Assembly (NCBI GenBank): GCA_017553505.1
Contig: JAFZLD010000019.1
Span: forward strand, 1-64,000
DNA length: 64,000 nt
Direction of reading: 5' to 3'
From: Lachnospiraceae bacterium
Lineage (GTDB): Bacteria; Bacillota; Clostridia; Lachnospirales; Lachnospiraceae
The position numbers were made by a program, and so were the translations under genes. This document shows positions 1 to 64,000 of this stretch, piece by piece. Under the pieces are notes generated by a model. It was not told the origin of the DNA. It saw nothing but the letters and a program-made list of their open reading frames with translations, and ran no database searches. Position 1 is the stretch's first letter. Each line of letters opens with the position of its first letter.

Positions 1-182
1 TCCGTCAAGAATCGCGTCTAGCTTTTCTTTCCGTTTACTGTCTTTGGGTCGTATTTTTTTATAGTGTGTTCGCTTTCACACTTCTGAATAATCTCAAAGA
101 TTTTCAGGGTTGCATTGTTGTTTGATTGTCAAGGTTCTGTGCCCCTCGCGGAAGCTTTTAAGTGGCTGTCCCGCTCGGAACA
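1..182 (-). other. Leader of a probable stable-RNA operon leaving the window
   Basis: This stretch lies just downstream of a consensus promoter at 189-217 and has no convincing reading frame. Read on the minus strand it resembles the long untranslated leader of a rRNA operon. The rRNA itself is not in the window, so the identity is inferred from promoter type and the lack of coding; a tRNA cluster or other structured RNA remains possible. Confidence 0.4.
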
Positions 183-188
183 TTGACT

Positions 189-217
189 ACTATAGCACCC
201 CTATTTAGGAATGTCAA
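189..217 (-). promoter_or_regulatory. Consensus sigma-A promoter of rRNA type
   Basis: On the minus strand a perfect TTGACA (212-217) is followed after exactly 17 bp by TATAGT (189-194). A long A/T-rich tract directly upstream (about 218-250) looks like an UP element. Perfect -35, 17-bp spacing and an UP element together are typical of stable-RNA promoters. It fires towards the left edge. Confidence 0.75.
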
Positions 218-257
218 CAAGAATTTTTTATTTTTTTAAATAAATTTTCAAAAACAT

Positions 258-300
258 AAAAAATGGCTTATTTACGGCATTTTTAGCCATAAGCAAGCCA
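258..300 (-). terminator. Rho-independent terminator after the lipoprotein operon
   Basis: On the minus strand TGGCTT pairs with AAGCCA, an inner GGC pairs with GCC around a TAAAAAT loop, and six T residues follow. It closes the operon ending with the lipoprotein gene at 367 and insulates it from the promoter at 189-217. Confidence 0.75.
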
Positions 301-366
301 CTGAACATTCTAAAAACTTATGTTATTTTACCAAATTGTCGGAATTGTGTTTACAACTGTAACATT

Positions 367-1203
367 TCACCTTAAAGATTTAGTTAATGTATCATTTCCT
401 TTGGTGATACGAAGCTCAAGATTGTCTACAATAGTTCCTTCTCTAATTTCCGCAATAAGCACAAGCCTCTTTGTCTCCCCCGCCGCAAAGGTTCCGGAGT
501 ATACTGCAATATCATCTTCAAGAATGGTTCTTACCACGCTTTTGAAGCTACCGCCGTTAACCGCAAGCTTGAAATACGTCATAGGCACAATATCGATAAT
601 ATCCAGCGTACTTGCCTCGGAGCTGTTATTGGTTACGTTAAAGTATACGACGCAAAGCTCGCCGCCTTCCGAAGCCGAAATATAAGGAACAAAGTCCATG
701 GAGTCCTCGGGATAATCGTTCATAACATCAAATCCCGCATACGTAAATGTAAACGCGCCGACGCCCAGAAACTCTTCAATCGTCTGAGCATCCACAACAA
801 TCGCGCCACCGTTACCGTCACCTCTGCCACCGGATGAACCCGAACCCGCTTCGGAATATTCGTAATCTCCACCCTGTGAAGGTGTCTCCTGCGAATACGA
901 ATTGTTAAGCTCCTCCTGGCGTTCCGCCTCTTCACGACGCTTATTCTCTTCCTCGGCAAGCTTGTTGTAATATGCTTCCTCGGCCTGATCGTGAATCCGC
1001 TTCGCCGTCTCATAAGCTGTAACGTAATTATCCACGTTCACAAGCCTTGAGTGATTCTCCGAATCATATTTAAGTAACAAAGAAACCGCGTACTCGGATA
1101 TCATCTCTTCCTGCTCGACATCCATATCGGGTATAGCCCCGCAGCCTGCAAGTGTCAGCAAAAGAAAGGCACTCACCGCAATTACGCTTACAATCTTCTT
1201 CAT
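367..1203 (-). CDS. Lipoprotein of unknown function, DUF4352-like C-terminal region
   Basis: Protein of 278 residues. The signal peptide ends in the lipobox LAGC with the lipidated cysteine at 21, so the mature protein should sit on the outer face of the membrane. Residues about 28-105 are charged and helical, about 118-133 form a Gly/Ser linker, and 140-278 look beta-rich, resembling DUF4352-type immunoglobulin-like domains (family resemblance only). Its ATG overlaps the stop of the kinase gene by one base, so the two are translationally coupled. An extracytoplasmic partner or modulator of that kinase is a reasonable inference. The specific function is not recognisable. Confidence 0.85.
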   Translation of the reverse strand: MKKIVSVIAVSAFLLLTLAGCGAIPDMDVEQEEMISEYAVSLLLKYDSENHSRLVNVDNYVTAYETAKRIHDQAEEAYYNKLAEEENKRREEAERQEELNNSYSQETPSQGGDYEYSEAGSGSSGGRGDGNGGAIVVDAQTIEEFLGVGAFTFTYAGFDVMNDYPEDSMDFVPYISASEGGELCVVYFNVTNNSSEASTLDIIDIVPMTYFKLAVNGGSFKSVVRTILEDDIAVYSGTFAAGETKRLVLIAEIREGTIVDNLELRITKGNDTLTKSLR

Positions 1204-2729
1204 TATATTTCCTCCGTATCGGCACAGTCCAATTTAAACCAGAAGCATACGCCACCGTCGGCATTATACACGCCGTAGTCCTTGTGATGAGCGACCATAA
1301 TCGCCTTAACAATCGAAAGTCCCACTCCGCTTCCGCCGTACTCTCTCGTACGCGCTTTGTCTACCTTGTAGAACTTTTCAAACAGGTGAGGCAGGCTCTC
1401 ATCCGGAACCGCATCGCCCGTATTGTAGACTGATACCTTAACTTCATTTTCCTCTTTTTCAACGGTTACGTCAATACGTTTCGAGCCGTCGCCCTTAACG
1501 TGATTGCAGGCATTCGAGAAATAATTCTTGAATACCTCTTCAATCTTAAATTCATCCGCTCTCACAAGGCACTTTTCCGCGCCCGAAACGTTAACGGTCA
1601 CATTATTTTGCCGGGTTATTATGTCAAAAGAAGCCGTCTGATTACGCACCAGTTCACAAATATCAAACACTTCCGTATTCAGGACATTATCGCCCCACTC
1701 AAGCTGATTAAGATCAAGCAGCTTCTTAACCATTGAATTCATCTTGGCCGACTCATCCATGATTACGTCGCAGTAGTAATCGCGCTCGGACTCTTCGCTG
1801 ATTCCTTCTTTGAGCCCTTCCGCATAGCCTTGTATAAGCGCAATGGGAGTCTTTAACTCGTGAGAAACGTTCGAAATAAACTCCTTACGCATATTGTCAA
1901 TCTTCGTCTTAAGCTCGTTGTCCTTCTGAAGCTCGGCGTTGGCGTCTTTTAACTCATTGAATGCTTTCTCAAGATTATCGGACATTTTATTTATGCTTTC
2001 GCCTAAGACCGCAATTTCGGTCTTTTCCTTACCCGCGTAGCGAGCCTCAAAATCCATTCTCGACATTCTCTCCGATATCTCTGCCAAAGAAAGAATGGGC
2101 TTCGAAATCTTCTTAGTGAATATATAGATTGCCACCGCACTGATCAAAATACCGCCAAGTCCCACATACAAAAGGAACCGGTTTGCAATTTCTGAACTTA
2201 ACCTGATACTCTCTATAGGCGTACGAAGCAACATCACCTGCCCATTATTAAGGGACGCATACATCTCAAGGTATTCCGTTCTTCCTCCGCCGTTTCCCGT
2301 TTGAAAGAGTACAAAGGATTCGTTTCTTGCAAGAATCTCGCCTTTGGCCTCATGAGATACAATTCTTCTTAACTCATTTTGCATTATGACATCAGGCTCA
2401 TAAGAAATGATTGCAACGGGATCATAAATGTATGTATTCGTAAACGGATTAACCATTACATTGTACAAAGCAATTCCCAGGTTATGAGTTCCCGAAAGTG
2501 CAGTCAATTCATCGGTATCGGTATCGGAAAGCGTATCGATACCGTTAAGCTTCATATATACCGACATCAAAGTATTCTTCTTGTCTTTAACATATACCTT
2601 TTCAAGAAACAGCGTATTTACGAGTATGCACGCGCCGATTGTAAGTGCCATAATCGCTACAAAGATTACGGTAATCTCACGATTTAAAGAATGAATTTTT
2701 CTTTTGTCTTTAGTACTTTTCCCTGGCAT
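1203..2729 (-). CDS. HAMP-domain sensor histidine kinase
   Basis: Membrane sensor kinase of 508 residues. It has TM1 near residues 18-42, an extracytoplasmic region of about 135 residues, TM2 near 185-205, then HAMP, a coiled linker, a HisKA domain with the phosphoacceptor in SHELKTP (His about 290) and a HATPase_c domain with the G1/G2 motifs near the C-terminus (GGSGVGLSIV). The ATG at 2729 is preferred over an in-frame TTG at 2744 because AAAGG sits 7 nt upstream. It belongs to one operon with the response regulator at 5627-6301, the EAL protein between them and the lipoprotein behind. The signal sensed is unknown. Confidence 0.93.
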   Translation of the reverse strand: MPGKSTKDKRKIHSLNREITVIFVAIMALTIGACILVNTLFLEKVYVKDKKNTLMSVYMKLNGIDTLSDTDTDELTALSGTHNLGIALYNVMVNPFTNTYIYDPVAIISYEPDVIMQNELRRIVSHEAKGEILARNESFVLFQTGNGGGRTEYLEMYASLNNGQVMLLRTPIESIRLSSEIANRFLLYVGLGGILISAVAIYIFTKKISKPILSLAEISERMSRMDFEARYAGKEKTEIAVLGESINKMSDNLEKAFNELKDANAELQKDNELKTKIDNMRKEFISNVSHELKTPIALIQGYAEGLKEGISEESERDYYCDVIMDESAKMNSMVKKLLDLNQLEWGDNVLNTEVFDICELVRNQTASFDIITRQNNVTVNVSGAEKCLVRADEFKIEEVFKNYFSNACNHVKGDGSKRIDVTVEKEENEVKVSVYNTGDAVPDESLPHLFEKFYKVDKARTREYGGSGVGLSIVKAIMVAHHKDYGVYNADGGVCFWFKLDCADTEEI

Positions 2730-2749
2730 AACCGTACCTTTCAAAATAG

Positions 2750-5602
2750 CTATAATGACAGCGAGTCTCCTGCCACCGAGAATACGCCCACAGTGCCCAC
2801 AAGCTTGCCGTCATCGTAGACCGGAATTTCGCTTAAGATTGTCATCACGGGCTCGCCCTTTACCACGCACTCTACGGGGAGTTTAAGTATCTTGCCGCCG
2901 GAGCTTACGATTTCTTTTTCGTGAAGCTCGTACATGTCCATGTCGGCATCGGTGCAAAGACCCAGCTCTCTGTCGGTCTTGCCGAGCACTTCCGCGGGCG
3001 ATTCCATCTTAAAGAAATCAAGGAATGCCTGGCTGACACCTCTGTAAGCGAAGTTCTTGTCTTTCCAGTAGAACTTGAGGCTTGAGTTCCAGATAATGCT
3101 GTCCCAAAGCTTCGCGTATTCTTCCATGACGGTTCCGTTGAAGTCTATTACATAAGGATTCTTCTTAAGGTCCTGATAATCTTTCATGCAGAAAAGATAT
3201 TCTCTGCCACCGCTTCCGGAAACTGACATAATAAATATTTCTTCCAAAATATAATTTCCGTCGGGCTGACCTACGCCGAATACACCCGAAATATAGCCCT
3301 TTCCTCCCGCTTTAATTCTTTCGTAAAGCGAATTCGGATCTACAAATGCCCTGAATCTGTTGCGATCGCCGGCGAAGATTTTTTCTTCAATGAAGGATTC
3401 CATAAGTGCTTCACTGTCTGTATCGACGGCCGCGTTGTTGCTCATATATTTGTATTTACCCAGAAGTGGCGTAATCTTCTTGGCTTCGATATCGATAAGA
3501 TGGACAACATCAAACAGCTGGTTAAGCTCGCGGAGCTTGTTACCGATGTGAATCTCATCCATTCTGCCTTTATCAAGATTAAGGTTCTTAAGAGAGCCCT
3601 TGATAATATATCTGTTGTTCAAAGAAGAAATACACTGTCCCGTAAAATGCATGAAGCTTCCGCCCACAGTGTAAAAGAACTCTTCTTCCCTGCCGGTACC
3701 TTCCATAACACTCAAGTATTGGCGATACTTATTAAGAAGCGGTGAAGGAGTTCCGTATATACGCCTGTCAGTTTCCTGCAAATCCGGGGAGTCGTCAAAT
3801 ATCTGTTTCTTGTATGCATCGTTCATAAACAGAGTCTTAATCTCGGTTCCGTTATCTTCAATAAGCTCAAGAGGCGCATCGGTCATCCTGATATGCAGGC
3901 AAGCCGCGTCGTAGAATCTTGTAACTTCATTGGGTTCAATCTTAAGGTTCTTTTCCTCTGCATGAGCAAACAAATCTTCAATCGGCTCGGGCTTTCCGTA
4001 AAAATAGCCCTGAATGCGACCACAGCCTATCGAATTAAGGAAATCAATCTCTTCCTGATTTTCAACACCTTCCGCGAGCGTTCTGATGCCGATATCCTTG
4101 CACATGCTTACAAGGTTACGCAAAATATCCTTAGCCGTATCCGTAAACGGTTTAAGGAAACGCATATCAAACTTGACTACATCAAAGACATAGTCTTTTA
4201 AAAGCATTAAAGACGAATAGCCGCTTCCGAAGTCATCCATCCATACTTCATAATCAAGCTGCCTGAAGCTCTCGATTATGGTCTTCATGAGTTCTTCATC
4301 TTCGGCAATCATGCTTTCTGTTATTTCCACATGAATAAGTTCAGAAGGAATGTCATATTTCTTACGTTCTTTCTCAACATATTCAAGCATGTCGCACATA
4401 ATGAAATCAAGACGCGAGAAATTGACGGAAACAGGGAAGACCGGAAGGTCCTTATCCATTCTTTCTCTCAAATCCTTGCAGACTTTAGTCACCACAAAGC
4501 AGTCAAGCTTATGTATGAGCCTGTTCTTTTCAAGCGTCTCTATGAACATATTGGGCGCAAGAAATCCAATCTCGGGATCTATCCAGCGCACCAGAGATTC
4601 CGCTCCGCATATCTCGCCCGTAAGAGTTCTTACCACCGGCTGGTAGTAAATCTTTAACCATTCATTGCTGATGGCGGTATCGATGTTTCTTACAACATAC
4701 TCCGATACCATCATGTTCTTGGCTATTCCTTCGGAATAATCCACTATATCCGCCTTGGCATCATACTTAATAAAGTCACATGCCACCTTAGCAAAAGAAA
4801 GCGCCGACTCAAAATCAAACTTCTCGTCCGCCCGGAACTTATATATACCGCACTTGGCCGATACGCCGTAGTTTTCGCCGTAAATCTTATCAAATCTTGT
4901 TTTTACTTCTCTTGTCTTAATGTGAACGTTCTCAAACTTGCAAAATACCGCAAAGTGATCGTCCGAAAGTCTCGAAATGCATGCATCTTCATACAACTCA
5001 TTCATGATATCTGCCATGCATTTAAGACATTTATCGCCTTCCGCAACACCCAGATTGATGTTTAGGAATTTAAAATTCACAAAGTTATAGTACACAATCG
5101 CATACTCGGTCTTGCTGCCCTTCGCGGCATTAAACATCTCATCTTCAACGTGCTTTTTAAGCTGAGCCTTGCCTTTAAGACCGGTCACGGGGTCGATTCC
5201 CGTATCGGAGCCTTCAAAATCTCTTGATACCAGGAATACGTAAATTACGTTTCCTTCTTCATTGTCATGTACATTTCTCCAGTGAGCCTCCACCTGCGCA
5301 ACGTGGCCGTTCTTTGTAAGAATGTTAAAGAACACATAGCCTGCGTTTTTCTTGTGCTCGTGGATGTCCGAAGATATTTCTTTGAGCACTTCTTCCCTTG
5401 AAGAATCCGCAATCATGCCATCAAAGGATTCTTTGACATAAGAAAACAGATCCTCGTAGTCGTTGCATTCAAACAACTGAACTACATTATGATTGGCAAA
5501 AAGAAGTTCGTGGTTCTTTGAATCCTTGTAAGCAAATGCCCCGCCGGATATTCTGTCCGCGAACTGTTCCATGAGATGCTCGGCATGCTCTTTGTTGTAC
5601 AT
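2750..5602 (-). CDS. Degenerate GGDEF / intact EAL protein with PAS-like regions
   Basis: Cytoplasmic protein of 950 residues. There is a PAS-like region at about 1-130, a GGDEF domain at about 135-290 whose active site reads LSDDHF instead of GGDEF, an EAL domain at about 295-550, then two more PAS-like regions to the end. The EAL domain keeps the usual catalytic signatures (ESLVRW, VSVNFS, VEITES, MDDFGSGYSS, LAEGVEN and QGYF), so it should hydrolyse c-di-GMP, while synthesis is unlikely. It lies between the response regulator and the histidine kinase with short gaps (24 and 20 nt), placing c-di-GMP turnover inside a two-component operon. No transmembrane segment is visible. Confidence 0.9.
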   Translation of the reverse strand: MYNKEHAEHLMEQFADRISGGAFAYKDSKNHELLFANHNVVQLFECNDYEDLFSYVKESFDGMIADSSREEVLKEISSDIHEHKKNAGYVFFNILTKNGHVAQVEAHWRNVHDNEEGNVIYVFLVSRDFEGSDTGIDPVTGLKGKAQLKKHVEDEMFNAAKGSKTEYAIVYYNFVNFKFLNINLGVAEGDKCLKCMADIMNELYEDACISRLSDDHFAVFCKFENVHIKTREVKTRFDKIYGENYGVSAKCGIYKFRADEKFDFESALSFAKVACDFIKYDAKADIVDYSEGIAKNMMVSEYVVRNIDTAISNEWLKIYYQPVVRTLTGEICGAESLVRWIDPEIGFLAPNMFIETLEKNRLIHKLDCFVVTKVCKDLRERMDKDLPVFPVSVNFSRLDFIMCDMLEYVEKERKKYDIPSELIHVEITESMIAEDEELMKTIIESFRQLDYEVWMDDFGSGYSSLMLLKDYVFDVVKFDMRFLKPFTDTAKDILRNLVSMCKDIGIRTLAEGVENQEEIDFLNSIGCGRIQGYFYGKPEPIEDLFAHAEEKNLKIEPNEVTRFYDAACLHIRMTDAPLELIEDNGTEIKTLFMNDAYKKQIFDDSPDLQETDRRIYGTPSPLLNKYRQYLSVMEGTGREEEFFYTVGGSFMHFTGQCISSLNNRYIIKGSLKNLNLDKGRMDEIHIGNKLRELNQLFDVVHLIDIEAKKITPLLGKYKYMSNNAAVDTDSEALMESFIEEKIFAGDRNRFRAFVDPNSLYERIKAGGKGYISGVFGVGQPDGNYILEEIFIMSVSGSGGREYLFCMKDYQDLKKNPYVIDFNGTVMEEYAKLWDSIIWNSSLKFYWKDKNFAYRGVSQAFLDFFKMESPAEVLGKTDRELGLCTDADMDMYELHEKEIVSSGGKILKLPVECVVKGEPVMTILSEIPVYDDGKLVGTVGVFSVAGDSLSL

Positions 5603-5626
5603 GAAATTCCCTCCGAAAAAACGCCT

Positions 5627-6301
5627 TTACACGTCGAATTTATATCCCATTCCCCAAACGGTCTTTATAAGTTCGCCCTTTGTACCGAGTTTGCTTCGAA
5701 GCTTCTTAACGTGAGTGTCTATGGTGCGCGCATCACCGAAGTAATCGTAGTTCCATACACCGTTAAGTATTTTTTCTCTTGAAAGCGCCAGTCCTCTATT
5801 CTCCATAAAGTATGCAAGGAGCTCGAATTCTTTGTAACTAAGCTCTACATCCTTACCGTCGCATAAGACAATGTGCGCTCCTTTATCAAGTTTTATTCCG
5901 CCTATTTCGATGATTGAATCAGCCGAAACATTTGATGTGCGCCTAAGCAGTGCTTCCACCCTGGCTGTCAGAATCTTGGGGCTGAAGGGCTTGGTCACAT
6001 ATTCGTCAACTCCAAGCTCGAATCCCAAAAGTTCGTCCTGTTCCTGGCTCTTGGCCGTAAGCATTATGACCGGCACCTTCGACTCGCTTCGAATCTCTCT
6101 TAGCACCTGCCAGCCGTCAAGTACCGGCATCATCACATCAAGTATTATGAGAGACAGGTCCGGGTTCTCGTAAAAAGAATCAAGCGCTGCCCGCCCGTCA
6201 CCGGCTTCAAGCACCTCAAAATCCTTTTTAACAAGAAAGTCCTTCACGAGCTTTCTCATTCTGGCTTCATCATCTACCACCAAAACCTTGAGTTTATCCA
6301 T
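5627..6301 (-). CDS. OmpR-family response regulator
   Basis: Protein of 224 residues with an N-terminal receiver domain (acidic pocket Asp10/Asp11, phosphoacceptor Asp55 in LILDVMMP, conserved Lys near 105 in VTKPF) and a C-terminal winged-helix DNA-binding domain (about 125-224). It is the first gene of the operon running to the lipoprotein at 367 and is the natural partner of the kinase at 1203-2729. GGAGAT lies 5 nt before the ATG. Target genes cannot be read from the window. Confidence 0.95.
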   Translation of the reverse strand: MDKLKVLVVDDEARMRKLVKDFLVKKDFEVLEAGDGRAALDSFYENPDLSLIILDVMMPVLDGWQVLREIRSESKVPVIMLTAKSQEQDELLGFELGVDEYVTKPFSPKILTARVEALLRRTSNVSADSIIEIGGIKLDKGAHIVLCDGKDVELSYKEFELLAYFMENRGLALSREKILNGVWNYDYFGDARTIDTHVKKLRSKLGTKGELIKTVWGMGYKFDV

Positions 6302-6363
6302 GTCTAATCTCCGTCCTGCAATTTGGACTAATATTAACAGCTATTTATGTTTTTTCTGTGAAA

Positions 6364-6927
6364 TTAATTGCCTATATTCAATTCTCTTTCTTTTTCCCTT
6401 ACTGCAGCTTCGCGTTCTTTAAGTTCCTGTTCCCACTCTGCGTACTGATTGAGGATTGCACTCTTGTAATTAAGTGCGTTGGGAGTTGTGCCGTGAAACG
6501 TTATAAGAAGCATGGCAAGGCACAACACTCCGAGTATTACAGCCACAAGTACCGCGTTACGATATTTCATCTTAAGCGACATTTCTTTCCTTTCGGCCCT
6601 GGTTACCCGTTTCTTGGCAGTCTCGCTATGCTTTAAGTCAATGCGTTTAAATGTTGTGTAAAGCGGAATCGGCTTGATAAGCTCGTCCTTAACCCCTCCC
6701 GACGAAAGAATCTTCTGCAAATCGCGCAAATATTCAAAACCGATGGGTGTCTGAAAAAACCTCTCGGCCAAAGCTTTCTCGTATATGCCTTTGACTATCG
6801 CAAGATTGCTCATATCCGTGTGGGATTCGATGTACTCAATCTTGCGTATCTCGTTCTTGGCGATTTCTGCGTCTTCGGGGGTGGCGAATATGTATCCATC
6901 CACCGTTAATGCCTCAATGTTCTCCAT
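6364..6927 (-). CDS. Small single-pass membrane protein, unknown function
   Basis: Protein of 187 residues from the ATG at 6927, chosen because AGAGG lies 9 nt upstream. A start at 6951 would fall inside the terminator hairpin of the preceding chemoreceptor gene. About 115 soluble N-terminal residues end in a strongly basic stretch, followed by one transmembrane helix near 121-144 and a short charged, coiled-coil-like tail. The basic flank suggests the N-terminus is cytoplasmic. No family was recognised. It sits between a chemoreceptor and a two-component operon, with no sign that it belongs to either. Confidence 0.75.
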   Translation of the reverse strand: MENIEALTVDGYIFATPEDAEIAKNEIRKIEYIESHTDMSNLAIVKGIYEKALAERFFQTPIGFEYLRDLQKILSSGGVKDELIKPIPLYTTFKRIDLKHSETAKKRVTRAERKEMSLKMKYRNAVLVAVILGVLCLAMLLITFHGTTPNALNYKSAILNQYAEWEQELKEREAAVREKERELNIGN

Positions 6928-6942
6928 TCTTTGTATCCTCTG

Positions 6943-6977
6943 TAAAAACAATCCCCGGTATGGTTAACCGGGGATTG
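6943..6977 (-). terminator. Rho-independent terminator after the chemoreceptor gene
   Basis: A perfect 11-bp stem (CAATCCCCGGT with ACCGGGGATTG) with a 7-nt loop is followed on the minus strand by a run of five T. It lies 16 nt after the chemoreceptor stop codon. Confidence 0.92.
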
Positions 6978-6992
6978 AAGTCTTAACAAACC

Positions 6993-8732
6993 CTAGATTG
7001 TGAACAATCCTACCTGTTCCTGAAGCTTGATTGCAATCTCATCAAGGTCATTGGCATCCTTGGAGATGTTGTATACGATATTGGTAACCTCTGTAACGGA
7101 AGCGCTTGTCTCTTCTGTACTTGCTGCATTTTCCTCGGCAATTGCCGTAAGGTTCTGCACAACATCGACTACGTTAACACGTGCATCGTCAAGTTTCTTG
7201 GTCTTCTCGGCAATATTGGCAATACCGGTAATGGAAGTATCGATACCTTCTTTAACCTGATTGAACATTTCAACCGTCTGGCCGACCTTCTCGGACTGCT
7301 CTTCCATAATCTTCTGAACTTCATCCATTGTCTCAACGGACTTGGCAGAATCTGTAATAAGCGAATCGATAATTGCTTCAATCTGTCTTGCGGATTCATT
7401 GGACTGCTCGGCAAGCTTAGAAATCTGAGAAGCAACTACTGCGAAACCTCTACCCTGTTCACCTGCTCTTGCCGCCTCAATCGAAGCATTCAGTGAAAGA
7501 AGGTTGGTCTCCTCGGCTATAGATGTAATAAGGTTCGTAGCTTCACGAATCTTATTGGCCGAAGTGTTGGTGGTATTGGTCTGCTCGTATATGATGTCGA
7601 TGGACTGCTTGGCCTTTTCATTAATCTCGGCAAGTTCTGACAACGTAGCTGTTGCGGAATCACCGGACTCCTTCATTACGCTTGCTGTCTCCGAAAGATT
7701 GCTAACCTCAGCGTTGGTCTCTTCAACCATGTTACCCATAAGGATAATGGACTCTGTAGCCTTCTGAGTCTCATCTGCCTGGCTGCTTGCGCCGTCGGAG
7801 ATTTCGGAGATGGCCTTTTCAACCTGTTCAACAGTCGATGAAGTCTCTGCAGCTGCGCCGTTAAGATTGGTGGACGCTTTCTTTAAGTCTTCTTCCTGCT
7901 GCTTGATGTCCGAAACAACGCTTACCATCTTACCGGTCATGGAGCTTACGGCCTTGGCCATAAGTCCTGTTTCATCCTTACGTGTGCTTAATTTATCGAC
8001 TGTGGTGTCCTTGGTAAAATCAAGGTTACCGGTCTTATTAACAACGTTTGTAATGCTGATAATCGGGTTTGCAATAAAGGAAGCAATTATAAATCCGATA
8101 CCTACAGCAAAGAGCAATACAATAACTCCGACGATGACTGAAGTTTTTGTAAGCTTCGTCTGGGAAGCCATAATTTCCGACTCGTCTACTGTCGCAACAA
8201 CAATTGCCTTCTGTCCCGAAGCTTCATCGGTTGCTACATAGTAAGCTGCGTATTTGGCTGCACCTTTGAATATATACTGAACGAATTTAGGCTCGAAGTT
8301 CTGACCCTTTGCAAGGCCTTCAGCTACGCCTTTAACCACTTCATTGGTAACGGGATTACCAACTTTATCCTGAGTCGGGTGATACATCATAGTGGAATCT
8401 GCAGCTACTACATAAATGTAACTTGTTGACATATCGATAATACCCATGCCCTTGAAAATCTTTGCCAGATTATCGTAGGTCATCGCGGTATCATATCCGA
8501 CGACATCAAATTCCTTATCCAGTCGCGAACCGGTCTGCACTGCCATATCATAAAGATAATTCTGATTGGTCTTGGCGATGGTCTTCTTGGTGTTGGAAAT
8601 AAGAATCAGTTCAATGATAAGGAACGTAACCAGCACCGAAAGAAAGGTTATCATAACAACCTTAAATTTGATGGAATTAAAGAAATTAACTTTGTTCGGA
8701 TCTGTCTGCTTCTTTGCTTTAGCCTTTGCCAT
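6993..8732 (-). CDS. Methyl-accepting chemotaxis protein with an extracytoplasmic Cache-like sensor
   Basis: Chemoreceptor of 579 residues. TM1 is near 20-43, a sensor of about 140 residues with Cache-like features ([11 protein letters not shown]) follows, then TM2 near 195-220, HAMP, and the long signalling coiled coil with the conserved hairpin tip ([18 protein letters not shown]). It should control CheA through CheW, both encoded at 54927-57519. The ATG at 8732 is chosen because GGAGGG lies 8 nt upstream; an in-frame ATG at 8756 would place that site inside the gene. It has its own promoter region and a strong terminator, so it is a single-gene unit. The ligand is unknown. Confidence 0.95.
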
Positions 8733-8805
8733 CTGAATAACCCTCCGTGTTATCAACTAAATGTACTCCCCAGCACCCGGATGTACACGAAGTTTCTCAT
8801 GTAAA

Positions 8806-8834
8806 ATTATACTATATTTTGTGTATGCATTAAA
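8806..8834 (-). promoter_or_regulatory. Candidate promoter for the chemoreceptor gene
   Basis: On the minus strand a perfect -10 TATAAT (8806-8811) is preceded at 17 bp by a weak TTTAAT. The roughly 75-nt leader that follows has no recognised riboswitch. A sigma-28 pattern was sought here because FliA is encoded in the window, but none was seen. Confidence 0.4.
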
Positions 8835-8915
8835 GTAAATTGTACCAATTTGTGCGAAAAATTTAAAATAATGCAGTCATTAAAGACATTTTCGCAAAAA
8901 AGCATTAACAACAAA

Positions 8916-10058
8916 TTAGAAAAACTTGCAGAAATCCTCTGCTTTTCCCATGACTGTACCCTGAATAGCCACGGATTTACCGCCTCCTTTGACATTCATA
9001 GAATTCTTTATGTCCGTTAATATTTTTGTCAAGTCAATTGTGTTAGATTCAACATAGAATCTGTATCCGTTTTCATCATCCCCGCACAGCACAACCGAAA
9101 CACCTTTATAGTGTTCTTTAAGTGCATCTGACGCAAATTGCATGCATGATGAAAAATCTGCCGGGAGTATGCAGATTCCTGTATCGCTGTCCTTTAGTTC
9201 AGACTGAATCTTTAATTCTATGTATTTATTGCGAAGCTCAATATCCTTGAATTTATAGCTGCCAAGGTCTTCGCTTAACTTGGCAACGCCCTTAAGCTCC
9301 TCTCCTGCCTTGGCCGAAATTGTTCTTGAAATCTCCCTTAAGTCAGAAAGTCTCTTTTCATAATCTTCAAGTGCCCTAAATCCCGCAAGATAGCTGACTC
9401 TCACACCGCTTTTGTAGTTTTCAAAAGAAACAATCTTAAACTGCCCGATTTCATGAGTATTATGCACATGAGGCGCGCAGCACGCACAAATATCGGTATC
9501 CTCAACCGTCACTATTCTGATGGGTCCGCTGAGAGCTTTCTTGGAACGGTACTCAAGCGTCGCAAGTATGTCGTAAGAAGGATATTCTGCGGTGATTGTC
9601 TTGCCCTTTATTATTATCTCGTTGGCTTCTTTTTCCAATTTCAGAGCATCTTCGTACGTAAACTTCCCGCCGTAATCCATGGTCGCGGAATTATCGCTTA
9701 AGTGAAAGCCCACGTTATTAAATCCAAAGTGCTTGAACACAAGCCCCGAAAAAATATGCTCGGCACTGTGCATCTGCATGTTACGGAATCTGTGAGTGAA
9801 ATCAATCTCCCCCTCAACCTCCGTACCGGCTGCAATGGGAGCCTCAAGATAATGGGTGATTACGTCATCCTTAATAGCCACGTGCGTAACCTCGATACCG
9901 TTAATCGTACCGCGGTCGGGTGTCTGGCCTCCCTCCTCCGGGAAAAATAAAGTCTTATCAAGCACGACCTTAAAGCCTTTTTTGTCCTCCTCGCAGCTTA
10001 ATACGGTCGCGCCGAACTTACTTGCGTAAGCGTCATTGTCGTAGAGTTTCTCAGTCAT
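8916..10058 (-). CDS. Alanyl-tRNA editing protein (AlaX-L type)
   Basis: Stand-alone editing factor of 380 residues related to the editing and C-terminal parts of alanyl-tRNA synthetase. It should hydrolyse mischarged seryl- or glycyl-tRNA(Ala). The zinc site is visible as HSAEH (HxxxH) and CCAPHVH (CxxxH). An N-terminal domain precedes the SAD editing domain, and a DHHA1-like tail ends with a glycine-rich KGGGKSVAIQG stretch. The start lies 14 nt after the stop of the DUF2804 gene, so the two are probably cotranscribed. Confidence 0.9.
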   Translation of the reverse strand: MTEKLYDNDAYASKFGATVLSCEEDKKGFKVVLDKTLFFPEEGGQTPDRGTINGIEVTHVAIKDDVITHYLEAPIAAGTEVEGEIDFTHRFRNMQMHSAEHIFSGLVFKHFGFNNVGFHLSDNSATMDYGGKFTYEDALKLEKEANEIIIKGKTITAEYPSYDILATLEYRSKKALSGPIRIVTVEDTDICACCAPHVHNTHEIGQFKIVSFENYKSGVRVSYLAGFRALEDYEKRLSDLREISRTISAKAGEELKGVAKLSEDLGSYKFKDIELRNKYIELKIQSELKDSDTGICILPADFSSCMQFASDALKEHYKGVSVVLCGDDENGYRFYVESNTIDLTKILTDIKNSMNVKGGGKSVAIQGTVMGKAEDFCKFF

Positions 10059-10072
10059 TGTTACATCTGTCC

Positions 10073-11113
10073 TTAATATTTATTTCTAACCACTTCAAGA
10101 GCACAAATAAAGTCCTTGAAATTCACGGTCTCGCCGTCATCCATCGTAACGGTGCCGCTTAATCGCCCGAATACCTGATGCTGGTCGCTGATGATAACCT
10201 TAAAGTCCATAAAGTTCGAACGGTCGAGTATCGGGGCAAAAGAAGCCTTAAGTCTTCCGTCCGCCGAATTAACGGTCCAGGTCTCAAGGTATTGCCTATT
10301 ACCCGCTTCATCCACAGGAATTTCAAATGTAACTTCTTCAAGCTTATGAATCTTACCCTTGTAGTAGAATCCGTTCTCCGAAGCGCTTGATCTGTCCGAG
10401 AATCCGTAGCCTAAATTGAATCCGAAGAGCTCACCGTTATTAAGGCCGCTTCCGGTTCCCCAGTACCACGTGTTGTCGTAAGTCCACACTCCGCGGCCCC
10501 AGTCAAGCACGCCATAGCAGGTGCCTCCCTTGATTTCGTAGGTCTTGTCGCCAAGCTTCACCACACCTGTGGCTTCGAGACAGTTTCTTTTGCAATTGTA
10601 ATAAAATGCCGTAGGCTTCTCTTTCCAGGGAGTTGCGATATATACCGCTTCCATGTCGGGCTCCTTAACAAAGAGCTCAGCGTTGAAAGTTATGCCTTCC
10701 TTGCAGAAATTTCTAAACTCCATGGATATGGTGCGACCGCCCTCAGCATTGTCAAAAGCCATATCGAGGCGCTTTGTACTGCAGGAAGCTCCCGCATCCT
10801 TGGTCGTTGTTCCGAGACCGTAGCGCTTGCCCCTTGTGAATACTTCAAGCTCGGAATCGGTCTTCTCCCAGCCTTCTTTGAGATTGATAAAAGAAGCACT
10901 TAGCATGCCTATATATCCAAGATCGGATATGGTAAAAGCAATTGCAAAATCCTCGGTATTAAACAGGTAATAGTCCCATTCTTTCTTACGATACCAAGGC
11001 GCTTTGATATTTTCTCTGTTATACTCCCACACTTCCGAGCGCGCCCAGCCGGGCTCGTTTATTAACCCCTGTTCACTCAATAGTTTCTGCGCTTTTGTAA
11101 CCTCATGTTCCAT
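10073..11113 (-). CDS. DUF2804 family protein
   Basis: Protein of 346 residues matching the DUF2804 family, whose members resemble lipocalin/AttH-like beta-barrels. Visible features are many aromatic residues, a WGRGVWTYDNTWYWGTGSG stretch in the middle and no signal peptide or transmembrane helix, so it is cytoplasmic. The biochemical role is unknown. A strong GGGGAGG lies 8 nt before the ATG. It sits between a lipoprotein gene (23 nt upstream) and the AlaX gene (14 nt downstream), suggesting one transcript. Confidence 0.85.
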   Translation of the reverse strand: MEHEVTKAQKLLSEQGLINEPGWARSEVWEYNRENIKAPWYRKKEWDYYLFNTEDFAIAFTISDLGYIGMLSASFINLKEGWEKTDSELEVFTRGKRYGLGTTTKDAGASCSTKRLDMAFDNAEGGRTISMEFRNFCKEGITFNAELFVKEPDMEAVYIATPWKEKPTAFYYNCKRNCLEATGVVKLGDKTYEIKGGTCYGVLDWGRGVWTYDNTWYWGTGSGLNNGELFGFNLGYGFSDRSSASENGFYYKGKIHKLEEVTFEIPVDEAGNRQYLETWTVNSADGRLKASFAPILDRSNFMDFKVIISDQHQVFGRLSGTVTMDDGETVNFKDFICALEVVRNKY

Positions 11114-11136
11114 ACATAAAACCTCCCCTAACAGTA

Positions 11137-11658
11137 TCAGTTTTCAGTTGAAGCAACTTTGGTAAGCGAAGCGGAATTCTCCTTAGTCACCGTGTGACCA
11201 TAGGTTCCGTCTTCGTTAAGATTAAACCACGTAAGCACAGCGGTTCTTGAATATGATGCAGTACCGTCGTTTTTAACCATTGTAATCGTCCATTCCTGTT
11301 CCGGCAGATTGTCGTCGTCCTCAGGATACATTTCAAGCGTTATGCGGTATACGCCGGTAAGTGTGTTGCCGTCGATGCTTGCTTCATCGAGGGATGTGTG
11401 CATCTCTTCATCCACAAGCTTAACCTCAGGGCTTCCACTCTTGGAGCCATTTATCTTAACCGTTACACCTCCGCCGGTCCATTCGCCGTCCCAGCCCAAG
11501 TCATCATCGGTTTTGTCAGCCTTTACAGCCGGCTCGGATTCTTCTTTGACCGAAGGTTCCGAAGCGTTTTTAGGCGCAGGTGCGGCGCCCTCTTCGCACG
11601 CACAGAGTAACCCCGTACAAAGAAAGCCCATGGCAAGTGTCATAATCAGTTTTTTCAT
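11137..11658 (-). CDS. Small lipoprotein, unknown function
   Basis: Protein of 173 residues. The signal peptide ends LLCAC with the lipid-carrying cysteine at 21. A low-complexity Ala/Pro/Glu/Lys tether follows to about residue 50. The rest is a compact beta-rich domain with GEWTGGGVTVKING near its start, reminiscent of lipocalin-like or DUF-type beta-barrel domains. GGGAGAA lies before the ATG, and an extended -10 promoter is at 11700-11708. No family is named with confidence. Confidence 0.8.
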   Translation of the reverse strand: MKKLIMTLAMGFLCTGLLCACEEGAAPAPKNASEPSVKEESEPAVKADKTDDDLGWDGEWTGGGVTVKINGSKSGSPEVKLVDEEMHTSLDEASIDGNTLTGVYRITLEMYPEDDDNLPEQEWTITMVKNDGTASYSRTAVLTWFNLNEDGTYGHTVTKENSASLTKVASTEN

Positions 11659-11699
11659 GATAATTCTCCCTTTAAAATATTCCCCAAACCTTCATGAAA

Positions 11700-11708
11700 A
11701 TTATACCA
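11700..11708 (-). promoter_or_regulatory. Extended -10 promoter for the lipoprotein operon
   Basis: On the minus strand TGGTATAAT forms an extended -10 (TGnTATAAT) about 40 nt before the lipoprotein start. No good -35 is seen, as is usual for extended -10 promoters. Confidence 0.5.
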
Positions 11709-11762
11709 CAGTTTATGCCTGATGATGCGGTTTTGCGCCATATTTTGCGTATATTGGGGCAC

Positions 11763-11790
11763 AAAAAAAGAATGGCACTCCGCCATTCTT
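11763..11790 (-). terminator. Terminator of the tmRNA gene
   Basis: A 9-bp perfect stem (AAGAATGGC with GCCATTCTT), 5-nt loop and a run of T on the minus strand, starting about 10 nt after the tmRNA 3' end. Confidence 0.93.
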
Positions 11791-11799
11791 CTCATTAAG

Positions 11800-12137
11800 T
11801 GGAGCAGACGGGAGTCGAACCCGTGTCCGAAAACCTCTCCCCCGTCCTTCTACGAGCGTAGCATGTTATTTAAGATTCCCGCAACCGGTCGGGAGCATGC
11901 ACCCTAAGGGTCTTGGTAGCTTCATAATACGCCCGCGTGCTCAAAGCTTTGCACGTGTCGTTTCTCACATAGTCGAAGCCGGGATTCTAATGTGTGAGTG
12001 CACTAGAGCCGACTGCTGTCATTAGGCAGCGTAAGCTAAATTTTCGTTAGCGTTTAATTTTAATTTGGCCATTTAACGCATTACCATGCGGCTCGCTTCT
12101 CCGGCTTCAAAATCCCCGTCGAAACCTTGACTGCCCC
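11800..12137 (-). ncRNA. ssrA: Transfer-messenger RNA (tmRNA)
   Basis: This 338-nt RNA rescues stalled ribosomes with SmpB and tags the unfinished peptide. The 5' end begins GGGGCAG and pairs with the 3' end CTGCTCCA, giving the alanyl acceptor stem with the CCA end encoded. The T-arm GGTTCGACTCC is present near the 3' end. The tag frame can be read from about 12067 leftwards as AKLKLNANENLAYAA followed by tandem stops TAA and TGA, and ends with the usual LAYAA-type degradation signal. The 5' end is only 5 nt from the smpB stop, so it may be cotranscribed and processed by RNase P. Confidence 0.97.
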
Positions 12138-12142
12138 GTATA

Positions 12143-12610
12143 TTAAAGATTCTTGACCTTGAAATCTCTCTCGAGTTCACGTCTCAAATCTTTCTTAGCG
12201 GTGTCTTCGCGCTTGTCGTAGAGCTTCTTACCTTTCGCAAGGCCGAACTCCATCTTGGCGCGTCCGTTCTTGAAGTAGACTTCAAGAGGTACCAGTGTAT
12301 ATCCTTTTTCGGATATTTTGGTAAGTAACTTTAGTATCTCGCTTTTGTGAAGCAATAACTTCTTGGGACGAAGGGGATCTTTGTTAAAGATGTTACCCAT
12401 TTCGTAGGGAGTTATGTGCATTCCGTAGGCGTATACTTCACCTTTGTCTATTCTTATGAAGGATTCCTTGATAGAGCATTTACCGAGTCGAAGTGACTTA
12501 ACCTCTGTACCGAACAGTTCGAGTCCCGCCTCAAATTTCTCCTCTATGAAGTAATCGTGATAAGCTTTCTTATTATTGCATACAAGCTTAACGGGCTCTT
12601 TATTAGCCAC
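12143..12610 (-). CDS. smpB: SsrA-binding protein SmpB
   Basis: Protein of 155 residues that binds tmRNA and brings it to stalled ribosomes. The family signature is clear: [16 protein letters not shown] near the N-terminus, GTEVKSLR, and the basic C-terminal tail that mimics a codon-anticodon helix. The GTG at 12610 is chosen because AGAGGTGA sits 5 nt upstream; an in-frame GTG at 12619 would overlap that site. It lies between rnr (79 nt gap) and ssrA (5 nt gap), the usual Bacillota order secG-rnr-smpB-ssrA. Confidence 0.96.
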
Positions 12611-12689
12611 CTGACTCACCTCTTTTCAACATAGACTATCTTAGTATGTTAAAGACAAAAAGTAAATAAACTCACAGTTAAAATTTTAA

Positions 12690-14930
12690 TTATTTTAACT
12701 TTCTTCCGTTCCTGTAAAAATCATGTGTCTTGCTACCCTCTTCGAAGTCGGCAATGATGAAGTCTACGGTACGAAGCGCAAGGTCCACATCATGAACCAT
12801 AACCTTCACACGCTCACCGAGTCTGTACACAATACCGGTATCCTCACCGACCAATTCATAATTGGCTTCATCGAAGCGATAATAGCCTCGAAGCGACGAT
12901 ACATGCACAAGACCCTCAACAGTATTCTCGAGCTCCACATAGATGCCCCAGTTGGTGACACCGCTGATAACGCCTTCATATATCTCACCGATACGTGAAG
13001 ACATATACTGAGCCTTCTTAAGCTTAACAGTCTCTCTCTCGGCCTCGTCAGCACGTCTCTCGGCACGGCTGGTGGAAACAGCCACCTCAGGCAATATCGA
13101 GGCGTAATGCTCCTTCTTACGGTCGTTAAGACGGTTACGAAGGCTGTCCTTAATGATTCTGTGAATCTGAAGGTCGGGATAACGTCTTATGGGCGATGTA
13201 AAGTGCGTATAATACTCACATGCCAGTCCGAAATGGCCGAGACAATCCGTCGAATACTTGGCCTGTTGCATGGAACGAAGTGTCAAACGAGCAATCAAAG
13301 GTTCTTCCTTGGTACCCTCTACGCGATGGAGTAACTTCTGGAATTCCTTAGGATGTACATCCTCACCCGCCGACTTAATATAATATCCAAAGTTCTTAAT
13401 GAACGTACAAAGCTTTTTAATCTTCTCCTCGTCCGGATTCTCGTGAATACGGTAAAGGAAAGGAATCTCCTGCCAGTAAAAATGCTCTGCAACGGTTTCA
13501 TTGGCCGCAAGCATGAAGCTTTCGATAAGCTTGGTGGCTTCATTTCTGTCGTAAGGCTTAATCTCTACGGGAACACCGTCCTTATCAAGCACAAGCTTGG
13601 TCTCGGGGAAATCAAAGTCTACCGCACCGCGCTTCTCACGCTTCGCACGAAGAATAAGCGATAACTCCTGCATCTTCATAAGCATGGGCGCAACGTCGGA
13701 ATACTTATCTATCGTCTCCGCATCATTGTCCTCAATAATGGCCTTAACCGCTGTATAAGTCATTCTGTGATTGATATTAACCACAGATTCTTCTATCGAA
13801 TAGTCCTTAACACGCCCGCTCTTGTCAATCTTCATAATGCATGACAAAGCAAGCCTTTCCTCGCCCTCGTTAAGCGAGCATATACCGTTACTTAGCGCAT
13901 GCGGAAGCATAGGAATAACTCTGTCCGCAAGATACACGCTGGTACCGCGCTTAATGGCCTCTCTGTCAAGTGCCGAGCTCTCCTGCACATAATTAGCCAC
14001 GTCCGCTATATGAACACCGAGCACATAATCCTCGCCATCCATGGAAAGGCTTACGGCATCATCAAGATCCTTAGAGTCCTCGCCGTCAATCGTCACCATC
14101 ACCATATCGCGATAATCGCTTCGACCGAGCATATCGGCCTCACTCACGGGCTTGTTCATAGACTCAGCCTGATTAAGTACCTTCTCCGGAAACTCACTCT
14201 CTATACCGAAAGCAAGCGCAATGGACAATATATCCACACCGGGGTCATTGGCATGACCGATAATACGTACAATCTTACCCTCGGGATTGTGTCTCGCGTC
14301 ACCGTAGTCCTTAATCTCGACCATAACCTTGTGACCGTCCACGGCTCCCATGGAGTTTTCTTTGGCAATGAATATGTCGCTTGAAAACTTGGAATTATCC
14401 GTAACTACGAATCCGTAGTTCTTGGATGCCTGATACGTACCTACGATAGCGTCATTGCTACGCGCCACAACCTCGACAACCTTGGCCTCGAGTCTCGCGC
14501 CGCGCTTTCTTCCGCCGTTAAGAATCTCAACACGCACAGTATCACCATGACAAGCGTTCAAAGAATCCCCTTCGGACACGAACAAATCCTCGCCGAGTCC
14601 CTCTACTTCCACGAATCCAAAGCCTCTCGCATTGCCGATATACGTACCGGTATAGGACAAAGAAGACGCGCCTGCAGCCTTCCGAGCTCCCTTCTCAGCC
14701 TTAGCGCCGTCAGACGACTTAACATCCCTAAGCACCAGCTTGCCGCGCTTGGTCTGCTCGATAACGCCTTCATTCAAAAGCTCATCTATTATCGAATCGA
14801 ATTCCGAACGATTATCCTCGGTAACCTGCATGAATATGGCAAGTTCCTTGCGCTTCATGGGCGAGTATAAATCGTCTTTGAATAATTCAGTTATTAATTT
14901 TTTTCTCTTATCTCTCTTACTTTCTTCCAT
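12690..14930 (-). CDS. rnr: Ribonuclease R
   Basis: Processive 3'-5' exoribonuclease of 746 residues that degrades structured RNA and, with tmRNA-SmpB, defective messages. It has an N-terminal helix-turn-helix, cold-shock OB folds (about 90-240), the RNB catalytic domain with the metal-binding aspartates in GEDSKDLDDAVS, and a C-terminal S1 domain (GVISGVTNWGIYVELE). The ATG at 14930 is preferred to a TTG at 14945. The ribosome binding site is poor (GGTG very close to the ATG), and the gene starts only 14 nt after a terminator-like hairpin, so translation or transcription initiation here may be unusual. Confidence 0.96.
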   Translation of the reverse strand: MEESKRDKRKKLITELFKDDLYSPMKRKELAIFMQVTEDNRSEFDSIIDELLNEGVIEQTKRGKLVLRDVKSSDGAKAEKGARKAAGASSLSYTGTYIGNARGFGFVEVEGLGEDLFVSEGDSLNACHGDTVRVEILNGGRKRGARLEAKVVEVVARSNDAIVGTYQASKNYGFVVTDNSKFSSDIFIAKENSMGAVDGHKVMVEIKDYGDARHNPEGKIVRIIGHANDPGVDILSIALAFGIESEFPEKVLNQAESMNKPVSEADMLGRSDYRDMVMVTIDGEDSKDLDDAVSLSMDGEDYVLGVHIADVANYVQESSALDREAIKRGTSVYLADRVIPMLPHALSNGICSLNEGEERLALSCIMKIDKSGRVKDYSIEESVVNINHRMTYTAVKAIIEDNDAETIDKYSDVAPMLMKMQELSLILRAKREKRGAVDFDFPETKLVLDKDGVPVEIKPYDRNEATKLIESFMLAANETVAEHFYWQEIPFLYRIHENPDEEKIKKLCTFIKNFGYYIKSAGEDVHPKEFQKLLHRVEGTKEEPLIARLTLRSMQQAKYSTDCLGHFGLACEYYTHFTSPIRRYPDLQIHRIIKDSLRNRLNDRKKEHYASILPEVAVSTSRAERRADEAERETVKLKKAQYMSSRIGEIYEGVISGVTNWGIYVELENTVEGLVHVSSLRGYYRFDEANYELVGEDTGIVYRLGERVKVMVHDVDLALRTVDFIIADFEEGSKTHDFYRNGRKLK

Positions 14931-14943
14931 ATCACCATTATAC

Positions 14944-14975
14944 AAAAAAAGACCACCCGAATCTATCGAGTGGCC
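14944..14975 (-). terminator. Terminator-like hairpin between secG and rnr
   Basis: On the minus strand GGCCACTCGA pairs with TCGGGTGGTC (two wobble pairs) and a run of seven T follows. Because rnr begins right after it, it either terminates most secG transcripts or acts as a partial terminator that lowers rnr expression. Confidence 0.8.
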
Positions 14976-14990
14976 TAAAATGTTTAATCC

Positions 14991-15230
14991 TTAAAACTTT
15001 CCGATGTTAAGAATTGCAGCAAGTACGATGAATAAAGTTGCAAGGATCTTGGTAACCTTCTGAAGCATGCCTTCCATGCTCTTACCCTTAGCCTTGCCCC
15101 AGTATGTCTCAGCTGCGCCTGAAATAGCGCCAAGTCCTGCAGACTTACCTTCCTGCATAAGTACAACAACCAAAAGTGCTAAAGAAACCACTATAAATAC
15201 TATTGTTACAACAATTCTCAATGCAGCCAT
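14991..15230 (-). CDS. secG: Protein translocase subunit SecG
   Basis: Small membrane subunit of the SecYEG channel, 79 residues. Two transmembrane helices (about 4-25 and 57-76) flank a cytoplasmic loop with the family motif LMQEGKSAGLGAISG. Length and motif match SecG well. It heads the secG-rnr-smpB-ssrA cluster. Confidence 0.95.
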   Translation of the reverse strand: MAALRIVVTIVFIVVSLALLVVVLMQEGKSAGLGAISGAAETYWGKAKGKSMEGMLQKVTKILATLFIVLAAILNIGKF

Positions 15231-15296
15231 TTAGTACACCTCCAAATACGGCTCATTCGGCAAAAGAAGATTATCTTCCAATGCCAAGCATTATGT

Positions 15297-15325
15297 ATGT
15301 TACCACACAAATCTTACTAAATCAA
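15297..15325 (-). promoter_or_regulatory. Candidate promoter for secG
   Basis: On the minus strand TTGATT (15320-15325), 17-bp spacer, TAACAT (15297-15302), about 67 nt before the secG start and just after the gpmI stop codon. Confidence 0.45.
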
Positions 15326-15328
15326 GCA

Positions 15329-16891
15329 TTACTTTTTGATAAGCAAGCTCTTACCTGTCATCTCTGCAGGCTGGGTCTCGCCCATGCACTCGATAAGGGT
15401 GGGAACGATGTCTGCAAGGCATCCGCCCTCTCTTAATGTGTAAGCGGAATCGTAGTTAACAAGGATGAAAGGAACAGGGTTGGTGGTATGAGCGGTGAAA
15501 GGCTCGCCTGTTTCATAATCGATGAGCTGTTCAGCGTTACCGTGGTCGGCACAGATGAACATTACACCGTCGTGTTCCTTGATAAGTTCTACTACTTCGC
15601 CTACGCACTTATCAATTACTTCAATAGCCTCGATTGCGGAATTAAGCACACCTGTGTGGCCTACCATGTCGGGGTTAGCAAAGTTACATATGATTACGTC
15701 GTAGAATGCGGAACCGTCTTCGTTCTTCTTGGAAATTGCTTCGCTAAGCTTATCACATACGGTGTAAGCGCTCATACGAGGCTTCTTGTCGTATGTGGGA
15801 ATATACTTGGGTGAGTTAACAAGGATACGCTCTTCGTCCTTATTGGGGGTCTCAACACCGCCGTTAAAGAAGAAGGTTACATGAGCGTACTTCTCGGTCT
15901 CTGCGATACGAGCCTGCTTCATGCCCTTAGCCGCAAGCCACTCACCGAAAGTATTGGTAACGGAAATCTTGTGGAAAGCAACGTCCTTGTTCTGAATGGT
16001 AGGATCGTAATCTGAGAAGCATACATAAGTTACATCAAGTCTCTTGCCTCTCTCAAATCCCTTGAAATCATCATCACAGAATGCTCTTGTAATCTCACGG
16101 GCTCTGTCGGGACGGAAGTTAAAGAAAATGATGGAATCTCCGTCCTTAATGGTAGCTACGGGAGCACCATTCTTCTTAACTACCATGGGCTTAACGAACT
16201 CGTCTGTAACGCCTTCGTCGTAAGAAGCCTGGATGCCGCCTGTAGCGCTGTCAGCCTCTACGCCTTCGCCCTTGGTAAGAGCCTTATAAGCAACTTCTAC
16301 TCTGTCGTAGTTATTGTCTCTGTCCATTGCGTAGTAACGTCCGCTTACTGTAGCAACTTCGCCTACGCCGATTTTCTTCATCTCTTCCTCAAGCTGAGCT
16401 ACATAATCCTTACCGCTTGCGGGGGGAGTGTCACGTCCGTCTAAGAATGCATGTACATAAACCTTCTCAAGTCCGTTTCTCTTGGCAAGCTCCAAAAGTC
16501 CGTATAAGTGAGTGTTGTGTGAATGTACACCGCCGTCTGATAAAAGTCCGTACATATGAAGTGAGCTGTTATTCTTCTTACAATTGTTAACAGCCTTAAG
16601 CAAAGCTTCGTTCTCAAAGAAGGTTCCGTCCTGAATCTCCTTGGTAATACGGGTAAGCTCCTGATATACGATGCGGCCGGCGCCCATGTTAAGGTGACCA
16701 ACCTCTGAGTTACCCATCTGACCCTCGGGAAGACCTACTGCCATTCCGGAAGCATTACCCTTAACAAAAGGATATTCCTTCATAAGTCTGTCCATAACGG
16801 GTGTCTTGGCAAGTGCTACTGCATTGCCTTCGGTCTTGTCGTTAAGACCGTAACCGTCAAGTATCAATAAAACTGCAGGTTTCTTAGCCAT
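15329..16891 (-). CDS. gpmI: Cofactor-independent phosphoglycerate mutase
   Basis: Cytoplasmic glycolytic enzyme of 520 residues interconverting 3- and 2-phosphoglycerate. Family signs are VLLILDGYG at the N-terminus (metal-binding Asp), MGNSEVGHLNMGAGR with the serine that carries the phosphate near residue 62, the HSHNTHLY stretch and HGNAEQ near the C-terminus, all ligands of the two manganese ions. Length is normal. GAGAGGAA precedes the ATG. It has its own strong promoter at 16943-16971 and is separate from gapA-pgk-tpiA. Confidence 0.97.
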   Translation of the reverse strand: MAKKPAVLLILDGYGLNDKTEGNAVALAKTPVMDRLMKEYPFVKGNASGMAVGLPEGQMGNSEVGHLNMGAGRIVYQELTRITKEIQDGTFFENEALLKAVNNCKKNNSSLHMYGLLSDGGVHSHNTHLYGLLELAKRNGLEKVYVHAFLDGRDTPPASGKDYVAQLEEEMKKIGVGEVATVSGRYYAMDRDNNYDRVEVAYKALTKGEGVEADSATGGIQASYDEGVTDEFVKPMVVKKNGAPVATIKDGDSIIFFNFRPDRAREITRAFCDDDFKGFERGKRLDVTYVCFSDYDPTIQNKDVAFHKISVTNTFGEWLAAKGMKQARIAETEKYAHVTFFFNGGVETPNKDEERILVNSPKYIPTYDKKPRMSAYTVCDKLSEAISKKNEDGSAFYDVIICNFANPDMVGHTGVLNSAIEAIEVIDKCVGEVVELIKEHDGVMFICADHGNAEQLIDYETGEPFTAHTTNPVPFILVNYDSAYTLREGGCLADIVPTLIECMGETQPAEMTGKSLLIKK

Positions 16892-16942
16892 TTATCTATT
16901 CCTCTCAAATCTATAAATATTTACTGATTACAAACCGTAACA

Positions 16943-16971
16943 AGTATACCTTTCACGGCCTTTCATGTCAA
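16943..16971 (-). promoter_or_regulatory. Consensus promoter for gpmI
   Basis: On the minus strand perfect TTGACA (16966-16971), 17-bp spacer, TATACT (16943-16948), about 50 nt before the gpmI ATG. Confidence 0.8.
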
Positions 16972-16996
16972 TTGCTTTTGCGCCAAAGAAAGAGTA

Positions 16997-17031
16997 TTAA
17001 AAGGGCTTGGTACTATGCATAATACCAAGCC
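16997..17031 (-). terminator. Terminator of the type IV pilus operon
   Basis: On the minus strand GGCTTGGTA pairs with TACCAAGCC around a loop containing ATGCAT, followed by CTTTT. It lies 11 nt after the stop of the last pilus gene. Confidence 0.8.
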
Positions 17032-17041
17032 GCAATTAACA

Positions 17042-19129
17042 CTATTCAACTTTTACGTAGAATATTCCTTCGCCCGTAGCCTCATTCCACAAATAGTAAT
17101 TGTTATTGGATCTGGTCTCGAAGTATCTTCCGCTTTCGTTGTACACAAGAAGCTTAACCTGATCGCCGCCCATCTCACTTCCTATTCCGATAAGGATTCT
17201 GTATGTACCCTTATTGTAGAATGTGAAATAATTACCGGTACGCGTCATTTCCGCAAGGTTTCTGCCGCTGTCGCAGCTGCTTCTTACCTCAACGTTACCT
17301 CCGTCATTACGGTACTTGATAGGAACATCAGCCCATCCCGAACCGCTTCTTTTCTGAATCTTGATAATCAGACTCTTGTTAAAACGCTCCCATCTGATAC
17401 CGGTCTCTGCCTGCTTGTTGGCTTCCTGACTGTTGACATTGAAGCTTAAGTTGGTTCCCGCAGACATTCTTATCGGATTGGACTCGGGTCCCACACCGTA
17501 AATCGCGGTCTGATTGAATCTGTTGCTTGAAACATCAAATCTTAACTTAGTATGTTCAAGACCTGTCCTGATGGTATATCCGGATTCACCGAGATTGGTG
17601 GGATAATACTTACGTCCGTCCCATGTTCTTGCACCGAATCTTATCTCGATATCATAATCCTTATCGCAGGCAAACATCCACGAATCTTCCTGAATTCTGA
17701 TGGCATTGCCGCCCTCGCTCATGGGAATCCATGATGTCCAGTTGTTGGTTCCTCTGACTTTGTATCTTACTTCCTTAAATACCGTCAGCTGATTGGGGTC
17801 GCTTATGCCGTTTGACTCAGCGACAAGTCGCTTAACCGTCCACTCATCAACGCTTCCCTGTGCCTGTTCGGAAGCTCTGTAGAAATTTCCGGGATAAAGA
17901 TCGTAAATATGTCCTTCAAGTGTAAATTTACCTGAAAAAGAAGGTGTATACTTCAGTCCCGACTTATTGGTTATATAGGTATTGAGTCCATCATTATACG
18001 TTCCCTCGGGATGCAATGCCATAGCCGAAAGTATAAATTTTGACCCCCCATTCATATTCGAATTAAGCTGGACAATAGCATAATTCTGGTCGGGTGCATC
18101 ACCTTCGTTAATCGATAGCGTGTAATACGACCACGTATCGCTGACTTCTCCTCCGTTAATGTAGTAATGTCCGTCCCAATGAAGCTTATAAGGGCTTATG
18201 TAGTCTGTTTCGATAGTGGGCTTTTTATCCATGTTAAGTCCGGTAAGTGTCACACTTACCTTGTACTTGGCACCCGCATTACCGTCGATTCCGCTTAACA
18301 GCTCAGAAGACATCGAAAATCCTGTCACGCGCCTTATATATACCAAAATAACCGTGCTGCCGGCAGGGCTTCCGTTCGCCCTTTCGGTCTCGGTTTCACC
18401 CAGAATCGTAAGGACTTCATTTGTTTCATCACCGGCTATCTGTATTTCATTGCCGACAATTTTCGTATGCGAAGCATGCGCACTCGTGATGCTCCAGTTT
18501 ACGGTTTTATTGGGAATGCCGGTAACGGCAAATTCTATAGTCTTTTTAAGGTTAGGCTCAAGCACCATTTCCGAAGGTGCCAAAATAGTAGCCGTCACAT
18601 CCGTAGAAAGAACAGTTTCATCCGCAACCTGGTTTCTGGCGTTATTGGAATTTGTAACCTCAAATGTGTTGACCGCATCCGACCTTGTAAGGTTCATATC
18701 AACAGTATAAGTGTTACCACCCACAGGAGTAACCGCAGGCAAAGAATCTACACGTTCTGCCAAAAGCTGTGGATCATTTGTACCCAGTTTAATCCAGATA
18801 GTATTATCGGAGTCGTTATGAGTAATCTCATACACTTCCAACCCTGCCGATCCGTCTTTCTTGATTATTAACGCATCGCCCGGATTCTCTGCAGGAATAA
18901 CTTCCTTGGCATCTTTAAGCAAATCGCCTATAAGATTGGCTGCAAACTGAGCCTCCTGCTGCACCTCTATCTCAAGCACGCCTCTCTGATATGACCTTGT
19001 GGATACAAGCATCATGCCTACGACTGCGGTGCCGACCAAAGAAAGAATGCCTACAGCGCAGATTACCTCTACAAGGGATACACCCTTATTATTCAGTTTC
19101 TTGTTCCTCAATCTCTCAATAAGTGTCAT
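17042..19129 (-). CDS. Very large minor pilin-like protein, possible pilus-tip adhesin
   Basis: Protein of 695 residues with a class III signal (NNKG then VSLVEV, Glu at mature position 5) and one hydrophobic helix, so PilD should cleave it and it can enter a pilus. The following 600 or so residues are beta-rich: an N-terminal pilin-like region, then segments resembling Ig-like repeats and surface-domain sequence (AGSTVILVYIRRVTGFSMS, WKRY-poor and Asn/Gly-rich). Such size is far above a normal minor pilin (150-250) and fits an adhesive tip subunit, by analogy with the large minor pilins of other clostridia. Last gene of the pil operon, 11 nt after the preceding gene. Confidence 0.85.
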   Translation of the reverse strand: MTLIERLRNKKLNNKGVSLVEVICAVGILSLVGTAVVGMMLVSTRSYQRGVLEIEVQQEAQFAANLIGDLLKDAKEVIPAENPGDALIIKKDGSAGLEVYEITHNDSDNTIWIKLGTNDPQLLAERVDSLPAVTPVGGNTYTVDMNLTRSDAVNTFEVTNSNNARNQVADETVLSTDVTATILAPSEMVLEPNLKKTIEFAVTGIPNKTVNWSITSAHASHTKIVGNEIQIAGDETNEVLTILGETETERANGSPAGSTVILVYIRRVTGFSMSSELLSGIDGNAGAKYKVSVTLTGLNMDKKPTIETDYISPYKLHWDGHYYINGGEVSDTWSYYTLSINEGDAPDQNYAIVQLNSNMNGGSKFILSAMALHPEGTYNDGLNTYITNKSGLKYTPSFSGKFTLEGHIYDLYPGNFYRASEQAQGSVDEWTVKRLVAESNGISDPNQLTVFKEVRYKVRGTNNWTSWIPMSEGGNAIRIQEDSWMFACDKDYDIEIRFGARTWDGRKYYPTNLGESGYTIRTGLEHTKLRFDVSSNRFNQTAIYGVGPESNPIRMSAGTNLSFNVNSQEANKQAETGIRWERFNKSLIIKIQKRSGSGWADVPIKYRNDGGNVEVRSSCDSGRNLAEMTRTGNYFTFYNKGTYRILIGIGSEMGGDQVKLLVYNESGRYFETRSNNNYYLWNEATGEGIFYVKVE

Positions 19130-19140
19130 AAGCTGTTACC

Positions 19141-19635
19141 TCACGGACCTGTGACCTTCTCAAGTAATACCTTCCCCGTCAAATCATAAAAGATTAAATC
19201 GAATTTGTGCGTGGCCTTGCTGATTCTAATCTTGTCGATATTCTTTCCAATATCGAAGCTTCCGTTATGTCTGTTGAAGCTTATCGTAAGGCCCGAACCT
19301 CCCGGAGTAAGTTCGCTACTTGTCCCTCCATCATAGAAGACTTCGATTTTCACTCCTTTGGCTCCGATTTTTGTTAAAGTTTCGGTTGAATTTAACGTCT
19401 CCTTTATCCAGACATAACCGTCCGAATCGATAAAAACGACCATTGATGCGCTGTTTTTGCCCATAGTGGAAAGGCGATGATTGGTAAGAGAAATTCTCAA
19501 GGCAGAAGCACACTGATCCGCCGGCTTGCCGTTTACCATGCTAAGGCCTATGATTGAAGCCGTCGCAAGTATTCCCAGTATGGCAATCACAACTATTAAT
19601 TCAATTAACGAATAACCTTTGTTTTTATTATTCAT
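19141..19635 (-). CDS. Minor pseudopilin, GspH/FimT-like
   Basis: Protein of 164 residues with the prepilin motif NKNKG followed by YSLIEL and a hydrophobic helix; Glu5 is present. The short C-terminal domain contains SSELTPGGSGLTISFNRHNG, similar to GspH/FimT domains. The ATG at 19635 shares one base with the stop of the preceding gene (TGATG). Expected to belong to the priming complex of the pilus. Confidence 0.85.
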   Translation of the reverse strand: MNNKNKGYSLIELIVVIAILGILATASIIGLSMVNGKPADQCASALRISLTNHRLSTMGKNSASMVVFIDSDGYVWIKETLNSTETLTKIGAKGVKIEVFYDGGTSSELTPGGSGLTISFNRHNGSFDIGKNIDKIRISKATHKFDLIFYDLTGKVLLEKVTGP

Positions 19636-20273
19636 CAACGTTTTTCCCAGTTAACATATATTACGCAGTCGCTTGCGTTAAAAGTCTTCACATCTTCCGG
19701 CGAGTCGGGCACGGAAGTATCAAATCCCACATTAAATTCTATATCCGTAGGTGCCACAATGGCAAAATCCGTACGTATTACCGTCGTGTAATCATTCATT
19801 GTATCGGTTACGGTGACGCCTGTCAGTTTAATGACTCCGTTTACCTTCTTGCTTCCGTCGTACAATGCTTTATTGACAGATGCGTGTGCATCAGTAACAA
19901 ATTTGGCCACGTCAATCTTAGAATCTACATCAACAGCGAGTTTAGCTTCGCATGCATCCATAAAAGTCGTAACGAATATATTCTTTCTGGCCGTAGCATC
20001 ATATTCGGCATAAGACTTAAGCACCTCAGCATAAGCTTCCTCATAGCTTTCTGAAGCAATTCTTATAAGTCCTGCCTTAATCTCTTCCATGGACTTTTCG
20101 GTCTCGTAAAAGCTTTCCTTGGTATGTCTGTCTGTGGCTTTCATCTTGACGTTTCTACCCGCAAGATACAAAACCGTGGTAGCCATAATACTTATAAAGA
20201 TTATTACAATAAGCACGGTTACGATGGCCGAACCTTTATTATTCAATTTGCATTTGGCTTTAAATTCAGTCAT
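19635..20273 (-). CDS. PilX/GspK-like minor pilin without Glu5
   Basis: Protein of 212 residues from the ATG at 20273, which has AAGGAGAG just upstream and overlaps the preceding gene by 8 nt. The signal NNKG is followed by SAIVTVLIVIIF, so mature position 5 is Thr rather than Glu, the usual sign of GspK/PilX-type subunits that cap the pilus tip. The soluble part is helical and acidic for about 90 residues and then beta-rich. Function is inferred from the motif and position in the pil operon. Confidence 0.82.
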   Translation of the reverse strand: MTEFKAKCKLNNKGSAIVTVLIVIIFISIMATTVLYLAGRNVKMKATDRHTKESFYETEKSMEEIKAGLIRIASESYEEAYAEVLKSYAEYDATARKNIFVTTFMDACEAKLAVDVDSKIDVAKFVTDAHASVNKALYDGSKKVNGVIKLTGVTVTDTMNDYTTVIRTDFAIVAPTDIEFNVGFDTSVPDSPEDVKTFNASDCVIYVNWEKR

Positions 20274-21423
20274 CGCTCTCCTTGGAATTGATGGTTCCGT
20301 CAAGTACATATAAAAATCTTTCTGCCGGGAAACCAAGCGCATCGGCACCGTCATCAAACACCTCAACCTTTAACGCATACATAAGACTTTCATCAGCTGA
20401 TGTATACGATGCAAAGCCGTCAAAAGTATCTCCTATGGAAACATATTTGTGAAGTGTTACATCAGCAGATGCAGTCACCGTCGGAAAATATTCATTGTTC
20501 AAAGTCGTTAAGTTTTCATATAGCGGATTGGTCTGCTTAACGACATAAGCTTCTATATTACGACCACCTATATTATTTACAACAGATACGGTATCGTGTT
20601 TTATTTGGCATACTTTTTTTGCAGCTTCACCCTTATATCCCGGAGAATAGAATAAATATGCTCTCCTTAAATCCTTGTAATCCTTAATAGGTATTTCATT
20701 GGTCTCATCGATAACTATCGGCGCAAAATCGTTTTTGCTAACGATAGTATGAACTGTAACGGGGTAATTGTTTATCGCATACGTATACGTATAAGAAATC
20801 TTTACGTGCTGCGCATCGACATCACCGTATATTTCAATCTTAACCTCACGGTCAACCGAAATAAAGTCTTTGTTAAGGTCGGACGCGCTCTTTCCCGGAT
20901 TATCCGCTGTGAAATTATGGTGCTCGTCAAGGTATGTGAACACGTTATTAAGAATCAAATCGTAAACGGTCTTATCCTGATACATGTTCTGCGTGAATAC
21001 GTAGTCATAATACGGATTCATCGCTTCTGTATTAACAATCTTGTCAAGCAAAGTATCTGCTCCGTGCCTATCTGCTGCTGCTTTATCTCTTAAAGGAGTT
21101 GCCGTAATTTTGACATCGTAATTCACATCGTCAACAGAAACCGTCTTGGCGAATTCATATGCCGCAGGGTTATCGCTTCTCAGTGAATATCCCGCAACGC
21201 CGTTGCGTGCCTGCTTAATGCTTAAGCCTTTAAACTCTTCCATTACGCTTTCGGCCACTACGCTTTCTCGTTGAGACTCTCTGGCTCTCGCATTAAAGCG
21301 CGCGCTCATTACAAAGGCCATGAGAACAGGCCCTGCAACAAGCGCAAGTATTATCACGGCCACCAGCACTTCCACAAGGCTGAAGCCTTCGTTATTCATT
21401 TTTTTGCCGCATTTTTTCTTCAT
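20266..21423 (-). CDS. Large minor pilin-like protein (PilV/GspI-type N-terminus)
   Basis: Protein of 385 residues. KKMNNEG followed by FSLVEVLVAV is a clear prepilin signal with Glu5 after a glycine at -1. The rest is a long soluble domain with no family recognised. The start is ambiguous: the ATG at 21423 is 11 nt from AAAGG, and an in-frame TTG at 21429 is 5 nt from it. It lies 17 nt after pilO and overlaps the next minor pilin gene. Confidence 0.83.
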   Translation of the reverse strand: MKKKCGKKMNNEGFSLVEVLVAVIILALVAGPVLMAFVMSARFNARARESQRESVVAESVMEEFKGLSIKQARNGVAGYSLRSDNPAAYEFAKTVSVDDVNYDVKITATPLRDKAAADRHGADTLLDKIVNTEAMNPYYDYVFTQNMYQDKTVYDLILNNVFTYLDEHHNFTADNPGKSASDLNKDFISVDREVKIEIYGDVDAQHVKISYTYTYAINNYPVTVHTIVSKNDFAPIVIDETNEIPIKDYKDLRRAYLFYSPGYKGEAAKKVCQIKHDTVSVVNNIGGRNIEAYVVKQTNPLYENLTTLNNEYFPTVTASADVTLHKYVSIGDTFDGFASYTSADESLMYALKVEVFDDGADALGFPAERFLYVLDGTINSKESDD

Positions 21424-21440
21424 GGACAAACAAACCTTTG

Positions 21441-22157
21441 TTATCTATTTGGGTTCTTAACTATGCCGAACAAATCGTAAAGTCCGGCTTCATAATCCTT
21501 CAAGTCGGGAGCGGTGTACTCTGCACCTGTACCTTCTGCCACGAAATCTGTAACCTCAATGGTACCGGTTAAGAAGCTGTCACTTTCGCTGTCTCCGTCA
21601 TTTTTGGAGTAAATGATATTGTTTATTTTCTTGACACCGCCATACTCCAGTACGGTTTCGACCAATGTCTTTAAATTGATATAGTCGGTGTTATTAACGT
21701 ATGAAACAGACCTTTTCTGAACAAGAATCTTGTCATCATAATCGTTAAGGCCCGCGGTTTTGACCGTTTCTGCAGGTATCTCGTATACGTCTTCTTTGTC
21801 ACCGATGTTAATGGTTGTATACTTAACATACGCCTTGTTTAACGTATCTACTGCGATAACAAGAGCGTCTTCCTCGCGCACATCTGCGGGGAAGATTGAA
21901 AGCTTTTCATGGATATCTTTATCCATTGCGTCAATCATGAGCTTGTAGCCTTCCATGTTGTCGTATACTTCCTTAAGTTCTTCCACTCTTGCACGCAGAT
22001 TAACGTTTTCGGAATGAAGCGTACTTGTTTTTTCTTCAAGCTTCTGATATACGAGCATGTAAAAAGCAAGGAACCCGAGAAGTCCCGCAAGTACAACATA
22101 TAAGAATACTTTTTGATTGTTTAAACTCTGTACACTAAACTTCTTTTTTGAAGCCAT
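21441..22157 (-). CDS. pilO: Type IV pilus inner-membrane protein PilO
   Basis: Protein of 238 residues: short cytoplasmic N-terminus, one transmembrane helix (about 20-42), a coiled coil (about 45-80) and a ferredoxin-like C-terminal domain. This is the PilO layout, working with PilN in the membrane platform. AGGAGA lies 7 nt before the ATG at 22157. Located between pilMN and the minor pilin genes. Confidence 0.85.
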   Translation of the reverse strand: MASKKKFSVQSLNNQKVFLYVVLAGLLGFLAFYMLVYQKLEEKTSTLHSENVNLRARVEELKEVYDNMEGYKLMIDAMDKDIHEKLSIFPADVREEDALVIAVDTLNKAYVKYTTINIGDKEDVYEIPAETVKTAGLNDYDDKILVQKRSVSYVNNTDYINLKTLVETVLEYGGVKKINNIIYSKNDGDSESDSFLTGTIEVTDFVAEGTGAEYTAPDLKDYEAGLYDLFGIVKNPNR

Positions 22158-22183
22158 AACTGTATCTCCTGTCGGCAATACTA

Positions 22184-23863
22184 TTATTCAGATGCGCCGT
22201 TCGCATAATAAATACATTCAAGATTGAACTTATAAAATGTTCCGTCCACCGACTCTTCTTCAAAGTCGGGATCGGCTACCTTTTTTTCGTGCTTAATCGA
22301 TGATTCCTCATCTTCCGATTCTCTGGTAATGGAGCTTACCCTAACATCAAAGAGGCTATCAAATCCTCGCACAGTATCAATAAGTGAAGCTGCCTCGGTC
22401 ATGGTAGGAACCTTGACAGAAAATGTTGCCATCGAATTATCTGATTGGAACATCTCTATCGATGCATCAGCCGGGAACTTGGCTTCAAGCTCGGTCAGAA
22501 AAGCAATCAAACCGTCGATGTTGCTGTCTGTTAAGCCTGCAAGCTTTTTAACTTCCTCGTAAAGTGCACTGACATTGTCGCACTGTTCTTTGACCTGTAA
22601 TGCGGGCTCGTATTTCTTTTCCATAGCTTTAAGAGAGACGTTCTGGATAGCTTCATCTTCGTAGGGTCTTCTGGCCATAATGTAAAGAGCCGCAATCAGC
22701 ACTCCTATGAGGAGAAGGCACAGAATGGAAAGACTTAAGTAATTGGTCTTCTTGGCATCTGCTTTCTTCTGGTCTTCTATAAAGCCTACAGGGCTTATGG
22801 AAGCGCCCATGGCTGTAAGATACTCGCCTGTATCCTTAACCTGCGCATTAAGGGCAAAAGTTACGGATTTAACTGAGTTTACGGACTCAGTGGTCACTCC
22901 CAGTTCATTGGTAAAGAGTTTGTCGAGTCCTGCAATCTGAGAGCCTAAGCCTATCATGGAAACCTTAGTGATAGGATGCTCTACGTTCTTGGAATTATAT
23001 AAATCAAGTACTCTTCCCACGTTGCCGACTAAGGGGCCGAGAGCTTCGGTCATGTCGGTCATTGCTTTGCGGTCGCCTTTGTCGAGAGTCTCTTTTAACT
23101 TAATGGTCTCTTCGTCTTCGCCCGAAAGTGTGGGATAAATACAATTGTGTTCTTTGAGCAAATCGATGCATTTGCCGTAACTGTCCTCATTAAAGAGGTG
23201 GTAACTCATCATAGTCTGTACGGTATTGTCGATACCATAACCTAAGTTACGCTGCATCATAAGTTCACCGGAGCGGATGATGGTGGCGATGGTAGACTGC
23301 TCTTCCACCTTGATTACCATTTCGGTTGCTTCGGTGACTTCCTTCTTCATAATCTGAACTACGCTGTTGCCGGCATAGTCAACTCCGACGAGTTTAAGGC
23401 CTGCCTGTTCAAATAACGTGTCGTAGCCCTGAATAAGTTCTTTCTCGCATGCAAGAAGCATGACTTTTAACTTGGCAGCTTCGGTATCGGCATTCTCGCG
23501 TCCGAGCACAATGTAACCAAGTTCATACTGTGACAAATCAACGGGAAAATACTCGCTGGCATTGGCCCTGATAAGATCGTCCACCTGATTAAGCTTAACG
23601 TTAGGGAGCATAATCTCACGGTTCGCAATCTTCGAACACGTGATGGTACATACTGCCTGACGGGTCTTAATCTTATTGTCTGCAAGAGCCTGTCTTAAGG
23701 TTCCCGCATATTCCTTACTGTCTGATATGTAACCGTCGTCGAATACCTCATCGGGTGTAGGAATGTTGATACACTTATACACCTTGGGGTTCTTGGACTT
23801 ATAGTCCATTTCAACTATCTTGGTAAGAGAGTTTCCTACCTCAATACTCAATACTTTTGACAT
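22184..23863 (-). CDS. pilMN: Fused PilM-PilN type IV pilus assembly protein
   Basis: Protein of 559 residues joining two normally separate parts. Residues 1-355 are an actin-like PilM ATPase domain (IEVGNSLTKIVEM phosphate loop near the N-terminus, MIGLGSQIAGL late). A transmembrane helix at about 375-396 and a PilN-like region to the end (helical stretch 405-450, then a ferredoxin-like fold) follow. In Gram-negatives PilM is cytoplasmic and binds the PilN N-terminal tail, so fusion locks that contact. A PilMN fusion is known from Clostridioides difficile. The frame is continuous and no frameshift is suspected. Confidence 0.9.
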   Translation of the reverse strand: MSKVLSIEVGNSLTKIVEMDYKSKNPKVYKCINIPTPDEVFDDGYISDSKEYAGTLRQALADNKIKTRQAVCTITCSKIANREIMLPNVKLNQVDDLIRANASEYFPVDLSQYELGYIVLGRENADTEAAKLKVMLLACEKELIQGYDTLFEQAGLKLVGVDYAGNSVVQIMKKEVTEATEMVIKVEEQSTIATIIRSGELMMQRNLGYGIDNTVQTMMSYHLFNEDSYGKCIDLLKEHNCIYPTLSGEDEETIKLKETLDKGDRKAMTDMTEALGPLVGNVGRVLDLYNSKNVEHPITKVSMIGLGSQIAGLDKLFTNELGVTTESVNSVKSVTFALNAQVKDTGEYLTAMGASISPVGFIEDQKKADAKKTNYLSLSILCLLLIGVLIAALYIMARRPYEDEAIQNVSLKAMEKKYEPALQVKEQCDNVSALYEEVKKLAGLTDSNIDGLIAFLTELEAKFPADASIEMFQSDNSMATFSVKVPTMTEAASLIDTVRGFDSLFDVRVSSITRESEDEESSIKHEKKVADPDFEEESVDGTFYKFNLECIYYANGASE

Positions 23864-23881
23864 AATTCTCCTTTTACCCGG

Positions 23882-24646
23882 CTAAAATGCGAAAAAACCG
23901 AGATACCAGGTAATGATATTTACTCCCCATAATGCCGCGATAAAAATCCCGGCCGAAAGGTAAGGTCCCATTGCAAGAACGCTTCCTTCCTTACTCACCT
24001 TCATGCGAATTAAATGTATGCAGGCTCCCAATATGCAACCGACCATAAATGCAAGGATTGCGCACTTCCAGCCTAGGAACAGCCCTGCGGCCGCCATAAG
24101 CTTAACGTCTCCTCCTCCGATTGCACGCCCCTTTGATACAAGCAAAAGAATGAGTAAAAATAAAGATACCGAGACTGCTCCGATTAAGTAATCCTTCCAG
24201 TTCGATAAATCGGTAAAGAGTCTCACAAGTCCCAGTACGGCTATAAAAATGTTAAAGCCGACAGGTATTTCATAAGTCTTAAAATCAATGACACTGAGTG
24301 TCAATAATGCCGAAAACAAAAGGCAAAGAAGCAGGGATTCTATTGTTATGCCTTTTAACACAAATACGAACACGTATACCGCGCCGTTAATAAATTCAAC
24401 CACAGGATACTGCGGGGAGATTTTCTCCCCGCACTTCCTGCATTTACCCCGTAAGAACAACCAGGAAAACAAAGGAATGAGGTCATACCACCGTAAGCGG
24501 TATCCACACTTCATACAATGGCTTCCTTCCGTAACTATGCTTTCGCCTCTGGGGATACGTATCATGCATACGTTAAGAAACGAGCCTATTACGATTCCGA
24601 AGAGGAATACGAAAATATAGATTGGGATTAGAAGTTCTGCGGGCAT
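23882..24646 (-). CDS. pilD: Prepilin peptidase
   Basis: Integral-membrane aspartic protease (family A24) of 254 residues that cleaves and usually N-methylates prepilins. Both cysteine pairs of the zinc-binding cytoplasmic loop are present (CMKC, CRKC), as are both catalytic aspartates, in SVIDFKTYEIP and in GGGDVKLM. About seven or eight hydrophobic helices are visible. Substrates are PilA and the four minor pilins around it. Confidence 0.96.
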   Translation of the reverse strand: MPAELLIPIYIFVFLFGIVIGSFLNVCMIRIPRGESIVTEGSHCMKCGYRLRWYDLIPLFSWLFLRGKCRKCGEKISPQYPVVEFINGAVYVFVFVLKGITIESLLLCLLFSALLTLSVIDFKTYEIPVGFNIFIAVLGLVRLFTDLSNWKDYLIGAVSVSLFLLILLLVSKGRAIGGGDVKLMAAAGLFLGWKCAILAFMVGCILGACIHLIRMKVSKEGSVLAMGPYLSAGIFIAALWGVNIITWYLGFFAF

Positions 24647-24661
24647 TGGTTACTCCTGAAA

Positions 24662-25084
24662 TTAGTTGTTCTTAAGGTTATTAAGACCATTTCCCGAAAC
24701 ATCAGGGTTGGGGTAGCATTCGTATTCACCTGAAGCTGCGCCTGTAGGATTTACAAGTGTAATTTTGCTAACGCCTGCTGCATCAGTACCATAAATCTTG
24801 AATGTTCCTCCCATCTTAGCTGTCATATCTGCTCTAACAACAGGGGCATCTGCTGAATATACTGAAGGAGTGCCTGAAAACATACCAGTCTTACCTTCTG
24901 CAACTGCAACATCAATAGCCGTTGCGGCAGCTTGTGCTGTCTGAACGTCAGCAGCGATACGAGAGTTCTTAACGAACTTGGTGTACTGAGGAGCAATTAC
25001 AACTACCAAAATAACCATGATAGCAATAACGATAATAAGCTCTACAAGTGAAAAACCTTTGTTGTTTAATTTTCTTTCTTTCAT
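24662..25084 (-). CDS. pilA: Major type IV pilin
   Basis: Protein of 140 residues. The signal LNNKG precedes FSLVELIIVIAIM (Gly at -1, Glu5), then a typical long helix and a short, small-residue-rich globular domain with a single cysteine (CYPNP). Small size and position between pilC and pilD indicate the major subunit. The ATG at 25084 is preferred because GGAG sits 8 nt upstream; the ATG at 25090 would be only 2 nt away. Alternative: a GspG-like pseudopilin. Confidence 0.92.
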   Translation of the reverse strand: MKERKLNNKGFSLVELIIVIAIMVILVVVIAPQYTKFVKNSRIAADVQTAQAAATAIDVAVAEGKTGMFSGTPSVYSADAPVVRADMTAKMGGTFKIYGTDAAGVSKITLVNPTGAASGEYECYPNPDVSGNGLNNLKNN

Positions 25085-25153
25085 TTTCATATCTCCTTTT
25101 TTAGTAGATGATAATATATCTTAATCGCTCTCCCTGCGAAAGCGGTTAATTCT

Positions 25154-26368
25154 TTATAAAGTGTTAAGTGCGTTGTACATACTAAGCATAGGTGCAAGAC
25201 AAGCCGCTATAAGGCTTCCGACAATCACCGCAAGTACAATAATAATCATAGGCTCTAACGCAGCCATAAGTGACTGAACCGCCATTTCAACTTCTTCGTC
25301 GTAGTAATCTGCGAGTTTGGTGAGCATATCTTCTACATTACCGGATTCCTCACCGATTCGAGCCATATGGTATACCATGGGCGGAAACATCTTACATTCT
25401 TCAAGAGGTCTGGATAACGGTTGACCTATTGTAATATCATCGTGACACTGCTCCATGGCTTCTTGGAAATATACGTTTTCCATAGTATTGGCAGTCATCT
25501 CAACTGCTTCCGACATGGGTACACCTGCCGCCATAAGTGTTGAAAGTGTACGAGCCATGAGTGATGACGATTTCTTTATTTCAAGATTCTTTAAAACAGG
25601 AATCTTAAGCTTCAGCTTATGGAAAAAATGCTTACCCGAGTCAGTTGTGCTCCACGCCTTAAGAGCCAATATCACACCTACCACAATCGGAAGGATTATT
25701 ATCCAGTTGGCTATCAGGAAATCGCTCATCTTCATAACAGCCACTGTTATTCCCGGAAGTTCCGCGCCAAGTTCGTTGAACATTGAGGTGTACCTTGGAA
25801 TAACGGCTACCAGCATAACGACTACCACAATGACCGCAACAATCATTACCACTACAGGGTATATCATCGCTTTTTTGACCATAGCCTTAATCTTTGCAGT
25901 TTTTTCAAACTGAGAGGCCATTCTTTCAAACGATACATCCATTTGTCCGGAAGCTTCCCCTGCGGCTACCATATTAATCATCAGCTCAGGAAAAACCTTT
26001 GGATAAGCCCTAAGAGATTCCGATAAAGTCTCACCCTTTTCAACATTGGCTCTGACGCCCATCAGAGCTTTCTTAAGCTGCTTATTCTCAGTCTGCTCAA
26101 TCAAAAGCTTTAAACATTCAAGAATCGAAACGCCGGCTCTTGTCATACTTACAAACTGCCTTGAGAATACCGACAAGTCTCTTGCAGTAGGATAGCCACC
26201 GATTTCGATGTTTATGTCTTTGGTGAGCGCGCTTTGTTCTTTGAGCTTGGCTATCATTAAGTCCTGGGACTTAAGTTTCTGCCTTGCCAGTTCCAAGCTG
26301 TCTGCCTCGATGGAGCCTTTCTTGAGATTACCGAGGGCATCCACCGCTTCATACGCATATGCTGCCAT
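25154..26368 (-). CDS. pilC: Type IV pilus platform protein PilC
   Basis: Membrane protein of 404 residues with two GspF domains (about 65-190 and 270-390) and three long hydrophobic helices. It couples the PilB and PilT motors to pilin insertion or removal. Characteristic stretches: LSVFSRQFVSMTRAGVSILECL and ARIGEESGNVEDML. Starts 17 nt after pilB. Confidence 0.96.
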   Translation of the reverse strand: MAAYAYEAVDALGNLKKGSIEADSLELARQKLKSQDLMIAKLKEQSALTKDINIEIGGYPTARDLSVFSRQFVSMTRAGVSILECLKLLIEQTENKQLKKALMGVRANVEKGETLSESLRAYPKVFPELMINMVAAGEASGQMDVSFERMASQFEKTAKIKAMVKKAMIYPVVVMIVAVIVVVVMLVAVIPRYTSMFNELGAELPGITVAVMKMSDFLIANWIIILPIVVGVILALKAWSTTDSGKHFFHKLKLKIPVLKNLEIKKSSSLMARTLSTLMAAGVPMSEAVEMTANTMENVYFQEAMEQCHDDITIGQPLSRPLEECKMFPPMVYHMARIGEESGNVEDMLTKLADYYDEEVEMAVQSLMAALEPMIIIVLAVIVGSLIAACLAPMLSMYNALNTL

Positions 26369-26385
26369 AAATTCTCCCTTTTAGG

Positions 26386-28083
26386 TTACTCGTCAAAAGA
26401 AACCTTAATCATCTCGCTAAGAGATGTAATTCCGTCAAGCACATATTCGGTAGCACTCATTCTTAAGGTGTGCATGCCTTCTTCAAGTGCTTTCTTCTTG
26501 ATATCATTGGCGGTGCCACCCTTACCTACGATAAGTCTAAGGTCGGGAGTCATCTCCATGATTTCGTATACACCGATTCGGCCTTTATAACCCATGTTGT
26601 CACACTTTGGACATCCTTTGGGCTCATAAATCATATGAGGTTCATTGTCCTTAATGTTAAGAATCTCTCGCTCTTCTGCTGTTGCGTCGTGAGCCTGCTT
26701 GCATTCGGGACAGAGTCTTCTGACAAGTCGCTGAGCAATTACACCGATTACCGAGTCAGCTATCAGGTAACCTTCAACGCCCATGTCTTCAAGACGGGTA
26801 ATGGTGCTGGCTGCAGAGTTGGTATGCAGTGTCGATACTACCAGGTGACCTGTGATGGAAGCTTGAACTGCTATCTCCGCCGTTTCTTTGTCTCGAATCT
26901 CACCGATCATGATGATATCCGGGTCCTGACGTAAGATGGAACGCAAGGAGGATGCAAAGGTAAGCTCCGCTTTGTTGTTAACCTGTACCTGATTGATGCC
27001 GTCGATATTGGCCTCGACGGGGTCTTCAACGGTTATGATGTTAACGTCTTCTTTGTTAAGTTCAGAAAGTGCGGTGTAAAGGGTCGTAGACTTACCCGAA
27101 CCTGTAGGACCGGTTACAAGCAAGATTCCGTGAGGGTTGGAAATGATGTGGTCAAAATGCTTCATTTCCCAATCTCTTAAGCCAAGTTCCGCTTTATTAC
27201 GTGTAAGGGACTTCTTGACCTGAAGTCTCATAACTATCTTTTCACCGTAAACAGTAGGAAGAACGGATACACGGATATCGTACTCGGTGCGCTCAACGGT
27301 CTGTGTGATACGACCGTCCTGAGGCTTACGTTTCTCGGATATATCCATGCCGCCGATAATCTTGATACGGGCTACGATTGCGGGTAATAATTCCTTGGGA
27401 TATCTTCTGTATTCGTAGAGAGCACCGTCAATACGGAAACGAACACGTACGCCGCTCTCGAGTGCTTCGATGTGGATATCGGAAGCGCGCTTAAGTGCAG
27501 CTTTCTCGATTAAATCCTTAACGAGCATTACGATAGGCGAATTGTTGACATCGTCCGATGAATCGTCATCCACTTCGGTAACTCGTGCTAACTTCTCCTT
27601 GGTGTACTCTTCAAGTGCCGAGTCCATATCCTCGGAGCCGTAAAGCCTGTCGAGAGCAAGCACAATGGCTCTCGGAGTGGTAACGACGGGTTCTACCTGA
27701 CAGCCTGTGATGATGGAAATATCATCAATGGCATCAAGATCCAAAGGGTCGGCCATAGCCACCCTCAAAATATTCACATTATCCGGTGCATATCCAATGG
27801 GTAAAGCTTTGTTTTTACGAAGTACCTGAGCAGGTACCAAAGCTAAGATTTCGGAAGGCACAGTCGCATTGACAAGGTCAGTCATCGCATAATGAAGCTG
27901 ACCCGCAAGAGTCTCTGCTATGTTCTCTTCCGTGACCATATTAGAATCAACCAGAATCTCACCAAGCTTGCGCCTGGATACTTTCTGTTGAGCAAGTGCT
28001 GTTTCGAGTTGCTCTCTGGTGATGGCGCCGCCATCTACCAAAAGTTCCCCTAACCTGATTTTTTTCTGACCGTAGTATGCCAT
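26386..28083 (-). CDS. pilB: Type IV pilus extension ATPase PilB
   Basis: Hexameric motor of 565 residues. An N-terminal T2SSE_N domain (about 1-150) is followed by the ATPase with Walker A GPTGSGKSTTLY, the Walker B/Asp-Glu region IIMIGEIRD and the His box. The tetracysteine zinc site of PilB/GspE proteins is present (CPEC and CPKC), which separates it from PilT. A GGGGGT ribosome binding site precedes the ATG. The 151-nt gap to pilT upstream is non-coding. Confidence 0.97.
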   Translation of the reverse strand: MAYYGQKKIRLGELLVDGGAITREQLETALAQQKVSRRKLGEILVDSNMVTEENIAETLAGQLHYAMTDLVNATVPSEILALVPAQVLRKNKALPIGYAPDNVNILRVAMADPLDLDAIDDISIITGCQVEPVVTTPRAIVLALDRLYGSEDMDSALEEYTKEKLARVTEVDDDSSDDVNNSPIVMLVKDLIEKAALKRASDIHIEALESGVRVRFRIDGALYEYRRYPKELLPAIVARIKIIGGMDISEKRKPQDGRITQTVERTEYDIRVSVLPTVYGEKIVMRLQVKKSLTRNKAELGLRDWEMKHFDHIISNPHGILLVTGPTGSGKSTTLYTALSELNKEDVNIITVEDPVEANIDGINQVQVNNKAELTFASSLRSILRQDPDIIMIGEIRDKETAEIAVQASITGHLVVSTLHTNSAASTITRLEDMGVEGYLIADSVIGVIAQRLVRRLCPECKQAHDATAEEREILNIKDNEPHMIYEPKGCPKCDNMGYKGRIGVYEIMEMTPDLRLIVGKGGTANDIKKKALEEGMHTLRMSATEYVLDGITSLSEMIKVSFDE

Positions 28084-28234
28084 AAACTACCCCCATAGTT
28101 TATTATCAATCTTTACGATTGCCGCATAACTCACTTGTCATCATCTTCCGTTAAAGCGATAGCGCTTCCGTGAAAGAGTGACCTCTCAATACCGATTTTA
28201 ACAGGATATACCTTCTAAGCAGCTGACTCCCCAA

Positions 28235-29290
28235 TCAGCCGAGCTTAATTTCCATGCCCTCAACGTCCTGTGCAAATTCGATTGCGCTATCTTTGGCAAT
28301 TCTACCACTGTAATAGAGTTGCGTCAAGGCTTCGTCCATTGTAATCATGCCGGCCTTCCTGTTCGTCTGAATAACGCTCATGAGCTGGTGAGACTTTCCT
28401 TCTCGTATAAGATTACGCACTGCATGATTGGCATGCATTACCTCAAAAGCGGCAACACGTCCCTTTCCGTCTGCAGTAGGTATCAATTGCTGTGAAATAA
28501 CTGCCTCTAATACGTTAGATAACTGTATACGTATCTGCTGTTGCTGATGAGGCGGAAATACGTCAATTACACGGTCCACAGTGCTGGCCGCACCGATGGT
28601 ATGAAGCGTCGAAAGAACAAGGTGACCGGTCTCGGCTGCGGTAATGGCTACGCTGATAGTCTCAAAGTCACGCATCTCGCCCACAAGAATAACGTCGGGG
28701 TCTTCACGAAGCGCAGCTCTTAAGGCATTGGCATAGTTACCCGAGTCAATACCGATTTCACGCTGGTTAACCATTGACATCTGATGCTGATGAAGATACT
28801 CGATAGGGTCTTCAAGAGTAATAACGTGTGCATCTCTTGTCTGATTAATCTTATCTATAATCGCAGCAAGGGTCGTAGACTTACCGGAACCTGTGGGACC
28901 GGTTACAAGTACAAGACCTCTCTTACGCTGTGCAAGTTCAATTACGCTCTCGGGAATACCAAGAGATTCGGGTGAAGGCACCTGAGTACCTACAAGTCTG
29001 AATGCCATGGCAACAGAGCCACGCTGATGATATACGTTAACTCTGTATCTTCCGAGCATAGGGATAGAGAAGGACATATCGAATTCACCTTTCTCGGCGA
29101 ATATTGCCTTCTGCTTGTCGTTCATGATTTCATCGGCTACTGCCTGGGTGTCGGGAGGAAGCATCTTCTGGAAGTCCATATTGATAAGATCTCCGTTAAC
29201 ACGCATCTTAGGCGGTAAACCTACAGTTAAATGTACGTCACTGGCACCTGCCACTTTAGCAACTTTTAAAACCTCTTCAAGTGAAATCAT
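28235..29290 (-). CDS. pilT: Twitching-motility retraction ATPase PilT
   Basis: Protein of 351 residues. Walker A GPTGSGKSTTLAAI, Walker B VILVGEMRD and the PilT-specific C-terminal AxRNLIRE motif (AVRNLIREGKSHQL) identify it as the retraction motor. No tetracysteine site. It is the first pilus gene, with a candidate promoter at 29324-29351 overlapping repeated TTGACATAAT motifs. Confidence 0.97.
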   Translation of the reverse strand: MISLEEVLKVAKVAGASDVHLTVGLPPKMRVNGDLINMDFQKMLPPDTQAVADEIMNDKQKAIFAEKGEFDMSFSIPMLGRYRVNVYHQRGSVAMAFRLVGTQVPSPESLGIPESVIELAQRKRGLVLVTGPTGSGKSTTLAAIIDKINQTRDAHVITLEDPIEYLHQHQMSMVNQREIGIDSGNYANALRAALREDPDVILVGEMRDFETISVAITAAETGHLVLSTLHTIGAASTVDRVIDVFPPHQQQQIRIQLSNVLEAVISQQLIPTADGKGRVAAFEVMHANHAVRNLIREGKSHQLMSVIQTNRKAGMITMDEALTQLYYSGRIAKDSAIEFAQDVEGMEIKLG

Positions 29291-29308
29291 AGAAAATCCC
29301 CCGTTTTG

Positions 29309-29405
29309 CTGTTGACATAATCTAGTTTACCATAATATTCTATTATGTCAACAAATTCAGACAATTTTTGTGATTTTTTGGACATTTTATCTGTTGACAT
29401 AATCT
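29309..29405. repeat. Three copies of a GTTGACATAAT motif upstream of pilT
   Basis: CTGTTGACATAATCT occurs as exact 15-nt direct copies at 29309-29323 and 29391-29405, with an 11-nt inverted copy ATTATGTCAAC at 29342-29352. The first and the inverted copies form a dyad with a gap of about 20 nt in the pilT promoter; the third falls in the 3' end of the CDF gene. The layout is operator-like. No regulator is identified. Confidence 0.6.
29324..29351 (-). promoter_or_regulatory. Candidate promoter of the pilus operon
   Basis: On the minus strand TTGACA (29346-29351), 16-bp spacer, TAAACT (29324-29329), about 35 nt before the pilT start. The -35 lies inside the inverted copy of the repeated motif. 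Confidence 0.5.
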
Positions 29406-30559
29406 CTGTCTATGGTAACCACACAATTAAACTTTTTGTCATTCTTGTATACTTCTTTTTTAATATTCTCAATCACTTCATCGTCACTCATCTTAACATG
29501 ATAAGGCACAAGCACATCGAATATTAAATTTGTATGGGTAGGGCCCGTAACTATTCTGAAGTCATGAATAGTCATCTTTTCATCCATAGACGCTGCTATG
29601 CCCTTAACCATTTCTTTGAGGCTGTCGGTAAAAGGATCCCCTACTCTTACAGGGTCCATGTGTATTACCGCGGAGCAGTTAAGTTCCCGCGACAATCTGG
29701 CTTCGGCATTGTCGATAACATCGTGAAGTTCATTGATATTACCGCTGTCCGGCACCTCGGCATGAAGCGAAATAATAAGTCTTCCGGGGCCGTAATTATG
29801 AACCATCAGGTCATGCATACCCTGGATCTCATCGTAGCTTGTAACTATTGCCTCTACCTTATCGATAAACTCCGCTGTGGGCGGTTCACCAAGGAGCGGG
29901 CTCACGGTTTCTTTGGCCGATTTAAGACCCGCAAAAATAATAAGCGCGCCTACCAGTAAGCCGCTGTAACCATCGAGTCTCCATCCAAAAACCGCATAGA
30001 GAACAGTCGCAAGTATAACGGTTGCCGTGGAAATTGTGTCGGAAAGAGCATCCGTCGCCGTAGCCGTAAGTACCGCCGAATCTATCAGCTTGCCGTAATG
30101 CCTCAAATAGAACGACATGTATAATTTTACCAAAACACCTGCTAACAAAATGGCAACAGAAACATAGGAAAAATTGATGTCTTCGGGGTGGATAATCTTC
30201 TTAAAAGAATCCCTCACAATCTCATATCCCATAAGGATTATCGCCAGTGAAACTATAAGTCCCGCAATATACTCGATACGCCCGTGTCCGTAAGGATGGT
30301 CCGGGTCGGGCTTCTTGCCCGCAAACTTAAATCCGATAACGGAAATAAGTGACGAACCTGCATCTGATAAGTTATTGAAAGCATCTGCCGTCATTGCTAT
30401 TGACGCACTGAGTATTCCGGCAACATATTTTATTGCAAAAAGAAGGATATTTAAGAAAATTCCATATCCGCTTAAGACTACACCGTAGCGCTCTCTTACT
30501 CTCTGATCGGTAACGTTTTCAGAATCTTTGACAAACAGTTTTATTATAATTTTAAGCAT
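29387..30559 (-). CDS. Cation diffusion facilitator, probably manganese-exporting
   Basis: CDF-family antiporter of 390 residues: six N-terminal transmembrane helices and a cytoplasmic dimerisation domain (about 215-300) plus a C-terminal extension. The metal sites read NxxxD in TM2 (in ADAFNNLSDA) and DxxxD in TM5 (in ATDALSDT). This N-D/D-D pattern is associated with manganese CDFs such as MntE, whereas zinc exporters usually carry a histidine, so Mn(II) efflux is the best inference. It has its own promoter, back to back with the peptide gene promoter. Confidence 0.92.
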   Translation of the reverse strand: MLKIIIKLFVKDSENVTDQRVRERYGVVLSGYGIFLNILLFAIKYVAGILSASIAMTADAFNNLSDAGSSLISVIGFKFAGKKPDPDHPYGHGRIEYIAGLIVSLAIILMGYEIVRDSFKKIIHPEDINFSYVSVAILLAGVLVKLYMSFYLRHYGKLIDSAVLTATATDALSDTISTATVILATVLYAVFGWRLDGYSGLLVGALIIFAGLKSAKETVSPLLGEPPTAEFIDKVEAIVTSYDEIQGMHDLMVHNYGPGRLIISLHAEVPDSGNINELHDVIDNAEARLSRELNCSAVIHMDPVRVGDPFTDSLKEMVKGIAASMDEKMTIHDFRIVTGPTHTNLIFDVLVPYHVKMSDDEVIENIKKEVYKNDKKFNCVVTIDRDYVNR

Positions 30560-30609
30560 GAAAATTCATGACTCCTTCGGTTTTCAAATTAATTTATCTG
30601 ACAAAAATA

Positions 30610-30638
30610 AATATATTACTATAATTTGTGCTTGACAA
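30610..30638 (-). promoter_or_regulatory. Promoter for the CDF gene
   Basis: On the minus strand TTGTCA (30633-30638), 17-bp spacer, TATATT (30610-30615), about 50 nt before the CDF start. Its -35 overlaps the -35 of the oppositely directed promoter at 30632-30660. Confidence 0.6.
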
Positions 30639-30660
30639 CAGTCAAATAACGGGTTATCGT
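30632..30660 (+). promoter_or_regulatory. Promoter for the small peptide and ABC exporter unit
   Basis: Perfect TTGACA (30632-30637), 17-bp spacer, TATCGT (30655-30660). The -35 is half of the dyad TTGACAACAGTCAA (30632-30645), so one bound protein could control both divergent promoters. Confidence 0.65.
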
Positions 30661-30708
30661 AAACGTGTCCGTTCACCGCGGATAATACTATGAAAAGGAG
30701 GTAAAAAA

Positions 30709-30804
30709 ATGATTAACATGACTAACGCGATTGTCGCATCCAAAGTATTTGCATCTACAGTGAATACAAACATTTTTGCTGCCTCCGGACAGGATTTTGA
30801 TTGA
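30709..30804 (+). CDS. 31-residue peptide of unknown function
   Basis: A small open reading frame starting MINMTNAIVASKVF, with a perfect AGGAGG site 7 nt before the ATG. It ends with the acidic tail SGQDFD after a moderately hydrophobic, Ala/Ser/Thr/Asn-rich centre; there is no cysteine. It has its own promoter (30632-30660) and terminator (30865-30899). It stands directly before two ABC exporter genes, an arrangement seen for exported bacteriocins or signalling peptides, but it resembles no family known to me. A regulatory leader peptide is the main alternative. Confidence 0.6.
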   Translation: MINMTNAIVASKVFASTVNTNIFAASGQDFD

Positions 30805-30864
30805 GTCTGAATCTTAAAGAATGGCGACTTGAAGTCGCAAGACTTAATTTAAAAGCGTACACTC

Positions 30865-30899
30865 ACGGCGGAAGCAGTTTATGTTCCCGCCGTTTTTTT
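30865..30899 (+). terminator. Terminator between the peptide gene and the ABC exporter
   Basis: ACGGCGG-AA pairs with TT-CCCGCCGT (one bulge), followed by seven T. A 15-nt palindrome GCGACTTGAAGTCGC lies upstream at 30824-30838. The exporter has no evident promoter of its own, so read-through probably feeds it. Confidence 0.85.
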
Positions 30900-30939
30900 G
30901 TGCAAAAAAACGCTCAAAATACCTGTTTGGGGACAATTT

Positions 30940-30955
30940 AGGAGGGATTTTTATT
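30940..30955 (+). promoter_or_regulatory. Strong ribosome binding site facing an ATT start codon
   Basis: AGGAGGG at 30940-30946 is followed after 6 nt by ATT at 30953-30955, in frame with the exporter. No ATG, GTG or TTG exists in this frame at usable spacing; the only upstream ATG (30881) is inside the terminator hairpin. Confidence 0.6.
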
Positions 30956-32716
30956 AAAACACGTAACACCAAAACAAAATTTAAACTGAAATACTATATC
31001 AAAAAGTATGCGGTTCATTATATATGCGCTGTACTTGCGCTTGTACTGTCTGTATCACTTGACATGCTCTCCCCTCAGATCATCTTGCATCTGGTGGATG
31101 ATGTAATCCTTGGGGGCGACAATCGATATGTTAACCTGCTTCTTGCGGGAATACTGCTTATAGGAGTAGGCCGATTTATATTCCAGTATATTAAGGAGTA
31201 CATATTCGATTATGTATCCGTTAACATAGCCTGCCACTTAAGGCGCGATTTGTTCGTGCATGTGGAGCATTTGGACACAGCTTTTTTTGACAAGAACAAC
31301 ACAGGCGAAATAATGGCCCGCGTTAAGGATGATATCGACCGTATCTGGGATGCACTCTCTTACGTATCGATGCTTATTATCGAGGTGTTCATCCACACGG
31401 TTATCATCATCTTCTGTATGTCGAGACTAAGTCTTCCGCTTACCGTTATTCCCGTGATTTCCATGGGTATCTGCGGTGTACTTGCCTTCTTACTCGAAAA
31501 GAAGCTTGATAAGGTATACGAAGACATCTCCGAAGAAAATGCGGTACTTAACACTACTGCCGAGGAAAACATCGGCGGCGTAAGAACCGTTAAGGCTTTT
31601 GCAAGAGAAAAGCACGAAATTGAAAAGTTCAAGAAACACAATGAGAAATACTGCGAGCTTAGCATCAAAGAAACCGAAACATTCGTTAAGTATTATCCGT
31701 ATTTCCAGTTCATATCACGTATCTTACCCTTCCTCATTCTTTTCGGGGGCGGATACATGTATTTAAAGGGCAAAATGACTCTCGGTGAGGTGTCCGCATT
31801 CGTTGCATACTCACAGAACATCGTCTGGCCCATGGAAATGCTCGGATGGCTTACCAACAGCTTTGCAAGCGCTATTGCTTCTTACAAGAAGATTAACAAG
31901 ATTTACGAGGAGGCTTCCAAAATCGTTGAGCCTGAGAATCCTGTGGCTCTTCCTGTAGTACACGGCGATATTCGCTTCGAGAACGTATCTTTCCACAAGG
32001 AGGATATGCACGAGATTTTGTCGGATATTTCTTTTGAAGTTAAGAGCGGTAAGACTCTCGGTATTATGGGAGCTACCGGTGCAGGCAAGACTTCGGTCGT
32101 ATCACTTCTAACCAGGCTTTATGACGCAACTTCCGGTCGTATATGTCTCGACGGAGTTGATATTAAGGACTTAAGCTTAGGTACTCTTCGTGGTTCCATC
32201 TCGCTTATCATGCAGGATGTGTTCCTGTTCTCCGATACGATTTCCGAGAACATCAGGATGGGTGACAAACCCCACATCAGCGATAAGGTAATTCGTGAAG
32301 CATCCCGCAAGGCTTGCGCGGACGATTTCATCGAGAAGATGGATGACGAATACGAGACCATCATAGGTGAGCGTGGCGTGGGACTTTCCGGCGGTCAGAA
32401 GCAGCGTATCAGCATTGCGCGTGCTCTTGCCAAGAAGCACCCCATCCTCATCATGGATGACTCCACTTCCGCTCTCGACATGGAGACCGAAAGAAAGATC
32501 CAGGAAACACTTTCTGAACTTAAAGACACTACTAAAATTATTATCGCTCACCGTATCAGCGCCGTTAAGGATGCTGACGAAATCATTATTCTCAACGAAG
32601 GTCGCATCGCCGAGCGCGGTACACATGATGAGCTTCTCTTAAAGAAAGGCTTATACTACGAGACCTACGTGTCCCAGTACGGCGAGCCCGAATTAGAGTT
32701 AAGAAAGGAGGCGTAA
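30953..32716 (+). CDS. ABC exporter half-transporter with degenerate Walker B, probable ATT start
   Basis: Half-transporter of about 587 residues: six transmembrane helices (about 10-310) fused to an ATPase domain. Walker A is GATGAGKTS and the signature LSGGQKQR is intact. After Walker B the catalytic Glu is replaced by Asp (LIMDDSTSALD). With the next gene this matches heterodimeric exporters of the TM287/288 or BmrCD type, where one ATP site is non-catalytic. No C39 peptidase domain is present, so it would not trim a leader. The start appears to be ATT at 30953; an ATG at 30881 would add 24 residues encoded by the terminator and ribosome binding site. Confidence 0.85.
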   Translation: MKTRNTKTKFKLKYYIKKYAVHYICAVLALVLSVSLDMLSPQIILHLVDDVILGGDNRYVNLLLAGILLIGVGRFIFQYIKEYIFDYVSVNIACHLRRDLFVHVEHLDTAFFDKNNTGEIMARVKDDIDRIWDALSYVSMLIIEVFIHTVIIIFCMSRLSLPLTVIPVISMGICGVLAFLLEKKLDKVYEDISEENAVLNTTAEENIGGVRTVKAFAREKHEIEKFKKHNEKYCELSIKETETFVKYYPYFQFISRILPFLILFGGGYMYLKGKMTLGEVSAFVAYSQNIVWPMEMLGWLTNSFASAIASYKKINKIYEEASKIVEPENPVALPVVHGDIRFENVSFHKEDMHEILSDISFEVKSGKTLGIMGATGAGKTSVVSLLTRLYDATSGRICLDGVDIKDLSLGTLRGSISLIMQDVFLFSDTISENIRMGDKPHISDKVIREASRKACADDFIEKMDDEYETIIGERGVGLSGGQKQRISIARALAKKHPILIMDDSTSALDMETERKIQETLSELKDTTKIIIAHRISAVKDADEIIILNEGRIAERGTHDELLLKKGLYYETYVSQYGEPELELRKEA

Positions 32717-32719
32717 TTT

Positions 32720-34489
32720 ATGGCAGTCAACTCCTTTAAAGAAGACGAATGGCAAAGTGACGTTAAGAAGTCAGTCACTGTAAAGAGATTACTTACTTAT
32801 CTTCTCGACTACAAGAAGTCTATCGTGACCGTACTTCTCATAATGGCTTATTGCGTCACCGTAAGTATCATAAATCCGCTGTTTATCGAATCCGCGGTGG
32901 ACGATTATATTACAGTTAAGGATTTCAAGGGACTTGCGGTGCTCATAGGCATTGCTTTGGCCGTCAATATCATATGGATTCTGTTAGTTAAACTACGTAT
33001 GCACATTATGGCCAAGGTCACCAACAGTGCAATAAAGACAATCAGAGAAGAACTCTTCGATCATTTACAGAAGCTTGATTTTAAGTTCTTCGATTCAAGA
33101 CCTACCGGCAAGATACTGTCGCGTGTAATCAGCGACGTTAACGCACTTAAAGGTGTGCTCGAGAAGCTGGTGCTTACTCTCATACCCGATGCGGTTATGC
33201 TTATAGCAATTATTGTAGTCATGCTGGTTAAGGATTTTAGGCTTGCTCTTGCAGCCATGGCCGGTCTTCCCATCCTTCTTGTGTCACTTCTCACCCTTGA
33301 GAATCTGTGCCATAAGAACTGGAAAATCGTGCGAAAGAAATCTTCCAACGTAAGCGCTTTTGTACACGAAGAAATCGCAGGCATTCGTATCGTTAAGTCG
33401 TACAATGCCGAGGGCGAAACCCTTGATACCTTCGATAATCTTATCAGCGAACACAAGGGAAGCTTTTTAAAGGCTGTTCGTATCAATGATATGTACAACT
33501 CATTTATTGAAATCAGCTGGGCTGTAAGTTCTTTTGCAATGTACTTTGTAGGCATTAAGGTAATCGGTATTGATAAGCTTTCAATCGGTACTCTTCTTGC
33601 TTTCGGTACATACATAAGCCTCTTCTGGCAGCCTATTGCCAACCTCGGCGATTTCTACAATCAGCTTATCAGCAATATCGCTGCGGCTGAACGTGTATTT
33701 GAAGTTATGGATACGCCGCCCGAGATTCGTGACGGTGAAGGCGTAGCGATTATGCCCGACATTGAAGGCTCGGTTACTTTTGACGACGTAACATTCTCTT
33801 ACGAGGACGGTGTTAAGGTACTTAAAGACGTGTCCTTCGACATTAAGCCCGGCGAAATGATAGCCCTTGTAGGTCCTACCGGTGCCGGCAAAACAACGGT
33901 TGTCAACCTTATCAGCCGTTTCTACGATGCCGAAAAGGGTCGCGTACTTATCGACGGTCACGATGTTAAAGATGTCACCATCGAAAGCCTTCGTAACCAG
34001 ATGGGCATCATGACTCAGGACAACTTCCTCTTCAGTGGTACCATTCGTGAGAACATCCGCTACGGTAAGCTCGATGCTACTGACGAGGAAATCGAAGCAG
34101 CCGCTAAGACCGTTAATGCTCACGACTTCATCATGAAGCTCGAAAAGGGCTATGACACGGAGCTTGCAGAGCGAGGCAGCGGATTATCCGTAGGACAGCG
34201 CCAGCTTATTGCTTTTGCCCGCACTATCCTCTCCGATCCTAAGATCTTAATCTTAGACGAGGCCACCTCTTCCATCGATACCAAAAGCGAACTCATGGTA
34301 CAGGCCGGCATTGCAGCAATTCTTAAGGGACGTACATCCTTCGTAATTGCACACCGCTTATCTACCATTCGTCGTGCTGACCGCATCTTTGTAGTCGACG
34401 ACGGTCGTATCGTTGAAGAAGGTACTCACGAAGAGTTGCTGGCACGCAAAGGCATGTACTACAACTTATCTACAGCCCAGGCTGTGTAA
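32720..34489 (+). CDS. ABC exporter half-transporter with intact catalytic site
   Basis: Partner subunit of 589 residues: six transmembrane helices and an ATPase domain with Walker A GPTGAGKTT, signature LSVGQRQL, Walker B with catalytic Glu (LILDEATSSID) and H-loop VIAHRLST. It starts 3 nt after the first subunit, so the two are coupled and should form one heterodimer. The cargo is unknown; drugs, lipids or the small upstream peptide are candidates. Confidence 0.93.
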   Translation: MAVNSFKEDEWQSDVKKSVTVKRLLTYLLDYKKSIVTVLLIMAYCVTVSIINPLFIESAVDDYITVKDFKGLAVLIGIALAVNIIWILLVKLRMHIMAKVTNSAIKTIREELFDHLQKLDFKFFDSRPTGKILSRVISDVNALKGVLEKLVLTLIPDAVMLIAIIVVMLVKDFRLALAAMAGLPILLVSLLTLENLCHKNWKIVRKKSSNVSAFVHEEIAGIRIVKSYNAEGETLDTFDNLISEHKGSFLKAVRINDMYNSFIEISWAVSSFAMYFVGIKVIGIDKLSIGTLLAFGTYISLFWQPIANLGDFYNQLISNIAAAERVFEVMDTPPEIRDGEGVAIMPDIEGSVTFDDVTFSYEDGVKVLKDVSFDIKPGEMIALVGPTGAGKTTVVNLISRFYDAEKGRVLIDGHDVKDVTIESLRNQMGIMTQDNFLFSGTIRENIRYGKLDATDEEIEAAAKTVNAHDFIMKLEKGYDTELAERGSGLSVGQRQLIAFARTILSDPKILILDEATSSIDTKSELMVQAGIAAILKGRTSFVIAHRLSTIRRADRIFVVDDGRIVEEGTHEELLARKGMYYNLSTAQAV

Positions 34490-34515
34490 AAGGTATTAAT
34501 AATTATGGGTATGAT

Positions 34516-34550
34516 AAAAGGCCACCGGCATAACGCCGATGGCCTTTGTT
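34516..34550. terminator. Bidirectional terminator between the ABC exporter and tpiA
   Basis: AAAGGCCACCGGC pairs with GCCGATGGCCTTT around a 5-nt loop, with T-rich sequence on both exits. It separates the converging exporter (+) and tpiA (-) genes. Confidence 0.85.
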
Positions 34551-34575
34551 GTATGTCTTATGTGTGTAACGCGAA

Positions 34576-35322
34576 TTAAGCGTTAACGATCTGACCAAAG
34601 TCAGGCTTAAGTGAAGCGCCACCGATGAGGCCGCCGTCAATGTCGGGCTTAGAAAGAAGCTCTGCGGCATTGCCTGCGTTCATGGATCCGCCGTACTGGA
34701 TACGTACTGCCTCTGCAGTAGCTGCATCGTACATCTTAGCGATGAGGTCACGGATAAGCTTGCAAACTTCTTCAGCCTGGTCAGCTGTAGCGGTTTCGCC
34801 TGTACCGATAGCCCAGATAGGCTCGTAAGCGATTACAAGGTTCTTAACCTGATCTGCAGTTACGTCAGAAAGGTCCCACTTAATCTGTCTTTCAATCCAT
34901 TCCTTGTAAGTGCCTGCCTTACGAAGTGCAAGGGACTCACCACAGCAAAGGATGGGCTTTAAGCCTGCAGCAAAAGCCTTCTTAACCTTAGCGTTGATAA
35001 GGATATCGTTCTCGCCGAAGATATCTCTTCTCTCGGAATGGCCGATGATGATGTACTCAACACCTGCATCCTTGAGCATGGGAGCGGAAATTTCGCCTGT
35101 GAAAGCGCCCTTGTCCTCGATGTAGAAGTTCTCAGCGCCAACCTTAACGTTAGTGCCCTTAACAGCCTCTACAACAGGTACGATATCGATTGCAGGTACG
35201 CAGTATACTACGTCAACTGCATCGTTCTTAACTAAGTCTTTTAATTCTGCACAAAGTGCAACTGCCTCGCTGGGAGTCTTGTTCATCTTCCAGTTGCCGG
35301 CAATAATACGTCTTCTGGACAT
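34576..35322 (-). CDS. tpiA: Triosephosphate isomerase
   Basis: Glycolytic TIM-barrel enzyme of 248 residues interconverting dihydroxyacetone phosphate and glyceraldehyde 3-phosphate. Catalytic residues are seen in GNWKMNKT (Lys), IIGHSERR (His) and [11 protein letters not shown] (Glu); the phosphate loop YGGSMNAGN is present. It is the last gene of gapA-pgk-tpiA, 18 nt after pgk. Confidence 0.98.
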
Positions 35323-35340
35323 ATTTAATTCCTCCGTATC

Positions 35341-36573
35341 TTATTTATCATCTGCTGCGTAAACGCCGGGAAGCTCTTTACCTTCAAGGAACTCCAAGGA
35401 AGCGCCACCACCGGTAGAGATGTGGCTCATCTTGTCGCCAAGGCCCATCTGGTTAACAGCTGCTGCGGAGTCACCGCCACCGATGATGGTGGTAGCTGAT
35501 GCATCAGCAAGTGCCTTTGCTACAGATAAGGTACCCTTTGCAAGAGTGGGGTTCTCGAATACGCCCATAGGTCCGTTCCAAACAACGGTCTTAGCAGACT
35601 TAACAGCGTCAGCGTAAAGTTCTGCGGTCTTGGGTCCGATATCAAGACCTTCCTTGTCAGCAGGAATAGCGTTGGAAGCTACAACAGATACTTCGATGGG
35701 TCCGTCGATGGGATCGGGGAAGCCTGCAGCAACGGTGGTATCTACGGGAAGAAGAAGCTTCTTACCAAGCTTTTCAGCCTTAGCCATCATTTCCTTACAG
35801 TAATCAATCTTCTCCATATCAACGAGAGACTTACCGATTTCGTAGCCCTGAGCCTTTAAGAAGGTGAATGCCATACCGCCACCGATGATGAGGGTATCAG
35901 CCTTCTCAAGGAGGTTATCAATAACGTTTAACTTATCAGCTACCTTAGCGCCGCCGAGAATTGCTACGAAAGGACGTACAGGGTTCTCAACTGCGTTGCC
36001 GAGGAAGTTGATTTCTTTCTGCATAAGGTAACCAACTGCACAGTTGCCGCCTTTAGCACGAACAAACTTGGTAACTACGGATACAGATGCGTGTGCTCTG
36101 TGAGAAGAACCGAATGCATCGCATACATAGTCATCGCAAAGAGCTGCAAGTTCTTCAGCAAACTTCTCGCCTGCCTTAGCGGGCTTGGTCTCTTCTTCCA
36201 TACGGAAACGGGTATTCTGAAGGAGTACTACATCGCCTTCCTTCATAGCTTCAACAGCCTTGGTAGCTGCTTCGCCGGTAACGTTGTAATCAGCAACGAA
36301 AACAACTTCCTTACCAAGCTTAGCGGAAAGAGCCTTAGCTACAGGTGCAAGAGATTCCTTCTCGTTGGGTCCTTCTTTAACCTTGCCAAGGTGGGAGCAA
36401 AGGATAACCTTGCCGCCGTCTTTCATTAACTTCTGGATGGTGGGAAGAGCTGCAACGATACGGGTATCGTCAGTAATCTCACCGTTCTTAAGGGGTACGT
36501 TAAAGTCGCAACGTACAAGTACGCGCTTACCCTTAGCACTAAAATCATCAACAGTTTTCTTGTTTAATGCCAT
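35341..36573 (-). CDS. pgk: Phosphoglycerate kinase
   Basis: Glycolytic kinase of 410 residues, slightly longer than the usual 395-400, making ATP from 1,3-bisphosphoglycerate. The signature [19 protein letters not shown], the hinge-region GPMGVFE and nucleotide-loop GGGDSAAAV are intact. GGAGG precedes the ATG. A very stable stem-loop lies in the 99-nt gap to gapA. Confidence 0.98.
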
Positions 36574-36615
36574 GATGAATGTCCTCCAATTGGATTTATT
36601 TTATTACATAAAGAT

Positions 36616-36642
36616 GGACCCGGCCCTAGCCGGACCGGGCCC
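36616..36642 (-). other. Very stable stem-loop between gapA and pgk
   Basis: On the minus strand GGGCCCGGTCC can pair with GGGCCGGGTCC over 11 positions (with G-T wobbles) around GGCTA. No T run follows, so it is not a standard terminator. Position between two glycolytic genes suggests RNA processing or differential stability of the gapA segment. Confidence 0.6.
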
Positions 36643-36672
36643 ACATTAGTTCTTAACCTTTAAGAAACCAAA

Positions 36673-37689
36673 TTACTTAAGAAGGCTTCCGAAGTGCTTG
36701 ATGGTACGAACCATCTGGCTGGTGTAAGAGTTCTCGTTGTCATACCATGAAACAACCTGAACCTGAGTGGTTCCGTTGTCAAGAGGAAGAACCATGGTCT
36801 GAGTAGCATCGAAGAGAGAACCGAATCTCATTCCTACGATATCGGAAGAAACGATTTCATCCTCGTTGTAACCGAAGGACTCGTTAGAAGCTGCCTTCAT
36901 AGCTGCATTGATCTGATCCTTGGTAACGTTGCCTTCTACAACAGCGGTAAGGATTGTGGTAGAACCTGTAGGGGTAGGTACTCTCTGTGCTGCGCCGATG
37001 AGCTTACCGTTCAACTCAGGAATAACAAGGCCGATTGCCTTAGCTGCACCTGTTGAGTTGGGAACGATGTTGCAAGCTGCTGCACGAGAACGTCTCTTGT
37101 CGCCCTTTCTCTGAGGTCCGTCAAGTGTCATCTGGTCGCCAGTGTAAGCGTGGATGGTGCACATGATACCGGACTTGATAGCTGCGAGATCGTTAAGAGC
37201 CTTAGCCATAGGTGCAAGACAGTTAGTGGTGCAGGATGCTGCAGAGATGATCTTGTCGTCCTTGGTAAGATTCTGGTGGTTAACGTTGTAAACGATGGTA
37301 GGAAGGTCATTACCTGCGGGAGCAGAGATAATAACGTGCTTAGCACCTGCATCGATGTGAGCCTGTGCCTTATCCTTGCTTGTATAGAAACCGGTGCACT
37401 CAAGTACTACGTCTACGCCAAGCTTGCCCCAAGGAAGGTTGTGAGCATCTGCTTCCTTGTAAATTGTGATCTTCTTTCCGTCAACGGAGATGGAATCTTC
37501 ACCGAAAGAAACCTTGTCGCAAAGTTCGTAACGACCCTGTGTTGAGTCATACTTTAACAAATGTGCAAGCATTTCAGGGCTGGTAAGATCGTTGATTGCA
37601 ACGATTTCAAAACCTTCTGCGCCGAACATCTGTCTGAATGCAAGACGACCGATACGGCCAAAACCATTAATTGCTACTTTTACTGCCAT
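36673..37689 (-). CDS. gapA: Glyceraldehyde-3-phosphate dehydrogenase, type I
   Basis: NAD-dependent enzyme of 338 residues that makes 1,3-bisphosphoglycerate. The Rossmann motif [10 protein letters not shown], the catalytic cysteine in [12 protein letters not shown] and the partner histidine in IHAYTGDQ are all present. First gene of gapA-pgk-tpiA. A good ribosome binding site (AGGAGG) precedes the ATG, and repeated TTTTGACA motifs lie upstream. Confidence 0.98.
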
Positions 37690-37722
37690 TTTAATTTCCT
37701 CCTGGAATATAAATATATTTTA

Positions 37723-37766
37723 TTTTGACACTTCCGCTGCTACACGTTATTGTCAAAATTTTGTCA
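37723..37766. repeat. Repeated TTTTGACA motifs upstream of gapA
   Basis: TTTTGACA (37723-37730) faces TGTCAAAA (37751-37758) across 20 nt, and the second copy continues into TGTCAAAATTTTGTCA (37751-37766). They lie 34-77 nt before the gapA start. A minus-strand -10 candidate TATAAA at 37777-37782 would place them in the early leader, where an operator would block transcription. No regulator is identified. Confidence 0.45.
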
Positions 37767-37931
37767 GCGCAATTATTTTATAGTATTTAGAAACAAAATT
37801 CAATACTTCTCTTAATTAATTTAGTAAAATCTTATGGTTTTACCAAAAAGAATTCGATGATATAATTTTTTTGTAAATTATTCAAAGCGGTTTTCTCATA
37901 CCGCTTCATCACATATATGGAGGACACTGAT

Positions 37932-38753
37932 ATGCCAATTCTTGCAGACCAGCACATGCACTCTTCTTTCAGCGCAGATTCCAAAGCTCCCCTTAAGGAT
38001 ATGGTAGAAAGCGCCATTTCCAAAGGACTTACCCACATCAATATCACAGAGCATAATGATTTCGACTACGGCGAGACCGAAATGTTCCCCGAAGGCGCAT
38101 GGGATTTAAATGTAGATTCTTATTTATATGAACTTTTGAATCTCCGCGAGCGTTATAAAGATCAGATCACCATCGGCTTCGGTATCGAGCTCGGAATGGT
38201 GGAATCCGCTTTCCGTAAGAACGCGGTTCTGGCACGCTCACACGAGTTTGATTTTGTAATCGGTTCCATCCACGTAGTCAACGGCATCGACACCTACGAG
38301 CCCCGCTACTACGAAGGCAAGACTGTTAAGGAAGCCGTGAATGAATATTATGAAGCAATGCTTCGAAACATTAAGCAGTTCACGAACTTCGACGTACTCG
38401 GTCACATGGACTACATCGTCCGCACCGTTCCCGGCGGCGAGGCTGTGTATAACTCCATGGATTACAAGAACTACACCGACGAAGTAATCAACATTCTCCT
38501 TGAGAACGAAAAGGGTATCGAGATTAACACTTCCGCTCTTTGGAAGAAAGGTATGTCCCAGCCCAATCCCTGCATCGACATCGTCCGCGCCTACAAGGAA
38601 AAAGGCGGCGAGATAATCACCGTCGGCTCCGACGCCCACAAGCCCGAGAATGTAGCCGGTGCTTTCGATGTAGCCGAGCAGATTCTTCGTGACTGTGGCT
38701 TCAAGTATTACAGCGTATTCAAGGATAGGATTCCTACGTACGTGAAATTGTGA
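37932..38753 (+). CDS. PHP-family phosphatase, histidinol-phosphatase-like
   Basis: Protein of 273 residues with the PHP metal-binding motifs: HMHSSFSAD (HxH) near the N-terminus, ITEHNDF, an IGSIH stretch, and GSDAHKPENV at the C-terminus. Histidinol phosphatase of the HisJ type is the closest family. With no other histidine genes nearby another phosphoester substrate is possible. The ATG at 37932 follows GGAGG by 8 nt. A TATAAT at 37869-37884 and a 6-bp leader hairpin (AAGCGG/CCGCTT) lie upstream. The only plus-strand gene between gapA and the flagellar operon. Confidence 0.88.
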   Translation: MPILADQHMHSSFSADSKAPLKDMVESAISKGLTHINITEHNDFDYGETEMFPEGAWDLNVDSYLYELLNLRERYKDQITIGFGIELGMVESAFRKNAVLARSHEFDFVIGSIHVVNGIDTYEPRYYEGKTVKEAVNEYYEAMLRNIKQFTNFDVLGHMDYIVRTVPGGEAVYNSMDYKNYTDEVINILLENEKGIEINTSALWKKGMSQPNPCIDIVRAYKEKGGEIITVGSDAHKPENVAGAFDVAEQILRDCGFKYYSVFKDRIPTYVKL

Positions 38754-38768
38754 TGGTGGCCTTACCCG

Positions 38769-39599
38769 TCACAGCAGGAACTTATCTATCATTATCTGAA
38801 TGATTCTGGTGTTAAGCGGCTGAATCGAAGTTTCAAAAGTAAATATGCAGTTATGGCCGTGGATGTAACCGTTCGCGGCCATTCTGTTTATTTTATCAAC
38901 ATTCCTTTGCGCGTAGTCGAGGTTGTCCATCATTCCGAAGTGCTCCCAGATGAATTCTTTTTTCGTCCTCACATTCAGGCACAGAAAGTCCGGTCGCCTC
39001 TCTTCTTCGTCTATTATTATCGGGAACTCGTAGTGGTAGGGGACGTTGTTCATTTTAAGAAGGTTCGCTATGTTCTCTTCGGCCTTCGAGCGAACCCGTT
39101 CATCCTTAGCCGTATAGTATTCCGGATAGTCCGGCGCAAAGTATCCCGGGGCATAGTCTTTGGATTGCCAGGCGGTGATGTAGGTATCGTCGGGAGTAAT
39201 GAATGGAATAATGAAGGGTTTTCGGGCTTCTCTTATGTCTTCGAATACTGCCTCAACAGGATTGCTTTTTACGATTTGCAAATAGTTTTCAAGCGATTCT
39301 CTCTCCTTTTTGGCCGCTTGTAAGAATTTGGTCTGATATTCTTTATTTGCTAAGGAACGAACCTTATCGGTATCGGTTTTGGATATGTATCTTCCGCTTC
39401 TGTCACACGTGTTTCTGCGCCAGTAATATTGATAGCCGTCTCTGTGATGAACATCCCTCAGCATTCCCTCCGGCGCAGTAGTCAAATTTGCCTCGATTCT
39501 CTCAATAGTATCGTTCAGCAGTTCTAATCTCTTCTCTGCTTTGATTCGCAGGTCACTTGCCCACTCTTCCTGTGTGTGGTTTCTGTACTTCTTAGCCAT
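38769..39599 (-). CDS. Uncharacterised PD-(D/E)XK nuclease-like protein
   Basis: Soluble protein of 276 residues. The N-terminal half is helical and basic (about 10-115). The C-terminal half has a layout resembling PD-(D/E)XK nucleases: RSKAEENIANLL (acidic residue about 174), a beta strand, RRPDFLCL (Asp 204), then IWEHFGMMD (Glu 219) and a following helix with Lys 236. Proteins with the WEHFGMMD ending are seen as hypothetical proteins in clostridia. Catalysis is not proven, since the usual lysine after the glutamate is His 220 here. AAGGAGAT lies 7 nt before the ATG, and the palindromic array at 39654-40265 ends 54 nt upstream. Confidence 0.75.
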   Translation of the reverse strand: MAKKYRNHTQEEWASDLRIKAEKRLELLNDTIERIEANLTTAPEGMLRDVHHRDGYQYYWRRNTCDRSGRYISKTDTDKVRSLANKEYQTKFLQAAKKERESLENYLQIVKSNPVEAVFEDIREARKPFIIPFITPDDTYITAWQSKDYAPGYFAPDYPEYYTAKDERVRSKAEENIANLLKMNNVPYHYEFPIIIDEEERRPDFLCLNVRTKKEFIWEHFGMMDNLDYAQRNVDKINRMAANGYIHGHNCIFTFETSIQPLNTRIIQIMIDKFLL

Positions 39600-39653
39600 T
39601 ATTCGTATCTCCTTTTTGAGAATTAGTTGATAATACTGCTGATTTGGCGTTCC

Positions 39654-40265
39654 GGCGAAGTGATTCTCCTATTTGCGCCTTTCACTTCGCCACTCTTCTC
39701 GTGTGTTTCGTTGCTCCGGCGAAGTAATTTTGGCTTTTTCTGAATTTGCTTCGCCAATTTTTAGGCATCGATTTCTGTTTTGGCGAAGAAATTTTGCTTT
39801 TAGCGATGTTTGCTTCGCCATTTCATTTCTTCGTATTTAGGTTTCGGCGAAGTAATTCGAGCTTTTTCTATTTTTACTTCGCCATTCCTCACTCTGCGCT
39901 TTTAAATGTGGCGAAGTGATTCTGCTTTTAGCGATATTTACTTCGCCATCTACTATCTTCACTTTGGTATTTCGGCGAAGTAATTCGAGCTTTTTCTATT
40001 TTCACTTCGCCATTCCTCACTCTACGCTTTAAAATGCGGCGAAGTGATTCTGCCTTTTACTGTATTTGCTTCGCCATTTTCGATCATCGATTTTTGTTAT
40101 GGCGAAGTAAATTGCGCTTTTGCGGTTTTCTCTTCGCCAAAACTGCAAATCAGCGTTTCAAGTGGCGAAGCAGATTGACAAATACGAGTAATTACTTCGT
40201 CTATTCCTCCTTCGAGAAGATTTTTATGGCGAAGTAATAGCAGCGATTACGATTTTTTCTTCGCC
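39654..40265. repeat. Ten-unit palindromic hairpin array, 64-bp period
   Basis: Ten units, each exactly 38 nt, begin GGCGAAG and end CTTCGCC (unit 9 ends CTTCGTC). Unit starts: 39654, 39718, 39782, 39846, 39910, 39974, 40038, 40101, 40164 and 40228. Steps are 64 bp except two of 63. Arms extend to 10 bp in units 1 and 4, with coordinated changes (GTGA/TCAC against GTAA/TTAC). The 24-nt interiors and 25-26-nt spacers vary, but units 4 and 6 and their spacers are near-identical, showing duplication of a 128-bp pair. The period is not a multiple of 3 and no gene spans it. It occupies most of the 821-nt gap between the nuclease-like gene and GH43. Confidence 0.95.
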
Positions 40266-40311
40266 AAATAGCAGTATTACGTAAAAAATAAATAGGAATT
40301 TCGCATTGCCC

Positions 40312-40354
40312 CCGATAAACGGGACTGCATATGCTCAGGCGTACCGATAAACGG
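40312..40354. repeat. Two CCGATAAACGG copies 32 bp apart
   Basis: The 11-nt motif occurs at 40312-40322 and 40344-40354, in direct orientation. Each is a small hairpin (CCG...CGG, extended to four bp in the first). The 32-bp step equals half the array period beside it. Function unknown. Confidence 0.55.
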
Positions 40355-40363
40355 CACGAGATT

Positions 40364-40395
40364 TAAAAAGTACCGGATGCACGCATCCGGTACTT
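40364..40395 (-). terminator. Terminator of the GH43 gene
   Basis: A perfect 13-bp stem (AAGTACCGGATGC with GCATCCGGTACTT), a 2-nt loop in the paired form, and a T run on the minus strand. It closes the GH43 unit before the palindromic array. Confidence 0.92.
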
Positions 40396-40420
40396 AAGCA
40401 ATATACACTATGAAAAAGAA

Positions 40421-41842
40421 TTATTCAAGTACAAACGCTGCGAACTGCAAATGTCCCTGGCCCTTGAAAGTGAAGTAAAGGGCGTTTACGCCGTCGGGAA
40501 CGGTGATGTCGGCTTCGGTGTAGTGCCATACATTAGCGTAGCCGATCGGAATGGAGCCAAGAACGGGACCGTCCCAGGATGTCTTAACCTGAAGCTCGCC
40601 GGTGGCGTAGCCTTTGGTCTTGGCCGAAATCTTCTTAATGCCCTTGCAATCGAAGTATTTAAAGCCTGCAGTAGCGGTGTCGCGCATGTTGGCGATGTAG
40701 CCGTAGTTCTCGTCGCCGTCACGGCCTTCCTGAGTAATCTTGGGGAATCTGTCATCCATCCAGCCCGACCATGCAACATAAGTCATATCTATATCGTTAA
40801 AGAGGTTGCATGCGATGTAGGTAGGATATTCGCCCTTGCCCGCTAACGGCTTAAGTCCGCAGCAAGAGGTCATCTCCGCCTGCTTGAAGGTGCCGTCCGC
40901 ATTGGGGGTAAGCTTTTCAAAGCAACCCTGACGGCTGTAATTGGTGCCGTTGGTGTGTCTGTGGTAGAAAATAAACCAGTCATCCTTAATCTGCACCATG
41001 CTGCCGTGGTTATTGGCTGTATAATAAGCGCATTTCTCGGCAGGCTTGTAAGTATCGATATGAAGGTCGCCGCCGCTTACAAGAACACCCTTGTACTCGA
41101 AGCCTTCACGCGGATTCTTGCTCATCATGTAGCAAAGCTCGTGGAACTTAATCGATGAATAAATAAAGTAATAATACTCACCTTTCTTACGAATCGAAGG
41201 AGCCTCGAAAAACTCATGTCCGAAGTAAGAATCGCTCTCGGATGAATAAGCGGAGCTCTTGGCGATAAATACGGGGTCCTCTTCTATCGTAACCATATCG
41301 GGTCCCAGAACCGTACACATGGGGCCGCGTCTGGACTTGTCTCCGTATCCGCAGAATCCTGTATAGAGATAAACCTTATCTCCCTCACGAAGTACGCCGG
41401 GATCGAACTGCGGGTCTTCCTTGCCGCTCTTGCCAAGAAGAGTACCGTCTTTATAGTGAACATGGTCATAAAACTCATACTTACCTGCGGGAGTGTCGCA
41501 CACCGCAACAGAAACCGTGCAGTCGTTACTGATAGTGTAGTAAAGGTAATATCTTCCGTCGGGGCCCACAGCCACGTCGGGAGCATAAAGGTTACCCTGC
41601 AAATCATCATTGCCGGGCTCCTGATCCTTACGATAAATCACGCCCTCGTATCTCCAGGCGCCGAGATCGTCCACAGGTGCCGACCAGCACACATAATCGC
41701 CCATACAATATACATCGCCGTTAAAGAAATCATGCGAACCGTACACATAAACCCTGTCGCCGAACACATAAGGCTCGCCGTCGGGCACATATTCCCACGA
41801 AGGAAGATACGGATTAACCGCCTGCTTAAGTGTATCCAACAT
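40421..41842 (-). CDS. Glycoside hydrolase family 43 enzyme
   Basis: Protein of 473 residues, most likely a beta-xylosidase or alpha-L-arabinofuranosidase acting on xylan-type oligosaccharides. The five-bladed propeller acids are recognisable: Asp in VPDGEPYVFG (general base), Asp in LYAPDVAV (pKa modulator) and Glu in FFEAPSIRK (acid). The C-terminal 120 residues form a separate beta-rich, CBM6-like domain. There is no signal peptide, so it acts inside the cell on imported oligosaccharides. Its ribosome binding site is buried in a long hairpin (41849-41898). Confidence 0.9.
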   Translation of the reverse strand: MLDTLKQAVNPYLPSWEYVPDGEPYVFGDRVYVYGSHDFFNGDVYCMGDYVCWSAPVDDLGAWRYEGVIYRKDQEPGNDDLQGNLYAPDVAVGPDGRYYLYYTISNDCTVSVAVCDTPAGKYEFYDHVHYKDGTLLGKSGKEDPQFDPGVLREGDKVYLYTGFCGYGDKSRRGPMCTVLGPDMVTIEEDPVFIAKSSAYSSESDSYFGHEFFEAPSIRKKGEYYYFIYSSIKFHELCYMMSKNPREGFEYKGVLVSGGDLHIDTYKPAEKCAYYTANNHGSMVQIKDDWFIFYHRHTNGTNYSRQGCFEKLTPNADGTFKQAEMTSCCGLKPLAGKGEYPTYIACNLFNDIDMTYVAWSGWMDDRFPKITQEGRDGDENYGYIANMRDTATAGFKYFDCKGIKKISAKTKGYATGELQVKTSWDGPVLGSIPIGYANVWHYTEADITVPDGVNALYFTFKGQGHLQFAAFVLE

Positions 41843-41848
41843 AAAAAG

Positions 41849-41898
41849 AAACCTCCTCTTGTAAATCCTTTTACTAGATTTTACCTAAGAGGAAGTTT
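41849..41898 (-). promoter_or_regulatory. Hairpin sequestering the GH43 ribosome binding site
   Basis: On the minus strand AAACTTCCTCTT can pair with AAGAGGAGGTTT (one mismatch), and inner GTAAAATC pairs with GATTTAC (one bulge), giving about 19 paired bases. The AGGAGG at 41852-41857, 9 nt from the ATG, lies wholly in the stem. This would hold translation off until opened by an RNA, a protein, a ligand or heat. No known riboswitch class was recognised. Confidence 0.7.
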
Positions 41899-41965
41899 CC
41901 TTTACTAACCATGTATTGCTTTTTCCTACCCAAAAAACCAAGAAAATTTACTAAAATTTACCGAA

Positions 41966-42997
41966 TCAAACGATTACGCTACCTGCAAAAACATACTCTC
42001 CGTCGTAGAAAACCGCTGTTTGACCCGGTGTAATTGCGCGTACCGGATTCTTAAACTCTGCCCTGAATACGCCGTCTGCACCCTTAGAAAGAACGCACTC
42101 CTCGCCCTTATGCGCATATCTTATCTTGCACATAAGAGTCCTTGGAAGCATGCTCTCGTCTCCCGCCATAAAGTTCACATCTTTCACGGCAAAAGAAGTC
42201 GTAAACAAATCTTCGTTTTCCCCGATAACCACCGCATTACGGGCCGCATCGATTCCCGTCACAAACACGGGATGCCCCATAGCAAGGTTAAGTCCCTTGC
42301 GCTGACCGATGGTGTAATTGACAATTCCCTTATGCTCTCCGATAACAGTACCGTTCTTGTCCACAAAAGAACCGTTCTTAAAATCCTTGCCCGTAAAACG
42401 CTTCAGGAATCCCGCATAATCGCCGTCGGGAATAAAACAGATATCCTGGCTGTCGGCTTTGTGAGCCACAGGAATGCCGGCATCCTCAGCCACCTTGCGT
42501 ACCTCGCTCTTTTCATACTGTCCGAGAGGCATCAAAGTCCGCGACAGTTGCTCCTGAGTGAGGTTACAAAGCGCATATGTCTGGTCCTTGGTGGCCGTAG
42601 TCGCGTTCTTAACCGAATAGCGCCCGTTAACCATATCGATATTGGCATAATGCCCCGTCGCAACGTAATACGCGCCTTCTCTGTCGGCAACCGCGGTCAG
42701 CATGTCCCACTTAATCGCAGGATTGCAAAGCGTACAGGGATTTGGCGTTCTGCCCTTTTCGTACTCGCTTGCGAAATACTCCATCACCGTAGCCTTAAAC
42801 TTATCGGACACATCCTCAATAATATGCTTAATACCAAGCACACGCGCCACTTCGGCCGCATCACCCGAAAAAGTTTCTTCCTTAAACTGCTTCATGGTGA
42901 CGCCTATGACTTCGTATCCGTTCTTTTGCAAAAGAAGGGCAGCAACGGAAGAATCTACGCCTCCCGAAAGCCCGACAACAACTTTTTTCCTATCCAT
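41966..42997 (-). CDS. mnmA: tRNA-specific 2-thiouridylase MnmA
   Basis: Protein of 343 residues that makes 2-thiouridine at position 34 of Lys, Glu and Gln tRNAs. It has the PP-loop GLSGGVDSSVA, the catalytic cysteines in NPCTLCNPAIKW and DSQDICFI, and the NYTIGQRKGL stretch. It follows the cysteine desulfurase gene by 2 nt, which fits sulfur being passed from that enzyme. Confidence 0.96.
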   Translation of the reverse strand: MDRKKVVVGLSGGVDSSVAALLLQKNGYEVIGVTMKQFKEETFSGDAAEVARVLGIKHIIEDVSDKFKATVMEYFASEYEKGRTPNPCTLCNPAIKWDMLTAVADREGAYYVATGHYANIDMVNGRYSVKNATTATKDQTYALCNLTQEQLSRTLMPLGQYEKSEVRKVAEDAGIPVAHKADSQDICFIPDGDYAGFLKRFTGKDFKNGSFVDKNGTVIGEHKGIVNYTIGQRKGLNLAMGHPVFVTGIDAARNAVVIGENEDLFTTSFAVKDVNFMAGDESMLPRTLMCKIRYAHKGEECVLSKGADGVFRAEFKNPVRAITPGQTAVFYDGEYVFAGSVIV

Positions 42998-42999
42998 TA

Positions 43000-44151
43000 T
43001 TACTCTCTTAATCTTCTTAAATAATCAACGCTCTCACCAAGCGCGTCGATAATGTAATCTACTTCCTCGACAGTGTTCTCGTGACCGAGCGAGAATCTTA
43101 TAGACTGTCTTGCGCGCTCCTCGTCCCCTGTAATCGCCGTAATGACGTGTGAAGGTGTATCAGTGCTCATAACGCACGCAGAGCCCGTAGAGACGCATAT
43201 GCCCTTCATATCAAGGGATATCAAAAGCGATTCTCCTTCCACCCCGGCAAAAGAAAAATTAATGACGCCCGGAAGCCTGTAATCCATACTGCCGTTAACA
43301 CTTACGCCTTCAAGGCGTTTCATAACGCCGCCATGAAGGCGCTTTGTAAGCATGGCTTCGTACTCGGCACGTTCAGCCATCTTCTCTAACGATACCGCCG
43401 CAGCGGCCGCCATTCCCACAATCCCCGGCACGTTCTCCGTGCCGGCACGCAGTCCGTACTCCTGGCTTCCGCCATGTATAAACGAGCTTATCGGCGTACC
43501 CCTTTTAACATACAGGAATCCCGCACCTCTCGGCCCGTTAAACTTGTGAGCCGAGGCGCTAAGCAAATCAATATTCATCTTCTCGGGGCTAAGCTCAATC
43601 TTTCCGTAAGCCTGCACCGCATCCGTATGAAACAGCACTCCGTGAGCCTTGGCAATCTTACCGATTTCCTCAATCGGCTGGAGTGTGCCGGTTTCGTTAT
43701 TGGCAGTCATCACCGAAATCAAGACCGTATCACCGCATATCGCTCGCTCAATATCCTCCGGATTAACCCTGCCGTCGGCGCCGACATGCACATATGTAAC
43801 ACGCGCACCGTTCCGCTCAAGGTACTTAGCGGTCTCCAGCACCGCCTTATGCTCTATATCGGTCGTAATCAGATGTCTGCCCTTATCACGGCACGCATCC
43901 ATTACTCCTATCAGCGCAAGATTATCGGCTTCGGAGCCTCCTGAAGTAAACACTATTTCTTTGTCAAAAGCAGACAAGGACTCGGCAATCGCACGCCTTG
44001 CATCATTGAGCCCTCTCTTGGCAAGAGAACCCGCCGCATAGCTCTGCGAGGGATTGGCATATATTTCCTTAAAGTATGGTTGCATCGCCTCGTAAGCTTC
44101 GTCACAAAGCTTGGTGGTAGCCGCATTGTCCGCATAAATTGTCTTTTTCAT
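43000..44151 (-). CDS. Cysteine desulfurase (NifS/IscS family)
   Basis: PLP enzyme of 383 residues taking sulfur from cysteine as a persulfide. The PLP-lysine motif SAHKFNGPRGAGF and the active-site cysteine loop STGSACVMSTD are present. With mnmA immediately behind, it most likely supplies sulfur for tRNA thiolation (NifZ/IscS role). Start at the ATG 44151 gives MKKTIYADN, the usual family start; an ATG at 44160 is possible. No ribosome binding site is visible, and a terminator-like hairpin lies 12 nt upstream, which is unusual. Confidence 0.93.
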   Translation of the reverse strand: MKKTIYADNAATTKLCDEAYEAMQPYFKEIYANPSQSYAAGSLAKRGLNDARRAIAESLSAFDKEIVFTSGGSEADNLALIGVMDACRDKGRHLITTDIEHKAVLETAKYLERNGARVTYVHVGADGRVNPEDIERAICGDTVLISVMTANNETGTLQPIEEIGKIAKAHGVLFHTDAVQAYGKIELSPEKMNIDLLSASAHKFNGPRGAGFLYVKRGTPISSFIHGGSQEYGLRAGTENVPGIVGMAAAAAVSLEKMAERAEYEAMLTKRLHGGVMKRLEGVSVNGSMDYRLPGVINFSFAGVEGESLLISLDMKGICVSTGSACVMSTDTPSHVITAITGDEERARQSIRFSLGHENTVEEVDYIIDALGESVDYLRRLRE

Positions 44152-44163
44152 ATTAATCATGAT

Positions 44164-44202
44164 AACAAAACAGTCGGGCCACTTCAATAAGTAACCCGAC
44201 CG
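44164..44202 (-). terminator. Terminator-like hairpin just before the cysteine desulfurase start
   Basis: On the minus strand CGGTCGGGTTACTT pairs with AAGTGGCCCGACTG (14 bp, with wobbles) around ATTG, followed by TTTTGTT. It may end xerD transcripts or act as an attenuator for the sulfur operon, because a TATAAT lies only 14 nt upstream (44216-44221). Confidence 0.7.
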
Positions 44203-44220
44203 TGAAATCCATTTTATTAT

Positions 44221-44346
44221 ACGCTATCCTCTCGGACCTGCGTTTTTACATCGCAATTATCGGCTAACGATTTACCTTACTAAAAACGCTACGGCCATGA
44301 CACTTTTAGGTGTCATTCGGATAGTAAAAAACGCTATCCTCTCGGA
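44221..44346. repeat. 16-bp direct repeat of the xerD 3' end
   Basis: ACGCTATCCTCTCGGA occurs exactly at 44221-44236 and 44331-44346, 110 bp apart. The second copy spans the last codons and stop of xerD; the first lies in the gap before the cysteine desulfurase. Between them is a 7-bp hairpin (ATGACAC/GTGTCAT). It may be the scar of a partial duplication. Confidence 0.7.
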
Positions 44347-45218
44347 TGTGCCTTGCTGTACACATCTCTGATTCTCGAATGATTCATATTGGCATATACC
44401 TGCGTGGTAGAGATATCTGAGTGTCCGAGCATCTCCTGAACGCTTCTTAAATCCGCTCCGTTCTCCACAAGGTGAGCCGCAAAAGAATGTCTTAACGTAT
44501 GAGGCGTGATGTCTGCCTCAATGCCCGCCTGCTTAGCATAATATTTGATAAGCTTCCAGAAGCCCTGTCTCGACATAGGCTGCCCGGAACAGTTAACAAA
44601 GAGAGTCTGCTCATTCTTGTCATCAAGCATGCTTTCTCTTGCATGATCGAGATAATTCTGAACAGCGGCCTTGGCCTCATGTCCGAAAGGAATGACACGT
44701 TCCTTGGTCCTGTCGTGACAGATAATGAAGCTCATCTGCATGTTCACATCATCAAGCTTAAGAGAAATAAGCTCGCTTACACGAATACCGGTAGCATACA
44801 AAAGCTCCAGCATCGCCTTATCTCTTATATCCTTGGGGCCGTTGCCCTGAGGCTGTTCAAGAAGTCTTACCACTTCTGAAGTGGTGAGAATCTCAGGAAT
44901 CTTCTTCTCTACCTTCGGGGCCTTTAAACTCTCGGACGCGTCTTCTCTTACCTTGCCTTCCTTGTAAAGGTAATGATAGAAGGTCTTAATGCACGCGATA
45001 TTACGAGAAATGGTGGCAGCACTGAACTTGTTCTTCTCAAGGAAAAGAACATAAGAATTAAGATTAGTGGCGGTAATATCCGCAGGGTCATGAATACCCT
45101 GATCTTCCATATATTTGCAGACCTTACTTAAGTCGCGCTTGTAGGAAAGCTCGGTATTCTCTGACATTTTCTTAACGTTATGTAAATAAGTAATAAAGGC
45201 ATCAATTTGTGACTGCAT
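44334..45218 (-). CDS. xerD: Tyrosine recombinase XerD
   Basis: Protein of 294 residues, full length for Xer recombinases that resolve chromosome dimers at dif. An N-terminal SAM-like core-binding domain (1-95) is followed by the catalytic domain with Arg in ATGIRVSEL, HTLRHSF (HxxR), the GHSDISTTQ histidine and the nucleophile Tyr in QVYANM. No phage genes are near, so a housekeeping role is likely. Confidence 0.94.
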   Translation of the reverse strand: MQSQIDAFITYLHNVKKMSENTELSYKRDLSKVCKYMEDQGIHDPADITATNLNSYVLFLEKNKFSAATISRNIACIKTFYHYLYKEGKVREDASESLKAPKVEKKIPEILTTSEVVRLLEQPQGNGPKDIRDKAMLELLYATGIRVSELISLKLDDVNMQMSFIICHDRTKERVIPFGHEAKAAVQNYLDHARESMLDDKNEQTLFVNCSGQPMSRQGFWKLIKYYAKQAGIEADITPHTLRHSFAAHLVENGADLRSVQEMLGHSDISTTQVYANMNHSRIRDVYSKAHPRG

Positions 45219-45278
45219 GCTTCCTCTTCCTCAGTTAAACGTTATGTTCTGTAAACCATTTTTCGGTGTGTAAGTCTT

Positions 45279-45307
45279 ATTATATAGGGTGACAATTAAT
45301 AAATCAA
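45279..45307 (-). promoter_or_regulatory. Promoter for xerD
   Basis: On the minus strand TTGATT (45302-45307), 17-bp spacer, perfect TATAAT (45279-45284), about 60 nt before the xerD start. Confidence 0.6.
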
Positions 45308-45422
45308 ATACCAATTTTGTTAGAATTTGACAGATTTTGCCCCCAAAAGAATAGAAAGCACAAAATCTATTTTATTATGTGAACCTTCACACTAGATATG
45401 CCAAAAAAATTTTTTTAAAAAA

Positions 45423-45463
45423 ATTAAAAAACCAATGCCATGTGGTTAACATAACATTGGTTT
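45423..45463 (-). terminator. Terminator of the aminotransferase gene
   Basis: On the minus strand AAACCAATG pairs with CATTGGTTT, with an inner stem around GTTAAC, followed by a long T-rich tract. It lies about 20 nt after the aminotransferase stop. Confidence 0.8.
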
Positions 45464-45484
45464 CCGTAATATTTTTATGCAAAC

Positions 45485-46684
45485 TTACTTCAGTTCCTTA
45501 AGGAATGTTTCGATTCGATCAAGACCCTTATCAATCTGTTCCATGCTGATTGCATAAGAAAGACGGATGTGTGTCGGGAAACCGAAATCCGCACAAGGAA
45601 TAACGGCTACGGCATAGTCATTAAGGAGATGCTCGGCAAGCTTGGCGCTAGTTTCAAGATTCTCCCCCTTGTAGCTCTTCTTAAGTGCTTCAGACATATC
45701 GATAAAGAGGTAGAATGCGCCTTCGGGCTTCATTACGTCTACATAAGGCATTGCCTTAACGCGCTCATACATATGCACTCTTCTCTTATCAAACTCGTCC
45801 TTCATCTTCTGCATGTCGTCCTGAGGACCTGTGAGAGCCTCTACGGAAGCAAACTGAGCGATTGAGTTGGGGTTACTGGTAGCATGTGACTGCATAGCTG
45901 ACATGAGCTTCGCAATCTCAACAGAAGAACCTGTATAACCGATTCTCCAACCGGTCATCGCATAAGACTTGGAAAGACCGGAACAGGTAATGGTGTGTTT
46001 ATAAATATCTTCACCGAGTGAAGCGATGCTTACGTGCTTAGCCTTATCGTAAGTAAGGTACTCGTACATTTCATCGGCAACTACATAGATGTCTCTCTTA
46101 ACGATTACTTCGGCAAGAGCCTGAAGCTCTTTCTTAGAGTACACCATACCGGTAGGGTTGCTGGGAGAATTAAGTACAAATGCCTTAGTCTTATCCGTAA
46201 TGGCCTTGTCAAGCTGCTCGGCTGTAATCTTATATCCGTTTTCTTTGGCCCCGTATACAAATACAGGAACACCGTCGGAAAGCTTAACCATCTCGGGATA
46301 GCTTAACCAGTAAGGTGCGGGGATGATTACCTCATCACCGGGATTTAAAATAGCATCAAATATATTGGTAAGGGCATGTTTACCGCCGTTTGAAATTACA
46401 ATCTGATTGGGCGCATAATCAAGTCCGTTGAAATCTCTGAACTTCTTACTGATGGCAGCCTTTAATTCATTGGTACCGGACGCGGGCGTATACTTCGTAA
46501 ATCCTGTCTCGATAGCCTTTATAGCTGCATTACAAATATTCTTGGGGGTATTAAAGTCAGGCTCGCCTGCTCCGAATCCTACTACGTCCACACCGCTTTT
46601 CTTAAGCTCCTTGGCCTTTGCAGTGATTGCAAGTGTTGATGAAGGCTTAACCGCCTTGGCTTTTTCTGATAACGTTAATGACAT
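45485..46684 (-). CDS. Class I PLP aminotransferase (aspartate aminotransferase type)
   Basis: Protein of 399 residues, a cytoplasmic aminotransferase of subgroup Ibeta. Signs are the GFGAGEPDFNTP N-terminal loop, NSPSNPTG, and the PLP lysine in SGLSKSYAMTGWRIGY. Aspartate with 2-oxoglutarate is the most likely pair; other amino donors cannot be excluded. It has its own promoter and a 22-bp palindrome directly upstream of the -35. Confidence 0.93.
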   Translation of the reverse strand: MSLTLSEKAKAVKPSSTLAITAKAKELKKSGVDVVGFGAGEPDFNTPKNICNAAIKAIETGFTKYTPASGTNELKAAISKKFRDFNGLDYAPNQIVISNGGKHALTNIFDAILNPGDEVIIPAPYWLSYPEMVKLSDGVPVFVYGAKENGYKITAEQLDKAITDKTKAFVLNSPSNPTGMVYSKKELQALAEVIVKRDIYVVADEMYEYLTYDKAKHVSIASLGEDIYKHTITCSGLSKSYAMTGWRIGYTGSSVEIAKLMSAMQSHATSNPNSIAQFASVEALTGPQDDMQKMKDEFDKRRVHMYERVKAMPYVDVMKPEGAFYLFIDMSEALKKSYKGENLETSAKLAEHLLNDYAVAVIPCADFGFPTHIRLSYAISMEQIDKGLDRIETFLKELK

Positions 46685-46718
46685 TTCTAATTACCTCCCT
46701 AAACTCCTAACGCTATTC

Positions 46719-46747
46719 ATTTTAGCTGAGTAAAGTGGTGATGTCAA
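46719..46747 (-). promoter_or_regulatory. Promoter for the aminotransferase gene
   Basis: On the minus strand perfect TTGACA (46742-46747), 17-bp spacer, TAAAAT (46719-46724), about 35 nt before the ATG. Confidence 0.75.
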
Positions 46748-46756
46748 CGAAATTTT

Positions 46757-46778
46757 GGATTATTGTATACAATTATCC
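46757..46778. promoter_or_regulatory. 22-bp palindrome, GntR-like operator
   Basis: Each half reads GGATTATTGTA or GGATAATTGTA, 10 of 11 matching, so the centre is TTGTATACAA, the pattern of GntR-family operators. It lies 9 bp upstream of the -35 of the aminotransferase promoter, a position that fits an activator or a weak repressor. No GntR gene is in the window. Confidence 0.6.
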
Positions 46779-46821
46779 CGTAACGTATTTTGTGACCTCT
46801 TTTTTTAGTCAATTTGCCATC

Positions 46822-46852
46822 AAAAGAAAAAGCGGAGGCCGAAGCCTCCGCT
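46822..46852 (-). terminator. Terminator of the MscS operon
   Basis: Perfect 9-bp stem (AGCGGAGGC with GCCTCCGCT) capped by a TTCG tetraloop on the minus strand, then TTTTCTTTT, 10 nt after the mscS stop. Confidence 0.95.
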
Positions 46853-46862
46853 ACATAACTCT

Positions 46863-47831
46863 TTATTTGCCCTGGTGAACCACAATCTGGTTGAAAGGAA
46901 TCTCGATGCCGTTTTGGTCGAAGCCTATCTTTATTTCACGGTTTAACAGACGTGCGGCCGAGAAAATGTCTTTCTCGTTTACCTTACCGATAACCTTAAG
47001 CAGGACTCCGCTCTCTCCGAGTTCTTGTACACCGAGATATTTCGGATCTTCTAAGAAAACGTCCGAATATTTTTCACGAATTGCCGGCAGCAAAGTCTCG
47101 AACACTTTCTCAACCTTCTCCAAATCCGTACTGTAAGATACGCTGACCGCCGTTACGGCAACACTGTCGATGGCCGAACGGTTTAAAATGTTTCGAAGAT
47201 CTGAGTTGTTGATAAGCTTTATATTACCGCCCACATCCTTGATGGCTGTTGTACGAATGCCTATGCTTTCGACAGTTCCTCTGTAGCCGCCCACTTCGAT
47301 GATGTCGCCTACATTAAACTGGTCCTCGAATACCAGGAAGATACCGGTGATTAAATCTTCCACAAGGCTCTGAGCACCGAAGCCTACAACCAATGTTAAG
47401 ATTCCGACGCTTGCAAATATTGTGCTTACATTTACGCCGATGGCGGAAAGGCACCAGAAGAAGCCGAAAATGAAAGCGATGTAGCTGATGGCACTCTTAA
47501 TAAGTGTCAAAAAGCTCTTTGCTTTTGCGCTCTTTGGTTTAAGCTTATCTGCCACAAATATAACGATATAAGATATCGTAACCATCAAAAGAATAATCGC
47601 AATAATCTGGAAGAGCGTTGCGAAATTAAACTTAAAGGTCTGGGATACCTTGCTTACGTCGCCGAATATTCTGCTCCAGGTGCCCTGAAGGCTTTCTTTG
47701 GTTTCAGGCGAAAGAAAAGGTATAATCGCCGGGTTGGTGATTGCCAAGAATATAAAGAAGACAACAATCAGTCCCACAACTTTACTTGCCTTAACAGGCT
47801 TTTTTTCCTTTTTGATGATTTCGTCGCTCAT
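46863..47831 (-). CDS. Small-conductance mechanosensitive channel (MscS family)
   Basis: Protein of 322 residues that should open under membrane tension to release solutes. There are three outer helices (about 17-40, 68-93, 105-130), then the pore-lining TM3-like helix with GFGAQSLVEDLITGIFLVFED, and the beta and alpha/beta cytoplasmic domains. The start follows the stop of the preceding gene directly (TAAATG), with AAGGAGG upstream inside that gene, so the two are coupled. Confidence 0.93.
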   Translation of the reverse strand: MSDEIIKKEKKPVKASKVVGLIVVFFIFLAITNPAIIPFLSPETKESLQGTWSRIFGDVSKVSQTFKFNFATLFQIIAIILLMVTISYIVIFVADKLKPKSAKAKSFLTLIKSAISYIAFIFGFFWCLSAIGVNVSTIFASVGILTLVVGFGAQSLVEDLITGIFLVFEDQFNVGDIIEVGGYRGTVESIGIRTTAIKDVGGNIKLINNSDLRNILNRSAIDSVAVTAVSVSYSTDLEKVEKVFETLLPAIREKYSDVFLEDPKYLGVQELGESGVLLKVIGKVNEKDIFSAARLLNREIKIGFDQNGIEIPFNQIVVHQGK

Positions 47832-49139
47832 TTATTCAACCTCCTTGGAAGTAAATATAAGATGTTTTACTATGTGATTATCCTCGTCTTTAACCGAATA
47901 AAACTCGTGGTCGCCGCCGCTTAATCCGTCGAATGGTCCGAATGATCTTACTATTTCCGTATCGTCAATATCCGTGGCGTCATACATGATCATGGGTTCC
48001 AAGTAATAAATGCCCTTATCCGCTCGCGAATTTTCTATAATGATTGCTCCGTAGCCGCCTTCAACGTCAAGGGTTACTGTGGGTTCTATCATGATACAGC
48101 TTTGGCTGTCCTCTGCTCTTAAATCGATTCCGTAGCCTCCGGAATTGTAAAGATTCAATGTTCCGTCACCGGTAAATGTTACGCTGCCACCGTAGTAGAA
48201 GCCCCATGCAAGAAGCCCTTTGGCGTAATTTTGTCCTACCAGTTTAATCTTGAAGCCGTTACCCATGAGGTTAACATTGATAAATGCATCGGGCATATTA
48301 AAGTTTTCAAGAGTAAGTGTATTGGTTGCCTCATCATAGGAAGCACCGCCTACGGGACCGATGGGCATACGCTTTCGAAGCGGCTCTATGAGATCATCAT
48401 ACTCAGTTCCCACTCTGTTGACCCACAGATAATCATAGCCATTGTACCAAGCTGACCATGGTCCGTTTACTTTTCCATCAAATTTTGCGTGTTCGGTCTC
48501 ATAATCGGAATTCGGTGCGTAATAGTAATCTGTTATTACTATTCCGTTATCGAAATGAACACCCTCCTCGTCTATCCACCATTCTCTTTCAAGGTTCCAG
48601 ACTCCATCGGTACAGTAAATGTAGTCGATAGTACCGTCGGGATGCTCGAGTCTTACGTACTCTTCATCTAAAACTCCCCAGTCCGGAACATATCCGTTTG
48701 GTTCAAGATTCGGTAGTGTGGGGAAGGATTTGTCAGGTTTATCTTTCCTTTCTTTTTCGACTTTAACCTCTTCCTTCGGTTCTTTAGTGGGCTCCGGCTC
48801 AGGTTCGGGTTCAGGCTCAACAAAATCCTCGTCATAGGCCAACATTGCAGAATGCTCGTATTCATGGTCGTTGAACAGATCATGCGCCAGCACATCATAG
48901 CCGAAAGCATCTTTCACTACCACAACTGCGAGGCAGACTGCGGCTGTCTGCATAATCATTACGCCATGCCGCTTAACAAATTTCTTGCCGGCTTTGCTCT
49001 TTTTATTTACGTAGTCTGCTTCCTTGGGCGGGGCATACTCATGCCCGGTGTCAGCTTCTTCATTGCAGGAGCTGTAATTCTCGGAAGGGTACCCGTATTC
49101 ATCATAGATTTGGGGATTTTTAGAATCTTTTTCAGCCAA
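47832..49139 (-). CDS. Anchored surface protein with beta-helix-like domain, TTG start
   Basis: Protein of 435 residues. A hydrophilic N-terminal 55 residues, one transmembrane helix (about 58-77), a Pro/Glu/Lys-rich spacer (about 112-145, EPEPEPEPTKEPKEE) and an extracellular region. Residues about 270-400 show repeated short strands with G-x-G turns (LTLENFNMPDAFINVNLMG, GTLNLYNSGGYGIDLRAED), like right-handed beta-helices. The TTG at 49139 is chosen because AAAGGA lies 8 nt upstream and no ATG fits. The topology and spacer fit a protein projecting through the cell wall. Family not recognised. Confidence 0.75.
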   Translation of the reverse strand: MAEKDSKNPQIYDEYGYPSENYSSCNEEADTGHEYAPPKEADYVNKKSKAGKKFVKRHGVMIMQTAAVCLAVVVVKDAFGYDVLAHDLFNDHEYEHSAMLAYDEDFVEPEPEPEPEPTKEPKEEVKVEKERKDKPDKSFPTLPNLEPNGYVPDWGVLDEEYVRLEHPDGTIDYIYCTDGVWNLEREWWIDEEGVHFDNGIVITDYYYAPNSDYETEHAKFDGKVNGPWSAWYNGYDYLWVNRVGTEYDDLIEPLRKRMPIGPVGGASYDEATNTLTLENFNMPDAFINVNLMGNGFKIKLVGQNYAKGLLAWGFYYGGSVTFTGDGTLNLYNSGGYGIDLRAEDSQSCIMIEPTVTLDVEGGYGAIIIENSRADKGIYYLEPMIMYDATDIDDTEIVRSFGPFDGLSGGDHEFYSVKDEDNHIVKHLIFTSKEVE

Positions 49140-49231
49140 TGTCTTAATCCTTTATAGGGAATGCCTGATTTGAATTTATATAAGATATTTTAGTCAAAGA
49201 ATCATAACGTTGCGTTAAAGAATTGCACGCA

Positions 49232-49262
49232 AGAAAAAGGTGCAGACATCGGCCTGCACCTT
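49232..49262 (-). terminator. Terminator of the flagellar/chemotaxis operon
   Basis: On the minus strand AAGGTGCAG pairs with CTGCACCTT around an 8-nt loop, followed by TTTTTC, 12 nt after the last gene of the operon. Confidence 0.92.
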
Positions 49263-49274
49263 GAATAATCAATA

Positions 49275-49877
49275 TTATCTTCTTCTCGTAATAGTCTTGG
49301 CTATGGTTTCAAAATCCGCGCCCTGCTCTATCTCATACTCGCCTACGCTGATGGACTTATCGTAGTGATTGTCGCATAAGTAATTGTCAAATTCGACTGC
49401 GGATTCCACAAGTCCCGCTTCGAAAATCCTGCGGCTTACGCTTACGGAACTGTCGCCTTTGATTACCTTGATAAGTACGGTCTCCCCGCTGTTCACATAG
49501 CCGGTCTCGTCATCGGGCATAGGGTTGATGGCGGGAGGTCCTTCAGGTTCGGGCTCGGACTCAGGTTCCGGCTCCTCGACAGAAGCAGACACATCAACAA
49601 ATTCTGTCTTGCCTTCTTCCGTGGATGTTTCAGAACTAACCGCTGTTTCACTCGATACGGATGACGGTGTCTCGACAGATGCCACTTCCTTGCCTACATC
49701 AGAGACTGACACTACGTTACTCTCGTCCTCTGACACGTCTTTAACCGATTCCAACAATGTTTCGTTATTGACGGGTTCCTGCGCCTTGGCGTTGCCTTTC
49801 GGAGCAGCTACACCCATTATCAAAGCCGTAACTATCATTCCGGCTCCGATTCCTCTTAAATATGACTTAAGTTTCAT
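49275..49877 (-). CDS. Anchored protein with MltG-like LysM-type C-terminal domain
   Basis: Protein of 200 residues. One N-terminal helix (about 8-28), a long Ser/Thr/Glu/Val-rich spacer (35-120) with EPEPESEPEPEG, and a C-terminal domain (about 131-200) resembling the small N-terminal LysM-like subdomain of the MltG/YceG transglycosylase family. The catalytic MltG domain is absent. The ATG overlaps the previous gene by 4 nt (ATGA). Last gene of the flagellar operon; a wall-linked role in flagellar assembly is only inferred from position. Confidence 0.7.
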   Translation of the reverse strand: MKLKSYLRGIGAGMIVTALIMGVAAPKGNAKAQEPVNNETLLESVKDVSEDESNVVSVSDVGKEVASVETPSSVSSETAVSSETSTEEGKTEFVDVSASVEEPEPESEPEPEGPPAINPMPDDETGYVNSGETVLIKVIKGDSSVSVSRRIFEAGLVESAVEFDNYLCDNHYDKSISVGEYEIEQGADFETIAKTITRRR

Positions 49878-50683
49878 GAATTACCTTCTTTGGATGATGC
49901 AAATAAATCTATTACAAGCTTGACTTCGCCTACTCCGAGGCCCAATTCTCTTGCTATCTGCATATTGGACATGCCTTCGGCATGAAGCTTTCTGATCATT
50001 TCGTTGGAGTTCTTGCGTCCGTCATTGTCTGAATCAAAATGAACGGGTACGGAAGCTTCCTTGGTGGATTTCTTACGGCTCTTGGAAGCAGCAGGCTTGG
50101 TAGCGGGCGCTTCCTCGTCTTTCTTAACAGGAACCGCTACACCGTCGACAATCTCAAGACGTTCGGGTACGAAAGGTACAAACTCCGGTTTCTTTTCTTC
50201 TTCGACCTTGAGCGCTTCCTTGAGCACTTCGTCGGCCTTTTTCTTGGCCTCTTCTTCTATGCGCTTCTGCTCTTCGAGTTCTTTCTTCTCAGTCTCTATC
50301 TGAGTGCGGGTAGTCTCTAATTCCTCGCCCGCATTCTTAAGCTTCTCGTCCTTGTCGTTAAGCATGTCGTATAAGAATACGGCTTCGTTGTGATTGTCGT
50401 TAATCTTCTTAAGAACGGTCTCCGAATACTCATCCACCGCCATAATCTTCTCATTGGAAATCTTCTCAAGCGCGCGCTCGGTCTTCTCGATTGAGTAGTT
50501 AACGGTCTCATCCACCATATCGTCGATGCGGGTCTTGGCGTTGGCCATTTCCTCGTCGATTAACTTCTTAATCTCTTCCTTGGTGACGTGCTCTTCTTCT
50601 TTTTTCTTCCCGTCAGGTAAAAAGAAGCTTACTCCGAAAAATAAGCCTCCTATTACCAACAACACTATTTCTGTTACGCTCAT
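49874..50683 (-). CDS. DUF6115-like membrane-anchored coiled-coil protein with HTH tail
   Basis: Protein of 269 residues: an N-terminal transmembrane helix (1-22), a long charged coiled coil (about 30-160), a basic linker, and a C-terminal helix-turn-helix-like segment (GMSNMQIARELGLGVGEVKLVI, about 235-260). Similar proteins (DUF6115) accompany flagellar genes in clostridia; their role is unknown. It could bind DNA or a partner protein near the membrane. Starts 5 nt after the preceding gene. Confidence 0.75.
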   Translation of the reverse strand: MSVTEIVLLVIGGLFFGVSFFLPDGKKKEEEHVTKEEIKKLIDEEMANAKTRIDDMVDETVNYSIEKTERALEKISNEKIMAVDEYSETVLKKINDNHNEAVFLYDMLNDKDEKLKNAGEELETTRTQIETEKKELEEQKRIEEEAKKKADEVLKEALKVEEEKKPEFVPFVPERLEIVDGVAVPVKKDEEAPATKPAASKSRKKSTKEASVPVHFDSDNDGRKNSNEMIRKLHAEGMSNMQIARELGLGVGEVKLVIDLFASSKEGNS

Positions 50684-50688
50684 GAAAC

Positions 50689-51024
50689 TTAAATCCTTAT
50701 ATCAAAACTTGATTCCGACATCTTAAGATGAACGCTGTCCTTGTCATTCTTGTGACCGTGAGCGTCCTCTTCCTTATCGCGGTGCTTACCGCCGTCGCCG
50801 GTGTATTCGTTGGAGCCTTTTTCCTTGGCGTCGAATTTCTTTTGCTCGTTAAGAACTTCGCTGGTGCTCTTAACGGTGTTGGCATTGTCACTAACCTCCT
50901 TTTGCAGGCGGTTGACAAAGTTGGCCTGGTCGGTCTGACCTTTGTGTTCTTCATTGTGCCTTATGGCTGCAAAATCCTGTGATCGTTGGATTGCACCCGA
51001 CAATTCTAACGGTCCTAATCCCAT
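50689..51024 (-). CDS. Small hydrophilic protein of the flagellar operon
   Basis: Protein of 111 residues with no transmembrane helix. The N-terminal part is helical (LQKEVSDNANTVKSTSEVLNEQ) and the rest is charged, Lys/Asp/His-rich and probably disordered (about 65-105). No family recognised. GGGGGAA precedes the ATG. Its tight position between the DUF342 and DUF6115-like genes suggests a conserved operon role. Confidence 0.7.
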   Translation of the reverse strand: MGLGPLELSGAIQRSQDFAAIRHNEEHKGQTDQANFVNRLQKEVSDNANTVKSTSEVLNEQKKFDAKEKGSNEYTGDGGKHRDKEEDAHGHKNDKDSVHLKMSESSFDIRI

Positions 51025-51050
51025 TCAAATTCCCCCATTTGAACTGCTCG

Positions 51051-52649
51051 TTAATATATCGCTACCATTTTAACATCTCCGGCCTCTTTAATAAAGCGAC
51101 AATATTTCATCGCTTGCTTGACCACCATTGATACGTCGTCAATACAAATCTTGGTGCCGGGATAAACGTTACCTGTTACGATAACGGTACCCTTTGATTC
51201 GGGGCTTGTGACATCCATCACGCCCTGGAACTGATTGAGCTCTTCGGTCGCCTTGTTCAACTCTGCCGTAAGTGCGTTATTGGCCTTGGCAAGCTGCTGA
51301 ATCTGCATAAGCTGAGGTGTGGTCATCTTGATGCCCTGAGCCAGCTTCTGCTTGGCACCCGCAAGAACGGGTCTTATGGTACCTAGCTGCTTGTTTATTT
51401 CCATAATCTTCTTCTGAAGATCCGCAATAGCTATCTTTACCGTCGGGTCCATGCCGACTTCGATTACTGTATCAGTACCCATCTCGGAGCCTAACGTCTT
51501 AACCTCTATGCAATTGGTCGCGCTCGAACGTCCGCCCGAAATAAATCCTCTCTTACCTGTAACCTTGATATCGGAGCCCGCAGTTACGTTGCAGTGAAGA
51601 ATCGATTCCGACTCAAGGAATCCGCCTGCGGTTGCGGTTGCATTCTCAAGGAACTTGGTAACGATATTGCCGCCGGCCTTAAGCACGCCCTTGTGCATTC
51701 CGTTCATACCTCTGGCAATGGTAATATTCTCGCCTGCCTCAAGATAAGCGCCTTCAACTACGCCTCGTACCTCAATGGAACCCTTGGCCTTAACGGTAAA
51801 GTTCTCGCAGACGTTACCGTTAACACGTACGCTTCCGTCATAATCTATGTTACCTACAGAGTTGTCAACGTTCTCTACTTCGAAGACATTGGATACAAAT
51901 ACCTTGCCTTCAATCAAAGAAACATGGCCCGATACCTGTGATTTTAACTCTGTCTTTTCTTCGTTAATATCGATATTGTGACCGTACTTAAGCGATGCCT
52001 GCTTAACGTCACGGGGCTTAATCTTCTCGCCCTTTACATTGGTACCGTACTCACCGAGCTTGGCGGGAGTAAGTCTTGCAAGAAGGTCGCCTTCCTTACA
52101 ATGATTTATGGTGTTAAGGTTAAAGAAATCGACGCTTCCGTCTTCCAAAAGCGTAGGCTTAACCTTGGGATCTGTGTTAAAGAAATACTCTATGCTTGCA
52201 TCGGTACCCTGAACCGGAGGCTGACCCTTAACCAGCACTTCCCAGGTACAGTAATGACGCTCATTAAGGAACTTATCAATTGCCGCCTGATCAAAACCAA
52301 AGCAGATGCCTCTTGAAGAAAATTCACGCATGAACTCTTCCTTGGGCATCTTGGCGCCACCTTCAAAAGGAGGAACCATAAAAACAGACACCGACATATT
52401 ATCAGGTGCGCAGTTAACCTTTACATATTCTGAATCTTTGGTCTGAAAAGGAGTATTGGTAGGAAATAAAGAAACTTCAGAAAGACCCGAAAGCGTTGCG
52501 GCAAGGGCCTTTAAATCATATACGATATTCTTAACGGAAAGATATTCGGTGAGCTCTTCAAGCTTAATCGGACTACCCCCGTCCTTAGGTGGAAACAGCT
52601 TGATACAGCACCTATTATTATTTGCTACTATCTGAAAATAACCATTCAT
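51051..52649 (-). CDS. DUF342 (FapA-like) protein
   Basis: Protein of 532 residues from the ATG at 52649 (GGGGG 6 nt upstream; a TTG at 52655 would be too close). The centre (about 170-400) is the DUF342 region, rich in short repeated beta strands with valine and glycine (VRVNGNVCENFTVKAKGSIE), and a coiled coil (about 410-470) follows. Known as FapA for its polymer-like fold; members occur in clostridial and Vibrio flagellar or spore loci with poorly known functions. Confidence 0.85.
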   Translation of the reverse strand: MNGYFQIVANNNRCCIKLFPPKDGGSPIKLEELTEYLSVKNIVYDLKALAATLSGLSEVSLFPTNTPFQTKDSEYVKVNCAPDNMSVSVFMVPPFEGGAKMPKEEFMREFSSRGICFGFDQAAIDKFLNERHYCTWEVLVKGQPPVQGTDASIEYFFNTDPKVKPTLLEDGSVDFFNLNTINHCKEGDLLARLTPAKLGEYGTNVKGEKIKPRDVKQASLKYGHNIDINEEKTELKSQVSGHVSLIEGKVFVSNVFEVENVDNSVGNIDYDGSVRVNGNVCENFTVKAKGSIEVRGVVEGAYLEAGENITIARGMNGMHKGVLKAGGNIVTKFLENATATAGGFLESESILHCNVTAGSDIKVTGKRGFISGGRSSATNCIEVKTLGSEMGTDTVIEVGMDPTVKIAIADLQKKIMEINKQLGTIRPVLAGAKQKLAQGIKMTTPQLMQIQQLAKANNALTAELNKATEELNQFQGVMDVTSPESKGTVIVTGNVYPGTKICIDDVSMVVKQAMKYCRFIKEAGDVKMVAIY

Positions 52650-52677
52650 AAACAACCCCCGTGAATCAAATTCTATC

Positions 52678-53448
52678 CTACTTTGATTCTAACAGAATTC
52701 CCATGTATCGTCCAAGCTTTTCTCTCATTTTTGACAAAGCTTTTGTATGTAACTGTGACACTCTCGACTCAGACACCTCGAGTGCGTAGCTGATTTCTTT
52801 TAATGTAAGTTCTTCATAGTAGTACAGCAAAATAACCTGTTTTTCTTTCTCCGTAAGGCTTTCAAGGGATTCCATGAGTTTCTCCTTGAGTTCCTTCTTA
52901 TCAAGAACTTCTTCGGGGCCTTCGAAGTGTGAGGCAAGATTACGCTCATTGGGCACTTCCGCTCCCGATTCCATGAATTCGTTCAATGAAATAACATTCG
53001 TTACCTTAAGCTGAGACTGCCAATCGTTAAGTTCATCTCCCGAAATACCGAGCTTCGCAGCGAGTTCTTCGTCGGATGCCGGGTGACCGGTCTCAATCTC
53101 TATCTCATGCATTGCCTTATCAATATCGCGCTGACGCTGGCGCACGGTACGGGGAATCCAGTCCATCTTACGAATCTGATCTAAAATCGAGCCCCTAATG
53201 CGAAGGCTTGCATAAGTTTCAAACTTAACGTCCTTGCAAAAATCAAACTTATCTATAGCGTCAATGAGTCCGAAAATGCCATAACTGCACAAATCGTCGT
53301 ACTCAACATTATAACCTAAATACATACTAAGGCGCCCCGCTACTACTTTGACTAACGGAGCGTACTCTAGTATGAGTTGTTCTCTTAATTCAGCTGTTTT
53401 CTCGGAAGAATACTTCTCCCAAAGTTTTTTCCTTCCCTGTTCGTCCAT
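52678..53448 (-). CDS. fliA: Flagellar sigma factor FliA (sigma-28)
   Basis: Protein of 256 residues that directs RNA polymerase to late flagellar and chemotaxis promoters. Regions 2 (DLCSYGIFGLIDAIDKFD), 3 (RTVRQRQRDIDKAMHEIE) and 4 (LTLKEISYALEVSESRVSQLH) are all present, and length matches the FliA/WhiG group. It lies inside the operon, with no anti-sigma FlgM in the window. Confidence 0.96.
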   Translation of the reverse strand: MDEQGRKKLWEKYSSEKTAELREQLILEYAPLVKVVAGRLSMYLGYNVEYDDLCSYGIFGLIDAIDKFDFCKDVKFETYASLRIRGSILDQIRKMDWIPRTVRQRQRDIDKAMHEIEIETGHPASDEELAAKLGISGDELNDWQSQLKVTNVISLNEFMESGAEVPNERNLASHFEGPEEVLDKKELKEKLMESLESLTEKEKQVILLYYYEELTLKEISYALEVSESRVSQLHTKALSKMREKLGRYMGILLESK

Positions 53449-53493
53449 GTAACTACGCCATCCCCTGAATTTCTATTGGTAAAAGAACACGGT

Positions 53494-53781
53494 TTACTCG
53501 ACTGTTTCTTCGGTTTCAGGCGCCTGCGCTTCCGTAACCGATTGATCGACAGCTTCTTTTTCTATGACTTCTCCTTCGTCGGACACTTCCGATGTTGTCT
53601 CGTTTCTGTCAAAAGAATTAAGAATGTATTCAATCAGGGACCCGATAAATCCAAAGGCAACCATAGCGGCTAAAAGCGCTATAAGCATCGTCTTAAGACC
53701 AAGCCCCTTAAAATAAACCGTAAGCGTGGTAATTGCGCCCGCTATCAACATAAGAACCAGCGGTAACTGTTTTCTGTTCAC
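53494..53781 (-). CDS. Small two-helix membrane protein between cheD and fliA
   Basis: Protein of 95 residues starting at GTG (53781), one base after the cheD stop, with GAGGG 9 nt upstream. Two transmembrane helices (about 6-24 and 30-50) are followed by an acidic Glu/Thr/Val-rich tail of 40 residues. No family recognised. Placement suggests a flagellar or chemotaxis accessory role. Confidence 0.7.
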   Translation of the reverse strand: MNRKQLPLVLMLIAGAITTLTVYFKGLGLKTMLIALLAAMVAFGFIGSLIEYILNSFDRNETTSEVSDEGEVIEKEAVDQSVTEAQAPETEETVE

Positions 53782-53782
53782 C

Positions 53783-54268
53783 TCAAATAACCCTCTCTTC
53801 CTTACCCACTGCACGGATAACATAGTCACCCGACTCCGGATAAAAGATTACGGTACGTCCGAAATTAAGACCCGTATCTTCTGCCAGAATGGGAATGCCC
53901 AACTCTTTAAGTTTCTTTTTGCTGGCCTCGACGTTTCTGTCTCCGACTCTTACAAGGTCGGTTTTGTTCTGGAACGAGAACATCTGAGCACCGCCCGCAA
54001 TCTTGGCAACCATCCTGTTTCTCTTGGCACCGGCTTTCTCCATTTGAACTACGAGTTCTTCAATGCCGGTATCTGCGAATTTATATACATTCGTGTTATT
54101 TCTGATTGCTCCCGAATCGGGAAGCATTACATGCGCAAGGCCTCCGATTTTGGTTATGGGATCTCTGATGGCTATACCTACACAGGAGCCAAGCCCCAAC
54201 GTTGTGACGCTGTCGGGGCTTATGCACACCTTTAGGTCTGCCATGCCAACCTTTATACATTCACTCAT
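53783..54268 (-). CDS. cheD: Chemoreceptor glutamine deamidase CheD
   Basis: Protein of 161 residues that deamidates glutamines on chemoreceptors and stimulates CheC. The catalytic Cys in GLGSCVGIAI (about 29) and His in GGLAHVMLPDS (about 46) are present. Directly downstream of cheC, its binding partner. Confidence 0.95.
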   Translation of the reverse strand: MSECIKVGMADLKVCISPDSVTTLGLGSCVGIAIRDPITKIGGLAHVMLPDSGAIRNNTNVYKFADTGIEELVVQMEKAGAKRNRMVAKIAGGAQMFSFQNKTDLVRVGDRNVEASKKKLKELGIPILAEDTGLNFGRTVIFYPESGDYVIRAVGKEERVI

Positions 54269-54289
54269 AGAATATTAACTCCCGCAAAT

Positions 54290-54907
54290 TTAGAACGATA
54301 TTCCAAGTGCTCCTAAAATCTTACCGTATGACTCAAGGTCCGGTACCAAAATAAAGTAGCCGTCCAGTTCACAGTCATCGGTAAACTGGGTCTGAATAAG
54401 TAAAATCTTGTCTCCAAGAGTTCCGAATTCAATTGCGGGAACGCTTAGGATAGCTCCGGCCATGTCAATGGTCAAGTCGGGAACCGACGGGAAAATCTTT
54501 AAATTGGTAAGCGATGATAAGGAATTCAAATAAGCACCCGTAATGATGTTACCGATTTCCTTAAGCGCAGAGGTACCGATTTCGTCCAAATCTTCTCCCG
54601 GAAGCTCCATGCCCATGAGTTTGGACACAAGGTGCTTGGCCGCATCCTTTTTAAGCAGGAACATAATGCTTCCGGTAATGTCTCCCTCTACGCAGAGGTA
54701 GATTCCGGCCATTATCTGCTCCTCGCCGCCCATCATGGCTCCGACTTCGTTAAAGTCAAGAAGCTTAACCTGGGGTACCTTCATATCAACTTTACACTGG
54801 AGCATCTGCGCAAGTGCCGTGGTTGCGTTACCTGCGCCGATGTTACCGATTTCTTTAAGCACGTCATAATACTGTTCGGACATGCTTTCCAAACTAATTT
54901 CGCCCAT
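54290..54907 (-). CDS. cheC: CheY-P phosphatase CheC
   Basis: Protein of 205 residues. Both ExxxN phosphatase motifs are visible as repeats: LKEIGNIGAGNATTAL (about 17-32) and LKEIGNIITGAYLNSL (about 114-129). It should dephosphorylate CheY-P and form a complex with CheD. CheY itself is not in the window. Confidence 0.95.
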   Translation of the reverse strand: MGEISLESMSEQYYDVLKEIGNIGAGNATTALAQMLQCKVDMKVPQVKLLDFNEVGAMMGGEEQIMAGIYLCVEGDITGSIMFLLKKDAAKHLVSKLMGMELPGEDLDEIGTSALKEIGNIITGAYLNSLSSLTNLKIFPSVPDLTIDMAGAILSVPAIEFGTLGDKILLIQTQFTDDCELDGYFILVPDLESYGKILGALGISF

Positions 54908-54926
54908 AGGTTCTCTCCCATTAACC

Positions 54927-55391
54927 TCATTCGTTTTCCAACGTTATCGTGTTGAGATCGAGAAGTGATACAAGTTCGTCACCGGTCTTGCCGACTGCAG
55001 ATACGAAGTTAACGTGCTCGGGTGACTTGGTGGAGTCCTGAGCCACTTTCTCGATGTGTTCCGAATCAAGTGTTATTACTTCTCTTACTTCATCAACTAT
55101 GATGCCTACAGTTCCCTGAGTTTCAAGCTTAAGAATGATGATTCTTGTGGCTTTGGTAATAACGTCTTCTTCAAGACCCATCTTAAGTCTTAAACTCATT
55201 ACCGGAACTACGATACCACGAAGGTTGATAACACCCTTTATATGGGATGCAACCTTGGGTACACGTGTAATGTGCTGCATTCTTACGATATTGTCTACAA
55301 ATGCAATGTTGATGCCGTAGGATTCGTCACCGATTTTAATTACTATATACTGTGTAGTGTCAAGTTCTGTTGCAACTCTTAATTCATCCAT
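54927..55391 (-). CDS. cheW: Chemotaxis coupling protein CheW
   Basis: Protein of 154 residues forming one CheW/SH3-like barrel (VIKIGDESYGINIAFVDNIV, GVINLRGIVVPVMSLRLKMG). It links chemoreceptors to the CheA P5 domain. It follows cheA by 16 nt. Confidence 0.96.
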   Translation of the reverse strand: MDELRVATELDTTQYIVIKIGDESYGINIAFVDNIVRMQHITRVPKVASHIKGVINLRGIVVPVMSLRLKMGLEEDVITKATRIIILKLETQGTVGIIVDEVREVITLDSEHIEKVAQDSTKSPEHVNFVSAVGKTGDELVSLLDLNTITLENE

Positions 55392-55407
55392 GGTAATCCC
55401 TCCCCTA

Positions 55408-57519
55408 TTAAATCAATGCATTGGCATCAAGGATTAATGCTACTTCGCCATCGCCAAGTATCGTTGCACCACTGATGAACTTGCATTTGCTTACAAACTT
55501 GCCAAGGGACTTAATAACGATTTCCTGCTGGCCGATGAGCTCATCAACCACAAGACCCGCTAAACGGTCACCCTTCTTAACGATTACGACAACCATGTTG
55601 TCTTCGGGAGACTTTGATGATGTTGCATCCACAACGTCGCTGAGTCTGATAATCGGAATAACCGTTCCTCTAAGCTGAATAACTTCTTTGTTCTGTACAA
55701 GCTTGATATCGCTTGGAGAAATATCTTCTATGGTCTGAATGGAGCCAAGGGAAATAGCATATTTCTCATCGCCCACGATAACCATAAGAGCCTGGATAAT
55801 AGCAAGGGTAAGAGGAAGTCTTACAATCCATGTACTGCCTTCGCCAAGCTTTGTCTTAACTTCTACTTCACCGCTTAACGCTTCAATCTTTGACTTAACT
55901 ACGTCAAGACCTACGCCTCGACCGGAGATTTCGGATACCTGTTCCTTGGTTGAGAAGCTTGGCAGGAAAAGAAGGTCTACGATTTCCTTATCGGACATGT
56001 TCTCAGCCTGCTCAGCTGTGATAGTGCCGCGGGAAATAGCCTTGTCTCTAACCTTGGAAACATCGATACCGTTACCGTCATCTCTAACCTCAATGACAAC
56101 GTTGTTACCGTCCTGATAAGCATCCAGGTAAATGTTACCGACTTCGGGCTTGCCTCTCTCAAGACGTACAGCGGTTTCTTCAAGACCGTGGTCGGCTGCA
56201 TTTCTTAACAAGTGCATCAAAGGATCGCCGATTTCGTCTACTACGGTACGGTCAAGTTCTGTCTCTTCACCTGTCATGTGAAGTTCCATCTTCTTACCGA
56301 GAGACTTCTGCATATCTCTGATCATTCGAGGGAATTTACTTACAACGCTCTCGATGGGCACCATTCGAACCTTCATAACGGATTCGTGAAGGTTGGTGGT
56401 TACGCTTTCAAGATATTCAATCTGCTCGTTAAAGTTGGAATTATGTGTATCTTCGCCGCTTGTGGAAGAAACAAGAGAGTTCTTGGCAATAATAAGCTCG
56501 GATACGAGGTTCATGAGAACATCGAGTTTTTCGATATCTACACGAACTGTTCTGTTAACAACGGGCTTAGCCGCGGGCTTCTTGTCACCGGCCTTGGCGG
56601 GAAGTTCCTTAGTTTCTTTCTTTTCTTCGGCTGCTGCGGGCTTAGCTTCTTCCTTGGCGGGTTCTTCGGCTGCTTCTTCTTCGGAATCGCCGTCTGTAGC
56701 CTTACCAAAGTCTGCTTCTGTAAGCTCACGACCGAATGCATCTTCGATTTCGGAAACGCTCTTAATAGCGGCAACAACATCATCGAAGGATTCGGGTGTT
56801 ACCACGATTACGCTGAAATCGAATTCAAATTTTTCATCTTCAATATCCTGTGTGGAAGGATTGGAAAGAACAATCTCACCCTTCTCTTCCAAAGCCTTGA
56901 ATACAAGAAATGCTCTTGCGGCTTTAAGGATACAGCTTTCCTGCACATAAACGGTGATACCGTAGAAATGCTGGCCTTCTTCTTTGGCTTTTTCAAAGAG
57001 GCCTTTCTCCGTCTCACCGAGCTTAATAGACATCCACTTCTCTTTGGAATCGGAAGCAGGTGCCTCTTTCTTTTCTTCTTTGGCTTCTGATTTGACTTCG
57101 CCTGCGTCCTCTTTCTTGGGAGCTGCGGCGCCCGCGTTGCCGTTAAGGATATCGTTAAGGGCTTTGATCAGGGGTTCGTTGTCATCGGTACCTTCATCGG
57201 AACTTTCCTGAATGTTTGCAAGATAACCTTCAAGTGCATCAAGGCACTGGAAAAGGATATCTATCATATTAGGCTGAACCTTGATGTTACCGTTTCTAAC
57301 CTCTGAAAATACATTTTCCATATCATGGGTAAGATTCTGCATTCTCTTATAGCCCATGGTACCTGCCATACCCTTAAGTGAGTGTGCGGCACGGAAAATC
57401 TCGTTAACGGTGTCCATATTCTCGGAATCCTGTTCGAGTTCGAGAATCTGAGTGTTTAAGTTCTGCAAGTGTTCCTTGGTCTCGTCAAGGAAGATCTCTA
57501 GGTATTGACTAACATCCAT
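55408..57519 (-). CDS. cheA: Chemotaxis histidine kinase CheA
   Basis: Protein of 703 residues with all five domains: P1 Hpt with the phosphorylated His46 in AAHSLKG, a P2 region (about 170-270) flanked by Ala/Glu/Lys-rich linkers, P3 dimer helices (about 320-385), P4 kinase with DPLMHLLRNAADHG and GRGVGLDVVK, and P5 CheW-like (about 565-700). The start is 1 nt after the cheB stop (TAAGATG). Confidence 0.97.
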   Translation of the reverse strand: MDVSQYLEIFLDETKEHLQNLNTQILELEQDSENMDTVNEIFRAAHSLKGMAGTMGYKRMQNLTHDMENVFSEVRNGNIKVQPNMIDILFQCLDALEGYLANIQESSDEGTDDNEPLIKALNDILNGNAGAAAPKKEDAGEVKSEAKEEKKEAPASDSKEKWMSIKLGETEKGLFEKAKEEGQHFYGITVYVQESCILKAARAFLVFKALEEKGEIVLSNPSTQDIEDEKFEFDFSVIVVTPESFDDVVAAIKSVSEIEDAFGRELTEADFGKATDGDSEEEAAEEPAKEEAKPAAAEEKKETKELPAKAGDKKPAAKPVVNRTVRVDIEKLDVLMNLVSELIIAKNSLVSSTSGEDTHNSNFNEQIEYLESVTTNLHESVMKVRMVPIESVVSKFPRMIRDMQKSLGKKMELHMTGEETELDRTVVDEIGDPLMHLLRNAADHGLEETAVRLERGKPEVGNIYLDAYQDGNNVVIEVRDDGNGIDVSKVRDKAISRGTITAEQAENMSDKEIVDLLFLPSFSTKEQVSEISGRGVGLDVVKSKIEALSGEVEVKTKLGEGSTWIVRLPLTLAIIQALMVIVGDEKYAISLGSIQTIEDISPSDIKLVQNKEVIQLRGTVIPIIRLSDVVDATSSKSPEDNMVVVIVKKGDRLAGLVVDELIGQQEIVIKSLGKFVSKCKFISGATILGDGEVALILDANALI

Positions 57520-57520
57520 C

Positions 57521-58600
57521 TTAGCTGACCCCCGCGTTCATAATGATCTCCTGAGCCACCTTGTCTAACGGAACAACCACATTGGTAAGTCCTGAATTAT
57601 AAATTGCCTTGGGCATTCCGTAAACGGTGCTGGAGTCTTCGTCCTGTGCGATTACAAAAATTTTCTTGGATTTACTGAGATTCTTGATTCCTTCAGTTCC
57701 GTCGGCGCCCATTCCTGTCAAAACAACGCATATTATTCTCTCTGCATCGTAAGTTGCAAGAGATTCGTACATGTAGTTGGCACAAGGCTTAACGCCTTCT
57801 CTTGTAGGTTCATCGGAATAACGAACCTTCAATTTGCCACCTACATTGTCAAGGTTAAGATGCTTACCGCCCTTAGAAATATACACGTGACCGTTTTCCA
57901 AAATCTCACCGTCTTTGGCTTCAGTGACTGTTATTTCACTTAAGTCATTCAAACGATCGGCTAGTGATTGTGTGAAACCGGCCGGCATATGCTGCACAAT
58001 TACCATCGGAGCCTTTAAATTCTTGGGAAGCTTCGGTACCACTTCCTGTAAGGCCTTAGGACCTCCGGTGGAACTTGCAAGCGCTACTATCTGTTTGCCC
58101 GTGAAGGATTTGGATGAAGCACTGACCAAAGCAACCAATTTCTTGGAAGCTTCCATCTTGGCTTTCTTTTCCTCATCCGTCTCTTCTTTAAAAGAAGAAG
58201 CCTTACTGTGGCATACGACGTCAAGAATGTTCATTAACTTCTTGTCAAAAGTTCCGTTCTTGCATTCGAATGCTCTGTCGGGCTTGTGGACAAAATCGAT
58301 GGCGCCTAAGGACAATGCATCCAGCGTGGTCTTCGCACCGTCACGCGTATCGGTGCTGGCCATTACCACCTTGGCAGCTATCTTGCGGTCTCTTAATGCT
58401 TTGAGAAGTTCGAGCCCATTCATTTTCGGCATGTTGACATCGAGCACAACTGCATCGTATGTCTTGCGTTCAAGAAGGGCCAACGCTTCTTCGCCATTCG
58501 TTGCGCGATCCACTACGCGGAATCTCGAATCTGAGTTGATTATATCACAGATGACGCTTCTCATGAGTGCAGAGTCATCAACCACAAGAATATTTTTCAT
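57521..58600 (-). CDS. cheB: Chemoreceptor methylesterase/deamidase CheB
   Basis: Protein of 359 residues: receiver domain with Asp54 (VVLDVNMPKMNGLE), linker, and the methylesterase domain with the Ser-His-Asp triad visible in SSTGGPKAL, IVQHMPAGFT and LTGMGADGTEG. First gene after the promoter at 58674-58702. No cheR is in the window. Confidence 0.97.
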   Translation of the reverse strand: MKNILVVDDSALMRSVICDIINSDSRFRVVDRATNGEEALALLERKTYDAVVLDVNMPKMNGLELLKALRDRKIAAKVVMASTDTRDGAKTTLDALSLGAIDFVHKPDRAFECKNGTFDKKLMNILDVVCHSKASSFKEETDEEKKAKMEASKKLVALVSASSKSFTGKQIVALASSTGGPKALQEVVPKLPKNLKAPMVIVQHMPAGFTQSLADRLNDLSEITVTEAKDGEILENGHVYISKGGKHLNLDNVGGKLKVRYSDEPTREGVKPCANYMYESLATYDAERIICVVLTGMGADGTEGIKNLSKSKKIFVIAQDEDSSTVYGMPKAIYNSGLTNVVVPLDKVAQEIIMNAGVS

Positions 58601-58673
58601 AATTTTTCCTCAAATTTAGACCTTTTCTTGTTAATTAGCGGTTAATAATATAAATTGTCTGTCAATTTTCTTT

Positions 58674-58702
58674 ATTATACCCCCACCGCAATCATTTTTC
58701 AA
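58674..58702 (-). promoter_or_regulatory. Internal promoter before cheB
   Basis: On the minus strand TTGAAA (58697-58702), 17-bp spacer, perfect TATAAT (58674-58679), just after the pilZ stop and 74 nt before the cheB start. It would allow the che genes to be expressed apart from the flh genes. Confidence 0.65.
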
Positions 58703-58703
58703 C

Positions 58704-59423
58704 CTAGCTTCTCGTTCGGCGACGAAGCTTTCTTTCTTCGTCAAAAATAAACTTGATAATTTCTTCTCTTGTGTCTCTGTCGAGGTGCTCATACTGAACA
58801 CGATGTTCGAACTCACCGGGACGATTCGCTACTTCCTTGACAGTTAAGACTTTGGCTATAATTTCATAATCCTTGGTACCGCTCTCTAAGTTAAGCGGGA
58901 ATGAACAGTAGATGTATGCGTTCTCTTCGTACTGTACATCCGTAATAAATCTCATACCGCCACCGCTTATATCGCAGATAAGACTTCTTCTTAAAGGAAG
59001 CCCCGGCACAATAATGGGATTCATTGTATTTAAAGAATCAACTTCTTCTTTCTTAAGTTCTCTCGATCTCATGTCGAGCACGCAACTGAAACGGTAATAC
59101 TCTCTTCTCTGATGCTTTCTTAAGTTGCTGGTAAGTTCCAGTGCAAGCACATATACATTGTTGCTCTTGTAGCGATCGTAAATTCTTGCATAGCACTGAT
59201 ACAACCCCTGTGAAGTATAGAAACAAAGGTCATATTCTCCATCCACCGGAAGAAGGATTAACTTGGCCTTCTCCATGGGCATCATTATTTCAAGCTTATC
59301 GTCGGACAATACGGTGTATACCCTCGTAGAGTATTTCTTGACCGTCTCGCCTTCCGCAGCGAAAAGATGGTCAACCGATGATAATTCAACTTTGTCCCCG
59401 TCCATTACCAAACTAGATAACAT
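58704..59423 (-). CDS. PilZ-domain flagellar brake protein (YcgR-like)
   Basis: Protein of 239 residues: an N-terminal YcgR-N beta-barrel (about 10-105) and a PilZ domain (about 110-230) with both c-di-GMP motifs, RREYYR (RxxxR) and CDISGGGM (DxSxxG). It should bind c-di-GMP and slow or redirect flagellar rotation. GGGAGG lies before the ATG. Confidence 0.92.
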   Translation of the reverse strand: MLSSLVMDGDKVELSSVDHLFAAEGETVKKYSTRVYTVLSDDKLEIMMPMEKAKLILLPVDGEYDLCFYTSQGLYQCYARIYDRYKSNNVYVLALELTSNLRKHQRREYYRFSCVLDMRSRELKKEEVDSLNTMNPIIVPGLPLRRSLICDISGGGMRFITDVQYEENAYIYCSFPLNLESGTKDYEIIAKVLTVKEVANRPGEFEHRVQYEHLDRDTREEIIKFIFDEERKLRRRTRS

Positions 59424-59443
59424 ATGGAACCTCCCATTAATTA

Positions 59444-60337
59444 TTATTTGGATTCCTTGGCTTTCTTACCTACCACTATATGGCTAAAGAAAGCAGCCAT
59501 TCCCCTTTTTTTGACCGTTTGAACGATTTCTTTGTTCATAAGTGTGTGCGCGATGGCTTCATAGGCAAGCGCAGACTTGGCTCCGGGACTCTGGATGGAT
59601 ACGGGCATCTGCTGCATGACAGCCTTGGATAAAAGGTTGTCTTCGGGTACCGCACCGAGATATTCAACCGGAAGCTTTAAGTAACGTGCCACCACTGCAT
59701 TTAACTTATTGTATAAAGCCTGACCCTCTTCGGCGTTCTCAACTTTGTTGGCAATCATCTTAACCTGTGAGTTGTCGGTCGAGAAGCGTGAGTGTCTTGC
59801 CAGTGCTTTAAGAAGCGAGTAGGAATCGGTGATGGATGTGGGCTCGGGAGTCGTAACAAGAAGAATCTCTCCGCTTGCCACCAAAAACTCCAAAACCGCG
59901 TCGGAAATTCCCGCACCGGTATCTACTATGATAATGTCCGTAATTGCATCAAGCTGAGCGAGGTTCTGAATAATATACGTCAGATGCTCACGGCTTAAAT
60001 TGGACATGCTTGCTATACCTGAGCCGCCGGATATAAAGCCTACATCCATAGGTCCCCAGGTGATAATGTCTTTAATGCTCTTTCCTTGATAAATAAGATC
60101 TGCGAGGTTGTGCTTGGGAACCGCACCAAACATTACCTCTATATTGGCAAGTCCGAAATCGGCATCAAGTATGATTACTCTCTGCCCCATTTTCCTAAAC
60201 TGAATGGCAAGGTTAATGGATGTATTGGACTTACCCACTCCGCCCTTTCCGCTGGTAACGGTCATGACTCTTGCTACGGGTCTTGGCTGCGCGTTCTGGG
60301 CCTTGATAATGTTTCTTAACTGTTCGGCCTGATCCAT
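59444..60337 (-). CDS. flhG: Flagellar number regulator FlhG (FleN/MinD-like)
   Basis: ATPase of 297 residues with the deviant Walker A SGKGGVGKSNTS (about 29-40), switch motif VDTGAGIS and a C-terminal amphipathic helix likely to bind the membrane. It works with FlhF to set flagellar number and position. Its ATG overlaps the flhF stop by one base. Confidence 0.95.
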   Translation of the reverse strand: MDQAEQLRNIIKAQNAQPRPVARVMTVTSGKGGVGKSNTSINLAIQFRKMGQRVIILDADFGLANIEVMFGAVPKHNLADLIYQGKSIKDIITWGPMDVGFISGGSGIASMSNLSREHLTYIIQNLAQLDAITDIIIVDTGAGISDAVLEFLVASGEILLVTTPEPTSITDSYSLLKALARHSRFSTDNSQVKMIANKVENAEEGQALYNKLNAVVARYLKLPVEYLGAVPEDNLLSKAVMQQMPVSIQSPGAKSALAYEAIAHTLMNKEIVQTVKKRGMAAFFSHIVVGKKAKESK

Positions 60338-61563
60338 TATTTTTTGCCTCCAAGAAGATTTTTGACTGTGCTCTGGGCATTGAAGTCTTCAATGTCGTCG
60401 GGCACGTTCTGTCCGCAGGTTATGTATGATAAATCCGCGCCTGTATATAGTTTCAAATTAAGCAAATTACCGAGAGCCGTGGTCTCATCAAGCTTGGTAA
60501 AAATAAGCTTGTAATCGGTAATGGTGGAATATGCGTCGGCTATCGACATTAAGTCTCTGTACTTGGTAGTCGCGCTTACCACAAGGTAAACTTCCTTCTC
60601 GACTATTCCGTCTACGGAGTGGATGAAGCTGCCCATGACGTTCTTCTGCTCTTCGTTCTGGTGAGAATGTCCTGCGGTATCTACGAATACGTAATCAAAG
60701 TTCTTAAAGTCGCGAAGTGCCGACTCCATCTCTTCGATGGTGTATATGATTCTGAAGGGAACCTCCAGAATATTGGCGTAAGTTCTGAGCTGCTCGGCTG
60801 CCGCTATACGATAAGTATCGGCGGTAAGAAGCGCTACTTTCTTCTTAAGTTCAACCGAAAATTTGGAAGCAATCTTGGCTATGGTGGTGGTCTTACCTAC
60901 ACCTGTGGGGCCTACAAAGAATACGGTCTTGGGTCCGTTCTCGGCGGGCGAAATCACGGAAGCCTTGCCAAACTTAAGAATCATCTTCTGATATATTCCT
61001 GCAAGTGCAACATCGATAGGCGTGCCGGGCTTGGTAACCTTGGCAGTCTCATCGATTATTGATGAAGCGTATTCGCGTTCCACTTCATTATCAAGCATTG
61101 TCGACAAAAGAAGGTCAAAGAACTTCTTAAGCTCTGTATCTTCTTCTTTCTTGTCCGAAGGCTCTTCCTTGTGAACAGGTTCCTCGGGCTTAACGAGTTT
61201 CTCTTCTATAAGATTCTCGATGCTGTTAAGGCGAGCCTCGATGACCTTGTCGGTCTTCGGGGGCTTTTCGTCGTAGATTATGCCGGAGGATTCTTTCTCC
61301 TTCTCGGAACGTTCCACTATAGGTGCAATCTTACCAAGAGCCTCTGTGATACTGCGGGCATCGGCGGACTTAACGGGTTCTTTACGCTCCGAATCTTCCT
61401 CGACGGCAACGGTAATCTCTACAAGCTGGGGACGTAAAAAAGAAAACAGTCCCTTTTTCTTGGTGTTGCGGACGTTCATGACCACAACGTTGTTCCCCAA
61501 TTCCTTCTTGGCAGCTTCTACAGCCTCATTTTCAGTTTTTGCTTGAAATTTCTTGATAATCAT
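60337..61563 (-). CDS. flhF: Flagellar GTPase FlhF (SRP family)
   Basis: Protein of 408 residues: basic N-terminal domain, charged linker (about 70-165), helical N domain and the SRP-type G domain with GPTGVGKTTTIAKIA (about 215-230), VDTAGHSH and TKLDE. Recruits the flagellar base to its site. Starts directly after the flhA stop. Confidence 0.95.
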   Translation of the reverse strand: MIIKKFQAKTENEAVEAAKKELGNNVVVMNVRNTKKKGLFSFLRPQLVEITVAVEEDSERKEPVKSADARSITEALGKIAPIVERSEKEKESSGIIYDEKPPKTDKVIEARLNSIENLIEEKLVKPEEPVHKEEPSDKKEEDTELKKFFDLLLSTMLDNEVEREYASSIIDETAKVTKPGTPIDVALAGIYQKMILKFGKASVISPAENGPKTVFFVGPTGVGKTTTIAKIASKFSVELKKKVALLTADTYRIAAAEQLRTYANILEVPFRIIYTIEEMESALRDFKNFDYVFVDTAGHSHQNEEQKNVMGSFIHSVDGIVEKEVYLVVSATTKYRDLMSIADAYSTITDYKLIFTKLDETTALGNLLNLKLYTGADLSYITCGQNVPDDIEDFNAQSTVKNLLGGKK

Positions 61564-63594
61564 TTATGCCGTTACCATCCCAACCGACTGAAGTTCTACA
61601 TTTGATTCTATTTCATTGTAGGATATTGCAACCATATCCTTGTAATACTCTTCCGTAAGGCGTTTAAAATACATACGCACGATAGGCGATGTTACCACAA
61701 TCTGGGCCTTGCCCAGGTTCTCAAGCTTGTTAAGCTCACGACCCGTAGCATCGATGATAGCCTTGGAGCGCTCGGGATCAAGTGTAAGGTATGCTCCCTG
61801 CTCGGTCTGCTTGACGCTTGCCATAATCTCCTGCTCAATCTTGGGATCGAGCGTAACCACACTTGTGGTCTCATTCTGAGGGAAGAACCTGCTTGAAATA
61901 ACACGCTTAAGGCTCTGGCGCACATATTCCGTAAGGATATCCGTATCTCTTGTGGAAGCCGCATAATCGGCAAGTGTTTCGAAGATTGTGAGGAGGTCTC
62001 TGATGGAGACGCTTTCTTTGAGCAGGTTCTGCAGAATCTTCTGAATCTCGCCTAGAGACAAAAGCTTCGGGAAAAGCTCGTCCACAACAGAAGGATTGGA
62101 TTCCTTAAGGTTATTGATAAGCGATTGAACATCCTGACGGGTAAGAAGCTCTGCGATATGCTGTCTGATAATCTCCGTAAGGTGTGTCGCGATAATGCTC
62201 GGCGGGTCTACTACGGTATAGCCAAGGCTCTCCGCACGTTCACGCTGACCTTCCGTAATCCATACTGCCGGAAGGTGGAAAGAAGGCTCGAATGTGGGAA
62301 TACCCGTTATCTCTTCCTCTACGTAACCGGGGTTCATGGCCATGTAGTGGTCGAACAAAATCTCACCTTCACTTACCTGAATACCCTTTATCTTTATTAT
62401 ATACTGATTGGGGTTAAGCTGTATATTATCTCTTAAACGAATTATGGGTACGACGGTACCGAGTTCAAGAGCTATCTGTCTACGAATCATTACAACACGG
62501 TCGAGAAGATCGCCGCCCTGACTGACATTGGCAAGAGGGATAATACCGTAACCAAACTCAAGCTCAATCGGGTCAACCTGCAACAGCGAATTGACATTCT
62601 CCGGTTGCCTGATTTCCTGGGCTTCCTGCTCTTCCTGCTCTGTTTCCGTCTCAATCTTCGACGTTTCGATGGTACCCTGCATTACACGTCCGGCAATGAT
62701 AAAAGAAACACCGAGCACAATAAATATAACTTTGTTAAGAGGTGTCACCAGTCCGAGGAAGGCAATTGTTCCGCCTACGATATAAAGTGCCTTCGGAATA
62801 CCGAAAAGCTGGCTTACAAGCACGTTACCGAAGTCTGCGGCACCCGAGCCCTTGGTAACGAGAATACCTGTCGAAAGTGAAATAAGCAGCGAAGGAATCT
62901 GCGATACAAGTCCGTCACCGATTGTAAGGATAGTGTATGTGGAAAGTGCGGTAGATAAAGCCTCGCCTCTCTGCGTACCCATTACAATACCGCCGACGAT
63001 GTTGATTGCGGTAATAATAAGACCTGCGACAGCATCTCCCTTAACGTACTTAACAGCACCGTCCATGGAACCGAAGAAGCTTGCTTCCTGCTGAATCTTG
63101 TCTCTTCGAATCTTGGCCTCTGTGTCGGTGATGGCACCGGTATTTAAGTCGGCATCGATAGCCATCTGCTTACCGGGCATAGCATCGAGGGTGAATCGTG
63201 CGGTAACTTCAGCTACACGCTCGGAACCTTTGTTGATAACGATAAACTGAATAAGTACAAGTATGATAAATACGATAACGCCGACCACGAGGTTGTTGCC
63301 GCCTACGAAACTACCGAAGGTCTCGACAACGTTACCGGGCTGACCTGTCGAAAGAATGAGCTTGGTCGACGATACGTTAAGCGAAATTCTGAAAATGGTC
63401 GTAAACAAAAGTATGGTCGGGAAGTATGACAAATCCAGTACTTCCTTGGAAAACATACATACAAACATTATTAAGAATGCAAGGGAAATATTAATTGCAA
63501 GACATATATCAAGAAGCCATGAGGGAATAGGCACGATAAGCATTACGAATGCCGCAAGAATATATATTGCAACACCAAGATCGGCTTTTTTCAT
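61564..63594 (-). CDS. flhA: Flagellar export gate protein FlhA
   Basis: Protein of 676 residues: about eight N-terminal transmembrane helices with the FHIPEP-family signature (FTLDAMPGKQMAIDADLN), and a cytoplasmic export-substrate domain (about 340-676). Core of the flagellar type III export gate with FlhB. The ATG at 63594 is preferred because AAGGAG is 7 nt upstream; the ATG at 63600 would be only 1 nt from it. Confidence 0.96.
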   Translation of the reverse strand: MKKADLGVAIYILAAFVMLIVPIPSWLLDICLAINISLAFLIMFVCMFSKEVLDLSYFPTILLFTTIFRISLNVSSTKLILSTGQPGNVVETFGSFVGGNNLVVGVIVFIILVLIQFIVINKGSERVAEVTARFTLDAMPGKQMAIDADLNTGAITDTEAKIRRDKIQQEASFFGSMDGAVKYVKGDAVAGLIITAINIVGGIVMGTQRGEALSTALSTYTILTIGDGLVSQIPSLLISLSTGILVTKGSGAADFGNVLVSQLFGIPKALYIVGGTIAFLGLVTPLNKVIFIVLGVSFIIAGRVMQGTIETSKIETETEQEEQEAQEIRQPENVNSLLQVDPIELEFGYGIIPLANVSQGGDLLDRVVMIRRQIALELGTVVPIIRLRDNIQLNPNQYIIKIKGIQVSEGEILFDHYMAMNPGYVEEEITGIPTFEPSFHLPAVWITEGQRERAESLGYTVVDPPSIIATHLTEIIRQHIAELLTRQDVQSLINNLKESNPSVVDELFPKLLSLGEIQKILQNLLKESVSIRDLLTIFETLADYAASTRDTDILTEYVRQSLKRVISSRFFPQNETTSVVTLDPKIEQEIMASVKQTEQGAYLTLDPERSKAIIDATGRELNKLENLGKAQIVVTSPIVRMYFKRLTEEYYKDMVAISYNEIESNVELQSVGMVTA

Positions 63595-63615
63595 TCTCAT
63601 GCTCCTTTCGATTTA

Positions 63616-64000
63616 TTATGATATCTTTCCCTTGAGCTTGTATACAAAGGCAAGGACCTCTGCAACCGCCTGGTATAACTCCGGGGGTATCATTTCCCCG
63701 ACTTCGACATTGGCGTAGAGCATACGTGCCAGAGGCTTATTCTCCACAATCTCAATGTCATACTCTCTTGCCTGCTCTTTGATACGCTGCGCAAGAAAGT
63801 TCTCACCCTTGGCCACAACTACCGGTGCGCTGTACTGATCTGCGTCGTACATGATAGCAACTGCGTAATGGGTAGGGTTCGTAATAACTACGTCAGCCTT
63901 GGGAAGGTTCTGCATCATGCGGCGCCTTGAGGCTTCACGCATCCTCTGCCTGATCTGACCCTTAATCTGAGGATCGCCTTCCTGCTGTTTGTATTCGTCT
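63616..64000 (-). CDS. flhB: Flagellar export switch protein FlhB (3' part, truncated by window edge)
   Basis: About 128 C-terminal residues are in view, beginning [20 protein letters not shown], the usual FlhB cytoplasmic linker. The self-cleaving NPTH motif is intact ([13 protein letters not shown]), after which the domain continues normally to the stop. The N-terminal transmembrane part lies outside the window. Starts the visible operon, 21 nt before flhA. Confidence 0.95.

Follow-up and report, generated by a model that had tools for sequence, protein, structure and literature searches.

What are the ten evenly spaced inverted repeats of this Lachnospiraceae contig, and do they belong with a gene nearby? 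The window, that is the whole stretch of 64,000 nucleotides that was analysed, had been described by a first-pass annotation as holding at this point either a phased protein-binding platform or a chain of structured RNAs. Judged from sequence, the array appears to be a platform to which a selfish or regulatory DNA-cutting enzyme binds. We propose, with moderate confidence, that the adjoining gene encodes a nuclease for which this array is a private site of recognition, in a nuclease-array system that would resemble REP/RAYT while being built on an unrelated nuclease. No description of such a system was found in a literature search that covered few subscription papers.

The window array and the gene beside it

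The features of the locus are as follows.

38755..40365, no strand: approximate cassette (gene and array), missing as one block in the close relative L180; borders approximate
38769..39599, minus strand: partner gene, 276 aa, with an N-terminal helix/beta-hairpin/helix domain and a C-terminal PD-(D/E)XK-like nuclease domain (predicted)
38772..39122, minus strand: codons 160-276, nuclease domain with invariant E174, D204, E219 and H220 (AF2 and alignment)
39264..39599, minus strand: codons 1-112, N-terminal domain, proposed word reader; helix 17-40, strands 46-52 and 55-61, helix 77-112 (AF2 and module exchanges)
39600..39615, minus strand: stretch before the start codon with Shine-Dalgarno-like AAAGGAG
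39654..40265, no strand: the whole array, ten dyads (38 bp each) of the form GGCGAAG-N24-CTTCGCC repeated every 63-64 bp, about six helical turns
39654..39691, no strand: dyad 1, closest to the gene (genome pattern search)
39718..39755, no strand: dyad 2 (genome pattern search)
39782..39819, no strand: dyad 3 (genome pattern search)
39846..39883, no strand: dyad 4 (genome pattern search)
39910..39947, no strand: dyad 5 (genome pattern search)
39974..40011, no strand: dyad 6 (genome pattern search)
40038..40075, no strand: dyad 7 (genome pattern search)
40101..40138, no strand: dyad 8 (genome pattern search)
40164..40201, no strand: dyad 9, right arm CTTCGTC, one mismatch
40228..40265, no strand: dyad 10 (genome pattern search)
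40370..40393, no strand: hairpin resembling a terminator (GTACCGGATGC..GCATCCGGTAC) next to the cassette border, with a similar one in the empty site

The geometry first described, ten units of 38 nt with spacers of 25-26 nt and a period of 63-64 bp, is present: the pitch is 64 bp in seven of nine steps and 63 bp in two, with spacers of 26 or 25 nt, and the core arms of the dyads are complementary. All units had been said to be bounded by GGCGAAG and CTTCGCC, which holds exactly for nine of the ten, the unit at 40164-40201 ending in CTTCGTC. The 128-bp duplication is supported by TRF (period 128, 80% matches). The proposal that the arms beyond the core co-vary is not borne out by the eight window units used, in which the five letters inside the core behave alike within and between units (identity 0.50 against 0.496; Watson-Crick plus GU pairing 0.55 against 0.543). 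A pattern search of the 3.13-Mb genome gave no second site for the exact GGCGAAG dyad, and Rfam had no match in 38500-41000. The array is not of the CRISPR repeat type, since its 7-bp half-sites alternate in orientation, its interiors drift and its spacers are partly duplicated.

The adjoining gene lies on the minus strand beside the array, which therefore stands upstream of it. Neither Pfam (above cut-off) nor NCBIfam has a match for its 276-aa product, and AF2 predicts a PD-(D/E)XK-like fold for the C-terminal domain. The active-site-like residues E174, D204, E219 and H220 are invariant in 85 of 85 aligned proteins, a set made up only of loci with an assigned inverted-repeat word.

The first-pass annotation had named REP/BIME repeats as the closest known type and had noted that no RAYT is present. 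The comparison is a good functional analogy and a RAYT is indeed not seen; what had been overlooked is the adjacent nuclease gene, which may fill the RAYT role. A dedicated RAYT nuclease gene adjoins palindromic units of alternating orientation in REP/REPIN-BIME systems (PMC2817692), and here too a nuclease gene stands beside alternating palindromic units. The enzymes differ: RAYT (TnpA-REP) is a Y1 HUH nuclease, whereas the fold predicted here is PD-(D/E)XK-like, and 41 members had no Pfam match at the curated cut-off and none to the Y1 HUH model (Transposase_17) at E 0.1. Unlike REP units, the dyads have 24-nt interiors and a spacing quantised at helical turns, and the copies are whole arrays at few sites per genome.

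Other nucleases offer more distant parallels. The EDxHD homing endonucleases (I-Bth0305I) and Vsr-like nucleases differ in that no intron or intein is seen here, the words lie in an array inside the element and the N-terminal part is another. In contrast to TnsA of Tn7, no consistent transposition partner was noticed beside the gene on informal inspection. The GIY-YIG nuclease Ssn of Neisseria has its own dispersed repeat (NTS); the nuclease described here is of a different superfamily, and the Ssn/NTS repeats are not known to form phased arrays.

Arrays beside related nucleases and their spacing

The window's genome encodes eight further copies of the nuclease (25-45% identity), and the inverted-repeat words differ between these paralogues: TTATGCAT, TTAGATGC, GTAGG/CCTACAAA, GGGTCAT, CCATCCAT and ACATGCGA were read beside them, with TTATCGCAA for two close copies. 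Beyond this genome, the nuclease occurs in 18 of 60 genomes, the window's own included (54 matches, of which 49 were examined, leaving out G014:C166, two of G027, G042:C2 and G042:C12). A scan of named genomes gave 464 relatives. The titles of the best 80 name Lachnospiraceae, Treponema, Fibrobacter and a few further groups; many of these records are rumen or gut MAGs, so single taxon assignments may be wrong. Alignments comprised 41 of the 49 loci proteins (A2) and the window with 73 of the 80 (A4).

The association of arrays with nuclease loci is not chance. An array score of 6, defined as at least six exact copies of one 7-mer with at least two per orientation on the better of two flanks, was reached by 75 of 129 homologue loci (27 of 49 and 48 of 80; 73 of 126 when three places common to both sets are counted once); control windows reached it in 8 of 559 cases and shuffles in 1 of 765. 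At score 5 the counts are 33 of 49 and 58 of 80. Five of the eight scoring control windows look like further arrays: L142 adjoins a second nuclease gene, and L074, L111, L136 and L140 look like array copies. Among the 54 loci under the score, some have imperfect arrays by eye and some have none; five of the eight paralogues reach it, and L022, L023 and L024 fall below, resting on mismatched half-sites.

Several single loci deserve mention. L142:94-1312 (Lachnospiraceae bacterium G41) holds a second array (ACCCGTA) together with a nuclease gene of its own, whose end is about 2.7 kb short of the first nuclease gene, giving tandem cassettes. L111:1767-2018, L136:6469-6741 and L140:925-1115 are array-only copies near nuclease loci, and no second family nuclease was detected in these three loci. 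At L080 and L023 the gene is flanked on both sides by arrays of one word. The arrays upstream of the gene at L070 and L085, with periods of about 53 and 63-64, have interiors and spacers that look strongly conserved by eye, unlike most. The homologues of L062, L075, L078, L081, L083 and L089 lie less than 1 kb from contig ends, perhaps because arrays break assemblies.

The spacing of the arrays follows the DNA helix. Half-sites of the same orientation are mostly 53, 62-65, 73-75, 84-86, 93-96 or 103-107 bp apart, and across 52 words the modal period falls near multiples of 10.5 bp, one turn of B-DNA, at a phase close to zero (R 0.85, p 3e-17); when periods between 6 and 20 bp are scanned, the best fit is at 10.4-10.5. 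With one array per protein cluster below 50% identity (29 clusters) the fit is R 0.82, p about 3e-9. Steps between different spacings within an array also fall near multiples of 10.5 (58 steps, R 0.74), some of them being trivial doublings at a missed unit. Among the exceptions are TATCSCA/TATCGCA arrays, spaced 51 and 70-72 bp and thus 1.5-3.5 bp off whole turns, and one modal value of 46. Pairing of the five core-adjacent letters showed no excess within over between units in 83 array-and-orientation sets (Wilcoxon p 0.13). The quantised periods and the lack of excess pairing within units speak for a DNA platform rather than RNA hairpins. Of the two readings first offered, the phased protein-binding platform is strongly supported by this geometry, the binding itself being putative, and the chain of structured RNAs is disfavoured.

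Exchange, loss and array-only copies

The division of labour within the protein is suggested by loci that occupy one chromosomal position in related genomes. Their DNA is 92-95% identical in the flanks and the nuclease half, but does not align over the array and the N-terminal part. Between L020 and L060 the word changes from TTATGCAT to TTATCCAT and DNA alignment resumes at about codon 83; between L024 and L071 it changes from CCATCCAT to CACACCT and alignment resumes at about codon 102, with protein near-identity starting only near residue 140. The L024 side of that exchange is the weaker word, because this locus is under the array score and its half-sites are mismatched. The nuclease half is 98-99% identical in both pairs and in L073/L074, a pair with different words whose border is less clean (99% in the nuclease half, 65-68% in the N-domain), since its N-terminal parts still align and the downstream region is rearranged. 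L020 and L061, which have one common word, are nearly identical through the beta hairpin. A like split, more diverged, separates the window locus from its nearest orthologue L059 (residues 1-120 about 40% identical, 161-276 72-78%); the latter has an open gene with about two dyads of a related GCGAA word and a lone half-site, at a dyad spacing of 30 bp against 31 in the window.

Among 34 pairs with nuclease halves at least 80% identical, a common word is predicted by N-domain identity (AUC 0.91) and not by nuclease identity (0.49); for 200 pairs at 60% or more the values are 0.87 and 0.67. Here the same word means a full match over at least five overlapping letters, and the pairs are not independent. 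Over all 3486 pairs, word similarity tracks the two domains to a like degree (rho 0.17 for N-domain identity, 0.19 for C-domain identity). The N-domain is probably what reads the array word, since between related species the N-terminal part is exchanged along with the array and the nuclease half is kept.

Gene and array also come and go as a block. The close relative L180 has flanking PHP and GH43 genes at 92-95% identity to those of the window, but 50 bp with a terminator hairpin take the place of gene and array. No GGCGAAG occurs in 190 bases read at this empty site between the PHP and GH43 genes; the words lie inside the element. The borders are approximate, and no clear target-site duplication was found at the empty sites.

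Arrays also occur without the gene. A 400-kb sample together with the window, the nuclease loci on the two contigs of the sample being left out, held three array-only copies, two of TATCGCA and one related to CATGCGA, and their words are those of nuclease copies elsewhere in the genome. It had been argued that units scattered singly at many sites would point to a common repeat family. GGCGAAG is confined to its array; TATCGCA, the word of two paralogues, is dispersed, with 35 exact dyads genome-wide at nine sites, two with a nuclease and seven without, and every site is an array of at least three dyads (35 of 35 exact dyads). Of 18 genomes of the genus, four encode an L026-like nuclease with a TATCSCA array, and these contain 51, 51, 41 and 32 TATCSCA dyads. 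Each of the remaining 14, of which some are incomplete, has 0 or 1, and two of these 14 hold L026-like nucleases with other words. The 51 dyads of the window's genome (G000) include the 35 of TATCGCA; in G013 and G002 most arrays are TATCCCA, like the one at the nuclease, and each genome has one TATCGCA array; G017 has both forms. As with REP and RAYT, then, sister-clade copies lie elsewhere in the genome with a word type that matches the resident enzyme. The case for action in trans rests on this association in a sister clade, because the window's word has no array-only copies.

Individual sites vary as well. The array-only site L238 is empty in two relatives; some sites carry arrays of different words in different genomes, and at one (L242, L092, L257) gene and array are present in two genomes and the array alone in a third. 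Outside the half-sites, array similarity at such places is not clearly above that of unlinked arrays. Several TATCGCA arrays among L234-L242 form nearly symmetric palindromes, and their outer spacers contain a motif (GTTATGTAAAC / GTTTACATAAC) that is perhaps a second binding site; a similar motif adjoins L088 and L093.

From these sequence features we infer a scheme of binding, an oligomer, cleavage, mobilisation and array copying in trans by cut and repair. The N-terminal domain would read a half-site of 7-9 bp. Same-orientation half-sites lie about whole helical turns apart, so protein copies would align along the same side of the double helix, each dyad taking two, and the C-terminal nuclease would cut or nick once assembled on arrays. 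The array and the N-domain may evolve jointly, forming a single module of specificity. The nuclease of some clades may also reach array-only copies in trans and spread or homogenise them through copying by cut and repair, a role proposed for RAYT on REP/REPIN, here with an unrelated nuclease.

A broader reading is more tentative than the platform itself, and we offer it as possible: a large family of compact nucleases in which each array records the word of its N-domain, new specificities arise by exchange of N-domain and array, and arrays are spread or homogenised in trans. If this were true, comparing many arrays with their N-domains would yield a recognition code. The observations link an unannotated nuclease family to helically phased private repeat arrays; should binding be confirmed, this would be a further nuclease-repeat partnership beside RAYT/REP and CRISPR, one offering sequence-readable specificity and natural domain swaps, and a testable route to the origin of dispersed palindromic repeats in Clostridia.

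Regulation, defence and other explanations

Regulation and defence are live rivals to the recognition platform proposed here. The array could be an autoregulatory operator, in which a DNA-binding regulator coats it, represses its own gene and controls a regulon of genes near array-only copies, the nuclease fold being kept for some different reason. The position of the arrays speaks for this, as they are mostly 5' of the gene (75 loci: 69 upstream and 9 downstream, 3 of these both), and cooperative binding would fit the helical phasing. Surroundings were read for two array-only copies, both of them intergenic and one between divergent genes, but their neighbours share no evident function. The invariance of the active-site-like residues (85 of 85), the arrays 3' of the gene and the array-only site that is empty in two relatives also weigh against an operator, which we regard as unlikely.

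A defence or addiction module appears slightly more doubtful still. The array would keep the nuclease inactive or mark self, with release on invading DNA or on array loss. The C-terminal domain matches the PADLOC candidates PDC-S68 (41 of 41 members), HEAT_CxxC_PDDEXK (31) and PDC-S69 (28), and a profile search found the nuclease patchily distributed, in 74 of 250 family genomes, the window's own included. Specificity modules are exchanged, as they are in restriction systems. The homology to PDC-S68 is however confined to the nuclease domain: the match joins residues 162-273 of the 276-aa protein to the end of the model only, the models being about 1200-1270 aa long (full length about 1200 aa) with another N-terminus. 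Moreover, L059 has nearly lost its array and its gene is still open.

A chain of structured RNAs, such as an RNA array processed by the nuclease, is highly improbable. A repeat array beside an endoribonuclease toxin gene is the layout of type III toxin-antitoxin systems (ToxIN, CptIN), and the locus resembles it in having an array beside a nuclease gene. It differs in its phasing on DNA, with periods quantised at the B-DNA turn, in showing neither a sign of RNA covariation, with no within-unit pairing excess beside the core, nor an Rfam match, in its nuclease fold (ToxN-like Pfam models had no match at E 0.1 in 41 members) and in arrays that also lie 3' of the gene or alone. A chromosome-organising or partition site, nucleoid or centromere-like, is the least probable of all, for although phased dyad arrays resemble partition or macrodomain sites, the protein is in only 74 of 250 family genomes, gene and array are missing as a block in a near relative, and many different words occur within one genome.

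A relative of the nuclease is also encoded in a 4.2-kb fecal record titled 'Bacteriophage sp.' (MT839528.1), at 30% identity over 95% of the query.
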